A stretch of 64,000 bases of DNA. It comes from Mercurialis annua. Taxonomy: Eukaryota; Streptophyta; Magnoliopsida; Malpighiales; Euphorbiaceae. Location: the NCBI RefSeq assembly GCF_937616625.2, contig NC_065574.1, positions 186,001-250,000 on the forward strand, in the 5' to 3' direction. A model generated the notes under the pieces. That model saw only the letters and a list, made by a program, of their open reading frames with translations. It was not told the origin of the DNA and searched no databases. Of this stretch, positions 1 to 64,000 are shown piece by piece (position 1 is the stretch's first letter; every line of letters starts with the position of its first letter). The position numbers were made by a program, and so were the translations under genes.

Positions 1-860
1 TATTTATATTACTAACTAGACTTCCCCCATACTTTACGATTGAAACATGATTCTTTTGTCTAAACTTTAAGTTTAAATAATACTTTCTAATGGTTAATAA
101 TTTGATCACTAATAGTTTTAATATTAGTAATAATTCAAACTATATTTGTTTTTATAAAACTATTTTTTATTTTAATTTGGGCAATTAGCTATAACTTCAA
201 ATATGTATTTTTTAGATAATTAATCTCAGCCGCGCACCACGCTAACATCGACGTAGTTTATATCTATAATCTATACTCTATTTATGAAGTAGGACGTATT
301 TCCCATGGAGTTGACAAGTGACACCTGCATATGAAGACTCATGTTGTGCTTTAAAGGTTAAAAAAATATAATTATGCGTAGAGTTTCATTTGACATTAAC
401 ACCTCACTTAAATAGAAAAAATTCTTCATAAAATCATAATTAGTCATTTTTCTAATTATTTAAAATGTGAAAAATAACATTTCATTTTGTATATATATTA
501 GAATAAGATAGTTATCAAGTTATAATGATACCAAATGGAAATTTGTATTCTACATATTTAATTTATTGCATAGAAATTATTTGTATAGTTATCTTTTAAA
601 ACACCGTTATTTATTTAGAATGTCAATATTTATAAAATGCTATGAGTATTTTTGTATAATTAATTAAATTTATATTTTCATGTATAAAATTTTATAATTT
701 AAATATATAATAATATGTGCATAGTATGAGACCAAAGCTAGTATAAAATATTTTTAGGGATAATTGCAGAAAACCAAGCCTTAATTTGAAGTATAATCAC
801 AAGGTAAAGATCAAGCATGATTAGTTTGTAACATATCATTATTCACTAACAGCTCAAAAA
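1..860. other. AT-rich stretch, no gene seen
   Basis: I see no coding similarity on either strand. It is probably intron of the NUDT3 gene, whose next exon must lie to the left. Confidence 0.5.
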
Positions 861-1436
861 AGGGATAAGTTTCTTTAACCACCATGTAGTTTCAACTTTT
901 GACACAAAGGGTCCTCTAAAATTTTGACACCACAGAGTCCTGTGAAATAACTTTTTAGCAAAAAAGATCCAATTTCTGTAAAAAATGATACATCTTATAT
1001 TAAAATCAACTTCATTGATATAAATAAAATAAAATTTAGTCGCTCAACTTACTTTTAGTTTAAGTTAGTCCAAAAATAAATAAAAACATACAAAATACAT
1101 GAATAAATTATAATCATTATTTATTAAGAATTATTTTTATTTATTAAATTATTAAAAAAATACAATAATTTGTTAATGTATTTTTCATGTTTTTATTTAT
1201 ATTTAGACTAATTTGAGCTAAAACAAGTTGAGCGATTAGATTGTACTTTATTACATTAAGTAGGTCCTTTAACTGATTTTACTAATAAATTCTAGCTAAA
1301 AGTTCATTTAACAGGACATTTGTGATGTTAAAAATTTCACAATACCCTTTATAAGACCCCTCGTAATGTAAATTTTTTTACACGGCCCTTTGTGTCAAAA
1401 GTCGAAACCACATGGTAGTTAAATGAACTTATCCCT
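861..1436. mobile_element. MITE with about 55-bp inverted ends, inside a NUDT3 intron, with a second palindrome nested in it
   Basis: The left end (AGGGATAAGTT..., through ACACAAAGGG) and the inverted right end match over about 55 bp with few differences. There is no coding capacity. A second inverted pair at about 1037-1075 and 1205-1241 (both containing GCTCAACTT) suggests a smaller MITE inserted into the first. The element lies in the NUDT3 intron that follows exon 1508-1594. Confidence 0.65.
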
Positions 1437-1507
1437 AAAAGAAATGCAAGCTAGCCTACAACTGTGCGTATGTGTATCCGTAAATGATTCAACAAAGATA
1501 AGTTTAC

Positions 1508-4500
1508 CTGCACATAGAAGATTTCATCCACAACTTTTGCAGCCTTAATAAGAAAACATAATGCCTCCTTGTCTCCGTCAGATAGACCCGACAACTGCAG
1601 CAAAGAGAAAGAATAGAAATATCTAAAATTACAGGTATTTAAGTCACTCGCCAAAAAAAATGAATTTACAATGGAAACGATAATGGCAATGTATAATCAA
1701 TCAGGAAAGACATTCAGCAGCATGTTTTTAGAATGATAAAAAGTTTGAAATAGAACTAGTTGACAATTATTCTACTTCAGTAAAGACTTTCTTCAAGCAA
1801 TTGGCATAATTCTGATAACCATTAGCTGAATGAGCTGATGCATACAACTTACAAGAAAAGTAATACATGTGCATCCCATTTCAATTCATCAAATTATTAA
1901 GCTAATCATTAGTGTAAAAAAAGAAATGCGTAGAAAAACCATATGCATATAAGGAATATAGAATGCTCATGGCATAGATCAAGTCAGGTTTAGAAAATTC
2001 TTAACTATTACACGTTTCTTTAGTTTGGTTAAACCTTAACAGCTCCATTTCTTAAGGATATAATTAGATTGAGCATGTATGAGATAAGAAATGAGCAGCG
2101 TCTCTTATACCAACATACACAATTCTCCTCGTGCAAAACTCTCCAAATAGCATATTTAATTAAACTAGCCTGTTCAGCTGTTAAAAAAAATTATTTATTT
2201 ATTTTTTAGAAAAAGCAAACTATGATTTTTACTTATTTCATTCGACATGGCGATTCATAAAAAAACATTTGTTCATGATTTCATATGCTAATACTGTTTC
2301 AGAAATTACGCACCAGAATTTGCACCTAACAAACATGTTGATACAGAACATACTCACACCAGTTCATGTCGACATATTATTCAACAAGTTTTTCCAATGA
2401 AATATTTTCAAATCAAGAAATAATAGGTTCAACAACTAAACGGGCATGATATACCGGAATGCTAAAGATTATCTGAGTGAGATTTTAAGCTTTATAGTGA
2501 TAAGTAAATAAATATTATAGCAATAAATATATCAGAGAGATTAAAGTAAATTAAAGTCAGCAACCTCCTCACTAAGAGAAACAGGAGCATATCGATACAG
2601 CTGCTTCTGCAGTGTCAAGCTGCGTGCTGTGGTGTTTTCTTTATACCTTTGAATGTAAATAGAAAAAGGATTATGTCAGACTAACAACTCCATGTAGTGA
2701 GGTGCATAGCATTTACCTGCTATTTATCTTTGATAAAATATTAAGACCAGGTAAACTATTAAAACATATTTCCTTGCCAAAAAAATAAGAAGTAAAGTTT
2801 TGCTATGGCAGCCCAAGAACAGATCAATACAGAGAAGAGATTAAAAAAAGAGAATATTGTTCACCATCAACACATAAATTTGCATAAACAAGTAAAATTG
2901 ACATGCTGCTGTTTAACATCAACACATAATTTTGCATGAAGAAATATTGAAATATTCTATCTCTGATAAATGCTTTTAATCTAAAGGATGAAATCAAATA
3001 TCATCCAATAAAACAATAGTAATTGTTCCACGATCCACCCCTAAGATTTATTTAGGGAAGGAAAGTTAATTTCACACGGACAAGGCAAAAACCTGTAAGG
3101 TTACTAAAAGGTGTAAAGCAGACTTGACCGTGGTAATTACAGCTTAACATACCTTTGCTGAATTATGTCAAAGAGTTGACCATATTGCCCATTTACATCA
3201 TATGGGACATAGTCTGGATGTTCTTTAGTAAGTAAGCTTCTATATTCTTCAAAGGAGACATATTTTACAGCAGATACTTCTGTTTCCTAAAAATGAAGCA
3301 TAAAAATGCATTCAGGTTATTATACTTTATCAACAAGAAAGAATGCAACTGACAGAGAAGAAAAAGAATGAAATGTGGTAAACTTCATTTAAACAAGTAT
3401 TGCACATGAAAACCCAGCTCTTCCATTTAATCACAAGCACTCAAAATTAGCAAGTGGCACAGAATTATACCATCTCCATGTTAAAGATTACCAAGTTAAA
3501 TAGGGGAACCTCCAATACAAATGAATAATAAAAGGAACAAACTATTGAATCTGATGCCCTGTAGCAATTTGTTATAAACAAGAGTTGATACTAACTTAGC
3601 TTAGGAAAAAGCATGTTTGAGATCATATGTAGAATTAGATTTAAAATAAGAGGAAAATTCTTGCAGATTTAAGATGTGGCTCTACATGGTTAAGTTCAGG
3701 CCTAAATAATTCGTAGCAACTCTAGTGGCTTTACAATAGTGATGGTAAATTGCTCAGCACATTGTGCAACAACAAGAATTTACAACAAATAATGATATTT
3801 CCTTATGTAGTGGTGGAAAAAAGCATAAAAGCATCAAGTGCACAGACCCTTAAACTGTAGAAAGTAACAAAATTATCACAATCAATGTGGAATCTCTCAA
3901 ATTTATAGACTGTATCGTACCTATATTACCAATCATATTTATGTTTCCACCGGATATAATCATATACATATTAGCAAACTCACTTGAAGAGTGAAAGCTT
4001 CCAAAGGAATTGGATGTACAGTTGTTACGAGATACACATCATTGTACTCATTATTGATATAACTTCCGTCATTTATGATGCTGCGAAGACGTAGAGTTAG
4101 CAGCTAATTAGTGCTGGGCCAAAGGGAGTAGAAGTAAAGAAAATTACTTTACACACTAGACTGCAGAATTATATTGGCAGAAAGTTTGTATTAACAAAAG
4201 GAGCATATGGAAAAATGTTTTTGCAAGCCAATGGGTTTGGTTATTGATCACTAAAAGAAACAAAAAGCGCCAACAAAAGAAACATTTGCAAAATAAAGTC
4301 TAAAAATACAAGGTTGCTGCAATTCAACCTAAAAAGAATTGATACACTAACCACTCTTGAAGAAATACAAAAAGCAACTCAAATGCATCTTTTGGAAGGG
4401 CAATGCCTAGCTCTTCCTGAAGTTCCCTCCTGAATGTAAATCATTAACATACAAAAAATAAAATAGAAATAGAAATAGAAATATTAGTGCATAAGTTTGA

Positions 4501-4873
4501 TTCACTATTAACTAACCTAGCAGTTATAAGAGAAGAATCGGCAGCAGAAATATGACCAGCGCTGGATATATCCCACAGTCCAGCCCATGAATCCTTACCA
4601 TCAGCTCTCTTTTGAAGAAGCACTTCCTGTGTGCTCTCCGCATAAATCCACACGTGTACAGCCCGGTGATAGTCTCCATTTCTGTGTACCTCTGCCCTGA
4701 ACCACTCACAATCGGCCCCATCAATTGATTGTACGGAAACAAAAATAAATTGTCATTGTCATTGAAATAGTTGCGGACTCTTGCCTGGGCTTGGAAATTC
4801 CGGTTTTCTCTCCAGTTTTAGTGAGAACATCAAGCCATTCTTCCTCTATCATCATCGTTTTAGTCTCTGCCAT
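1508..4873 (-). CDS. NUDT3: Nudix hydrolase 3-like protein (Nudix + DPP III), 5' part, 7 exons, runs off left edge
   Basis: I read seven coding exons on the minus strand: 4785-4873, 4517-4696, 4352-4429, 3984-4080, 3153-3286, 2565-2646 and 1508-1594. The frame is open across every junction. The start ATG is at 4871-4873 (MAETKTMMIEEEWLDVLTK). The Nudix domain follows: WDISSAGHIS, then the Nudix-box half RRELQEELGI, with Asp instead of Glu at the first acidic position, as I recall for the plant homologue. The later exons (YVPYDVNGQYGQLFDIIQQR; DGDKEALCFLIKAAKVVDEI) match the linker and the start of the peptidase M49 (DPP III-like) part of Arabidopsis NUDT3, a family of about 770 residues that acts on IPP and peptides. 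The remaining M49 exons must lie beyond position 1. Intron 1 (4697-4784) appears to use a GC donor. Family identity is from remembered similarity. Confidence 0.85.
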
Positions 4874-4907
4874 TTCCTTCCTTTGCTTCGGTTAATAAAT
4901 TGCACAA

Positions 4908-6399
4908 AGTGCAAAAATGACCCTGATGTTTTACCCGTGTCTCCCATATGCCACTAATGTTTTTTTCGTCTCAAAAATGACCTTAACGTTTCCAAAAGAG
5001 AACACTTCAACCATTCCGTTAATATAAATTTATAACAGTGTTAACTCAATCTGATGTGGCAACAAAACATATAAATAATTTAATTTTTAATACAAATAAA
5101 TGCCACGTGGCCAACAATAAACAATTAAAAGTAAAAAATTAAATCTATCTCATCATCATCATCTTCTTCTTCTTCTTGTTCTTCTTGTTCATTTATCTCT
5201 TTATACCAAACTTAAACAAATATACACTGTTCAACTAACATCAATTTACAAAAATCATAAACCAACTGAACATGAATAAATATTATTTTGGTAATAAATT
5301 TCCACGAAAGCTAAATTATTTGTTAATTAATGAATGATTTCATAGGGAAAGCACCATTAACGCATAATTTTGGTAGCAGCCTGCTGGATTATGCAGAGAA
5401 GCCATTTCTTTACATGCAAAACTCCACTTTGCTTCTATACATCCACACTTATTCACTTTTCCTCATCTTTTTAAAGCATGTGACAAACTTAACTCCCATC
5501 TCTAATCCCAAATTATTCAAACCCATCTCATTAAATCTGGCTTTTACTTGAATATATACACAGCCACTGCACTGACCGACATGTACATGAAACTCGACCT
5601 TTTACAATATGCTATGAAGGTGTTCGACGAAATGCATGACCGAAACTTGATCTCTTTGCTACCATTTCTGGAATTTCTCAAAATGAGTATTGTATGGTAC
5701 CGTTTTTGGTGTTCAGAGAGATAGGGTTCTGTGGGTTTAGCCTTAATTCAGTTACTATAGTCAAAATGACATGATTTAAAAAAGAAAAAAATATATTTCT
5801 AACATCTTTGCTGCATTTAAGCAACCATGGCCTCTCAAAACTAACTAAACAGAACATAATATAACACTATAATTATTGGATTTCTACACTTTGTAAACAA
5901 ACATGTAAATTATGCCTCTGGGTCTTTAGTAGCAGAAAAAAATCGTATCCAATATAAATAACAACTATGAGCTTTTTCTTATGTTTGGAATTATGAATAA
6001 AAATGGTGAAAAAGAAAATGAAACAAACAGAGAATTGTTAGAAACAATGGAAAAGAGAATGATGAGAGGAGTGAAGATTTGATATTTGTTTGAGTTTGGT
6101 GTTGATAAAGAGAAGAAGAAAAGAAGAAGAAGAAGATGATGATGATGATGAGGTGGATTTAATTTTTTACTTTTAATTGTTTATTATTGGCCATATGGCA
6201 TTTATATATATTAAAATTAATTAATTTATATGTTTTGTTGCCACATTATATTGAGTTAACACTGTTATAAATTTATGTTGACAGAATGGTTAAAGTGCTC
6301 CCTTTTGGAAACGTTGAGGTCATTTTTGAGATGAAAAATACATTAGTGGCATATGTGAGACACTGACAAAACATTAGGGTCATTTTTGCATCTTTTCCC
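4908..6399. mobile_element. Long-TIR (Mutator-like, Pack-MULE-like) element carrying a PPR gene fragment
   Basis: Terminal inverted repeats of about 300 bp are visible: roughly 4910-5223 pairs with 6085-6395, both starting TGCAAAAATGACCCT on the outside and containing CATATGCCACTAATG. The element is flanked by the same 17-bp sequence GTTAATAAATTGCACAA at 4891-4907 and 6400-6416. That is longer than the 8-11 bp usual for Mutator, so the exact ends are uncertain. The interior holds no transposase but does hold a degraded PPR fragment. The element starts only 18 bp beyond that flank from the NUDT3 start codon region, so it occupies the NUDT3 promoter. Confidence 0.7.
5440..5765 (+). pseudogene. 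Captured PPR-protein gene fragment (frameshifted)
   Basis: Read in successive frames, the stretch gives PPR-type text: LKHVTNLTPISN, then after a frame change THLIKSGFYLNIYTATALTD and MYMKLDLLQYAMKVFDEMHD, then after another shift FATISGISQNE and VFREIGFCGFSLNSVTIV. These are typical of plant PLS-class PPR proteins (PPR units with VFDEM and LTDMY signatures). It lies between the inverted repeats of the 4908-6399 element and lacks start, stop and most of a PPR gene. It is unlike the intact PPR gene at 51.7-53.8 kb, so the source is elsewhere. Confidence 0.7.
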
Positions 6400-6419
6400 G
6401 TTAATAAATTGCACAATCT

Positions 6420-7486
6420 AGTTTGTGTCAGTCAACTACTCTAAATTTTACCATTTTATTTCATCTTATTCCTTTAATTTTTAATTTTTCTATTTAACAT
6501 CTTAATTTCTGATTTTATGCTATTTAACTCTCAAACCATTCCTACATAACACACGCTCTGACCTAAAAATATATATTTATGATTTGTTCTATTTGACCTT
6601 TAGATCATGTTATTTTGATCTATAACTACTTTTTTCGATTGAACATTTAATGTCTATTTTTTGTCACACAACGTAGTATTAGTTTTAAAAATATATATAT
6701 AAATGTGTTCCCCATATTCAAACTAAAAGACAATATTTTTTATATATTATTTGAAAATTCATTTAATATTATAAAAATAGAATAAATTTATAAACATTGT
6801 TAAAAAAACATATTATTTTTATCATAGTTAAAATATAAGTCAAATGCCCTGGATAAAATGATTTATCTATTTTACTAACAATTCTAATCATAAATGAATA
6901 TGGAGTAGAGGCAGAGGCGCTTCAATGAGAATGCGATAACACAGAGAAAGTGCATGGCGCGGGATGGTGCTTTCATTGGTTTTTGCAGGCTATCCATAAT
7001 CTTAAAACCTGGAGAATTTCAAAAGCACCACACCCTTTCATATTCTTAGGCAGGAGCCACATTTTCATTAGGGGGGAGGGGGGGTTAAATTATAGAAAAT
7101 AAAAAAAATTGGTTCCAATTTTAACAATTTTAGAGGGGGTCATGACACTTCCATGCCTCCCCCTATCTCCGTCATTGGATACCTTTAATTTATGATAGGC
7201 TCCATTCCAAGCTAGAATTAATTTTTTACAAAAACAGAAGTAAATATTTTAAAAATAAAAATAAATTTATAGTAAATTTAGGGTTAGATGGAGGTCAAGT
7301 TCAGGCTATCGAAAAACCACAGATAAATTAGAAGTTAAGTTCGGGATAAAAAAATCATATATGATTCTGCCACAGTTATTAAGGTCTGTTTGTTGATGAT
7401 AGTAGTAAGTTGCTATTGATAGCTAGTGGCTGATAACTAACAAATAATATTTGTTTGATGGGATATAATTAGTTATTGTTGTCGAT
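6420..7486. other. Intergenic, AT-rich, no gene seen
   Basis: No coding similarity was seen. Two G/C homopolymer-rich patches at about 7070-7170 look like old retroelement debris, but I cannot assign them. Confidence 0.4.
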
Positions 7487-8273
7487 ATGTTAAATATCCT
7501 TAAAGATATACTTGTGTGGAATCAAGATGACAAAGACTGGCTTTTGATTAATCTTTCAGGGAAGGAGAATTTTGGTATTATGGATGACTGGCAGTGCGTT
7601 TTTGGGGTGACAGTTTGGCGTAATAGTACGGTCCCGGGAAACAAGAATTCGTCGGTAAGCCAAGTGGTTTTAGACATTAACCGCCGATCAGTTGCTGGTA
7701 TTCAGCTCCAGAACAAAGAAATTGAAGTGAGTTGAAAGTGTCCGCCGGAGCATTGGGTTAAGATTAATACGGATGGTGCTTATATCTTAACTACAGGTAT
7801 AGCTAATTAAAGCGGGTGGGATCGTTAGAGATAATAACTTAGGGAGGTGGCTTGCGAGATTTTCAGCTACCTTGGGAGAGGGATCGGTGTTGGATGCTGA
7901 GTACAGGGGAGTTTTCCATGGCTTGCAGCTATGATGGGATCTGGGTCTGTCTAAAGTTATTCTTGAAGTGGACAGCAAGATAGTGGTGGAGAAGATTAAA
8001 GATGGCTCGGATGCAGCACATTTGTCAAATATTGTAGCCGCTATTCGGGCTTTAATTAGTAGAGAGTGGGAAGTCAAGGTGCGTCACGTATATAGGAAAG
8101 CGAATTTCGCTGCGGGTCAGCTGGCGTCTATCGGTGATGATTACCTTATTGGTTGCTCGATTCACGATTCTCCTCCTCCTAGCTTGGTTCCGTGGCTGTT
8201 GCATGATTTGCATGGAGTGTTATAATAGGACTATTAGTTCTTAGTTTGTTTTAGGCTTTGCCTAACAAAAAAA
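7487..8273 (+). pseudogene. LINE (non-LTR retrotransposon) 3' remnant with RNase H domain
   Basis: The protein text is that of the plant LINE-type RNase H domain (RVT_3). It reads PPEHWVKINTDGAY, then GGIVRDNNLGRWLA, EGSVLDAEYRGVFHGLQL, a stop codon, and WDLGLSKVILEVDSKIVVEK, ending VRHVYRKANFAAGQLAS. The conserved acidic positions D (NTDGA), E (DAEYRG) and D (EVDSK) can be seen. In-frame stops at about 7733 and 7933 and a frame change break the frame. A short A-run at about 8264-8272 marks the 3' end. The reverse transcriptase portion is absent, as expected for a 5'-truncated copy. Confidence 0.75.
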
Positions 8274-8699
8274 GATGACAATCATAATAAAGTTGAAATT
8301 TAATTCTAGTTTTATTAGTAGTCTGATGATCATAAAATGACTACAGTTTAGAAAGCTAAAACACTAATTAAAAAAAAAACAGACAGAATTTATAAAAGTT
8401 GAGACCGGCGCTAATATAAATTTTCCCTATACATAAAGCTCTCTGCAGTTGAGATATTTCAAATTCATTTTTGCAGTTATTGGAGTACGGCTGGTGTATA
8501 TAAATCCCAAAAATTAAGACATAATGAGAAACCAGCCACTACATAATGTACATAACACTCATATAGTATCACAAAGTTATCTACATGGTTGTGTGTGTTA
8601 TTTCAGAAAATGAAGAATCGTGATGAATTGACAGTTAGATAAAAATCAAATGTAGAAAATTGGAACTCTTTCTGTGACTGTTTCTGTAAAAAGATTGAT

Positions 8700-11600
8700 T
8701 CATGACTTCAGGTCTAGCAATTGGTTGACAACAGCTCTCATTGTTGGTCTATATTTTGGTTCCTTCTCGGTGCATTTCATTGCAATGAAAAGCATGCAGG
8801 TGACTTGTTCTGAAATATCCGACTCCACAGTTTCGTCCAATAGACTTGGATCAACAATACTGGTGATTTCTTGTGTTTCACTCCAAATAGATCTAACCCA
8901 TCTTACAATATCCATTTCCTCTGTAAATAGTTTATCTGAAGGCGTTTTTCGAGTTATTAACTCGAGCAAAACAACTCCGTAACTATAAACATCAGATTCC
9001 TTCCCCCTGCCTGCTGTATATGCATTTTCTGCCAATGCAAATATACACTTAATATTAGAAAGCTGAAAATGTATTATGAAGGAAAAATGAACCACAGTTT
9101 GTGTGGAAACTATGTTCCACGGAAACTTGTCAAGTGCTACCTTTTAGTTTCTATTTTTGGAAAGACTTCTGAAATTTTGAAACTTTTTATTTATAACTTA
9201 ATTTAGTGAAATATGTTGTTTCACCATTTTCATTTAGATTTTCTCAGTTTTCGCATAACATAGTGAAGAAATATTAATTACCTGGTGCAATATATCCAAT
9301 TGTGCCAGAAACTGAGACGGATGCTGCTGATGTGGATGAGTCAAGAAGCTTGGCAATACCGAAGTCTGAGATGTGAGGCTCCATTTCAGAGTCCAAAAGT
9401 ATATTTTGTGGCTTGATGTCTCGGTGCAACACAGAAGGGTCACAATCATAATGAAGATATGCCAATCCATGGGCAGTTCCAAGTGCTATATTATAGCGGA
9501 CGCTCCATTCCAACTTTTGTGGTGGACTCGTTGTATATAAAACATCATGAAGACTCCCATTTTCCATGTACTTGTATACAATTAATCCGTAATTCTTTTT
9601 AAACCAAAAGTCTTCCACCTTGACCAGATTTCGGTGCCTGATCTTCTCGATGGTTTGAATCTCTCTGACCATGCTTCGACTTCCATCTCTATGCCCTGCA
9701 AATTCAAGCTTCTTCACTGCAAACACATTGTCTGGGCCCAATACAGCCTTGAAAACAGTTCCATGACCTCCCTTCCCAATTATATATCTGTCATTTAGAT
9801 TCTCAGTGGCTGCCATTATCTGGCAGAATCGAGGCTCATCGTCCTCTTGAATAAGCCTACCCAGTTCCTCCTGACGTCCTTTCCTGCAAAATAGAAACAA
9901 ACAGGCCAATCCAAGAAGCAAGCAGAGACCTAAAGAGGATCCCAGGGCAATCATTGTGATTTCCACCCTACTAAGAGCTTTACCGCTGTTGGATTTATTG
10001 TCACATTTTCTAAAATAACTGATTCCGGTGCAATTTAAATCACCTGACACTGAACAATTGACACAAAGGCCAGGATTTCCCAAGAATGACGACGGGGATT
10101 TATTTAGCATTTCCATCAGTTTTTTGGATATTGGACCAGTAAAGAGGTTGTGAGAAATATTAACTTCCGACAGTGACTGCATTTCATCAAGAACTTCTAA
10201 ACTTCCTGTTAAATTGTTGCTAGAGATATCTAGACTAATCAGGTTGGTTAAACCTATAAGCTCCAGAGGAATGTGACCGAGCAGTCCGTTATCTCTGAGA
10301 CTCAAACCATATCGCAGATTCCTCAGTTCTCCAATGGAAGAGGGTATCTCTCCCACCATCTTGTTTCCACCCATTCGTAATAGGCTTAGCTTTTTCAGTT
10401 TCGACAGAAAAGCCGGAATGCTCCCAGTAAAATGATTCTCTTCTAAAATCAGAGTAGATAAACTCGTCCAGTTACTCAAACTTAACGGAATGGAACAGTT
10501 AAATGAATTGAAACCAGCATCAAATATGTCTAATTTCTTCCACGTTGATAGTTGAGGTGGAAAACAACCTTGCAGATGGTTATGTGCTAGAATCATTTCT
10601 GTGAGATTTACAAGATTACCAAGTTCTGGGGGTATAAAACCAGTAAGCTTATTCATTGAAAAGTCGATGGAAGTGAGATTGGTGCAGTTTCCCAGGCTTG
10701 ATGGAATTTTTCCAGTAACGTTATTATCAGTAATATTCATGTATGAAAGGCTTGGATTTGCTGGAAATTCTGGAAGAACCCCCGAGAGATTATTATGGCG
10801 AAGGATCAATCTCCAAATAGTCGGACAGTTCCCGACATCAGATGGTATGCTACCTTGGAAGTGGTTGTGGCCCAAATTCAGAACTCTTAAACGCTTTCTA
10901 AAACATAGCTGTGGGGGAATTTGACCAGTAAACTCATTATTCATTAGGTCTACTATCTCTAAGCTGCTGTTAACTCCTAAACCTTGAGGTATGTCTCCAA
11001 AGAACTTGTTGTCAAACAGTGTAATACTTTCCAAATTTTTGAGCAATGTCAACTCTAAAGGCAGTTCACCTGAAAGGTTGTTAAAGTACAAAAGGACATG
11101 TCTAAGACTTGGGATTTTCCAGATGCTAATTGGAATCTCACCAGTTAAGTTGTTGCGAAACAATTCAAGGTTCTGTAGTTCACTCAACATTCCCAATTCG
11201 CTGGGAATTTCTCCCTCGAGTTGGTTTCTATATAACTTCAACTCTATCAACGACTTGCATTTCCCAAGTTCGGAGGGAATTCTTCCGGACAAACGGTTTT
11301 CAGTAAGGTAAAGAAGCGAAAGCTTGCGTAGCAGACCGTAAGAAGAAGGAATAGTACCAGTTAACTGGTTGGCAACGATGGCTAACTCTTTTAAGCTACT
11401 ACAGTTGCCCAGTTCCGGCGGCAGAACCCCACTAAAGCCACTGAATGACAAATATAGATACTCCAATTTCTTGCAGTTGCCTGAACCATAATTGATATGA
11501 CCCGCAAGACTGTTATTGCTGACATCTAAAAGAAGAATATTAGCAAGATTATTGAGAGATTCGGGTAAAACCCCGAGGAGAGCATTATTATTCAACTTAA

Positions 11601-12234
11601 GCTCTGCTAGTTGACTGCAGTTCCCTATTGAATTAGGAATTACACCTACCAGCTCGTTATACTCTAACCATAAATACAATAGCTCACTCGAGTTTCCAGC
11701 ATTGCTAGGAATTGAACCACCGAAGGTGTTGTGATCCAAGAAAATAGTGTGTAAACGTGGAATTTGGAAGAGCCAGTCAGAAATTGCTCCACTCAACAAA
11801 TTAGTATGAAGACTGAGCATCCTCAGATTGTGCAGGTTTTGTAAGCTATAAGGTATGTCTCTAACAAAGAAATTTTGAGAAAGATCGAGTGTTTGAAGGA
11901 GAGAACAGTTACTGAGGTGAGAGGGAATGGCGCCAGAGAAACTATTATTGCTTAAATTAAGGGTTTTCAAATGGGTTAGGCGTGCAATTTGGGGCCCTAA
12001 TTGACCAGAAATTTGATAACCAGGAAGACTTAAAGAGGTGACGTGATGGGTGGTATTACTACAGTGAATGCCAAGCCATGAACAAGGGGTGGAATCAGAA
12101 GGATTCCAGCTAGAGGTTAGAGAAAGAGGGACAGATGTCCAGTGGGTGATGAGGGATAATAAAGCTAACCCGTCCGAACTCAAACCAGAAACATCAAGAA
12201 TCAAGAAACTAAGCACCAAAAAAACAGGATTCAT
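8700..12234 (-). CDS. PEPR: LRR receptor-like kinase, Pep-receptor (PEPR) type
   Basis: There are two exons: 9282-12234 and 8700-9028. They join as GTIGYIAP-E-NAYTAGRGKE in a phase-1 junction, giving about 1093 residues (PEPR1/PEPR2 are about 1100). The first ATG is at 12232-12234; codons upstream in frame contain no ATG. Order: signal peptide (MNPVFLVLSFLILDVSG), N-cap Cys pair (CSWLGIHC), about 26 LRRs, a transmembrane helix (MIALGSSLGLCLLLGLACLF), then a kinase with glycine loop GKGGHGTVF, Lys in FAVKKLEF, HRDIKPQNIL (RD type) and DFG. The kinase strongly recalls Arabidopsis PEPR1/2, plasma-membrane receptors for Pep danger peptides that signal with BAK1. Pep binding here is inferred. All key kinase residues are present, so it should be functional. 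Confidence 0.88.
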
Positions 12235-12399
12235 GCTTTCAATCAACAAAATAGTAATACGTAGTGAAGTTTGCACTTACTTTGCAAAATTTGAAAATAT
12301 TGGTGCTGGCCGGCTGTGGAGGAGGCGGGAGTTGTTTGTATTGGATTTGGACATCATCGCAAAGGAGTACTTATTATTTCCAAACAATTTCTTTTAGTA

Positions 12400-12685
12400 A
12401 TTCTTTTGATATACTATAATCTAATCAAATACATCATCCGCCTCAACTGCTTTGCCTTTCACGAGTTGCAACTTATTGACTCTTTTCATTCTTATTCAGT
12501 TGGGAAATTCCAGTAAATAAATGGCAAATATAGCACGTGCATTACATTGATATAAGAGTTCTAAATTATTGTTTTTCTCATATGAAGACTTTCCCAAAAA
12601 ATCATACGGAGCCAACTTTTAACGACACGTAATATATGATGTTTTTGATGACGATGACTCACCCTACTGAGTCGAAAATCAATAT
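12400..12685. other. Intergenic spacer between LRR kinase and MULE
   Basis: No coding or repeat structure was recognised. Confidence 0.4.
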
Positions 12686-13473
12686 GAGAAATTTAGAAAA
12701 TATACTCCAATTTATAAAATATTTAGAAATCCTACCTCATGCTGAAAAAGATATTGAAAATACTCTTCACTTTATGGACATTTATGTCTTTACTCACCTG
12801 GGCAGTTTTAATTGTGTTTATGCCTTAGCAGTTTATGTTTTTACTCTCAGCTTTTAAATATTTATTTTTTTACTTTCTGAGCATTTATATTTCATTCCCT
12901 CTCATTATTTCATTCTCTCTCCTCTCGTTGCTTCGCATTCTCATATTCCTTGTTATTGTTCGTCATTTTTCTTCGTTTTTGGCTCTGCGATTTTCGTTTT
13001 CGTTGATTGAGCCGTGGTTATCGGTGTTTCTTAATCTGTTAGCGTTAGTGAGTATTGCTTCCCACTGTTTTCAATTATTTTGGTATATAATCGTTTTTTT
13101 ATGTTGTTTTAGGTTTTATTTTGATTATGTATTTGTGTAATGCTTAATTATTTGTCAATGCATTTCGTTTTCCTAATATTTTGTTGTTTTTATTATTGAT
13201 TTTGTTTTTCATCGGTTTTTATTCTTTGATTTTCGTTTTCGTTGATTAAGAAGTGGTTATCGGTTTACTTACTCTGTTCTTTGCGTTTTTTAGTAATTTT
13301 TTCAATTTTTCTGGCATTGTTTTTAGTTTTTGTTTTGATTTTTTATTTTTTTAGGTTTTATTTTGATTATGTATTGTAAAATGCTCTTTGTTTGTCCATG
13401 CATGTGTTTGTATTTGATTTTTTGTTGTTTTTAATGATTGATTTTGTGTTTTAATTTCAGTTAAATCGACAGT

Positions 13474-16400
13474 ATGAGTGAATCTGATTTAAATAAAACT
13501 GTAACTCAAATCATAAGGCAAATGAGAAAGCCTGATGATAGTGATGATCAATTGGAGAATGTAGTTGTGTCTCCTGTTCGGAAAAGTTTAAGAATCAAAA
13601 TGTCAAAGCCAGATGTTGTGAGTAAGACTGAGGAAAAAGCAATTGTGAAGAGAAAAGCAGTAAAAAAGTCTTCATCTGGTAAAAGAAAAGCAGAACCTGT
13701 TATATTAAAAAGAGATATTAAGATGAGAAGGCTTGGCAGTGATAATTTGAATAAAGATGATTCTCTTCAGGTATTTTAATATTATTTTTAATTGGTGATA
13801 ATGTTATGACAATGTTTTTATATGTTAGTTGATAGCATGATGATAGTAGATAAGGCTGTTACATATCAGTTGAAAATATGATGGTATTTATATGTTAGTT
13901 GATAATATAATGATACATTTGCTAATATGATAATATGATGATAATTTATATATTGTAATATGATTATAGTTGATATGATTAATGGTGTTGTCATGTGTTA
14001 GTTTATATTATGATAATATGCTGATAGTGTTTATGATAATGTTTTTATATGTTAGTTGATAACATGATGATAATAGATGATTCTGTTATATTTTAGTTGA
14101 ACAAAATGATGGTTTTTTTTTATGTTAGTTGATAATATGATGATACAATGCTAACATGATAATATGATGATAATTTATAATATGCTATATGATTATAATT
14201 GATATGATTTATGGTGTTGTCATATGTTAGTTTATATTACGATAATATGCTCATAGTTTTATGATTTAGTTCTGACTGGAATTATAATTTGATGGTAATT
14301 TGTATACTACTGTTAAGATAATATGATGATTTTGGTAGATCTCATTATGATAATGGTAACTTTTTTTGTTTGATAAATACTGATCTGATTATATTATTTT
14401 ATGTACTGGTATGATTTTATTATGATAAGTGTATGATAATTAAATGATAATAGCTTTTTGAGACATTAACTTATGATTTTTAAGCATGATTATCTGATTA
14501 CAGAAGATAGATACTGTGATGATAATGTTATGATAATGCATTTTATTTTTTGTATTTACTACTGTTTACATATTTTTAATACTTTTACTTTTTATTGCAG
14601 AAATTTGATCTGTTAATTGCTCCTACTAGTCGGTTCGTGGGAAAAGTTGGCAAGGCTTGTTCCATTGATGTGATAACTAATATTATTTCCAAGCTTAGTC
14701 CTAATCAAATGTCTATATTCAAGAGCAGTAGGTTTGGTGTGTTTCTGGGATTAGGAAAGGATGTATTGAGTCTTAGGCTTATACATTCTATACTGCTTAG
14801 GGAAGTTCATTATCCAGATATGTCCGAGCTTTGGTTTAATTTTGGTTCGCGTAACATGCGCTTTAGTCTGTATGAGTTTGGATTGGTTAGTGGTCTTGTT
14901 TGCGGTGGGGATGAGTCTAGATTTTCCAATTACTGTGATGGTGGAATCTTTTTTGGTAAATTCTTTGGCGATGATAATAGAATTACTCGTCAGGTTATAG
15001 AAGCTAAGTTTAATGATGCAGTTTGGGATAATGATGATGATGCTGTGAAGTTTGCAAAGCTGTATTTTGTGCAATATTTTCTGTTGGGCAGTCTTGAAAG
15101 TACATTGGTTGACAGTCGTTTCATTCACTTGTTGGACTGTCTAGATTTTGATGATTTTCCGTGGGGAAAATATTCATTTCAGTTATTCGTCCAGTCTACA
15201 AAGAACAAACTTTGGACATTTCTGCAGGCATCAAAACAATCTACGTTTTATCGACTGTATGGTTTCCCCCATGCCATTCAATTTTGGTTTTATGAAACCT
15301 TGACTACAGTTCCTGAATTTTTGTGTTCGTTGAGCAATGCTGCTGCGTTTCCTCGGTTTTTGCGTTGGAGTCCGAAGAATATTAAAAAGATTCAGAACTT
15401 TGATTTTAAAGTTTATGATGATCCAACTGAAAAGGTATAAATATTTTGCTTTAATTTACTTTTTAATTGTTTTTGCATTTTTAATCATTATATTGTTTAT
15501 TGTATATTATATTGTAGGTTAAAGCTGGTCCAAATATTAAAGCAACTGATTTCGAGTTAAGTCAGAATATTGTGACTGGACTCAATCATCAACACTTCAT
15601 TGTTGCTTCCAATTCGGATGACGAAAGTATTTTGGAAGTTGCTAAGTCTGCTTGCTTTGATTTTGTGAATGAACTTAAAGATTTGGTGTTTGACAGTGGT
15701 GTTGAATATTCTGATTTGGAGTTAGATATTCGAAAGCAGATTTATGATTCTATTGTGAATTTTGAAAACAACAAATTAACTGATATTTTCAAGGATAATT
15801 CTGGAGAGGTATGTTCTTATGTTTTTTTTATAATAAATATATGATAATTTCTTTTTTTATAATATAATATGTTTTTTTATTTTTTGTGAATGTAGGATGA
15901 AAATGTAGAAGAACAGATATATTCTTCTGATAATGATGTTGGTGATAGTTCTTCTAAGGATAATGATAAATCTTACAAGGAAGAAACTGAAAATGAAGAG
16001 CAACAATTTAATAATGAGGATGTTACTGTTTTAGATGGTGGAGAGGTAAATTTTTACTTGTAGTTTTTATGAATATGTATACTAATTAATGATAAGTGTA
16101 TGATAATAGTAATTTATGTTAATTTCTAAATTCAGATGTTATTTAAAATATGTTGATAATAATAATATGATGATACTGTAATGATAATATGATGATACTG
16201 TTATTTTTCTGATATTTTTTAATGAAAGTTTTTTCTGTCTATAGATTGATGCTGAAGTACATGATCAATCCATTGCTGAGAATGTTTCTGGTCCTGAGAA
16301 TGTTTCTGGTCTTGAGAGTGGAAAGGTAAATTTTTGTTTTTTTATAAGTTTCTATTATATGTGATAACGACATGATAATGTGATGATAATTGTGTGATAA

Positions 16401-19379
16401 TTATTAATGATAATTTTATGATAATACAATCACATATTTGTGTATTTCTTTTTAGATTGATGCTGATGCTAATGCTCAAGATATTACTGGTGATGTTGAG
16501 ATGGATGGTGTAATGAATTATAATTCTGATAACTATCACCAAGAGTCTTCAGAGGTAGATAAAGCTAATGAGAATGTTAATGTTAATGTTGGGGTACATG
16601 ATCATGTTGATCCTGCTGATGATCAATCCATTGAGCAAGTTGCTGATTTTGATAATGCAAAGGTAAACTGTTTATTATATATGCTTTATTGTTTTTTTAA
16701 TTGTCATTGTTATAGTTTTTGATAAGCATATGATAATGTCTTTATATATTGTACTATTTTTTATTTTAATGATAACATGATGATAAGTATATGATAATTT
16801 GATGATAATTTAATTTTATACTTATATCTGTGTTTAGATTAATGTTGAATCCAATGCTCCAATTATTGCTGGTGAAGTTGCTGCTGATGTTAATATGGAT
16901 GAGCGATATGAAGAAGTTGGTGTTGCGGGTGGGGCTGTTGAGAAGGATACTGGTGGTATGGTAGAAGTTAATATTGTTAATGAAAATGAAGTTTTGGGAA
17001 TTGGAGAGGCTGCTGGAAAAGATGGAGGAATGGGAGAGCTTGTAAGTAATGTTAATGTGCGTAGAACGGAATGTTTTGGATTTGGTTTTGATGTTATTGG
17101 TTCTGGAAGGGAATTGTCACAAAAGAAATATGTAATTGAGATAATATGATAACTGTTAAATACATTATAATTTTATGATAATAATATGATAAATGTATCA
17201 TAATTGTATGATAATCTTATGATAATTGTATGAATCATAGTAAGTGTATGATAATTGTATGATAATCTTATGATAATAATATGATAACTGTATCATAATT
17301 GTGTTTTTTGCTTTAACAGAATGTTAACAAGGATGCTAATGAAGATGGTGATTCAAATTTAAAAAAACTAATGCAAGATGAAGTTGATAAGCTTGGTGAT
17401 ATCTGCAGTGATGAGTTTATAGTAAATCCATCTGATGTTGCTGCTGAAAATGTTATTGTAGCTGTTCCTTCTGAAAAGGCATCATTACAAAATGTTAACT
17501 CTCAATCGGATGAGATAGCTGACCTGACTTCTTCTGAGGCAGATATATTGAAGATTGTTAATACAATGTCTGCTTTTATTCCTGCTGAGGTATTTATTAA
17601 ACAAATTTAGAATTGAGTTTTTTTTGTTTTTGTTACAAATATATATTTATTTGTGTACTTTTATATGCAGAAACAGTTGACTGAACCGGCTGATTTAGGT
17701 GAAAAACTTGATTTACCTAATATCATAGCTAAAAATGATGCAATAGTTGCTGTTCCGAAAAGTAGACAAAAAGTAATATACTTTATCATTCTTTTAATAA
17801 GTATCCTGTTTTGTTTTGTTTTTTCGATTTTTCTAATTTTTTTATGTATTTGTAACAGCTTGTTTTTAAAAGGAAACAAACTCTGAATCAGGTAGCAGCT
17901 GGATATGCACTTCTCGAAAGAGTGAAGAATTTAGATGCGCCTGAAAAAGTTGCAGCCGTTCGGAATGCTTTCGTAAATCATTGTTCTTTGTTGATTGAAA
18001 GTGTTCATGATATGTGTAATCAGTTCTGGCTTTCTGAATTTAATGATTGGATTGAAACTAATACATATAAGAAACCACATCCATGGTAAGTTAGTTGTTA
18101 TTTGATTATTTTTATAATTTTTTATTGCTTATATTAATTGCTTTGAATACTAATTTTGCTTTAATTTTATAGCGGTGAAATTTACTATCCGAGAGAAAAG
18201 ATTTTACGGCCAGGATTCAGACTTGGTGGTGAGGGTATAACTATAAAAGATTTCTTTCATAAGCTGAATACACCCGGTGGTTATTTGGAATCGAGTGTAA
18301 GTAACATTTTAAATTTATATTTTTTTATTATGATAAATACATGATACTGTCATGATAAGTATATGATAATTATTTTTATTTTCATTAATATACTGATAAC
18401 ATTATAAATATATATTATTTATTATGATAAATAAATGATACTGTCATGATAAGTATATGATTACAAGCTTTTAATTTATTTTTGTGAACTTGGTATGTAT
18501 ATTGTTATAGTGTTGTTTTATGATAAGTTTATGATAATACTATGATAAGTAAATATTATTGTTATAGTCTTTTCTTACATTCAGTTTGTTTATTTCTTCA
18601 GCATATTGACTATTTGTTTGCATACCTGAGGAAGAAGTGTAAATTTCTGAACAATAATTACACGGTTTGTGGAAACTGGTTTGACCAGTACATTCAAAAC
18701 GGGTATAAACTGTACTTGGAGACTCAGAATCTTATTGAATTACCACAGTTTGAAGCAATCTACAATTTTATAGTTGGAGAGGATGGACTTTATAAGAGGG
18801 CCTGGGGTGATGTCAAGCATGTGCTATTTCCAATTCACCGTAAAGTTGACGGCGAAAATAATGACCATTTTATTCTTGGAAGGTTAAGTTTTGATGACAG
18901 AAATTTTTATGGGTATAACTCTTTGAGAACTGACTTATATGACGAGTTTGCACGTAATGCTATTACTGCATATTCAACGTTGCTGCCATTAATATTGGAA
19001 TGTGTTGGATTTTATGATCGTGCTGATATCAACTTCTACTCGGATCATTATATTGGAAAGAATAAAAGTGATCCCTTTTCTTTTTCGTTTGTAGAAGATG
19101 TTCCTGTTCAACAAGATTCGTAAGTATTTTTTGCTTATCATTAGTTGTTACATTGTTTTTATTTAGTAGTTTTAAATTTTAAATTTATATTAACATGTTA
19201 TTTAAAACTTATGCAGTGATTATGGTGTGTATGCTGCTGCTTTTGCTGAATATCTGATTGAAGGTGAATGTAGTCCTAGGGCTCTGCGTATTCAGCAAAT
19301 ACGTAACAGATATGCAGTTAACCTTTACATGTATGGTAGGTGGAAGAACAAGACTGGTTATATTTCTGAAGAAGACTAG
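13474..19379 (+). CDS. MULE-borne DUF1985 / Ulp1 (C48) protease-like protein, 13 exons, catalytic residues replaced
   Basis: My exon model is 13474-13770, 14601-15434, 15518-15808, 15896-16045, 16245-16325, 16456-16662, 16838-17131 (or 17041), 17320-17589, 17671-17772, 17859-18085, 18173-18296, 18602-19119 and 19217-19379. It gives about 1155-1185 residues with no stop. Exon 1 is basic and NLS-like. Exon 2 is a DUF1985 domain (LYEFGLVSGLVCGGDES). Exons 3-9 are an acidic linker of phase-0 exons. Exons 10-13 form the Ulp1 C-terminal domain: WGDVKHVLFPIHR, catalytic His in NDHFILGRLSF (18866-18868), FYGYNSL with Asn (18917-18919) where the family has Asp, and QQDSDYGVYAAAFAEYL with Tyr (19221-19223) where the family has the catalytic Cys. 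The fold may persist but peptidase activity is unlikely. An additional 5'-UTR intron (about 13048-13460) is inferred. Confidence 0.75.
13771..14600 (+). repeat. TGATAA-rich intron 1 of the ULP-like gene
   Basis: The intron is dominated by imperfect ATGATAAT/GATGATAA words. It includes two near-copies of a segment of about 235 bp (from about 13820 and about 14045) that share a TTATATGTTAGTTGATA block. The same word family recurs in introns at 15809-15895, 16046-16244, 16326-16455, 16663-16837, 17132-17319 and 18297-18601. Confidence 0.7.
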
Positions 19380-19837
19380 TTGTAATTTGTTTATTTCTGG
19401 TAAAATTTAGATGTTTTTGTAAATGTTTTTTTGAACAATTATTGTAAGACAATATCTTTTTTAATATGAATTGTTGATTTACAGAATCTGTTTTTTTTAT
19501 ATATGATAATGTTATGATAATCTGTATGATAATCATATGATTACTCTATGATAATCATATGATAATGTAATTACAGATGTGTATCAGACTTATAGAAGAA
19601 CTAATTTAATTTGATAAGTATATGATAATTGGTCATTTTAAGTTTTTAATTGTGTTATACAGATAAATATATGCTAAGGATGTGACTGAAGAGATTGCGG
19701 TGTATCCTGGAGTATCTTCATTTTGATCATATGTAATAGATAACCCGTTAATATTTTAATGTACGTTGTTAGTAGATGAAAATTGTAATTGATAGCTGGT
19801 ACATTGTTTTGATGGTTTTATTTTTGTATGATTAACA

Positions 19838-20415
19838 TATGATAATTCAGTGAGAAATGTATGATAATCTGTATGAACCATTTATTGTTTTTATGATGAC
19901 TCTTTTTGCAGACTATTATATGATAAATATATGATAAGGTTATGATAATTGTATGATAATGAAGACAGAATGATAATTGTAAGTAACAATTTCAACTTTT
20001 ATAATATTTTTTAATAGGATCTGATAAGTACATGATAATCTAATGATAATTGTATGATAGTGTTGTTTATTTCACCTGACCAATGATTCAATTATGAATT
20101 TTTTTTATGATAATAATATGATAATATATGATAATTCAGTGAGAATTGTATGATAATCTGTATGACAACCATTTATTGTTTTTATAATTGCTATTTTTAC
20201 AGACTATTATATGATAATTATATGATAAGGTTATGATAATTAAGACAGAATGATGATTGTAAGTAACAATTGTTTAACTTTATAATATTCTTTTAATATG
20301 ATCTGATAAGTACATGATAATCTAGTGATAACTGTATGATAATGTTGTTCATTTTACCTTATCAATTATTCAATTATGAACATTTTGTTATGATAATAAT
20401 ATTGATAATATATGA
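19838..20415. repeat. Two tandem copies of a roughly 289-bp TGATAA-rich repeat between the convergent MULE genes
   Basis: Copy 1 starts at 19838 and copy 2 at 20127, both with TATGATAATTCAGTGAGA. They share in order a TTTATTGTTTTTAT block, CAGACTATTATATGATAA, AAGACAGAATGAT, GTAAGTAACAATT and TGATAAGTACATGATAATCT. The array lies between the 3' ends of the ULP-like gene and the transposase. It could be the shared 3' flank or terminator region. Confidence 0.75.
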
Positions 20416-20551
20416 TAATTTATATGACAATATAATAATTGTATGACAAATAATACAGTGAATGATAAGAAATTTATTAATTGAAAAATAGTACAGTAAA
20501 TGTTTGAATTGAACACATAACAGTTCTATGATTGAAGAACACATAACAGTT

Positions 20552-23500
20552 CTATGATTTTTTTGGTATACCTCTGCATGTTTTACGGTTATGCCCATAA
20601 AAGCCACATCTGTTACACTTGTTTTGAGTCTTTTGTTCGACTGAACCTTTGATTCTTCTCTTTTTTGGCCTTTCTACTTTTATTCTGCCAATATCTGAGG
20701 GGATATTGTATGACAAATAATACAGTTATATCTTCAATATCTGAGGGGATATCCCATGTGTCTTCTTTACCAACTGGATATACAATTTCTTAATATGTAG
20801 CAAACATTTCTTCATTTCTGAAGTATTTTGAGCAATATTCATGTGGGTCTTGGTGCTTCTCATAGCATACAGCTGTAGCATATTTACAAGGAAGCATATC
20901 TATTTGAAATTTGTTACATGTGCAAGTCCTTTCCTTCATGTTAACTGTATAAGTGTCTTCCAATTCAACTACACTGAAAATGAATTCATTTGTTGTTCCA
21001 TTCACCTGATAACCAGAATATAATGTTCATATTAGAATAATAATATGTGTTATGATAAGTGAATGATAATTTAATGATACTCATATGATAATGTAAAATA
21101 TATTTTATTTAATTCATCTGATAATCTGAATATAGGATTCAATATAGTATCATGATTTTTATGATATCAGTATGACAACATGTGTGTATGATAACTGAAT
21201 GATAATTAATGACAGTTTGATGATGATGCAAAATATAAATAATGATGATATAATCAGATTAATAAGTCAAAAAAATAAAGATTTACCTTGAGTTGTAGGG
21301 ATTCTAAATAATTTTCTCTAAGAAGAGTTTCATATTTAGTAGACAATACTGTGAAAGTTCCTTTTGCAAGATTTTTGTTGTTGCAGCTCCATCTTTGAAC
21401 AAGGCTTCTTAAGTATTCCATAATCATTGTAACTGGTAATTCTCTTGCTCTGTTAACTGCTGCATTGAGTGATTCTGTTGTATTAGATGTCATAATATTG
21501 TATCTTTTGTTCAAAGAATGTGAAACTGCCCACTTTTTAAATTCTATCCCCTTGAGATATTCTGTAACTTTTGGATTTGTGTTGCTCAGATCTGTCATAT
21601 GAATATCGAATTCAGTTTTTGTATATGCTCTTGCTGCTGTCATGAAGATATCTTTAATTTATTTATGTTTTTTTTGAATTTGTACTTCACATTTTGCAGT
21701 AAATGATAGATGCAAATGTCATGCTGAACTTTTCCTTCAAACACACTCTCTATCGCCTTTTTGATGCTGTCATGTCTGTCAGAAATTATACACATTTCTT
21801 CTCTTATCCCAAAAATAGTTTTGATGTTAGAAAAAAACCAATTCCATGATGCATCATTTTCTGAATCAGTAATTGCAAATGCAAGTGGGAATATTTTTAC
21901 TGCAATTAAGAATAAAAAAATTAATATTATTTAACGATTTAAGATAATGATAATGTTATGATCATCTGATGATAATGTTATGATAATATAAAGATAAACT
22001 GTAATATAATGATACAGTTTATGATGATGGAAAAAAAAGAGAATGACAATTATATGATCATTTGATGATAATAGGATTATACAATTTATGATAATATAAT
22101 GATAAAGTTTATGATAATGACAATTATATGATCATCTAATGATAATAGGATGATACAGTTTATGATTATACAATGATACAGTTTCTGATAATGTGATGAC
22201 ACAACTAAGATAATATGATGATAAATATAGTATTCTTACCAGCTGCGTTATGAGTTGAAGCTGAAAAAAGAGTACCTCCATATGAACCTTTTAAAAATAT
22301 TCCATCAACAATCATAATAGGTATACAGTGACTCCATCCAGTTATTGAAGCTTTCAGTGACATAAATGCATAGAGAAATGTATCATCCACATCTCTTTTT
22401 ATATTTACAAATGAACCTGGATTTGTTTGCTTTATCATGTGCAAGTATCTTGGTAGTTGAGCAAATGAATTTTCTGGTTTCCCTCTTAAAAGCTCCAGTG
22501 CAATTTCTCTACATTTCCATGCCTTCCAGTAATCCAACTTAATGTGATACTCATTTCTCATATCTCTGATTATGTCATTAGGTGTATAAATTGTCTTGAT
22601 ATCCAAAAGATTTGGCTTTATGATTTTGGCTATGGTCTTTGAGCTGACATACTTATTTTCTCCCATTATTTCTGCCAAAGAACATGTATGAAAATTATTA
22701 AATTTTCGCACTTGAAACATTTTTGTATGTCCAACTCTTTATGCATAAAAATTCCAATCAAAAGAGTCATCGATGCATTTTAGCCGGTACTGTCTTTTGC
22801 AGGATTTTATCACCTGTTATTTTATCAGTTACAGATAAGATAAGCATATTATCAGTGTTGATAATCGTATGATAATAAAATATATGATAAGCTGATAATG
22901 ATATATAAAATACTTTTTTTTTAAAATTGTGTAAAATAAAAGTTTATTTAATATTTACCTTGTATTGAAAATGTTCTGATAGTCCATACATACTCATATC
23001 TGTTATTAGTGTTTCTTTGTCTATGAATATACCCCTTTCTTCTATTTTCTGATTTGCTTGTATTTTTCCAACATTAATTTCTTCAACATCTTCTTCTTGA
23101 AGATTATCTTGAAGGTCGCAAAGAAGATTGACATATTCAATCATATCCAAATTTGTGTTAGATATTTCCTTTGATACATAGGACTGTTCATGCAGCTGTG
23201 ATATGTTGTCTTCATAAACCAGGCTTGAACTTTTTTCTTTATTGGCAGCTGATGATGATGATGATTCCAGTAACCTGTTATATTCTGCCTCATTAAAAAT
23301 AACACAAATTGGATATTTTGTGAAATTATTTTCCTTCTTCTTTAATACCATATAAAATCTGAGACTTGCATCATCTCTAATTTTTATTGGAGGATAATCT
23401 TCACTTATTAAATATTGTATATCTAACTGAATTATACTTTCTTGTAGTTGCAATCGTTGATAGATTGTTTCAGTAAAATCTTTGAAAGTGCAGTCTGTTT

Positions 23501-23591
23501 CCAACAAAAGTCTCAATATCATGAAGTCAGTATACTTTCCAGCTTCAGTCCATTTTCCATTATATTGCATTATCACTTGAATATTGTCCAT
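20552..23591 (-). pseudogene. MuDR-type MULE transposase, broken
   Basis: I assign four exons: 22959-23591, 22240-22813, 21287-21899 and 20552-21005. The N-terminus (MDNIQVIMQYNGKWTEAGKY) is the MuDR-type domain. Then come a FAR1/MuDR zinc-binding segment, a DDE nuclease with PIMIVDGIFLKG, ISDRHDSIKKAI and NTTESLNAAV for the three acidic residues, a SWIM finger (CTCNKFQIDMLPCKYATAV, with Tyr at 20880-20882 where His is expected) and a CCHC knuckle (CNRCGFYGHNRKTC). Breaks are an in-frame TAA at 22739-22741; a frame change beside an A8 run (21668-21675) with a TAA at 21659-21661; a TAA at 20790-20792; and a 46-bp tandem duplication at 20689-20780 that shifts the frame. It cannot make a full transposase. 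Confidence 0.85.
20689..20780. repeat. 46-bp tandem duplication in the transposase last exon
   Basis: The sequence starting CAATATCTGAGGGGATAT occurs at 20689 and again at 20735. The spacing of 46 bases is not a multiple of three and shifts the frame ahead of the CCHC knuckle. Part of the duplicated unit (TTGTATGACAAATAATACAG) also occurs at about 20433-20453. Confidence 0.8.
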
Positions 23592-23593
23592 TT

Positions 23594-25065
23594 CTGCAAT
23601 TATAAATAGATAAGATAAGTAACATGTTGTGATAATGAGTTGATAACATATTAATACCTATCAACACAGTGATAATTAGTTGATAACATGTTGTGATAAT
23701 GAGTTGATAACATGTCGATACCTTTCATATAAAAAGTAGGAGTGTTCTGTTATCATGAGAGTATACTTTTATATGAAAGGTATCAACTCATTATCACCAT
23801 CAATATATTATCAACGCATTATCATTTTATCAACACATTGATAATGAGTTGATAACATGTAGTGATAATGAGTTGATAACATATTAATACCTTTATCAAC
23901 GCATTATCATTCTATCAACACAGTGATAATGAGTTGATAACATGTTGTGATAATGAGTTGATAACATATTAATACCTATCTACACATTGATAATGAGTTG
24001 ATAACATGTTGTGATAATGAGTTGATAACATGTCGATACCTTTCATATAAAATTTAGGAGTGCTCTGTTATCATGAGAGTATACTTTTATATGAAAGGTA
24101 TAAACTCATTATCACTATGAATGTATTATCAACGCATTATCATTTTATCAACACAGTGATAATGAGTTGATAACATGTAGTGATAATGAGTTGATAACAT
24201 ATTAATACCTTTATCAATGCATTATCATTTTATCAACACAGTGATAACGAGTTGATAACATGTTGTGATAATGAGTTGATAACATATTAATACCTATCTA
24301 CACAGTGATAATGAGTTGATAACATGTTGTGATAATGAGTTGATAACATGTCGATACCTTTCATATAAAATTTAGGAGTGCTCTGTTATCATGATAGTAT
24401 ACTTTTATATGAAAGGTATCAACTCATTATCATTTTATCAACACAGTGATAATGAGCTGATAACATGTAGTGATAATGATTTGATAACATATTAATACCT
24501 ATCTACACAGTGATAATGAGTTGATAACATGTTGAAATCTATCAGCATGTTATCAACTCATCATCACAACATATACTCTCATGATAACAAAGAACTCCTA
24601 CTTATACTTGAAATCTACAACATGTTATCAACTCATTATCACAACATATACTCTCATGATAACAAAGAACTCCTACTTATACTTGAAAGCTATCAACATG
24701 TTATCAACTCATTATCATAACATATACTCTCATGATAACAGACTACTTCAACTTATACTTGAAGTCTATCAACATGTTATCAACTTATTATCACAACAAA
24801 ATTTTCAATATGTTATTAACTCATTATCAAAATATACTATCATGATAACATAACAGAGAGCTCCGACTTTTTATATATCAACTGATTATCAAAATATACT
24901 CTCATGATAACAGACTACTCAAACTCTTGAAATCTATCAACATATCATCAACTGATTATCACACAATTCAATATCACTCGCAGATACGACACAATTCTAT
25001 GCACATATTCTGACAGTTATCAAAATATCTCAAAAATTAGAAAACAGTTAATTACCTTGAAGAAT
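23594..25065 (-). repeat. Higher-order tandem repeat filling the transposase 5'-UTR intron
   Basis: The intron runs from a donor at 25065 (CTTCAAG|GTAATT on the minus strand) to an acceptor at 23594 (TTGCAG|AA, then ATG). It is almost entirely built of the words GATAATGAGTTGATAACATG and their inverse. A longer unit recurs every 318 bp: the marker CATGTCGATACCTTTCATAT begins at 23711, 24029 and 24347. From about 24530 to 24960 the words are in the opposite orientation (ATGTTATCAACTCATTATCA), so the intron transcript could fold into a long hairpin. Confidence 0.8.
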
Positions 25066-25308
25066 CTATGATTTTCGAATATATGAATTTTTGATGAAGT
25101 TCTACTTATTCTTGAGATCAATAATTGAATACTTCAGCAAAACAGAATCGCGATGAAAGAATTTTAAACAAAATCGCTTTGAAAGAATTTTAAACAAAAT
25201 CGCGAGCTTGAAGACGAGCTGAAGGAGGAGCTTTTAGAGAAGGAAAATTAGGTATAGAGAAAAAGAGATCTCGATGTGAATGAAAGTGTCAGCTGGAAAA
25301 ATAAATTT

Positions 25309-25316
25309 CTTATATA
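25309..25316 (-). promoter_or_regulatory. TATA box of the transposase transcript
   Basis: On the minus strand the sequence CTACTATATAAGAAA carries TATATAAG. It lies about 250 bp upstream of the inferred 5'-UTR splice donor at 25065 and just inside the right terminal repeat, where a MULE transposase promoter is expected. Confidence 0.5.
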
Positions 25317-25459
25317 GTAGGAGTAAATTCGTAAATAATAACATGTGGAGAGTCAAAACTTAAAAACGGAATAATCGTGATGTATTTTTTTCAACTTTTC
25401 CGCGCTGAGGTAATTTATCCTATTATTTTATTAATTTAGGTAAATACCTAATTTTCCCT

Positions 25460-25640
25460 TATCAAATCCTGGGATGTGGACCGCCCGCAAGCCCACATAC
25501 CTTTTAATTCCGGGCTATAATGGCCAGCAATCCAACCTCAACCACTCCATATTAAGAAAGAGCGTAGCCAGGGTTCGAACCCGCGACCTTTGGCGCCCAG
25601 ATGGCTGAGGGTTTCAAATGTTCATTAGTTAACACTTTCA
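25460..25640 (-). mobile_element. Possible tRNA-derived SINE
   Basis: On the minus strand there is a good RNA polymerase III B box (GGTTCGAACCC, about 25572-25582). It is preceded by an A-box-like AGCCATCTGG and followed by a GC-rich body unlike the AT-rich surroundings. It abuts the right end of the MULE. The A-to-B spacing is short and I see no clear tail or target duplication, so this is tentative. Confidence 0.35.
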
Positions 25641-25783
25641 TTTATAAATTTTGATTTTAAAATATAAGAAAGGTTCACATTATTGTTGCCTATTTTCAAT
25701 TGTCAAATTTGTAATTCTAATTCTCACACCTCTAACTATAGATTAATTGGGGCTGGTTTAGTTGTATTTTTCGAGTTTCACCT

Positions 25784-26382
25784 ACAGTCGATCCTCTAAT
25801 AATAAATACACGTGGTGGATCAAAAATTTATTAATTATTAGAATTATTAATTTATTAAATTTGTATAAAAAAATTATAAAAAATATTTTAAAGCATCTAT
25901 ATTAATAGACCTAATATTAATATTATATTATAAAAAAAAACTAACTAAATACATTTTACAATCACTCAATTTAAAAAATATCAATTGATATCAAACCAAA
26001 AAATAATTATTAAGAAGTTGTATTCATAAAATAAAATAATTTTTAATATTTTTTATACTAGAGATACTTTACTTACTTTAATTTGTTTATCTAATAATTT
26101 TTTTTTAAATTTCTCAAAAGAATAAGTCATAGTTTGATGGTATTTTAACTTCCGCTTTATGATATAAGGTTAGTATTACCTCAAATAAATCATCAATTGT
26201 TATATATTTCTTTAAAAAATCTCTCTAATAATTAATAATTATGTAGAATATATTTTAAATTTTATTAATTATTAAATAATAGAATTATTAATTATCCGAC
26301 GTGAAACGAAGTTTGTTCTCTCAATTTTTTATTAATTATTAAAATTATCAATTTATAGAATATTAACTATTAGAGGGTCTGT
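25784..26382. mobile_element. AT-rich MITE-like element, copy 1 of an inverted pair
   Basis: The ends are ACAGTCGATCCTCTAATA on the left and the inverse of ACAGACCCTCTAATAGTTAA on the right. It is non-coding. It is the same family as the element at 26508-27618 and lies in the opposite orientation to it. Confidence 0.65.
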
Positions 26383-26507
26383 ATATAGGTGCATAGGAAA
26401 TTTTTTTGTTTTGAAAAGGCAACGGAGCCTATGAACCCCACCTTATAAAGCATACATTCCCCACGGCCTAGAGCTACTTTTCTCTGTTGAAATGATAATA
26501 TATAGCT

Positions 26508-27618
26508 ACAGTAAACTCTCTAATATTTAATAAATTAATAATATTAATAATTAATAAAAAATTAAAAAACTAAATTTATTTCACGTCAGATAATTAAAAA
26601 TTCTATTATTTAATAATTAATAAAATTTATAATACATTCTATAGGAATATTAATTATTAGAGAGATTTTTGGAAATAATTATAAAACAATTGATGATTTA
26701 TTTGGGGTAACACTAATCTAGTAATCTTAATCTACTAGTGTCGCTTTACGTGTTTCACACGTGACTCGTAGCGTGACTCCTAAAATTATCAAAATATATT
26801 TAAAATAATAGTTAATTAGTAATAGTTTATTTTATTTAATATTTTAAATAATTTATTAATAGTTTAACATTAAATTTAAATAGAAAATATCAAATAATAA
26901 TTAAAATAGTAATTTATTTTTTTTAAAATTTCATATGATTAAAAAATAATTAAAATATATTTTAAGTATTCTATTTTAGTTAGTACTCTAAACAATTATC
27001 TTAACATAGTAGTTTATTTTAATTAGTACTCTAATTTTAATAGTTATCTTAACATAGTAGTTTATTTTAATTAGTACTCTAACTTTAATATTATTTTAAT
27101 AGTTTTTAATTAATAATCATATTTTATAAAGTGAAAAGGACATTAACGTAAATGTGTATGTCCCCCACCCCTACCCCTCCCCCCCACCCCAATTCGTGCT
27201 TTTATATATAGTATAAATAAGCTGGAAGCTGAAATACTATCAAATTATGATTTTTTTGTTTATTTGAAAAATTATTAGATGAGCAAGTAAAAACAAGTAA
27301 AACATTCCTAGTATAAAAAAAATATTAGAAGTTATTTTATTTTATGAATATAGTTTATTTATAATGATTTTTTGATTTAATATCAAATTGATATTTTTTG
27401 AACTGAATAAAAAGTTTTTTTTATTGACTGATTGTGAAGTATATTTAGTTGGTTTTTTTTATAATATAATATTAATATTAGGTCTACGAATATAGATATT
27501 TTAAAATATATTTTATAATTTTTATAATTTTTTATATACAAATTCAATAAATTAATAAATTTAATAAGTAATAAATTTTTAATCCACTATGTATATTAAC
27601 TAATAGAGGGTCGACTGT
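26508..27618. mobile_element. AT-rich MITE-like element, copy 2 (inverted), split by a Helitron
   Basis: It begins ACAGTAAACTCTCTAATA and ends with the inverse of ACAGTCGACCCTCTATTA. Removing the inserted Helitron (26735-27217) leaves about 628 bp that pairs with copy 1 along its length, for example CACGTCAGATAATTA here against TAATTATCCGACGTG there. Confidence 0.65.
26735..27217 (-). mobile_element. Small non-autonomous Helitron (3' end at 26735)
   Basis: On the minus strand the 3' end shows the hairpin ACGTGTGAAACACGT, nine bases, then CTAG followed by T. The 5' end (TTTATACTATATATAAAAGC) matches the start of the Helitron at 45530 except that the terminal TC is TT. It has no coding capacity and is inserted inside the MITE copy at 26508-27618. 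Confidence 0.65.
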
Positions 27619-27798
27619 ATATATTTCAAACAGGGATGAAACACCAAATTAACAATGTATAAAATATTAATGTCATCTGAAAATCGAAAACAAACTAAAA
27701 GGTGAAAGTCTTAAGTAATTAGACCTTTTTTCTTATGTTTTTGTATCCCACGGCATTCATATATATTTAAAAGAAGAATTATAATATATTATTTTTAT

Positions 27799-28134
27799 GG
27801 CCAAATGTCGTAAAAAGGCTAAATCTTTCACAAAATTCCTGACCTTTCAATTATGCCGATTTTGGCCAAAAACTGATTATTTGATTTCATAAAAGTCCTG
27901 ACCTTTCAATTTTGTCGATTTTGGCCAAAAATGGATTATTTGGTTTCACAAAAATCCCGACCTTTTAATATATGTGCATGCGATGTAGGCGCCACATAGC
28001 AAATTGAAATCAGATTGAGAGTTGGCCACAATTGAAACCAAATAATCTGTTTTTGGCCAAAATCGATAAAATTGAAAGGTCAAGACTTTTGTGAAACTTT
28101 TATGCAAGGTTTGGCTTTTTTACGACATTTGGCC
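27799..28134. mobile_element. MITE, 336 bp, with strong inverted ends
   Basis: It starts GGCCAAATGTCGTAAAAAGG and ends with its near-perfect inverse. The interior includes a duplicated block (CTGACCTTTCAATT at about 27839 and about 27898). Confidence 0.75.
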
Positions 28135-28557
28135 TTTTTAAATTATTATTAGAGAAATTGTCCTCTTTTTAATTTTGACAATCAAACTTATAAAAATAGC
28201 TAAGTTCAGTAAGATTTTTTATTGTTTTTCCTCTCATATTTTATGCACAGAAAGAGAAAAAAACTTTGGCATTTAGCAAACTTTTTAATTGTCCATCTAA
28301 CTAAAAGCACACAAACTATGCCTTTTTTGTCTTAATAGATAAAAAAATATTAATTTAATCCGAATAATTAGCTATTAGTTCTTTGTAAATTATAGTAATA
28401 TCATAGGTTTTATGAGGTGGCTAAACTTAGAAGATAAATAGTTCATATCGCTTCGAATCTCGAAATAAATAAGTATGTATAGATAAATAATTAAATGGAC
28501 GATTAAAAAAACAAAAGGAGTATAAAGTTAAATAGAATTTATCTCTCACAAAAAAAT

Positions 28558-29062
28558 AAACTCCTTCTGTTCCGTTTAAAAAAAAAACCTTATTTTTATA
28601 TATCCTACTTAAAAAGTCCATATCATGTCTTTTTTTTCAATTTATATGAATTTTTTTCTTTTTTTTTCTTTTTTCTCTATAATTAATGATTTCTCCCTCT
28701 GTGTTTTTTTTAATGGTCCATTTAGGCAAAATTCTACATACTAAAACAGCGAACTTTTTATCTTAAATTATAGGAATAGATACTAGTATACTAGTTAATA
28801 AATGTTTTGTAAATTGAGTTATAGAGTCATTTATTAGGATGGGGTGAAGTTGGAAGATAATAGCTAAATTCATCTTGAAATCTAAAATGGGCAAATAATT
28901 ATAGACAAATTTATTTAGTTAAATGGACATTTAAAAAAACGGAGGGCATATTAGTTTATGCACAAATTAAAAGACCATTAATAATAGGAGTAAAAAAATT
29001 AACGTTTTTTTGATTTATGTGTGAAATTCATTTGTTCCTTCTTAAACGGGATGGAGAGAATA
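28558..29062. mobile_element. Stowaway-like MITE with a second MITE nested in it (about 28688-28949)
   Basis: The outer ends are CTCCTTCTGTTCCGTTTAA and the inverse of CCATCCCGTTTAAGAAGGAA. The inner ends are CTCCCTCTGTGTTTTTTTTA and the inverse of GCCCTCCGTTTTTTTAAATG, both leading into a TCCATTTA block. A third, more decayed copy seems to lie at about 28260-28525. No genes were seen. Confidence 0.5.
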
Positions 29063-29598
29063 GGACTTATAAATATAAAATCTATTTTTTTCGTGTTATG
29101 TCTTTATTAATAAAATAAGATATAAAAAAATTATAATAATTAATGTTTTTTCATATTTTGTCTTTGTTAATGATAGTGAATTTTTTCACAAAAATAAAAT
29201 AAAATGACTAAAATTAGGATAAAATGAAAAATTTAATGATAAAAAATTATAAAAATGAAAATGAATTTTTTAAATGAGACATTTCAAAATAGAATAGAGA
29301 AAATAACAAAAAATCCACATTAATGACTCACTATTTCACATAATGCAATATTAATTAATTTGTTTACTTTAGTACAATTTTCCTTTCACAAAATACCAAC
29401 TTTTATTGTACTTTTCAACCAACACCACATTTCTCCCAAATAAACACGTGTCCACTACATATGTCCTATATAATAAAGAGAAATCATAAAAAAGAATCAA
29501 AAAGATCCCTCCATACAAAAAGACCACTGCATAAAAAAGGACTAAAGAAGCCCTTCATTACACATGTCCACTACCTTGCAAATTTAAAGTGTCATCTG

Positions 29599-31343
29599 CT
29601 ATAATGAATGACCTGCGCATCACGCGCGGGTCATTCTTAACAAAATTCAGATGCACCTTTTGGTGCACCTGACACATTTTTTTTTATTTTTTTTATTTTT
29701 TAATATAAATTAAATATTTATATATTCATTTAAATTGTATAACAAAGTTATTTATTATATTTGAATTTTAAAAATATTAATTTAATTTAAATTTTATAAA
29801 TATAAATATATTACTCTTTTTCTTTTATATCTCTGATATATTTTTGATATGTCTCTCATATACTGTATAATATATTTTGCCGATATATATATTCTTGATA
29901 AATATTCGATTGTTCGAACTTTTTTTCTTATTTTTTTATACTTTTATTACACATATTTTTTTAATACTTATTTGATACATTTTTGACATGTGTCGAATTT
30001 TTTTTATATATATTACATGTATATCTTTTATACATATTTAAATAAATCTCCGATACATGATTGATACATTTTTAAAATTCATTTAATAGATACATCTCTG
30101 ATACATTTAATTGTAATTCGAATATATTTTCAATACATCTCTGATACATAATTTATACATGAGAGATACATATTTGATACATTAATTGAATTAACTGACT
30201 AATTCGATTGGTTCGTTTTTATATTTAGAAAAGTTTATAAACATATATGCAATAATACTAATTAAAATGAACCAAATATTTATTGTTTTATATATATTTG
30301 ACTGGTTTATTTTTATGATTTGACCGGAAGCCCTAGGTGGAAGGAAGGGAAAAGACGAGTAGAATTGCAAAATATTCGATAAGTATTTGATACATCTCCA
30401 ATATATATATATTTGATGCATTCAGATACATATGTGATATATTTTTGATACATAATTTATACGTGATATTTATCAAAAAAAATATTAAACATGATAGATA
30501 TATTTTTTAAATGTACTTAATAGATACATCGCTGATACATAATTTATACATGATAGATACATTTTTTAAATGTATTTAATAGATACATCGCTGATACATA
30601 ATTTATACATGATAGATACATTTTTTAAATGTACTTAATAGATACATCGCTGATACATAATTTATACATGATAGATATATTTTTAAATGTATTTAAATTG
30701 ATACATGATAGATACATTTTTTTAAATGTACTTAATAGATACATCGCTGATACATAATTTATACATGATAGATATATTTTTAAAATAGACTTAATAGATA
30801 CATCGCTGATACATAATTTATACACGATAGATATATTTTTAAATGTATTTAAATAGATACATGATAGATACATTTTTACTAAATACATACATGGTATATA
30901 TTTTTTTAAAATGTATTTAATAGATACATCGCTGATACATATTTTATACATAAAGATATATTTTTAAAATATATTAAATAGATAAATTGTTAATATAAAT
31001 TTTTAATTATTTTATTTTATATTTTTAAAATTTAGTTAATTGTTTTAAATATATTTATATTTATATTTTTAAAATTTAATTATTATTATTAAATATATTT
31101 AAATTGAAATTAAAATTCAAATTTATATTTAATAAATAAATTTTTAATATAATTTAATATAAAATATTTATATTTAAATAAAATATTTATTAAAATAGAA
31201 AGAATATTTCTTTTAAAGCAAAGACTCATGCATCAGTTAATAAACTGATGCATGAGTAAGCAGGGCTGACCCGCGTCAGCCCTGCATGGCCTGACGCGCG
31301 TCAGGTCAACACATCAGACCTGACGCGCGTCATGTTATAATAG
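29599..31343. mobile_element. Unclassified element bounded by GC-rich hairpins
   Basis: The outer ends CTATAATGAATGACCTGCGC and the inverse right end CTATTATAACATGACGCGCG are similar. The left edge carries hairpins at about 29609-29633 and 29649-29670. The right edge carries perfect hairpins at 31224-31257 and 31260-31285 plus palindromes at 31290-31305 and 31321-31332. Between them is very AT-rich DNA with a tandem array. No coding sequence was seen. Confidence 0.45.
30440..30960. repeat. 59-bp tandem repeat (GATACATCGCTGATACAT units)
   Basis: The marker GATACATCGCTGATACAT starts at 30533, 30592, 30651, 30738, 30797 and 30923. Three consecutive copies are exactly 59 bp apart, and the others are interrupted by degenerate copies. 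Short open frames in this array are repeat artefacts. Confidence 0.85.
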
Positions 31344-32105
31344 TATTTTTTTTTTAAATAAAAATTTATATATTTTAAAAAAATTAAATATCCATGTGTC
31401 AATAGTGGATAGGTGTTATTTATTATTGTAGAGAAAAAAGGGGAATCTTCAATGATACACATGTCACTATTCTAGTGGAATGGTGCTAATGAAAACTTTT
31501 TGTGTTTTATGGTAAGAATGATAAATAGGTGATATAAGTGGTAATGTGTGTAAATACATGTTATTTTTGTGGTATTTTTGTGATTTACTCAATAGAATAT
31601 GGAATTTTTTAAACGGGACCCAGGGAGCATATAGATATCGATTTCTGAAATGAAAAGTCAAAGAGAAAAATAAGTAATTTTAGCCTTCATTTAAAAAATT
31701 ATATACAAATTACACAAAATGACGGTGAAGTTGAACAAAATGTCCGACCTCTGAAACTCAACATCAAATAAATTACATGCCAAGGTATCAATTTAAAAGG
31801 AACAATTATTCCTTTACCAAATGGAATACTTTTATTAGGTTGATTAAATTATACTATGATAAATGACAACTCAAGCAATGGCTAGCATGACAAAGAAAAA
31901 ACATTTCAACAACCCACTCAATCACATTGTTTCTATTAAATTAATAAATTGCGCAAGCCGTGTTTTTCTGTTTTGGAAGGTGTAAAGATGGATCCTTTTT
32001 CTGTAATGCATTGCATCTTTCAACGTATGCAGTTTTAATTATTTAAAAATATTTTACCTTTTTAATTTTTTATTACTAATTTTATTTTTTAAATTCTTCC
32101 ATTTT

Positions 32106-32411
32106 TTTTCTGCAGCTGCTTTAATGGTCTTTGTGTTTGTCTGTGGTGTCTGTTTGTTCTGCTTTCTTTGCCTGAGACTTTTATAACAGGCTTTAGAGAG
32201 TAGTATAGAATTGCTGTTCTTGTTTGGTTTTTCCTGTGTGGCTGTATTTCAGGAAGTTGTTTTATTTCTTGTTTTGTTGCTCGTCCCCTGAGGCTTTTGT
32301 AACAGGGGTGTTGCAGTGTCTTGGTTGGCCCAAGTCATTTAGGGCTACCCAATTGTAATCTCTGTAGTGTCTATCAATAGAGCTTTTTGTTTGTTTCTAC
32401 CAAAAAAAAAA
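32106..32411 (+). mobile_element. 5'-truncated LINE (L1-like) 3' end with A-tail
   Basis: The GC-richer, T/G-rich segment ends in CTTTTTGTTTGTTTCTACC followed by A10, typical of plant L1 3' ends. It is flanked by a likely target duplication, CTTCCATTTT (32096-32105) and CTTCCAATTTT (32412-32422). No coding part is left. Confidence 0.65.
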
Positions 32412-32517
32412 CTTCCAATTTTGCTCATTTTTTTATCTTCACTTTCAATTATAGACATTTGTTTAAATTGGGATTAAAAGAGATTCAAATAAACATTTCA
32501 TATAACTTTAATATTTT

Positions 32518-32827
32518 AGGATTAATGTAATAAGAATTCACCAATTTTATACATTTTGTCATTTTAATCACGCAGTTTAAATTTTCTCATTTTCATGCAC
32601 GAACTATCACTTTTTCTCAAATTCATGCACGGTGCCGAGGTGTCACGGCTCTATTGGTGTAATTCGTTGAGGTGGAGGTCATTTTAAACCAATAAATGAG
32701 TGACACCTCAACACCGTGCATGAATTTGAGAAAAAGTGGTAGTTCGTGCATGAAAATGAAAAAATTTAAAATGCGTGATTAAAATGAGAAAATATATAAA
32801 GTTCGTAATTTTTTTAACATTAATCCT
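32518..32827. mobile_element. MITE, 310 bp
   Basis: The ends AGGATTAATGT and its inverse flank long, nearly complementary arms. One arm holds ATTTTCATGCACGAACTA and the other its inverse TAGTTCGTGCATGAAAAT. The whole element can fold into one hairpin. Confidence 0.75.
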
Positions 32828-33055
32828 CAATTTAAAATTTATTATGATAAAAATACAAATTGGAATAATATAAATTAATATAAACGATATATTTAGACTT
32901 TTTTCACTATAATTTGGAAAAATGGCTACAATTGAAAGTAAATATTGAAAAATGACTTATAATTGAAAATTTTAAAAACTGAAACCATAAATGGAAAAAA
33001 TCGAAAAGATGAAGTAATTTTGGGTGATTAAGTCTTCTATGCAACTAAAATTTAC

Positions 33056-34291
33056 TCCGTCCCAAATTGATAGGCACTACTATTTATTTTATTCAAATTC
33101 TATTTTTATAAAAATAAAGTTTCTGGATTTCTTTAAAAACACTGAAACATAAGACTATAAGTTTGGCATATGTAATATAGATGATTCATTCCAAATGCTA
33201 CACTATTTCATTACCTCCATGTTAATCAAGTTCATTTTGATATGGGAAATTGGGTTGCATAATTCCATAATTATAACAGAAGCCATGTACTTGCATTCCA
33301 TAGTTATAACAGAACCTACCAAACTGTTTCTAGCTTTTTACTTTTTTTAACAAAAAAATAGAAACTCAAACTTGCACATAAAAAACTAGCGTAGTATGGT
33401 TTCCAAATCATACTAGACTTGATAAAAAAAAAAGGATAATTAGGAGAATATCTAAATAGGTAAAATATTAGCATTTATTGCATTTAAAATTTCAATGTTG
33501 AATGTGACTCAAGTACGGTAATATCAATGTTGAACCAGAAAACTAGTGGGCATTAAGGTTACCAGATGCTAAAGTGATCATGGAGTCTGTTCCAGATCAT
33601 ATAGCATAGGTAATTATTTGTAATAGCATAGGTAATTATTTTTTGCATATAAGTTATTTAGTATAACTTGTATTTATCTGCTTCCACTGTAAATTTTATA
33701 GCAACTGTAGTGTAAAAACAAGCTATGTAAGTTATGTTATTTGCAAGTGAAATTTTAATGCAATGATTTTTCTTTTAATCTGAAAAGGCTTTTTAAAAAT
33801 TAATTGGACTCAAAAATACACGGGCTTCGGTTGAAAGCCCAAACCGATTTAAAAAACCGACACCGAACCGAACCGAAAGAAAATTTCGGTGATTTAAAAC
33901 TTCGGTTACTTCCATTTTTAGGAACGGTTCGGTCTCTATTTTTCAGTACTTTGGCACCGTCGGTTTTGAAAATTTTGGTACTGAACCGAACCGAACCGAC
34001 CGATGCTCACCCCTAGTCCCAATAGAGTTGTCCACTTTGCCTTTATCACACAATTTAAGAAAAACAATTATTATTTATGGATTTTGTAAACTTTTCCTTA
34101 CTTTTCTTGTCATACCCCTATTTAATATAGGGTTCAATTGCAATTTACTTTCAATTTACTCATTAGTGGATATTAAATAGGGGTAATATAGAAAAATTTA
34201 GTATAAAAATTAGTTACTTTTTGAAAGGGGACAAGAGTTTTGGGACAATAAAATTTCTCAAAGTATAAAACTCTATTGGGACGGAGAGAAT
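33056..34291. mobile_element. Nested MITE cluster with an ACCGAACC-rich repeat
   Basis: CTCCGTCCCAA at 33056 is mirrored by TTGGGACGGAG at 34277. Inside, 34016-34282 is a complete MITE with GTCCCAATAGAGTT at both ends in opposite orientation. Immediately before it, 33810-34015 is a repeat rich in ACCGAACC and ending TGCTCACCCCTA, a common plant element terminus. I see no gene here; the 70-codon open frame in it is repeat-derived. Confidence 0.5.
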
Positions 34292-34295
34292 AACA

Positions 34296-34715
34296 GTTTC
34301 AAACAGTTAAAAAAACAGTTTCAAACTGTTTACAAAGGTTTCGAACAGTATAAAACAGTTTCAAACCGTTTACAAAGGTGTCAAACAGTTTCTAAAAAAA
34401 ACACTTTCAAAGAGTCTTAAAAAACAGTTTCAAACCGTTTACAAAGGTCTCAAACAGTTTACAACAGTTTTTAAAAAACACTTTCAAACAGTCTAAAAAA
34501 TAACAGTTTCAAAAAATAATTTTAAACCGTTTACAAAGGTTTCGAACAATATAAAACAGTTTCAAACCGTTTACAAAGGTCTCAAACAGTATAAAACAGT
34601 TTCTAAAAGACACTTTCAAACAGTCCAAAAAATAACAGTTTCAAACCGTTTACAAAGATTTCGAACAATATAAAATAGTTTCGAAAAAACAATTTCAAAC
34701 GATTTCTAAGATTAA
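34296..34715. repeat. Minisatellite of AACAGTTTCAAACNGTTTACAAAGG units
   Basis: Imperfect tandem copies contain CAGTTTCAAAC, GTTTACAAAGG and CAGTATAAAACAG, with a unit of roughly 25-70 bp. There is no coding potential. Confidence 0.75.
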
Positions 34716-34949
34716 TTAAAAACGTTCGAAAAGCTGGTCAAAACATCATTAATGAAGAAAATTGCGATTTTTTCAAAAAAAGTTGAAAAAATTCCAGAAA
34801 ACGATACTACAATTCATACAAAGAAAAAAAGAAGAAGAAGTTTCGCATCTAGTATCTATCATATTATCTCTTGAACTCTTTTACAATTACAAACTTTCTC
34901 ATCTAAGTAAAACTCTTGATTTTTTATTCAAATTTTTTTGACTTAGAAT

Positions 34950-35185
34950 TCAGTGGAAAAGAAAAAAGAAAAAAATAGTTGCAGAGAAAACGAAAAGAAA
35001 AAGAAGAAGAAGAAAAAGAAGAAATAAAAGGAGGAAGAAAGAGAAAAAGAGGAGACAGAGAAAAAGTTGTATAAAAAAAAAAGAAAAAGATGAAGAAGAA
35101 AAAAAAGGGGGGAGAAAGAAAATAAAGAGAGAGAAAAAAGAGGAAAGAGAAAGAGGAGAGAGAAAAAAAAAAGAGATGTGCATAC
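34950..35185. repeat. Polypurine (GA-rich) tract, about 230 bp
   Basis: The plus strand is almost pure A/G for more than 200 bases. The open frames on the minus strand (Phe/Ser/Leu only) are a by-product of this composition. Confidence 0.85.
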
Positions 35186-35456
35186 ATTTAAAAGAAGGAG
35201 AGTAAAAATGTAAATAAATTATTTTGCTAATTGAGAGTACAATTAAAAACAATAAAAAAATAGAGTAAAAAGTAAATTTTTGAAATTGAGATATTGTGAA
35301 CAAATAAATTCAAAAAAAGAGCCTTTTGTTCAAATTCCTAAAAAAAATATAAGTGGCCAAATCTAGCTCAAACAGACCGGGCCTAAGCTGACCAGGTACC
35401 CGGCTCATTAAACAACTCTACTCACCCTATAGTTATACACCCACAGCTAGGGGTGT

Positions 35457-36041
35457 ACATGGTTTGATTTGATTGGTTTATCATTGATATTTTAATCCAA
35501 ACCAATTATACTGGTTTGGAAAATCTCCAAACCAAAATCAAACCACATATATTACAAACTAGCAAAATTGATTTGGTTTGGTTTGATAATTTTTTCTTTA
35601 AAACCAGTTTAAACCATCATTAAAAAATTATTTATTTAAAAATCTAAAAATATTTATCACCATAAAAATAAATGTTATATTTATATAACAAACTATAATA
35701 ATGACTAATAAATAAAATATTTATATACCAATAGTTATTTCATTAGATGATATTTAAATATATTATTTTGTCAAGTACAGTTTTAAAAAATAATGATAGA
35801 AATTTTATTTTTAAGTTATAATATTTTTAATTTTAATAAAAATATGTTTGTATGTATATATTGGTTTGGTTTGATTTATATTGGTTTATAATTTTTAAAA
35901 CTGCAAACCAAACCAATAATGATTTTTTTTCTATTTTCTATTTTCTAAATCAATATCAAACCAACAATCTTTTAAACCGTAAAATTTGATTTGGTTTGAT
36001 TGAATTGGTTGGTTTGAATTTTTTCTGTACAACCCTACTAG
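35457..36041. mobile_element. MITE with CTAGGGGTGTACATGG ends
   Basis: It begins CTAGGGGTGTACATGGTTTG and ends with the inverse form (CTGTACAACCCTACTAG). Both arms are full of TTTGGTTTGATT and AAACCAA words that pair with each other. Confidence 0.7.
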
Positions 36042-36343
36042 GATAAACTCTCCGGTAGAAGTCTGGAAGCAAAACAATATAGGCAATTTTCATTTATCTA
36101 AAGGGGACATGTGAACATGAATGTTAATTTATCTGTTTGATGTAAGATATTTTAACCACAAGAAAAACAAACGAAAAAACCTACAAAATCATATCCAAAC
36201 TAAGGACAATAACTTGATGTGATTATAACTTTTTAATGATAAATTTTGAGACCAAATCATGTATACACTGACCATCAGCAAGTGCAGCCATCCCCTCCAT
36301 ATGAGAAAGGATCAACCAAAACTATCAATTCAATTGATATGTG

Positions 36344-36625
36344 CTAAAGAAATTTCATTTTGCCCTTCACCGATGACTTCGCCAGCTGTAAGTTGCACAA
36401 TGCTTTCTGTTTCCCCGACAACCCAGAACAAGATCCCGTCTCCCCTAAAGTAATAGCAAAGTAAAGATAGACGGTGCACAGGAAAGTCAAAAGAACAAGA
36501 GCTGTTAGTAGGAAACGGTGCCTCTGAACAAGAGTCGAACAGCTACCCAACTCATCCCGCGGGAATTGTTTCCGGAAAGATGGTGACCTCCGATGAGGTG
36601 AAGATAAAATATTGTCGAGAACCAT
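36344..36625 (-). CDS. Small conserved single-pass membrane protein (function unknown)
   Basis: The 93-residue protein starts at the first ATG (36623-36625) in an exon whose acceptor is at about 36653 (TTTCAG|G). An open frame continues upstream to that acceptor but has no ATG. An inferred 5'-UTR exon ends at about 37740 (CTAACCT|GTAAGT). Seen in order: an Arg/Ser-rich N-terminal stretch (SSPHRRSPSFRKQFPRDELG), one transmembrane helix (FLLTALVLLTFLCTVYLYFA), two Cys in SCSGLSGKQKALC, and a basic tail ending KGKMKFL. It resembles uncharacterised plant proteins I have seen, but I cannot name the family. The N-terminus probably faces the cytosol by the positive-inside rule. Confidence 0.65.
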   Translation of the reverse strand: MVLDNILSSPHRRSPSFRKQFPRDELGSCSTLVQRHRFLLTALVLLTFLCTVYLYFAITLGETGSCSGLSGKQKALCNLQLAKSSVKGKMKFL

Positions 36626-36659
36626 AGCCTTTAAACGAACCTCCTCAGCCAACCTGAAA

Positions 36660-37860
36660 TGTCATGCCAATTTATGTTAACACTTAACAGTAGCAAGTAG
36701 AAAGATGCAAATCCAAAGATTTCATCAAAAAGAAACAAATGAATTCAAGGAAGAATCAATTTTAAGGAAATATTTATTTGTTAGACAACAATGAGATCAA
36801 TGCAAGGTATTTAGTCAATGGAAAGCAGTGAATTTCTTCTTTATAAATCTAAGAAAGCATTCAGTTACAAAAAGCTATATAAATAAATAAATTCACAAGA
36901 GGCATAAGACATAGAATCAAAGGCGCCTCGTGAAAGCATCATCCAAATGACTGAAAAGTAAAAGAAATTATATAATTAAGACCTATTAATCATGCCCATG
37001 AGCAACTTAACTTCATACTCTACTTGGGACAAGATGATTGTCCTCGACGTGCTAACGAGCGATCAAACATATGGAATGCCAGCAATGGTACAGGATGGAA
37101 GATAACACATATTCACTCAGAGAATAAGTTTGGCCTCAAAGACAAAAGAAAGTCCGCATACTAAAACAATTAGCTCTCATGAATGTGAGTTCCACAAGGG
37201 TAGCTATGCTGAATCGGGCCGGGGAAATAGCATTTAGAGCAAAGGCTAGATGACACATCCCGTGGGACATCAAAAGAATCACCGTAATGGTGAATCAGCC
37301 ACAAATGAATTCCATAAAATTTGGTGGAATTCATTTCTAAATGAATATGATGGTACATTGATGTAGAATTAGTCCGGCTTATGGGCATAAAATGAATTAA
37401 TTAGTAAATGAGATGAATTATAGATAGAATTAAAGTAAAGAAGGTAAAACCAACAATAGGACAATGATATGAGACAAGTTATATGAAATTGAACCAATCC
37501 AACACAAGTAATATAAAAAAAAGCTAGGCACCCAGTCAACTTTTCTGATTACTTGAATGTTTCAGCTACAATTTGCCCATTTCTTAATCAATTAGATCCC
37601 ATTCGAATCTGGATTCATTTCCACATTGCAAGAATCAAGTTTGAATTGAAGACAGCCATAAATCAGATTTAAAGACGAGTAATTGGAAGGGGGGGGGGGA
37701 GCTTTTGTGAGATCTAAAAGATAGAGAGAAACTTACAGGTTAGAGGAAGGATCAAGAAAGCAGTAAGACCCTTTTTGTTGTGGAAGTAAAATGTATAATG
37801 AATTGGGTTCTGTTCTGTTCTGTTCTCCGCGTGTGTCGGATTTTGGCGTGAAACTTCACA
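36660..37860 (-). other. 5'-UTR intron and leader of the small membrane protein gene
   Basis: The leader exon is approximately 37740-37860 and contains a GTTCT-repeat (37807-37825). The intron between it and the coding exon holds palindromic AT-rich DNA around 37300-37400 but no further coding exon that I can recognise. Confidence 0.4.
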
Positions 37861-38134
37861 CGCACCACCAGTATTTGTTTGTGTAGATAAGAGAGATTTA
37901 GAAGAGAATGGTAATATTTTAATACGCCATTATTTTGGACTCCTTCTCAAAACTTGCACTACTATAATTGACCCTTCCAACACTTGAAGGCCGTTTTATT
38001 TTTTAGATGACCATCTCACGCTGCTCTTTATTGGGCCGGATTTCAGAGGTTGAACTAGATTTTATAAAATGGAAGAATGTAATTATATAATAATTTTTTT
38101 GAAAAGTTTTTACCTAGACCCGGTCTATAAAAAA

Positions 38135-39696
38135 TCTATATATTATATAATTGAGAGGACCAACGGAGCCCTCTCATTGATTCTCACCAAATAGAGCATT
38201 GTGGTAGTCTCCAATTTATTTAAACTACTTATTTTACTTTAATTGATTTAATTAGTTTTTAATCTAAACAAACTTCTTAATCAATACAAATTGTCTATTT
38301 ATTAGTATCAACATGAATTTTACTCGCCTCCAGTTATTTACAATTCTATCAAACACTCTTCTAACCTCACATTATTCTGTTGTATAATAATTGAATTTTA
38401 AAATAAAGAGAATAATTAAACATGAAACCATTCATATAGAAGTAGAACCCTGAGATTAAAAATATGAAATTATTGTTACAAATTAAGATATAAGTTATAT
38501 TTTTGTTTTAATTTTAGTTCAAATGTTAATTTTCATATCAATAATATAAATACACGACCTTAACTAAATTTGGTATATTAAATACTGGAATTAAATTATA
38601 ATGATATATATAACGGTTAATTGCAAATTAAATCATAAATTTTATCATGATTTATTATTATAACACGAATTTTGAAACTTGGCAACATCAATTACCAACT
38701 TCACTTTTTGGAAAATTAAAATACCGACCAATCATGCAATAACAAAAATATTGATGTGACTGTATATTTTAATGTCTACGTCAGTTTTTATTTTGCTCGG
38801 TGTTCTGATTTACCAAAAAATAAAAACTGATAAGTAATGTTGCCATGTTTACAGTTCGTGATGCAATTGCAAATCACACTAAATTTTATGATTTAATTTG
38901 CAATTAACACTCTATATTAATTGTCTTTTAGTCCAATTATTTTCAATATTTTAGACATATAAAATTAATTTTCTTTAAATACACTGATTCAATATTAATT
39001 TTAAATAATTGTTCTTCTTACTAATATTAATCAGAATGAGTTAATGACTAGAAAATCTATCATTACATTTGAAAGTCCTATGAAAAATATGGAAGTGGTA
39101 AAATAAAACATGATTGATTAATATGATTTTCAAGTAACATAAATATAAAATTAATAAATTATTTTGTAACTGCAATAAAATATAATTTGATAAATTATAT
39201 ACTTTTATATGTAATTCAAATTTTATGTTGCTACAAAAAATTCACATTATTTGAAAAATTTAAACTTTGAACTTCTTTATAATTCACATGTAAAATTTAA
39301 AAAAATTATAATGATATGCAACTAAAATATAAAAGAGCCAAAAAAAAATTGTTCTATTTATTATTGAAATTTATATTTTTAAAAATTCGTACAAGGACTT
39401 CAGTTATAAAGGATAAATAGGTATGCAGTCTTTTCCTATGCGATTATCGAAGATAAAAATGAACATTTATTTTGTGAAAAATTGCAAAAGATCAAATCAT
39501 GCAAGCAACTTTGACGAATATCATTAAATAGTTGAAATCATGGTACCCGATTAACAATTTACTATAAAAATCAATAATATTATCAGATTTTGACAAAAAA
39601 AATACATTGTTTTTGTTAACATTGTTTTATTAATAAAATTATTATTAAAATTAAATATTAATTTAATTCCGCGCTAATGCGCGGGTTTCCGACTAG
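38135..39696 (+). mobile_element. Non-autonomous Helitron, 1.56 kb
   Basis: The 5' end is A|TCTATATATTATATAATTG. The 3' end has the hairpin CCGCGCTAATGCGCGG, ten bases, then CTAG|T. Insertion is between A and T with no target duplication, as Helitrons do. No Rep/helicase sequence was seen, so it would depend on another copy. Confidence 0.7.
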
Positions 39697-40002
39697 TTTA
39701 TGAATCATCCAAAGAGATGTTAGAGAAATGAGAAGAAAGAAAAAATAATGAGAAGAGAGAGAAAACTGTTTTTAATTTTCTAACACTTCATTGGATGGAC
39801 CATGTTCAAGTAAGAATTTCCCTTCTTTTTAGAAAGAACAAAAGATATAAAAATAATTATATTAAAAAAAAAACCTTGAAGGGTGTTTTTATAAGGAAAA
39901 AAATTTGTTGAGGTGGATGCTCCTTTAGACTATATGTTTGTCTCAGCCCCTACCCGCTTCAGTTCTGTTGCCCCAAACATTAAGGTCTCTATTATAAAAT
40001 GA

Positions 40003-40328
40003 AAAAAGGTCAACTGCGGATTTCAGTCAATGGGCGGCGGCGGTGAAGGTTTCCGATGGGTTATGTTTAGGTTTAATTAGATTTAGTAAATGTTAAATAT
40101 AATTTTAATTGTGTTTAATCGGTATAAAATTAAGATTAATTAAGTTTAAAATTTACAATTAGTTAATCCTTCTCTCTTTTCATGTTAGAGGGGCCTTTTT
40201 TATACGAAAGCGCAAGTTGCGGGGTCTTTTATTATGAAAACGCAAGTTGTAGGTTAGTTTGACCCAAAAAATTTCAAAATGACTCATTTGATATTTCGTG
40301 CCAAGTTAAGGGGGTGAATTGATCTTTT
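40003..40328. mobile_element. Truncated copy of the GGATCAATTC long-TIR family
   Basis: Its right arm (AAAACGCAAGTTG, GACTCATTTGATATTTCGTG, GGGGGTGAATTGATC) matches the right arms of the copies at 46962-47693 and 47756-48521. The left arm is missing. Nothing else was recognised from 40330 to 41430. Confidence 0.55.
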
Positions 40329-41431
40329 GTTCATTAAGAAATACAAAAAAAAGTCTATAAACCACTTCGATGACCTATAGTGGAACGAACGTTTTGTGTT
40401 AGAACATGCACTAATTTTTTGCATATTGTTTTATAAAAACAAAAGATAAATTAAGAACTTCTTTTGCTAGTTCGACACATCTTCAACTAGAACATTAAAT
40501 TCAACCAAATTTAAATTATGAGTATCCAAAATAAAATTCAATGCATCTGACTTAATATCCATCTTATTCTGACCTCTGAAGTCTGAACCACTTAAGAGAG
40601 TCTATGATATCTATGATTGGAAGAAAACAAAACTCTCAATTTCCTGTTAAATGCCTCAATAATCGAACCATATCTACGGCAATGCAATCAAGGTTATGCT
40701 CACCGGAGAAAATAATTAATTTTTTAAATAAATAATTATTTATTTTGTCGTTTGTACACAGTTTAAATACATCTAATAATATTCTATGTTTTTTTTTATT
40801 ATTATACCCTTATGAAATACGATCACCAAATCACTTTTTTAGAATAGGCATAATAAATAATTAACTTTAACTAAAATTGATATAAAAATATTAATGTTAA
40901 AGATTGTGCTTTTATCGAAAATGGGCAAGTGTTTGAAAAAAAAAGAATAATTATTTTATGACTGAGAGATTAGATAATAATTATTTGGTGAGATTTTATT
41001 AGTTGTTGCTATTGATGTATAAAAGGATCTTATAAGATATAATTTTAATTTTAATAATTTTTTATATTATAAATATATTTAATAATAAAAATTATAAATA
41101 ATATTTATTTTAAATATTACTTTATATAAAAAAATTGATTAATTAATTAACTGATATATGTATTATAAATAATTGAAATATAAAATTTATGAATTATTAG
41201 ATTATTTGAAAAATAATTTATAAAAAATTACATATTATAAAAATTTAATATATTTTAGTTTAATGTATTTAGATAATTAATAAAATTAAAACAACTAATT
41301 AAAAAGTAGAATCTTTTTTATCTGATACTAACCTCAAATTATATGAACCTAAAGCGAGCATGAATCGCCCCAACCATTTATGGCTCGCGCCATTCTAATA
41401 TCTTCCTAGGATAAACTTTAGTCTCCCCTTA

Positions 41432-41651
41432 GGCCATGTTTGGTTCATGGAATGGAATAGTATGGAATAGAATAGCTATTCCATAAGGAATGGAATAGCC
41501 ATTCTTTAGTTTTTGAGAGGAGTCCTTATTCCACAAAATCATGGAATAGCAATTCTTTGGAATACCTATTCCATGAACCAAAGCAAAAAATTGTCATTCT
41601 ATACGGAATAGCTATTCCATTCCGCACCTATTCCATGAACCAAACATGGCC
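41432..41651. mobile_element. Tourist-like MITE (PIF/Harbinger type), 220 bp, TTA target duplication
   Basis: The termini GGCCATGTTTGGTTCATGGA and its exact inverse are flanked by TTA at 41429-41431 and 41652-41654. The interior is built of GGAATAG/CTATTCC words and can fold completely. Confidence 0.85.
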
Positions 41652-41654
41652 TTA

Positions 41655-42720
41655 GTTCTATAAGAGGCAACATACTTCCATTCTCACTACGCGTAAATAC
41701 CAATCATTAAGGTTCCTTACATACGCCTATGAAAGAACGTGGAATAAGCCACGTTCTCTGAAGTTGCATGCCTTGATCACAAAGTTTATTACCATTCCAA
41801 ATGTGCTAAAATGGGTAATGTTTTTTAGACCTAGATACTCTTTACATTTATTAACTTATTGAAGAATTCAACTGACTTAAACAATATAGTGGCTTGTAGG
41901 CAACACCAGCCTGAGACCATTTAATCTTATCTATTTTCTGTGCAAGAAGATTTTCAAGCGACCCTGCAATTTTCTACCGATCAGTATCAATAGTTGTTCG
42001 AGGCTAAAAAGAGCTAATAACAACTACTATTTTCTATGTGAACAACTATAATATCTAGATAAACTAAGGTTTATATATAATCTAGAAGATATAGAGAATC
42101 CATTTTTTATAGTTTTTTCTCTGTATTTAGAGTTCTCAATTGAAATTAGATGTAATTTCGAAGTTACTTTTTTGTAATCATGCACGTGATCGAAGTTAAG
42201 TGAGAGCAAACTTGATTTTTTTACTTTTTCCAGTGTGGCACAATGGCTCCTTATATCACACCTCAATTTTTAATGCGCAGCCACCAACTTTAAAATTTCA
42301 TAACTCGATGTAAACATGTCAGAAAGTTGGTTCTTGATTTCTTGAAAAGTTTATGATGTCTATTTTATTTTGTACAAAGAACATAAATTCATTAGAAGTC
42401 TCTAAAAGTGTCAAAATCTTCACTTTATGCAACAAGGTCAAGATTATAAATAACAAATTGTGTTATCAATGTCTATTTTCTTTGGGTTTTTTCACAACAT
42501 TCCACTTGACTTCAATTCCAATTTTGATGACTCTCAACCTTATCCGATTTACAATGATTTAGCCTGAAACTCTATGAAATACGTGAGATAGTACTTGAAA
42601 CGCTCAAACAATAGATAAGATTCAAAATGCTCAGATATTATAACTAAACGCACATAAATAACTTGAAAATCACATAGAATATATTAGTATTCCTACTTAT
42701 ATCAAAAGTCCAAAATTATA
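41655..42720. other. Intergenic, no gene seen
   Basis: Short open frames here have no recognisable similarity and are AT-rich noise. Confidence 0.4.
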
Positions 42721-44226
42721 AATACAAATTGATAGGAATAGAAATACTTCTATTTCTGAGGGCTTTTAGATTGATTTCTTTGTGTTTATTGCTATATTTT
42801 ATCTCTTTTTGGTTTTGATTTGTGTTGTCCAAGTGTTTCAAGCATTTGAGGGGAAATGAGCGTATTCTGAGCTAAATAGAATGTAAATGGACATAGGTGA
42901 AAAGTCGACAAGCTTAGGAGCTGCTTTGAGGAATTTCTGGGCAAGATTGATGAGTTTCACGACGTGAGACAAGTTTGGAATTAAAGCATTCAAAGTCGAA
43001 GTAACTCACGACCTCGTCACATGGCTCACGATGTGAGCCTGTAAATTTCATGTCTCACGACGCGAGACCCTCAGCCAAATTGAGACGAAGGTTTTCGCGA
43101 GCTTGTCACGTTGAAGCTCGCGTCGCTAGCCCTTACATATGTGTCTCATGACGTGAGACCCCAAATTCAACAAGGAACAATTTTTACCAGACTGCCATTA
43201 CGAGTTGTGTTTTCAAGAATGAAGTCCCGAGGCTTTTTAGACATATCAAAGAGCTGGAAATCATAATTAGACTCTAATTGTACTTGGGTATAAATAGTTT
43301 ATGATTACATCTTGTAAAGTGTTCGATTAATTACCGATTCTGAGACATAAACGCTACGTTTAGCTAGAAATTATTGGTCTTAGTTTTGATTACTCTTGAT
43401 TATTGAATTTTCATCTTCAATTGATTATTGGATTTTTATGCGTTTAATGTACGATTTTACTAGAGATTTCTATACTATCTTCTATTATTCAACTATGAAT
43501 TTCATTTATTATATTGTTGAATTCTCCTTAATCATGAGTAGCTAAACCTTTCGCTGGAAATTATTAATTGAAGTTATGTCTGTTTAAACGAAATGGGATT
43601 ATGAATTTTTGTTCTTGATACGTTTTAATTGTTATTCTTAAGGCTTAATCTAAATTGATCACTTAGGTTATGTCATGTGTTTTAGTTTTAGCTCGAGAGA
43701 GTAAAATTGAAATAGACCAATACAATTAAGAACGTAGGAGTTAATTGCGCGAGAGTGAATTAACGAGTGCGTGTCCATAGGATTCACTTCATAAGTATTT
43801 AATCAACTAGTAATTAGGTTAATCATTGTGCGAGAATGAATAATTAACCTTTTATCAGTCAGTTTCATGTTTTTGCCTGCAGTTGCTCTAGAGGGAATTT
43901 TAGGTGTTTTCGACTAGTCCGAACCTTATCAGAACAATCTAATCTATAACCTAAATCGAATAAATAGCATAATGAATATTAATAATCTCTATTTTTTTTT
44001 ATTATTGTTAAAATCTTAAATTAATTTCAGCTTTATTTTATTCGATTTGCTATAGTTTAATTTTGTTTTTTAATTTACACAAATTCAATCAAATTATCTT
44101 TTTAACTATCCAACTCGAGTCTCCTAAATGGTTGTATTCAGAAACTTTCTCGATGAGTACGATATCTGAACTTCGCAGTCTATATTATAAGTTAGCATAC
44201 GCGCGCTTGCGTATTTTTACCAACAC
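42720..44226 (+). mobile_element. Probable solo LTR or LTR fragment (Ty3-type)
   Basis: The segment has the layout I associate with long plant Ty3-type LTRs. It begins with a leader containing repeated TCACGACGTGAGAC-like motifs (42955-43160), followed by a possible promoter/start region (GGGTATAAATAG, about 43288). Next is a stretch with CTCGAGAGAGT and GCGCGAGAGTGAATTAACG phrases. The 3' part reads CCAACTCGAGTCTCC and GAGTACGATATCTGAACTT. I see no gag-pol, second LTR or clear target duplication. This is an inference from style, not from an alignment. Confidence 0.45.
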
Positions 44227-44229
44227 AAA

Positions 44230-45529
44230 CCTAATAATTTTGATGAGAAAGAAGAAAGATCAGAGATGATGTGTATAAATAAACTATGGTTTATAACACA
44301 CACACGCACACACATTTGTATGATGTGTAATTTTTTGAATTTAAAACTATTTTTTTTTAACTATATAGGCATATACGTCACTATATGAACTATCCAATTA
44401 GATATATCCGTAAAATTTAACAATGTTAGAAAAAACATAACATGAACAACTAGATCATTAAACATAAATTTAAAGACATTTTGGATATAATATTATAAAT
44501 TTCTATATTAAACCTTTTAAATTTAGATTTAAGAAAAAAAATTGTTCTATTTTTGACAATTAATATTATAAAGAGGGCATGTTTTTGAAATAATCTATAT
44601 TTAAGAAATTTAATGAAAAGCGAGTTAAAACAATGATGTTTTGTGTTTTATATCTCAAACCAATAAGAATATAATTTTTATAGTTTTGAATTTAAATAAT
44701 AAAAATATTAATTTAATCACATTTTATAAATAGACATAAGTGGCAAATTTGCCTTCTCAACTTGCAAGTCATGGTCAATTAGCATGTATTTTAACTATGT
44801 GGTCAATTTAGTATATAAAGTTGCTTTTTTATCAATTAGCCCCATTTCTACACAAGACTTCGCGCGTATTGTTCACTCTTATAATTAAAAGCCAATTTTC
44901 TCCTTTAACTTATAAACAATGGTCAATTAATACAAATTTTAATTTTATAGTTAATTAGCAAAAAAAATTAAGTTTAATAAATTAATAATTATTAAAATTA
45001 ATATAATATCTTTAAAATGGCTAAACTTAATCATTTATCAAATAATTCGGAATAATAATAAATAAATAATAATTAATGTATAAATAATATCTTAATTTTT
45101 TTAAATTTTATGTATAATTAATTCAACATTAAATAAAAAATCCATACTATCTTATCATATAACTTTTTAATAATTTACTAAATATAATTGTAATATTATT
45201 TTGCAGAGAATCTAAAATTAACGTATGGTGGTCTGACGATGTCGCTCTTGGCACGGATGATGAGACGCCATCATTAATCAAATAATTGATTTGTAAGATA
45301 TTAAGAATTTATAGTTATTAGTAAGTAATTTTTATATTATACAAAAATATTTTATAAATAAATAACAATTAAATATTTAATTTTATTAGATTCTAAAAAA
45401 TTATTATAACTAATTATTGTAGTTTTTTGTTTTTATTATTTTAAGACTAATTTATACTAAAGACATATGTATGGACTAAAATTGAACTTTTTTTTTGTTA
45501 ATGAGCCTTTACGTAATAATGTGATATAA
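44230..45529. other. Intergenic, AT-rich, no gene seen
   Basis: It contains a CA-rich microsatellite at about 44300-44315 and no recognised coding sequence. Confidence 0.4.
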
Positions 45530-46091
45530 TCTATTCTATATATAAAAGCACGGATGGGGGGGGGGGGGGGACATGCAAATTTACTGAATAATCCTTTCCA
45601 GTTTCCAACTAAATAAAGGTTTTATAGTCATTAACTAATTAGTTATTTAATTAATCATTGTTGTAATTAAAGTCCTAATTAGAATAGGTAGCTAAATTAT
45701 CTCCAATTTAGTTTTAAGTATGTAAAAATTAACTAAATTGTCTCCAAATTAGTAGGAATACCTATCTTTTAGTTTAATTGAACTATAAAATTAAAATATT
45801 GTATTTGGTCAATATAATATTATTTAAATTTCTATCTTATTATTTTCAAAGACATTATTAATAAATTTAAGTTAGTTATTTAATTATGTTTATTATAAAG
45901 TCAAAAGAAGAATAAATTCAGTATGGAAAAAATTTAATAACCGAATATATTATATTTATTTTTACAAAAATTATTAATTAATTTAATATTTATTATAAAT
46001 AAAAAATTAATATAATTATAATAAATTTACTAATATGTTCATTGACGAGTTACGTTACGAGCCACGTGCATAGCACGTAATGCGAAACTAG
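45530..46091 (+). mobile_element. Non-autonomous Helitron, 562 bp
   Basis: The 5' end is A|TCTATTCTATATATAAAAGC, followed by a G-run at about 45555-45570. The 3' end has the hairpin ACGTGCATAGCACGT, then AATGCGAAA and CTAG|T. It shares its 5' start and end design with the minus-strand copy at 26735-27217. Confidence 0.7.
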
Positions 46092-46265
46092 TTGATAAAA
46101 AAGGACTTACAGTAACAGGGGTGAATTAACAAAAAACTAAATTCTTGTGTTGATAGACCACAACGAACAAATTTCTTTAAAAAATTGGTACTTAACAAAA
46201 TCGAGGGTAAATATCACATGCTGAATCTGATAAAAAAAATGAGGCAAATTAATAACAAATACTTA

Positions 46266-46812
46266 GAGCATTCCCAATAGTATTCTTTAAAATAAAGAGC
46301 ATATTTTGTAAAATAAAGAGCATCTTAAAGATAAAGAGTGATGTTTAAAATTTTACTCCAATGGACTCTTTAATATCAGTTTTTTATTGTATATAATTTT
46401 CATAATTAATAATAAAATAAAAATATTAAATAATAATAATAATATTAAAATAATTGCCTCTCTAATATTAAATTTTATTTTATTTTATTTTAATAAAAAA
46501 TATTAATAAAATATTAAATATTAATAAAATAATTTTTTTATTTAATATTTTATTCATTTTTTTATTCAATTTTTTTATTAAAAGTAAAAATATAATATTT
46601 AAAAGTAAAAATAACCACCTTATTTTTTAAAATTTAAAATTTTACTATTTGAAAAATGAAGTAGAGAGTGAAAATGACTTTCTACATGTGGAGAGCCATT
46701 TTCACTCTTACTCTAAATATAAAGAATAGAGAGTCCATTGGACTCCTAATTTATTGTCAAACTCTTTAATTTAAAGAGTTTGACAATTTTAGAGACTCCA
46801 TTGGGGATGCTC
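46266..46812. mobile_element. MITE with GAGCATCCCCAATGG ends and TTA target duplication, 547 bp
   Basis: The left end GAGCATTCCCAATAG and the right end (inverse of GAGCATCCCCAATGG) are flanked by TTA at 46263-46265 and 46813-46815. There are internal repeats of AAAGAGTTTGACA and AGAGTCCATTGG. This fits the PIF/Harbinger-derived group. Confidence 0.75.
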
Positions 46813-46961
46813 TTACATACTAATTTAACTATACAATTAAAATATATGTTAATTAACTACGGCTTATAAGTTGAGCGAATATATTACCACTTAAATCTTT
46901 TATAAATATGACATCTTTTGTTATAAACGTAAATGGGTTTCTAATAATTTCATAATAAACG

Positions 46962-47693
46962 AAGGATCAATTCATTCCCTCAACTTGGCACAAAATATCA
47001 AAAAAGCCATTTTAGAATCTTTTAGGTCAAACAAACTTGTAACTATGTTAAAGTACATCAAATTAGCCCCTCTCCACTCCCATCTCTACAAGTGAATTAC
47101 ACTCTATACAAAAATATAAAAAAATTAAAAAAACTCTTAATATTTATTTATCTTTTAAATTGATCATTGATAATTTTTAAATTTCAATTATATTTTTATA
47201 ATTTTAGAAGTAATAATAATTTTAATTTTTAATAAAAATATAGGGACTTTTTTCTCCTTTTTCTTTTTCTTCCCTCCTTTTTTTATTTTTTTTATTTTTT
47301 TTTCTCCGGCTTCGACCTCCACCCACTGTCGTACGCCTCCACCCCTACCTCCACTCCCACCATCGACCTAAACAGAAGGAGAAGGAAAAGAAAAAAAAAA
47401 GAAAAAAATCTTTATTTTTTAATTAAAAAATGCAAATTTTTAAATTTTTAAAATTATAAAGATATTGAAATTGTAAAACTTTCAAGTTTAAGAGATAAAT
47501 GAAATATTAAGATTTTTTCAAAAAAAAAGTTTCCATTTTTTTTACGAAAAAGTATAACTCACTTGCGGAGGTAAAAGTGGAGATGGGCTGATTTGATACA
47601 CTTTGACATAGTTGCGGGTGTGTTTGACCTAAAAAGCTTTAAAATGACTCATTTGATATTTCATATCAAGTTGAGGGGGTGAATTGATCCTTT
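46962..47693. mobile_element. Long-TIR element, GGATCAATTC family, copy 1
   Basis: Inverted arms of about 120 bp start GGATCAATTCATTCCCTCAA and include CAAAATATCAAA and GGTCAAACA. The interior is poly-T and poly-A rich. There is no coding sequence. Confidence 0.75.
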
Positions 47694-47755
47694 ATTCATT
47701 TTTTTTTTTTGATTAGGAATGGCCAATGATATTAAGTTGATTAAAAAAAATGAAG

Positions 47756-48521
47756 AAAGGATCAATTCACTCCCTCAACTTGTCACAAAATATCAAATAA
47801 GTCAATTTCGCCGCTCTTGATACAAACTAACCCACAACTTGCGTTTTCGTATCAAAAAAAACCCGCAACTTGTGTTTTCGTATAAAAAATACCCCTTCGA
47901 CACAAAAAAAGTGAATGGATTAACTAATTATAATTTTTAAACCTAATTAATCTTAATTTAATACTAATTACACACAATTAATCCTAATTTAATCCTAATT
48001 AAACATAATTAAACCCTATTTAAATCTAATTAAAAATAATTAAATCTAATTCCAACCCAATAACCGCCGCCGCACTACCGACCGCCGCCTACCAAAATCC
48101 GCCGTCGCCGCTCGATCGTTCATCGGTGGTGGAGGTGGGAATGGAAGCGGCAATGGGCAGAGGACAGATACTGGTCGGAGAATGAAGAAGAAGAAGAAGA
48201 AAGAGGAGGAGAAGGAAGGGGAAGAAGAAGAAAGGAAAAAAGGAGAAAAGAGTCCTTTAGTTTTAATTAATAATTAAAATCTATAAAATTATAAAAATAT
48301 AATTGAAATTTTAAAAGGATTAAATATTAATTTAAGAGATAAATAAAATATTATGGGTCTTTTAATATCTTTTTTAGAGAGTGTGATTCACTTATTTGGA
48401 TGAGAGTGAGGGAAGGGTTTTTGGATACGAAAACGCAAGTTTTGGTTTGTTTGTACCAAAAGCAGCGAGAATGACTTATTTGATATTTTGTGCCTAAGTT
48501 GAAGGGGTGAATTGATCCTTT
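47756..48521. mobile_element. Long-TIR element, GGATCAATTC family, copy 2, next to the SERINC promoter
   Basis: The arms start AAAGGATCAATTCACTCCCT and the inverse of GGACAAAGGATCAATTCACC. Both include AACTTGCGTTTTCGTATC. The GC-rich centre (CCGCCGCCGC, about 48063-48120) is non-coding as far as I can see. Its right end is about 105 bp from the TATA box at 48627. Confidence 0.75.
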
Positions 48522-48626
48522 GTCCAAAAAAAAACCTACAGAACGAACGGCAGCGAGTGAGTCAATAAAAGAAAAGCTTGCTGCAGAGAACACAAATACA
48601 CAAAGTTGGATCATCATCCATCCTAT

Positions 48627-48633
48627 TATAAAA
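48627..48633 (+). promoter_or_regulatory. TATA box of the SERINC gene
   Basis: TATAAAA lies within CCTATTATAAAAGCG. It is upstream of an inferred 5'-UTR exon ending at 48710 (CCTGACCG|GTATTC) and an exon starting 48921 that holds the ATG. Confidence 0.5.
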
Positions 48634-48930
48634 GCGAATTCCTGTTTTAGAAATTTGTCTTGTTTCAGCGATCAAGCATTTTTGATTCTCCAATTTTAAA
48701 TTCCTGACCGGTATTCTTTTAATTAGTATGTCTTAATTTTTTTAAGTTTTTGTTTAGGTTTTCGTTTTGATTTGTCATCTAATCTAATTTAAGCCGGAAT
48801 TCAATTTTCTTTTCCCAATGATCATCGATTGTCTTCATGATTCCATTAATATGTTATCTTGAACTAGTTGAATCTGGAAATTGAGAATTAGGTTGATGAT
48901 GATTTATTTATTTATTTTAGGTTTTCTAAG

Positions 48931-51527
48931 ATGTGGGCGGCTTCTTGCCTTGCGTCCTGCTGTGCTGCGTGCGCCTGCGATGCATGCCGAACTGTCGTAT
49001 CAGGAATAAGCAGGCGGTCAGCTAGGATTGCTTACTGCGGTTTATTTGCTTTGTCTCTAATTGTCTCATGGATTCTCCGTGAAGTTGCAGCTCCTCTCAT
49101 GGAAAAGCTTCCTTGTAACATACAATTTCTCCAGTTAGTTTGCTTTAGTTTTTTCATTGAGCTGGGTTAGCTTGTTTTGATTTTGATCTCATGTTCATGC
49201 AGGGATTAATCACTTTCATAAGACCCCCGATAGGGAGTGGTTTGAAACTGATGCCGTGCTGCGTGTTAGCTTGGGAAATTTTCTCTTCTTTACTATTCTC
49301 GCCATTATGATGGTTGGTGTCAAAAATCAGAAGGATCCTCGTGATGGTGTACACCATGGTGGTTGGATGATGAAAATCATCTCTTGGTGTATTTTGGTTA
49401 TCTTTACATTTTTCCTTCCAAATGAGATTGTCAGCTTCTATGGTAATCACTTTGTTTTTCTTTTTTAAGATTTTGATTGTCCTATTTGCTACCTCTTCCG
49501 TTGTAATGTCAAATTGTTTGCTTAAGCTAACAATTAAACTTTTGTTTTCATGTAGAGTCGATATCTAAATTTGGATCAGGATTCTTTCTTCTTGTTCAAG
49601 TTGTGCTTTTGTTGGATTTTGTTCATGGATGGAATGACAAGTGGGTTGGATATGATGAACAGTTCTGGTTAGCTCACCTTAGTAAACTTCCATATTAATA
49701 GTGCTTTTTGTTTTTCATGTTCTGCAATGATGTTTTTTAAACATATTCTGCAATGACGTTTAACTAGCATTTATTTTGCAATCTAAATTATATAGGTACG
49801 TTGCTCTATTTGCCGTATCACTTGTTTGCTATTTGGCAACATTCGTCTTCTCGGGATTTCTTTTCCATTGGTTCACACCATCTGGACAGGACTGTGGGTT
49901 AAACACTTTCTTCATTACCATGACCCTGATTTTTGCAGTTGTTTTTGCTATTGTCGCACTGCACCCTGCTGTAAGTTTATACTTTTTCCTCCTATTTATT
50001 TGCTTATGATGGTTGTTGACCATGTTGCATGCCTCTCACACTTGAGCATGAAACAAAGATACTATATAGTTTGAGATTTTCATTTGACAAAAGTACAACT
50101 GATACAAAAATGCTGATTAAATTATATTCAGTGTACATTTAAGCATCCATTAGATGTTTGGTCCTATGAGTAGTTTTTAACCCGTTTGTTTAAGTATTCA
50201 TTAGATTTTTGATCCCATGAGTAGTTTTTTAACCCGTTTTTGCCTCTTGAAACATGTAATACGTAGAGTATCTTCTATTGGGGATTTTTAATAGCATTGA
50301 TGCCTTCTATTACATTCAAATGGACCCTTTCACTGTTCCACATAATCTCCAAAAGCTGATGCCAAAATGTTTCAAGCAAAATATAGGCCAAAGCAGTCCA
50401 TATAAGAAATTATCTAATTGTTTCTTTATACCTTCAAATGATAGAGCGCCGCCGTCTAGGATGGAACTTTGTTCATGTGGCCCTTGGCAACATGCAAAAC
50501 AAAAGAATGTAACTTTTATCTTACAATTTTATCCACTGTCAAGATCTTGTATTCTCGGAGAGGAGTGCCTCCAAAATTCTTGAAAATCTTTCTCTCATCT
50601 TTGTACTGGCATGATTGGTAATTTTGAATGGCCTGTTGTTGATAGCAAATTTTTTCAACTGATGTTTGTAGTTATGATTGAATAGCTGTACCCTTGTTGT
50701 TCTTCTTATGAAGAATTTAAGATTTTTAAATGTTGTTGTAGTAGTAGTACTGTCACCATAATTATTTATGTGTTGGTGGTAAACAGGTAAATGGTAGCAT
50801 TTTGCCGGCTTCAGTTATATCTGTATACTGCATGTACCTATGTTACAGTGGACTTTCCAGTGAACCAAGGGATTACGAGTGCAATGGTCTTCACAAACAC
50901 TCAAAAGCTGTTTCCACAGGAACCTTGTCTATTGGTCTGCTTACGACTGTCCTATCTGTAGTCTATTCTGCAGTACGTGCTGGATCCTCTACAACTCTTC
51001 TCTCACCACCAAGTTCACCTCGTGCAGGTAAATCTTGAGCAAAGATGTGCAATTTTTTATTTTGTAATGGATTAAATACCAAGACTGGGAAGATATGTAA
51101 ACAATTTTGTTTTAAAACCCAAACCATTAATTAGAGTACGAGAACTCACCGTCATTTTTCCTCTAGCTTTGTACAGTAGCCATAAGAATGTTTATGAACA
51201 TTTTTTGCTTCATTCTTTTGTTATTGTTGATGTGCAGGGAAACCATTGCTGCCTTTGGAAAATAAGATAGCAGAAGAGCATGAAGAGAAGGAGAAAAGTA
51301 AGCCAGTCACATATTCTTATGCTTTCTTCCACATCATCTTTTCTCTTGCTAGTATGTATTCAGCAATGCTATTGACTGGTTGGTCAACCTCGGTTGGGGA
51401 GAGCGGAAAGCTAGTTGATGTCGGGTGGCCTTCTGTGTGGGTCCGGATTATCACGGCCTGGGCAACTGCAGGTCTCTATGTTTGGTCTCTGCTTGCTCCT
51501 GTTCTCTTCCCAGAAAGGGACTTCTGA
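48931..51527 (+). CDS. SERINC/TMS1 family multi-pass membrane protein
   Basis: Six coding exons join in frame: 48931-49114, 49203-49442, 49556-49667, 49796-49970, 50787-51027 and 51238-51527. They give 413 residues, the usual length for plant TMS members. The sequence opens with a Cys-rich helix (MWAASCLASCCAACACDACR) and passes through about ten hydrophobic helices, with family signatures INHFHKTPDREWFETDAVLR, FVHGWNDKWV, SGLSSEP and WPSVWVRI. It ends LLAPVLFPERDF. Family members sit in the ER, Golgi or plasma membrane. A serine-incorporation role was proposed in yeast and animals and is unproven in plants. The gene converges on the PPR gene with 180 bp between stop codons. Confidence 0.92.
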
Positions 51528-51706
51528 GTCTCCTATTGGTGCCAACTGCCACCCATATTAATGGATGGTCACATTAGTGTGTATATGTGATGTAATTGCA
51601 ACTTTCTGATTGTATGGACGAATGTTGGTTATGACATGGTAAAACAGGCATTACTGCACTCATGAATTGAAGTGATAAAATTTGTATCCGGAAATAATTT
51701 GATTGA

Positions 51707-53797
51707 TCACCAAAAATCACGGCAAGAACAAGATCCGTCCTTGAAATGGTGGAATCTAAAGGAATCTCTTACAGTGATGGGCATGTCGACGATTTTGGCT
51801 ATTAACTTGATAGCATTATGACAGTCCCCACATATCCTCAAATTCTTGAACACTCTAATTGTCGACTTTCCTCCCGAGTTCAGTATCCCAAAGGCAACTG
51901 CCAGCCTTTCACTATGGCTACAAAGAGCTGCTTCTCTTTGCTCTTTGTTTAGATTCTGTAGAGCAAAATCAGCGTCAGGCTGATACCCACTTTGCCTCAT
52001 CTTCTCACCCATCTCCTCCAAAAATCTATACACCATTTCACTCTGTTCATAACATTTATCTCCAACAGTAAAAGAATATACCTTATTTTTCACTTGAACC
52101 CAACTACGCCCTGGTGTTTTTGCAAGTCCTTTGTCTCGCATCTTTTTTCTTATTTCTGACGCTTCAACCCACAGTTTGGCAGTAACCAAAATGTTGGATA
52201 ATAGCACATAATTTCCAGGGTTACGTGGTTCGATCTCAAACAGCTTACTTGCTGCTACTCTCCCCAAATCCACATTTTTATACACTCTACAAGCCCCAAG
52301 CAACGCTCCCCAGGCAGCAGCTGTTGGTTCTATAGGCATTTTCTGGATAAACTCATAGGCTTGTTCTAGCCGACCAGCACGGCTTAGTACATCAACCATG
52401 CACGAGTAATGATCTGCCTCCGGAGTTATTGAATGTCTGGAACCCATTGAATGGAAAATCAAAAGACCTTCATCAGCAAGCTGAGAATGGCTACAACCCG
52501 ATAAGACACCTACAAATGTAACGGAATTGGGTTTGACCCCGATGGCCAACATTTTGTGGAAAAGCATCAATGACTCTCCTCCGTTCCCATGCATCGAACT
52601 AGCAATGATCATGGTGTTCCAAGCAATGACATCTTTTGTTAGCATCATATTGAAAACTTTTCTCGAAAATTCCAAATCCCCGCACTTGGCATACAGCAAA
52701 ACTAGAGCTGTTGCTATTGTTATGTCTTCAATAAAACAGGTCCTAAGGGCGTAACCATGAATCTCTTTGCCACCCTTGAAGCTTTCCAAATCTGTGCAAG
52801 CAGGTATGGCACTAACGATTGTGATCTTATTGGGTTTAAACCCTGAATCTTGCATTTTACAAAATATTTCCAATGCCAATTCATGTTTACCATTCTGCAT
52901 ACAACCACTAATTGCAGCATTCCATGAAGCTTCATTTAGCTTGAAACCTTCCTTTCTCATTTGATAAAACAAAGCGAGACCCTTGTCACATTCTTTATTC
53001 GAGAAGTACATTGTTAACATTACATTGCATGAGACAACATCACACTGATACATACTATTAAACACAAACCTGGCTTGCTTAAGTCTTGAACAACTAGCGT
53101 ACATGTTCATTAGTGCACTAGTCGCAAAAACATTCCCATCCATTCCATTCCTAAAAACAAACCCATGAATCTCTCTTCCCAATTTCACATCCTTCAGGTC
53201 TGTACAAGCAGGTAAAAGCGATGAAACTGTCACCGAATTAGCTCTAATCCCATTCAACCCCATCTCTCTAAAAGCTAATATTCCTTGTCTACACATGCCA
53301 CAATTAACATAGCAAGAAACCATACAAGTCCAAGAAACAACATCTTTAACAACCAAATTGTCAAAAATACATCTAGCTCCATCAACAGACTTACATTTCC
53401 CATACATATCAATGAAAGCATTACCTAACAAAAGATCTTTGTTAAACCCGAAACGAATTGCATGGTTATGTATCTCTTTAGCCTTGACAAGATTACCAGA
53501 AGCTGCACAAGCCTTAGCTACTGATAGTAACACGACTTTATCAGGTTTTGCATGGCGCGACAACAATGTGGAGTAGATATCTATGGCTTTCTTAGGAAAT
53601 CCATGTTGAGTATGGCCTGAAATTAAAATGGTCCATGTGGGCAAGTCTGGGTCAGGAATTTTATCGAACAGGAAGCGTGCATGTTTTAAGTCACCGGAAT
53701 ATAAACAAGACTTTATTAGTTTGATGCTCTGATGAGACTGAAAATTTGTGGGTATCATGTGATTTTTGAGGTTTGATTTGCTTTTCATAATACTCAT
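51707..53797 (-). CDS. PLS-class pentatricopeptide repeat protein with DYW domain
   Basis: A single exon encodes 696 residues; the first in-frame ATG is at 53795-53797. About fifteen PPR units of the P, L and S types run from residue ~25 (DLKHARFLFDKIPDPDLPTW) through VSWTCMVSCYV and AWNTMIIASSMHG. They are followed by E/E+ motifs (AWGALLGACRVYKNVDLG; TPGRSWVQVKNKVYSF) and a complete DYW domain with the cytidine-deaminase-like zinc residues HSERLA and CGDCH, ending CSCRDFW. DYW proteins edit C to U in mitochondrial or plastid RNA. The target, and the organelle, cannot be read from the sequence. Intronless structure is normal for the family. Confidence 0.92.
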   Translation of the reverse strand: MSIMKSKSNLKNHMIPTNFQSHQSIKLIKSCLYSGDLKHARFLFDKIPDPDLPTWTILISGHTQHGFPKKAIDIYSTLLSRHAKPDKVVLLSVAKACAASGNLVKAKEIHNHAIRFGFNKDLLLGNAFIDMYGKCKSVDGARCIFDNLVVKDVVSWTCMVSCYVNCGMCRQGILAFREMGLNGIRANSVTVSSLLPACTDLKDVKLGREIHGFVFRNGMDGNVFATSALMNMYASCSRLKQARFVFNSMYQCDVVSCNVMLTMYFSNKECDKGLALFYQMRKEGFKLNEASWNAAISGCMQNGKHELALEIFCKMQDSGFKPNKITIVSAIPACTDLESFKGGKEIHGYALRTCFIEDITIATALVLLYAKCGDLEFSRKVFNMMLTKDVIAWNTMIIASSMHGNGGESLMLFHKMLAIGVKPNSVTFVGVLSGCSHSQLADEGLLIFHSMGSRHSITPEADHYSCMVDVLSRAGRLEQAYEFIQKMPIEPTAAAWGALLGACRVYKNVDLGRVAASKLFEIEPRNPGNYVLLSNILVTAKLWVEASEIRKKMRDKGLAKTPGRSWVQVKNKVYSFTVGDKCYEQSEMVYRFLEEMGEKMRQSGYQPDADFALQNLNKEQREAALCSHSERLAVAFGILNSGGKSTIRVFKNLRICGDCHNAIKLIAKIVDMPITVRDSFRFHHFKDGSCSCRDFW

Positions 53798-53819
53798 CAA
53801 GTTTGAACCACTTCTTCAA

Positions 53820-54500
53820 ACATTGAAGACAACCCGCTTCTATTTCACTTCATACGTCTCATATCGGTCTAAGAGAGTTATTACTGTTATGTGTTGTGTT
53901 ATTACTAAGGTAGTAAAATAACCAATGAGTAGCATTCTGCAATCCTCTTTTTTTTTTCTTTTTAAAAAAAAAAACAAAACAGAGATCAATTAATTGGTAG
54001 TATTATAAATTTTTTAAACAGGCAAACCGCAACTTCGGTCGAATCCCCGACCTCATATCATCTGCACTGAATTAACTAATTTTTTTTAATAATCTCCACA
54101 TATATAATCTAATGGTAGGAGTATTACTTTTCCATATATGAATATGATTCAATTCTCTCTTATCTCATTATAATGAAAAAATAATAATTTTTCTACTAAC
54201 TTTAAAATTTATAGTCATATAACACGCTAAAATTTATAATTTATTTTGCTAATAACCCTTATTATTATTATTATTATTATTGTTGCCTAATAATAAAGTT
54301 ATCTGTACATGTAGAAACAAGTGGGTTAATGGAGAATGTGAAAAGTATAAAGCAACAAGCCATAACACAAAATGAAAATTAATTTTCAAATGATTCGTGA
54401 TAAGGGTTTACAATAATTGCAATGTACTCCAAACACTAACCAAGAGGCAGATCCATCTAAAAAATAATAATTCAAATAAAAAACTATGTCTCAAACTCAG
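53820..54500. other. Spacer between PPR and RAD23 genes
   Basis: No gene was seen. The segment around 54025-54060 (TCGAATCCCCGACC) is a possible remnant of a tRNA-like or retroelement sequence, too short to assign. Confidence 0.35.
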
Positions 54501-54504
54501 TATT

Positions 54505-57500
54505 TCAATCCTCAAAATCTCCAGCATTTTCCAATAGATAATTAGCCGCCAATTCCTCATTGCGATCGCAAGCCAAAAATGCCTCAATAACTAGGGCTCT
54601 ATCAAATCCCATTGCCTCCAGCTATTTAAAATTGAAAAATGAAACTAATAAGTGAATGAAATGCAAAAGTAACACGACACGACAAGAATGGAAATATACC
54701 CGTTCAATAGCCTCCTGTTCAGCGGGGGTCACATTTATAGCATGGGGCATATCTTGGTCACCCTGATCAAATAGATCCCTGAAAAGAAAAAACATCTCAT
54801 TAATAAATTATACAGATGGCATTCAAGAAGAAACAGTATCCATTTATCATTAATAAACAAATAAAAGACTCACCCTTCTGAACCTTCTAGAGGTTCATTT
54901 AATAACTGAAGAAATTCTGCCTGATGTTCTTGAATCATTCTTAACAGCTGAGGATTTTGCTTTCCAAGCTCCTGAAGCATGGGCTGCAGCAAAACCGTAA
55001 AACTCAATGCTAATATATATTAAATCCAATGGGAGAAAGAGAAAAGAAATACTAATAAAAACAGAACAAACCTGTAATATTTGAGGATTTGCCTGAACCA
55101 TTGATCTCAAGGTTTGGAACTAACATGGAAAATAGAAAGCTATTAGTGAGACCAAACTAACTCAACACATAAGATATGGATCATCCACTAAGTGTAGCAT
55201 GCAAAGCCAACCTTTTGTAAACATATCCAAAGCAATACCTACCCAATCGAAATCCACATCTATTTTGCCTGCCTATACTAATGTGCCACTACAGTATATA
55301 CCTGTACGTTACTTCAGGCATTGACAGACCCGTGGACATCGTTTGCATGCACACCTTAGTATATTACTGCGGCAGTACACTAATATTGTCCCTCCCCCCA
55401 TCCATTATCAAGGCTTTGTATTCTTTAATCTCAACTATATTGGTTGCAAGCTATCTATAATTCTGCTTACTGATTTCATGGAAGAAAGGCATGCTAATAA
55501 ACGAAACCGTTCCATAGCTCAACCAACTCTCCAAGTCTCCATCCTTCCATATCCCTCTCTCTCTTATTTTTCTGCTTAGTTTTGCAAATCCCGTACATAG
55601 AGCAGCAACAACTAATAACTAGAATCATACCTGTGTGTTATTTCTAAGGAAATCAAGGGTGCCAAGTCCACCGCCGGCATCAGCACCAGCAGAAATTGTC
55701 CCCTGGACAAGTTTCACAGAACTTAAATAAGGAGCAAACATGTGCAATAGATGACAAGCTCCCACCAAAATCTTATGTGATAAACATGTGCAATAAATGA
55801 TGAAATTTCCCTGAAATATAAAGTAATACCTGTGGAAACATATCCAAAGGAGATGAATTTGGTCCTCCAGATACAGGTGCAGCAGGAGCAGCACCGGTAT
55901 CAGCTGCCTCACCTGCAGAGAAAGGAGCCACCGGAACAGCAACTTCTGCTGTTTCTGGAATACCCTGAAGACCAAGCAGCATAAGTACTAATATAAACAA
56001 ATATCGAAGTGGAGTATATACTGAGTTGGCCTTACGGAGTACAGGTAGTCTACTGCCCTTTCTGGATTGTTGTAGGCAGCTCGAAGTGCGCGGGTAACAG
56101 TTTCCTTATCCCATGTTCCACCCCCCATATCCATTAACTGTTGAATAGTCTGTTCCAGGTTATTACCAGCAACTAAATTTGACGCAGCTTGACCATAGGT
56201 CTCACTTTGTGCACTGCAACACAGATACATCATGATTATAAATTACAGTTGGATACATTTATTTCCTATGCAGAAAGTGGATAAAAGCAAAAGATGATTA
56301 CTGAATTAACAACAGCAATTTCTGACATTGTTGAGATGAATAGATCTAAACCGAAAAGTGTTACATAGAAACAATATCAATCATCCATTTCAATGGAAAA
56401 AGGGGCAGAACCATAATTTAGGTTTCATATACAAAATTCGAGCAGACAGCCTCTCATGATTCCAGCCTCACAGGCAAGAATTTAAGTGCTCAGACAAGAC
56501 ATTTGCATACCATCTGTGCTATTAGATTATACTAGTACATAAAAAGAAAATATAATGCTAGAGATAGAGTGCATACGTGGCTGTTGTTGTGTCCGAAGCA
56601 GACGTCGCATTCTTTGGGGTCCTGCAATGACAAATATACAATGCATTAAATAAATCTGGCTGACAATATTTGCAAATGCACAGGCTGGGTGGACTCACGG
56701 TGCTTGAACTTCAACTGCTGGAGTTGAATTTGAAGTTGGCGCAGTTGTAGGTGGAGTTGATGCAACAGGCTGTTATAGCCAAATAAATTGTAGTTTAGAG
56801 AGAGAGAGATCCCAACAGGAAACACCAAACAAAATAAGAAATCTACCTGGGTTGATGAGGTCCCAGATGAACCTGAAGATTTACTCTGTCAAAATAGAAA
56901 ATTGAGTGGAGCACCGTTAGGATGCAGTAACAGACGATATTAATAAACAATAAAGAAGTGCTTTTGCAGACAAACCTGAGTGACCCCACAAGAAAAGAAA
57001 AATATGTTAACGGAACCCATAAAAAATAGAATAGAATACTTAAGAAAAACAATTTTTTTTAAAGAATAAACTTCAGAATCACAAAAATCCTTATTTCGCA
57101 ACAGCACTTGCATAATTTATATGCAATAACCTTCAGATTTCAGTTTAGTTAAGATATTATCCCATCTGCTAGCAGGGTGATGACACCCAATTTCATACTT
57201 TTGCTATAATCATAATTTGGGAAGTCTCTATTAGCTAAAAGTGTAAGTAAGAAAATTCCCCCAATTTTTAATCTGGACCTCATATATTATTCAAGGTCAG
57301 AAGCAAAACTAATGTTTTTTAGTCTGCCCTTACAATTTTTTTTTAATATATGTTGGCACACTGTAGTTAGTTTCCAAAACGGATGTGGCAGACAGATTCT
57401 TAATCCGCAATACACTATTTGTTTTTGGTTATTTCTTTGTTATGTATTCTTATACTACAAATGCAATACAATAAGTCAGAAAGTATCAGCATCATAATTA

Positions 57501-58110
57501 GCAAGTTGTCAATTAATACATACATTGAATGTCCAAAAAGAAAGTGTGCTAGCCAAATAACCATTTGAATAGTTTGAAGGAAATTGTTTTAGCTAAGTGA
57601 TAACTTTTAAAAACCATAATTGTTAACTAAGATGAAATCTTTAGAAGGCGATTTGACAATTCAATTCAGAAACATGGCCTCCAAAATCTTAAGTCTGGCA
57701 TCACAAGCAGTGTTGAATAAGATAGAGAAATGCAATAAAGTTAATAAAGAAGATACCTTACTAAGCATAACAACTAGAAAACCATCTTCAGAGACGTCAT
57801 TACTAGCCAATGTAGTCTCATCTTTCAACACTTTCCCGTTATGAATTAACAACTGTTGCCCACATGGATAATTATCCTTTCCTTGCACATCTTCTATATT
57901 CTTTTTAACTGCCATAACCTTCATAACCCAACACATCTAAATTAGTATTCATTCGCAAAAACAATAACTCTAGGACTCAGCTGAAAATAATAATAAGGAA
58001 AAAAATGAAGCGAGGCATTGGTAATTAGAAAAGAGCAGACTCACAGTATCAGTGGGCTGAACTCTAATTTCAAAATGACTGCCTTTGAGAGTTTTAACGG
58101 TGAGCTTCAT
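54505..58110 (-). CDS. RAD23: RAD23 UV-excision-repair / proteasome shuttle protein
   Basis: Twelve coding exons join in frame: 58045-58110, 57757-57918, 56847-56885, 56699-56769, 56577-56621, 56036-56213, 55830-55964, 55631-55702, 55072-55119, 54874-54983, 54700-54778 and 54505-54621. They give 373 residues, typical of plant RAD23. Order: N-terminal ubiquitin-like domain ([15 protein letters not shown] to FLVVML), a Ser/Thr/Pro/Ala linker, UBA1 ([20 protein letters not shown]), the XPC-binding/STI1 region ([20 protein letters not shown]), and UBA2 ([20 protein letters not shown]), ending GDFED. It should bind ubiquitinated proteins by the UBAs and the proteasome by the UBL, and XPC/RAD4 in DNA repair. 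All domains look intact. Confidence 0.95.
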
Positions 58111-58347
58111 ATCGGCGAATTTGGGGAAGAAGAAGGAAAAAACGACAGCGTTTTAGCTTTCTAAGAAGCAGAAGAAACCCTACACGAAGATATAGGTGCT
58201 TATTGCTGCTACAAGCAATTAGCTTCAACAATTAAAAACATTATTTCGCCTCTTTTTTTTTATATGCTGGCTGTTTCAACTCTCTAACACGTCACTCACA
58301 AATATTATTCATTTACTGTATTTTTGCTTATAGTTTTTTTTATCTTA

Positions 58348-58650
58348 TTTTTTTTTTTGTCAAAAATTAAACTTCATTAATTGAAGAATGATATATACAA
58401 TTAGAAAATAACTCCTCAACACTAATGAGTAAGCCATTTCACAAGTAAATGATGAGAACTGCAGAGCAGTCATCCACAAGGGCGTTTTTAGCCACCGAAT
58501 GGGCCACCCAATTAAAATCTACTTTCTAAAAATTTGAAACTAGATCAAGAATATCAACTAAAACTACTCTAGCATCTTTATCATCAATGGTCTGAAATCA
58601 ATGACTCCTCCATTGCTATTCGTAGTCCTAGTCCATCCGCCACCATATAA
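58348..58650 (-). pseudogene. LINE 3' fragment (end of RNase H domain plus A-tail)
   Basis: On the minus strand the text NWVAHSVAKNALVDDCSAVL matches the end of a LINE RNase H domain. After the stop come a TTAATGAAGTTTAATTTTTG segment and an A-run (58348-58358). It is strongly 5'-truncated and lies between the divergent RAD23 and STE20-like kinase genes. Confidence 0.65.
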
Positions 58651-59093
58651 AATAGTAGTATTATTTAAATTATAATTATAATTTAAAATTGACATTACTT
58701 TTTTATAATTATATTGAGGGTTTAGTCGTTCACTTTTCAAAGCACGACCGCTTAATTGTGCTAAAAAAATATTTATACATAGAATCTTATCTTGTAAAAA
58801 TTTCAAAAAAATAGAAAACAGGGTGTAATTTTCCCATATTTGAAATAGTAGATTTAAAATTTTAATTTGATTCATAAGTAAATTTGTAATCCTTAAAATT
58901 TTATTAACTTAACAATTATGCTTGATTCAACGATAGACTACTTTTTTTTATTTAACACTGATTAGAAAAATAGAAATAAATAAATTTGAAGTGGAGGCAT
59001 TTTAAAAAAGTATAGTAATTTTGAATTTCAATTAAAGTTGATTAATTAAAAGATATCGATTTTGGATTTGGTGTGATTGAAAATGGTGTATGG

Positions 59094-59103
59094 TATATAA
59101 ATA
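59094..59103 (+). promoter_or_regulatory. TATA box of the STE20-like kinase gene
   Basis: TATATAAATA lies 215 bp upstream of the start codon at 59318, with a CT-rich leader in between (about 59186-59205). Confidence 0.55.
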
Positions 59104-59317
59104 CTGAATGGTGCAAAGTTTGAGCGGCTATCCGAGAGTCCCGCTTTGAAGTTCATAATTTCACGGGAATGCCTTGCCTTTTCACTTCTCTCTCTCTCAT
59201 GTGATCCCCTTAATACTTTTTTCGTATTCTTTTTCACTATTTCATCATCTCTCAGCAGCTGCTGCATATTATTATTCATCACTCCTCTGTGGGGATTCTA
59301 ACATTATAATCCGATCG

Positions 59318-62300
59318 ATGGAGAAGAAGAAGTATCCCATAGGAGCAGAGTCTTACGTCCTATACGAAGAGGTTGGACAGGGAGTGAGTGCATCCGTGCA
59401 CAGAGCTTTGTGTATTCCTTTTGATGAGATTGTTGCTATCAAGATTCTCGACTTTGAACGCGATAATTCTGATCTCGTATGTTTCTTTTTCTTTCTTTCT
59501 ATATATGGGTTGGGTATATATGCTATGCATGGAGGCAGGGATTGACTTAATACTTACAAAAATATACAACTCATGACAATGGAACTCAGATACTGGATTT
59601 TGCATTGCCTTTACAGAGTTATCATTGTAGAAAGATTAAAGCTTGTTTATTGTCAGCTTCTTTTAGCTAGTTTTCGACTCTATAATCAGTGCGGTGTTAA
59701 TTGCTTATAGGCCTCTTTTTAAATAATTGTAAGCATATCAGCTTGAATAGGGCATTCATAGCAATCCTAACTAACAGAAATTGACTATTAAAAGATGAAA
59801 GTTACCGAATAAATTGATGAATGCTTTCTCATTTTGCGCTATTATGCATACCAACAGCAATTGCCTTTAACAATCCCCCTGTTAAGAAAGAGTTTCTTAC
59901 TCTCCGCAGCTGTGTGAGTACGTTTGGCAGTATTTTCCTTCACTTTACAATAATCCGGTAGTCTTGACTGTTGTAGTTTGATATTCTTGGACTAAAGACG
60001 TGTTTTGCCTTTTTATGCATTCACCTATCATTTTTAACTGACTTTTTAATGCCTTTTCCCCTCCCTCTTTTTGATACGTGATGTCGACAGAGTAACATTT
60101 CTCGTGAAGTGCAAACAATGATCTTAATCGACCATCCAAATGTTCTCAAATCACACTGCTCCTTTGTTTCTGATCATAATCTGTGGGTAGTTATGCCATT
60201 CATGGCTGGAGGTTCTTGCCTACACATTTTGAAGGCTGCTTATCCAGATGGTTTTGAGGAAGTTGTGATAGCAACGATACTTCGTGAGATATTAAAAGGC
60301 TTAGAGTACCTTCATCATCATGGACAAATACATCGAGATGTTAAAGTGAGTAAATGATCCGTTTTCAGTCTCTTCCATATGTTACTTCAATCATCACACC
60401 GGACTCTTTACTAACACTTCAGCGAAGTCATTTGTTTATTATGTTTCTGTGAAGTAAACTCCAGACGTGTTACTGTCTGATGTGTCTCAATTTTCTTTCA
60501 ACTTTCAAATTTGATAGGTTACTTAGGTTGACTAGTGGTACTTTTTTGCTAGGATTCGGTGAAAGGGAGGTTATATTAATACTTCGGTTCTGATACAGAC
60601 AAGATCGGCTTTTACACCATGTTTAAACGCTTGGAATTTTTATTTCAGATGTCAAATAACAGAACATTTGATTCTGTCTTGGCTGCAGAATTTAAACTTA
60701 CGTGTCAATATAGATTGCTAATAGTAATAATTAGTCTTTGCACAAATATGAAATATCAATCTTTTTATTATTTAATTTTAAAAATATCTTTTTGTTTTCA
60801 AAGGCGGGAAACATTCTCATTGATTCACGGGGTGCAATCAAGTTGGGAGATTTTGGTGTTTCTGCTTGCCTTTTTGATTCAGGTGATAGACAACGTATGA
60901 GGAATACATTTGTGGGAACACCCTGCTGGTATGCTTTCAATCTATAGAACATTTTCCGTAAAAGCATTGTTGTCAGTAAATAATGCTCTTAATGCACCAG
61001 TTTTGGAGTGATAATGTTAAATTGTCACTGGTAAAGAATTTTCACTGTAAATATTGTGACATATTTAGATTTTAACCTGTACTAATTCTTGATATTTTCT
61101 TCTTGCAGGATGGCACCTGAGGTCATGGAGCAGTTGCATGGATATGACTTCAAGTTAGTTTACTATTTCCATTCCCATTTCATTCTGGATGACTAGCATA
61201 ATCTTTATGTTTTATTTGGAAATTTTCCTACAGAGCTGATATTTGGTCGTTTGGCATTACTGCTTTGGAGCTTGCTCATGGACATGCTCCATTCTCAAAA
61301 TATCCTCCTATGAAGGTGCATTCATGAATACGCAAAATGTTTATCTTACTCGCTTATCCCTTAGTGTAATTCTGTTTCTTTCATAGCTATTCTGAAGCAA
61401 ATTCTATTTTGAAAGGTATTGCTTATGACATTACAAAATGCACCCCCCGGTTTGGATTACGAAAGAGACAAGAAGTTCTCTAAGGTATACTTTCAAGAAA
61501 CAAACCAGTACCTTTGTTCAGTAATTATGTTTTATATCGTTACCCTTTTTTTTTTTCTCCAGTCTTTTAAGCAGATGATAGCTAGTTGCTTGGTAAAAGA
61601 TCCCTCAAAACGGCCTTCGGCAAAGAAGCTGTTGAAGCACTCTTTTTTTAGGCAAGCAAGGTCAAATGATTACCTATCAAGGACAGTTTTGGAAGGACTG
61701 CCTGTTCTTGGTGATCGTATTAGATTATTGAAGGTAAGTCAGCTGATTTTGGGATCACAAGATATTTTTTATACATGCTGTTGTGTACCGTATGCTTATA
61801 AAATCTGTCATTTAAAACCCAGAGAAAGGAAGAGGATATGCTTGCGCAAAAGAAGATGCCGGATGGGCAGAAGGAGGAATTATCACAGGTATTCTTTAAA
61901 GAAGAGATAATGTGGCCTGTGAAGAAAAAAAATGTTCTCCCTTATTGTCCTTTTCCAAGTTGTTCTGTAAAGAAAATAAAATATTGCTTTCAGTTATTTT
62001 CCCATTTAATCATAGTCTAGGTTCTGATTTTTCGTTTCACGTCATTTTCTTAAACAAGAACTATATAGTTCTTCTACTTCTCTTAAAAGCACTCTCTCTG
62101 TCACTATCTATCTTGTTAGTCCGGAAAATATAAAATGTGAAAGATCATTAATCTTTTTAGATACAATAAAAGAAGAAATTGCATGGACAATAAAGCCTTT
62201 TAATTCTGTTTTTCAAAATTTAATCTGTCTGTAACAGTTGATATTTAGACGTACCTTTTTTTTGTTCGCTTGACCTTTCACCTAGAAATGATGCTACTTG

Positions 62301-63600
62301 TGCTTAATTTGCATCATGTTTTTGGTATCATTTTACATGGACTGTGAGCTTTATTTATGATATGTGTCTATCTATGCTATTTTATGTTTCCTCAGGAGTT
62401 GTATGCTTTTCCTCAAACAACTCTTGTTTTTTTTTTTAATTATGGCCTATCTAGAAATTTCACCTTATATGATCTTTGCATCTTGTTATACCAGTTAGTT
62501 TTGAGGTTTTTTTTAAGTGTCTCATTGTTTTACCTTATAAAACTTCATTATGAACATTTGTAGAATGAGTATAAACGGGGTATTAGTGGTTGGAACTTTA
62601 ATCTTGAAGATGTGAAGGCTCAAGCTTCCCTGGTATGTCACTCGTCTCTGCTGTTCTATACTGTGATCGTTAAGCTGGAACAATGAGTACAATTTCCTGG
62701 ATTTTACTTTATTTTCCTATCAGATACAAGATGAGGATTCAGTAGCTGATATGAGTACAGGAGGAAGCTCAAGTTCATTATCCTCATTTGATGCACTTGA
62801 TAAGCAATTAGATTCTCGGCATTCCTCGTTGTCACAAGTCCCAGAAATGGTAGTTCAATTTTATTTTCGATGCTTGTTAGCTTACTTGAATTTTGATCTT
62901 TATTTTTCATTTAATGGATTCCTTTGGTTCCTCATGATCATAAATTTCACAGGATGAGAATGACCTGACACAGAATCGACTTACTCCTCTAACAAAGTAC
63001 GTTTCTAACCAATCTTTTAATCTTCAGTTCACTACTCATAGCAATTAATCAGAATGTAAAACATGAGTTATTCTGCAAGGACAAAGCTAATGCTCAAAGG
63101 TTTACGTGAAAGAAGCATCATTGTTTCTAAATTCAATTTCTAGTTGGAAGACATCTAATCAAAATCATGTTTTTTTGGTTCATAGAGTGGGATATGAAAG
63201 GTCTGATGATGACTCCAGCATTATGAGTCCACAATATGAACAGAGCATTTCACAAAGTTCTTCACCTTGTTGTGATTGTAATGTGGAGAACAATGTGACA
63301 GAAAAACCTTTTTCTGAGATCAATGGTCGACCAACGGAGGGCATAGCTTCACAACAGAAGACAGGAGGTGCATCAAATGGCTCTAATTTAGCAGAAAATG
63401 GAGCTCCTCCTAATAAAGGCGAAAGGTTTGACGCTCAATCTTACATTGAAATGAAAATAAATGGTGCACCAACCTGGTTTTTACTCCCTTATACTTTTCT
63501 TTTGAGTGACTTTTCAACTGTCGTCCAGGAACTAATAGGTTTACTGACATGTGACATTCATGAATCACCTCCGAAAGGCTGATTTACTTAATTCTCAAAC
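59318..63600 (+). CDS. STE20-like Ser/Thr kinase (BLUS1 / OSR1-SPAK-like group), runs past right edge
   Basis: Well-supported exons are 59318-59476, 60091-60345, 60804-60928, 61109-61153, 61234-61315, 61416-61484, 61563-61733, 61823-61888, 62564-62632, 62724-62849 and 62953-62996. All join in frame from [20 protein letters not shown]. The kinase domain (residues ~13-275) has the glycine loop GQGVSASV, Lys in VAIKILD, HRDVKAGNIL, DFG, and a T-loop [16 protein letters not shown] Ser-rich regulatory region follows ([37 protein letters not shown]). In plants this group includes BLUS1, a phototropin substrate in stomatal blue-light signalling; that role is not implied for this copy. Exons after 62996 (possible 20-nt exon at 63080-63099, then from about 63188) are uncertain, and the C-terminus lies beyond the window. 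Confidence 0.85.
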
Positions 63601-63701
63601 ATAATTGGTTTGATGGTCTCTATCCAAATATGAAATATGTTTAATCTAGCTTGTTAGATAAATAGTTTTAACTTTTGTCATAACAGTGGTGATAAAACTT
63701 A

Positions 63702-63962
63702 GGCAAAATCCATCCCGAGGCTCCTGTACTTTACCATTTTTGTTTAGGAATCCCTTACCACAAACTTGTTCACGTCAGGTTCTTCGACTTGCCCAATTTT
63801 GATTTGCATGCCCTTTTGTTGGGACTGTGACCGGAAGAAAACAAAAAAGGGCAAGAAAATCAAACATCAGGTAAGTAGAGGGACCAGAAGAAAACCTTTT
63901 TGCAGTAGGGACTTCCTAAACAAAAGTGGTAAAGTACAGGGGCCTCGGGATGGGTTTAGCCA
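63702..63962. mobile_element. MITE inside a late intron of the STE20-like kinase gene
   Basis: The arms GGCAAAATCCATCCCGAGGC and the inverse end GGCTAAACCCATCCCGAGGC extend over about 55 bp, through GTACTTTACCA. TTA is found just outside both ends. There is no coding sequence. Confidence 0.7.
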
Positions 63963-64000
63963 TTAAACTATTCAAGAACTGGGAAAGACTTCATGTAATG

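What the first reader, a model, noticed from the sequence alone, without database searches (positions are those of the whole stretch)
18602..19379. MULE-borne Ulp1-like protein keeps its reading frame but has lost the catalytic Cys and Asp
Thirteen exons and about 1,170 codons remain open. Yet in the C48 signature the catalytic Cys is Tyr (19221-19223, TAT, one transition from TGT) and the Asp is Asn (18917-18919, AAC, one transition from GAC). His and the oxyanion Gln remain. Seen directly: the codons. Inference: selection or chance kept the frame while activity was lost, so it may act as a SUMO/ubiquitin-like binding pseudo-peptidase. The transposase on the same element has at least three stops, so the two genes have decayed unequally.
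Basis: partly seen in the sequence, partly recalled or inferred. Interest (0 to 1): 0.75.

Follow-up and report, generated by a model that had tools for sequence, protein, structure and literature searches.

The report
VANC-type anti-silencing gene in a transposon
This is a plant jumping-gene's copy of a known kind of protein thought to keep the element from being silenced; one of its two supposed active-site losses is the usual state of its family, and the other looks like an ordinary mutation in an ageing copy, so the finding is mostly ordinary.

Summary
The reading changes. Asn is not a loss: 47 of 50 readable C48 loci fetched from the same genome have it, as do 3 of 3 annotated Mercurialis sisters covering the site, and clan CE allows Asp or Asn (PMC12445089). 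Cys-to-Tyr is private: 4 of 4 sisters and 44 of 45 readable loci keep Cys. The exception, L019, is a separate Cys-to-Tyr in a young subfamily drifting near neutrality. The gene has DUF1985 plus a C48 tail, as reported for KIU/VANC anti-silencing proteins of VANDAL-type MULEs. Its element's non-coding DNA is packed with TATGATAAT-like units, mostly one strand, 11 bp apart, like VANC target arrays. The transposase has four lesions by my reading. Best reading: a VANC/KIU gene of a VANDAL-like MULE, very probably Mercurialis annua; this copy lost its Cys during decay. I found no evidence for a selected pseudo-peptidase. Its closest DNA sisters could not be searched, so its own dN/dS is missing.

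The parts
13474..19379 (+). VANC/KIU-like gene, 13 exons, 1,155 aa
   Evidence: Spliced model without internal stop
14601..15434 (+). exon 2, carries DUF1985 (PF09331, residues 164-297)
   Evidence: Pfam E 6.6e-24; 79% identical to P0002
15896..17041 (+). exons 4-7, acidic variable region with similar exons (looks like tandem duplication)
   Evidence: Direct repeats D5 and D6; 31% identity to P0002
18602..19119 (+). exon 12, C48 domain with His (18866-18868), Asn at acid position (18917-18919), Gln (19109-19111)
   Evidence: Pfam C48 over exons 12-13
19217..19379 (+). exon 13, end of C48 domain; Tyr at the Cys position (19221-19223)
   Evidence: sisters have Cys
13771..14600 (+). intron 1 array: 18 TGATAA, all on + strand; 229-bp unit x2.1
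17042..17319 (+). intron 7 array: 9 TGATAA on +; 11-bp unit x12.7
18297..18601 (+). intron 11 array: 9 TGATAA on +
19380..20549 (+). intergenic array between the two genes: 32 TGATAA on +, 1 on -; 282-bp unit x2.1
23593..25000 (.). distal array beyond the transposase start: 41 on +, 28 on -; 318-bp unit x2.6
20550..23591 (-). broken MULE transposase (MULE domain, SWIM finger; CCHC-like knuckle seen by eye); limits approximate
   Evidence: Pfam MULE E 8.5e-16, SWIM E 1.3e-5; two stops, a frame change and a partial duplication

Best explanation
The gene is a VANC/KIU-type anti-silencing gene (DUF1985 plus a C48 tail) of a VANDAL-like Mutator element, very probably in Mercurialis annua. Shown: the domains, the open frame, the gene order, and 11-bp TATGATAAT-like arrays, mostly on one strand, concentrated in the element's non-coding DNA. 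Inferred from characterised VANCs: the protein binds those arrays and removes silencing marks from copies that carry them. The C48 tail in this lineage has the set His, Asn, Gln, Cys; this copy lost the Cys privately, most likely by neutral decay around the time its transposase failed. Whether the remaining protein still binds its arrays is open.
For: DUF1985 E 6.6e-24 and C48 above cut-off; MULE transposase with SWIM on the other strand. TGATAA per kb: VANC introns 22.6, intergenic 28.2, transposase introns 30.2, distal 49.0, against 2.3 and 0.9 in the two sets of exons and 1.1 in the other 52 kb; + to - counts 53:2, 32:1, 21:2 although the transposase runs the other way. Six of six VANC introns of 130 bp or more hold 4-18 copies; six of six under 100 bp hold 0-1. 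41 of 99 successive spacings are exactly 11 bp; at most 10 in 200 fifth-order Markov surrogates. Conserved ends and a variable, repeat-bearing middle. Literature: VANC21 binds a 9-base motif arrayed in one orientation in non-coding DNA, and VANCs carry DUF1985 (PMC5735166, parts 1-3 of 6 read); Ulp1-bearing VANCs are called KIUs (PMC13317346, passages). Cys kept in 4 of 4 sisters and 44 of 45 readable loci; Asn in 47 of 50. Near-neutral drift in a young related subfamily: 26 nonsynonymous to 10 synonymous distinct changes in 18 copies, where 2.5-3.4 to 1 is expected without selection.
Against: No binding, methylation or expression data. Six related stretches holding both DUF1985 and C48 exons have no TGATAA array, so the pairing of motif and protein rests on this one element. 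Element ends and target-site duplication were not resolved. In the distal part the motif is on both strands (41:28). The motif holds stop codons, so its rarity in exons is partly forced. The closest DNA sisters of this copy were not found, because the genome search did not complete.
Confidence: 0.78

Rival explanations
1. Selected pseudo-peptidase: the frame was kept because a catalytically dead C48 tail binds a ubiquitin-like protein.
For: Frame fully open while the transposase has four lesions; the chance that all four fall in the transposase is 0.025, a post hoc figure. Changes on this copy's branch still avoid constrained columns: 11 of 121 against 16 of 62, p 0.004.
Against: Tyr is private: 0 of 4 sisters and 1 of 45 readable loci, that one in a distant subfamily. 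The branch shows no sign of extra constraint: private changes 27 versus 15 for P0001, p 0.09, and 3 of its 11 changes at otherwise invariant columns are radical. No expression or binding data.
Confidence: 0.1
2. The TATGATAAT arrays are a minisatellite that spread in the element and have nothing to do with the protein.
For: Tandem Repeats Finder sees head-to-tail 11-bp units and larger duplications; six related stretches lack them.
Against: Present in six of six VANC introns of 130 bp or more, three transposase introns, the intergenic part and beyond, mostly on one strand except in the distal part; this matches the described layout of VANC targets (PMC5735166).
Confidence: 0.17
3. A host-domesticated gene that outlived its transposon.
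For: Intact ORF next to a dead transposase.
Against: Element arrays still present, many related C48 copies in the genome (137 matches), peptidase Cys lost; all four protein relatives returned are Mercurialis annua, so no orthologue elsewhere was seen, within what those searches reach.
Confidence: 0.04
4. The Tyr codon is a base-calling error.
For: A single base; cannot be checked without reads.
Against: The assembly has long contigs (eight seen of 42-76 Mb), the frame around it is clean, and other private radical changes occur in the same domain.
Confidence: 0.03

Closest known systems
VANC21 / VANC6 of VANDAL21 (Hiun) and VANDAL6, Arabidopsis
   Same: DUF1985 protein, variable repeat-bearing middle, short motif in same-orientation tandem arrays in non-coding DNA of the same element
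   Different: Motif is TATGATAAT-like here, not YAGTATTAY or AGTTGTCC; a C48 tail is present; transposase is broken; binding not shown
KAONASHI / KIU genes of non-TIR MULEs
   Same: C48 (Ulp1-like) domain in a VANC-like gene, opposite in direction to the transposase
   Different: This copy lacks the Cys; the acid position was not compared with Arabidopsis KIUs here
Cellular ULP1/SENP SUMO proteases (C48)
   Same: C48 profile match and residue order His, Asp/Asn, Gln, then the Cys position
   Different: Asn rather than Asp, Tyr in place of Cys, no C48 structure found by sequence among solved structures

Membership tests
VANC/KIU of VANDAL-type MULEs | DUF1985 domain | tested here: met
   E 6.6e-24
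VANC/KIU of VANDAL-type MULEs | lies on an element with a MULE transposase | tested here: met
   PF10551 E 8.5e-16, SWIM E 1.3e-5 beside it; joint membership inferred from the shared arrays, element ends not resolved
VANC/KIU of VANDAL-type MULEs | Ulp1/C48 tail (KIU) | tested here: met
   28.5 bits over cut-off 20.7 for the last 270 aa; not listed in the full-length scan
VANC/KIU of VANDAL-type MULEs | dense same-orientation motif arrays in the element's non-coding DNA | tested here: met
   mixed orientation in the distal part
VANC/KIU of VANDAL-type MULEs | no or short terminal inverted repeats, 9-bp target duplication | tested here: inconclusive
   no clear long terminal repeat in the comparisons run (25 of 178 pairs shown); no convincing duplication
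VANC/KIU of VANDAL-type MULEs | protein causes loss of DNA methylation on copies with its motif | not testable with these tools
   needs plants
Active C48 peptidase | nucleophilic Cys | tested here: not met
   TAT at 19221-19223
Active C48 peptidase | acid residue Asp or Asn | tested here: met
   AAC at 18917-18919; clan CE order His, Asp/Asn, Gln, Cys (PMC12445089, passages)
Selected pseudo-peptidase | inactivated site shared by several copies under constraint | tested here: inconclusive
   Cys in 4 of 4 sisters and 44 of 45 readable loci, which speaks against it; DNA of the copy's own subfamily was not searched

The most novel reading that the evidence does not exclude
A natural separation-of-function: a KIU whose peptidase is dead but whose DNA-reading part still works, so that anti-silencing by this class does not need peptidase activity; with a target array phased at 11 bp, about one helical turn, letting proteins line up on one face of the DNA.
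Probability: 0.13. Interest if true: 0.6.

Novelty: new member of a known kind. Interest (0 to 1): 0.32.

Why it matters
VANC proteins and their motifs co-evolve, and what the captured Ulp1 domain does in them is said to be unknown (PMC13317346, passages). The element supplies a candidate motif in a plant outside Brassicaceae, and a naturally Cys-less copy that could help ask whether the peptidase is needed. As a claim about lost catalysis the finding itself is small: one residue is usual for the family and the other is a private change.

Tried and rejected
Rejected: double loss of catalytic residues (Asn is the usual family state). Structure prediction of P0001 and P0004 with alignments of 3 and 4 sequences gave mean pLDDT 32.9 and 34.8; too poor for a fold search, so none was run. 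Sequence search of solved structures: the window piece matched only two AlgQ1 chains at E 4.8 and 5.7, the sister profile nothing. Target-site duplication and terminal repeats: no convincing pair. Rfam: no match in the window at gathering scores. A k-mer look at ten of the 28 loci then held found no TGATAA array; six of the ten held both DUF1985 and C48 exons. The third protein search was used for shorter gene models and added one sister, P0004. Papers asked for and not held: Sasaki 2022 and Fu 2013; Hoen 2006 and van Leeuwen 2007 are known to me here only through citing papers.

Full report
What is there. A 13-exon gene on the plus strand (13474-19379) encodes 1,155 residues without an internal stop. 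Pfam finds DUF1985 at residues 164-297 (E 6.6e-24); the last 270 residues match Peptidase_C48 above its cut-off (28.5 versus 20.7 bits), though the full-length scan did not list it. On the minus strand (about 20,550-23,591) lies a MULE transposase with a MULE domain and a SWIM finger. By my reading it carries two in-frame stops, one frame change and one partial duplication of about 46 bases (exon limits set by eye, no intact relative at hand), against none in the longer gene. The chance that four lesions all fall in the 2,289-nt transposase rather than the 3,468-nt neighbour is 0.025, computed after seeing the result.

The active site. Four annotated relatives were found, all Mercurialis annua: one search gave 3 of 293 candidates (E up to 0.001), one search gave 2 of 662 (E up to 10, one being the query itself), one search gave 2 of 482 (E up to 10, one already known). 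Cys is present in 4 of 4, and Asn in 3 of 3 that cover the site; the P0002 model skips it. P0001 and P0002 are 97% identical there, so these are about three lineages.

The same genome. The genome search answered once: 451 Mb in 55 contigs, window at C52:186001-250000, 137 C48 matches among 150 scored of 257 candidates. Two contig lengths (74,042,164 and 41,825,000) nearly equal those of the contigs bearing the annotated Mercurialis annua relatives (74,045,953 and 41,830,924), so the host is very probably that species; this is inference. I read 52 loci (8 given by the search, 44 picked by me from its match list), none of them a close relative of the window copy (exon 12 identity 24-44%). The acid position reads Asn in 47, Asp in 3 (L039, L047, L048), and was not read in 2 (L005, L052). 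The nucleophile reads Cys in 44 of 45 readable loci and Tyr in one, L019; 7 were not readable. Many of these loci are near-identical copies, so the counts are not independent, and picking from profile matches favours intact ones. L019 belongs to a subfamily about 99% identical in exon 12, so its Tyr arose separately. Among 18 such copies, 36 distinct exon-12 changes split 26 nonsynonymous to 10 synonymous with no stop, where 2.5-3.4 to 1 is expected without selection (kappa 4 to 1); counted per copy over 19 copies the split was 66 to 25. L010 (cut short) and L012 (divergent) were left out of the 18. Single copies thus drift nearly freely. Clan CE peptidases use His, Asp/Asn, Gln, Cys (PMC12445089, passages read). 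So Asn is ordinary, and Tyr is a private change of a kind that also appears in a drifting copy elsewhere.

Constraint on this copy. On its branch, 11 of 121 columns constant in P0001, P0003 and P0004 changed, against 16 of 62 less constrained ones (p 0.004; for P0001, 5 of 115 and 10 of 56, p 0.007). Much of its history was thus under constraint. Its private changes are 27 to 15 against P0001 with P0004 as outgroup (p 0.09), and 17 to 15, 14 to 11 and 21 to 23 in three other triplets; 3 of its 11 changes at otherwise invariant columns are radical, one being the Cys. A recent onset of decay fits, but is not proved. No dN/dS for this copy could be had.

The arrays. TGATAA stands at 22.6 per kb in the gene's introns, 28.2 in the intergenic part, 30.2 in transposase introns and 49.0 in the distal part, against 2.3 and 0.9 in the two sets of exons and 1.1 in the remaining 52 kb of the window (transposase exon limits approximate). 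The 55 copies in the gene's introns compare with 13.5 on average and 29 at most in 300 second-order surrogates. Orientation is 53:2, 32:1 and 21:2 in favour of the plus strand, whichever way the gene runs; the distal part is mixed, 41:28. Six of six introns of 130 bp or more hold 4-18 copies and six of six below 100 bp hold 0-1. Spacing is exactly 11 bp in 42 of 113 successive plus-strand pairs; in joined long non-coding parts 41 of 99, with at most 10 in 200 fifth-order surrogates that hold about as many motifs. Larger tandem duplications overlie this, and exons 4-7 resemble one another. The motif contains stop codons, so its rarity in exons is partly forced. Six related stretches with both DUF1985 and C48 exons have only 3-5 plus-strand and 1-4 minus-strand copies in about 7 kb, so the array is not general to KIU genes of this genome.

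What it is. VANC21 of VANDAL21 binds a nine-base motif, arrayed in one orientation at high density in introns and intergenic DNA, and induces loss of methylation; VANC6 has another motif; the proteins have DUF1985, conserved domains and variable repeat-bearing regions (PMC5735166, parts 1-3 of 6 and passages read). Ulp1-bearing VANCs are called KIUs (PMC13317346, passages); the ULP domain lies opposite to the transposase in KI-MULEs (PMC2528002, passages); KIUs are thought unlikely to act on SUMO (PMC6117577, passages); VANDAL transposases carry SWIM and CCHC motifs and the elements lack or have short terminal repeats (PMC6446971, passages). The window gene matches in domains, direction, exon-level conservation (DUF1985 exon 79%, middle 31%, C48 73% of aligned residues against P0002) and motif layout. 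The step from motif to binding and demethylation is by analogy.

In print? Searches for VANC with catalytic cysteine (15 of 121 papers listed), DUF1985 with C48 (7 of 8 listed) and VANC with 11-bp or helical spacing (6 of 6 listed) showed me no paper on a Cys-less KIU or an 11-bp phased array; these are partial listings, most subscription papers are not held, and Sasaki 2022, the most relevant paper, could not be read.

Noticed in passing
13771-25000: TATGATAAT-like units, very often spaced exactly 11 bp (about one helical turn) and mostly on one strand, fill the long non-coding parts of the element.
   Followed up: yes
L019 (G000:C2:20184100-20190700): A separate Cys-to-Tyr change in the C48 domain of a young copy of a distant KIU subfamily.
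   Followed up: partly
L009-L028: A KIU subfamily with copies about 99% identical in exon 12 (L012 93.8%) on eight large contigs, drifting near neutrality: looks like a recent burst of amplification.
   Followed up: partly
9274-12276: Large LRR receptor-kinase-like ORF on the minus strand (recognised by eye), ending at a stop inside the kinase part (possible intron or pseudogene), next to the element's left side.
   Followed up: no
51707-53815: 702-aa ORF on the minus strand that looks like a PPR protein with a DYW-type end (recognised by eye, no search).
   Followed up: no
30485-30984: 59-bp tandem repeat, with a 156-bp higher unit.
   Followed up: no
P0003: Annotated gene model joins an RPS2-like LRR region to a C48 tail, perhaps an annotation fusion of a resistance gene with a transposon copy.
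   Followed up: no
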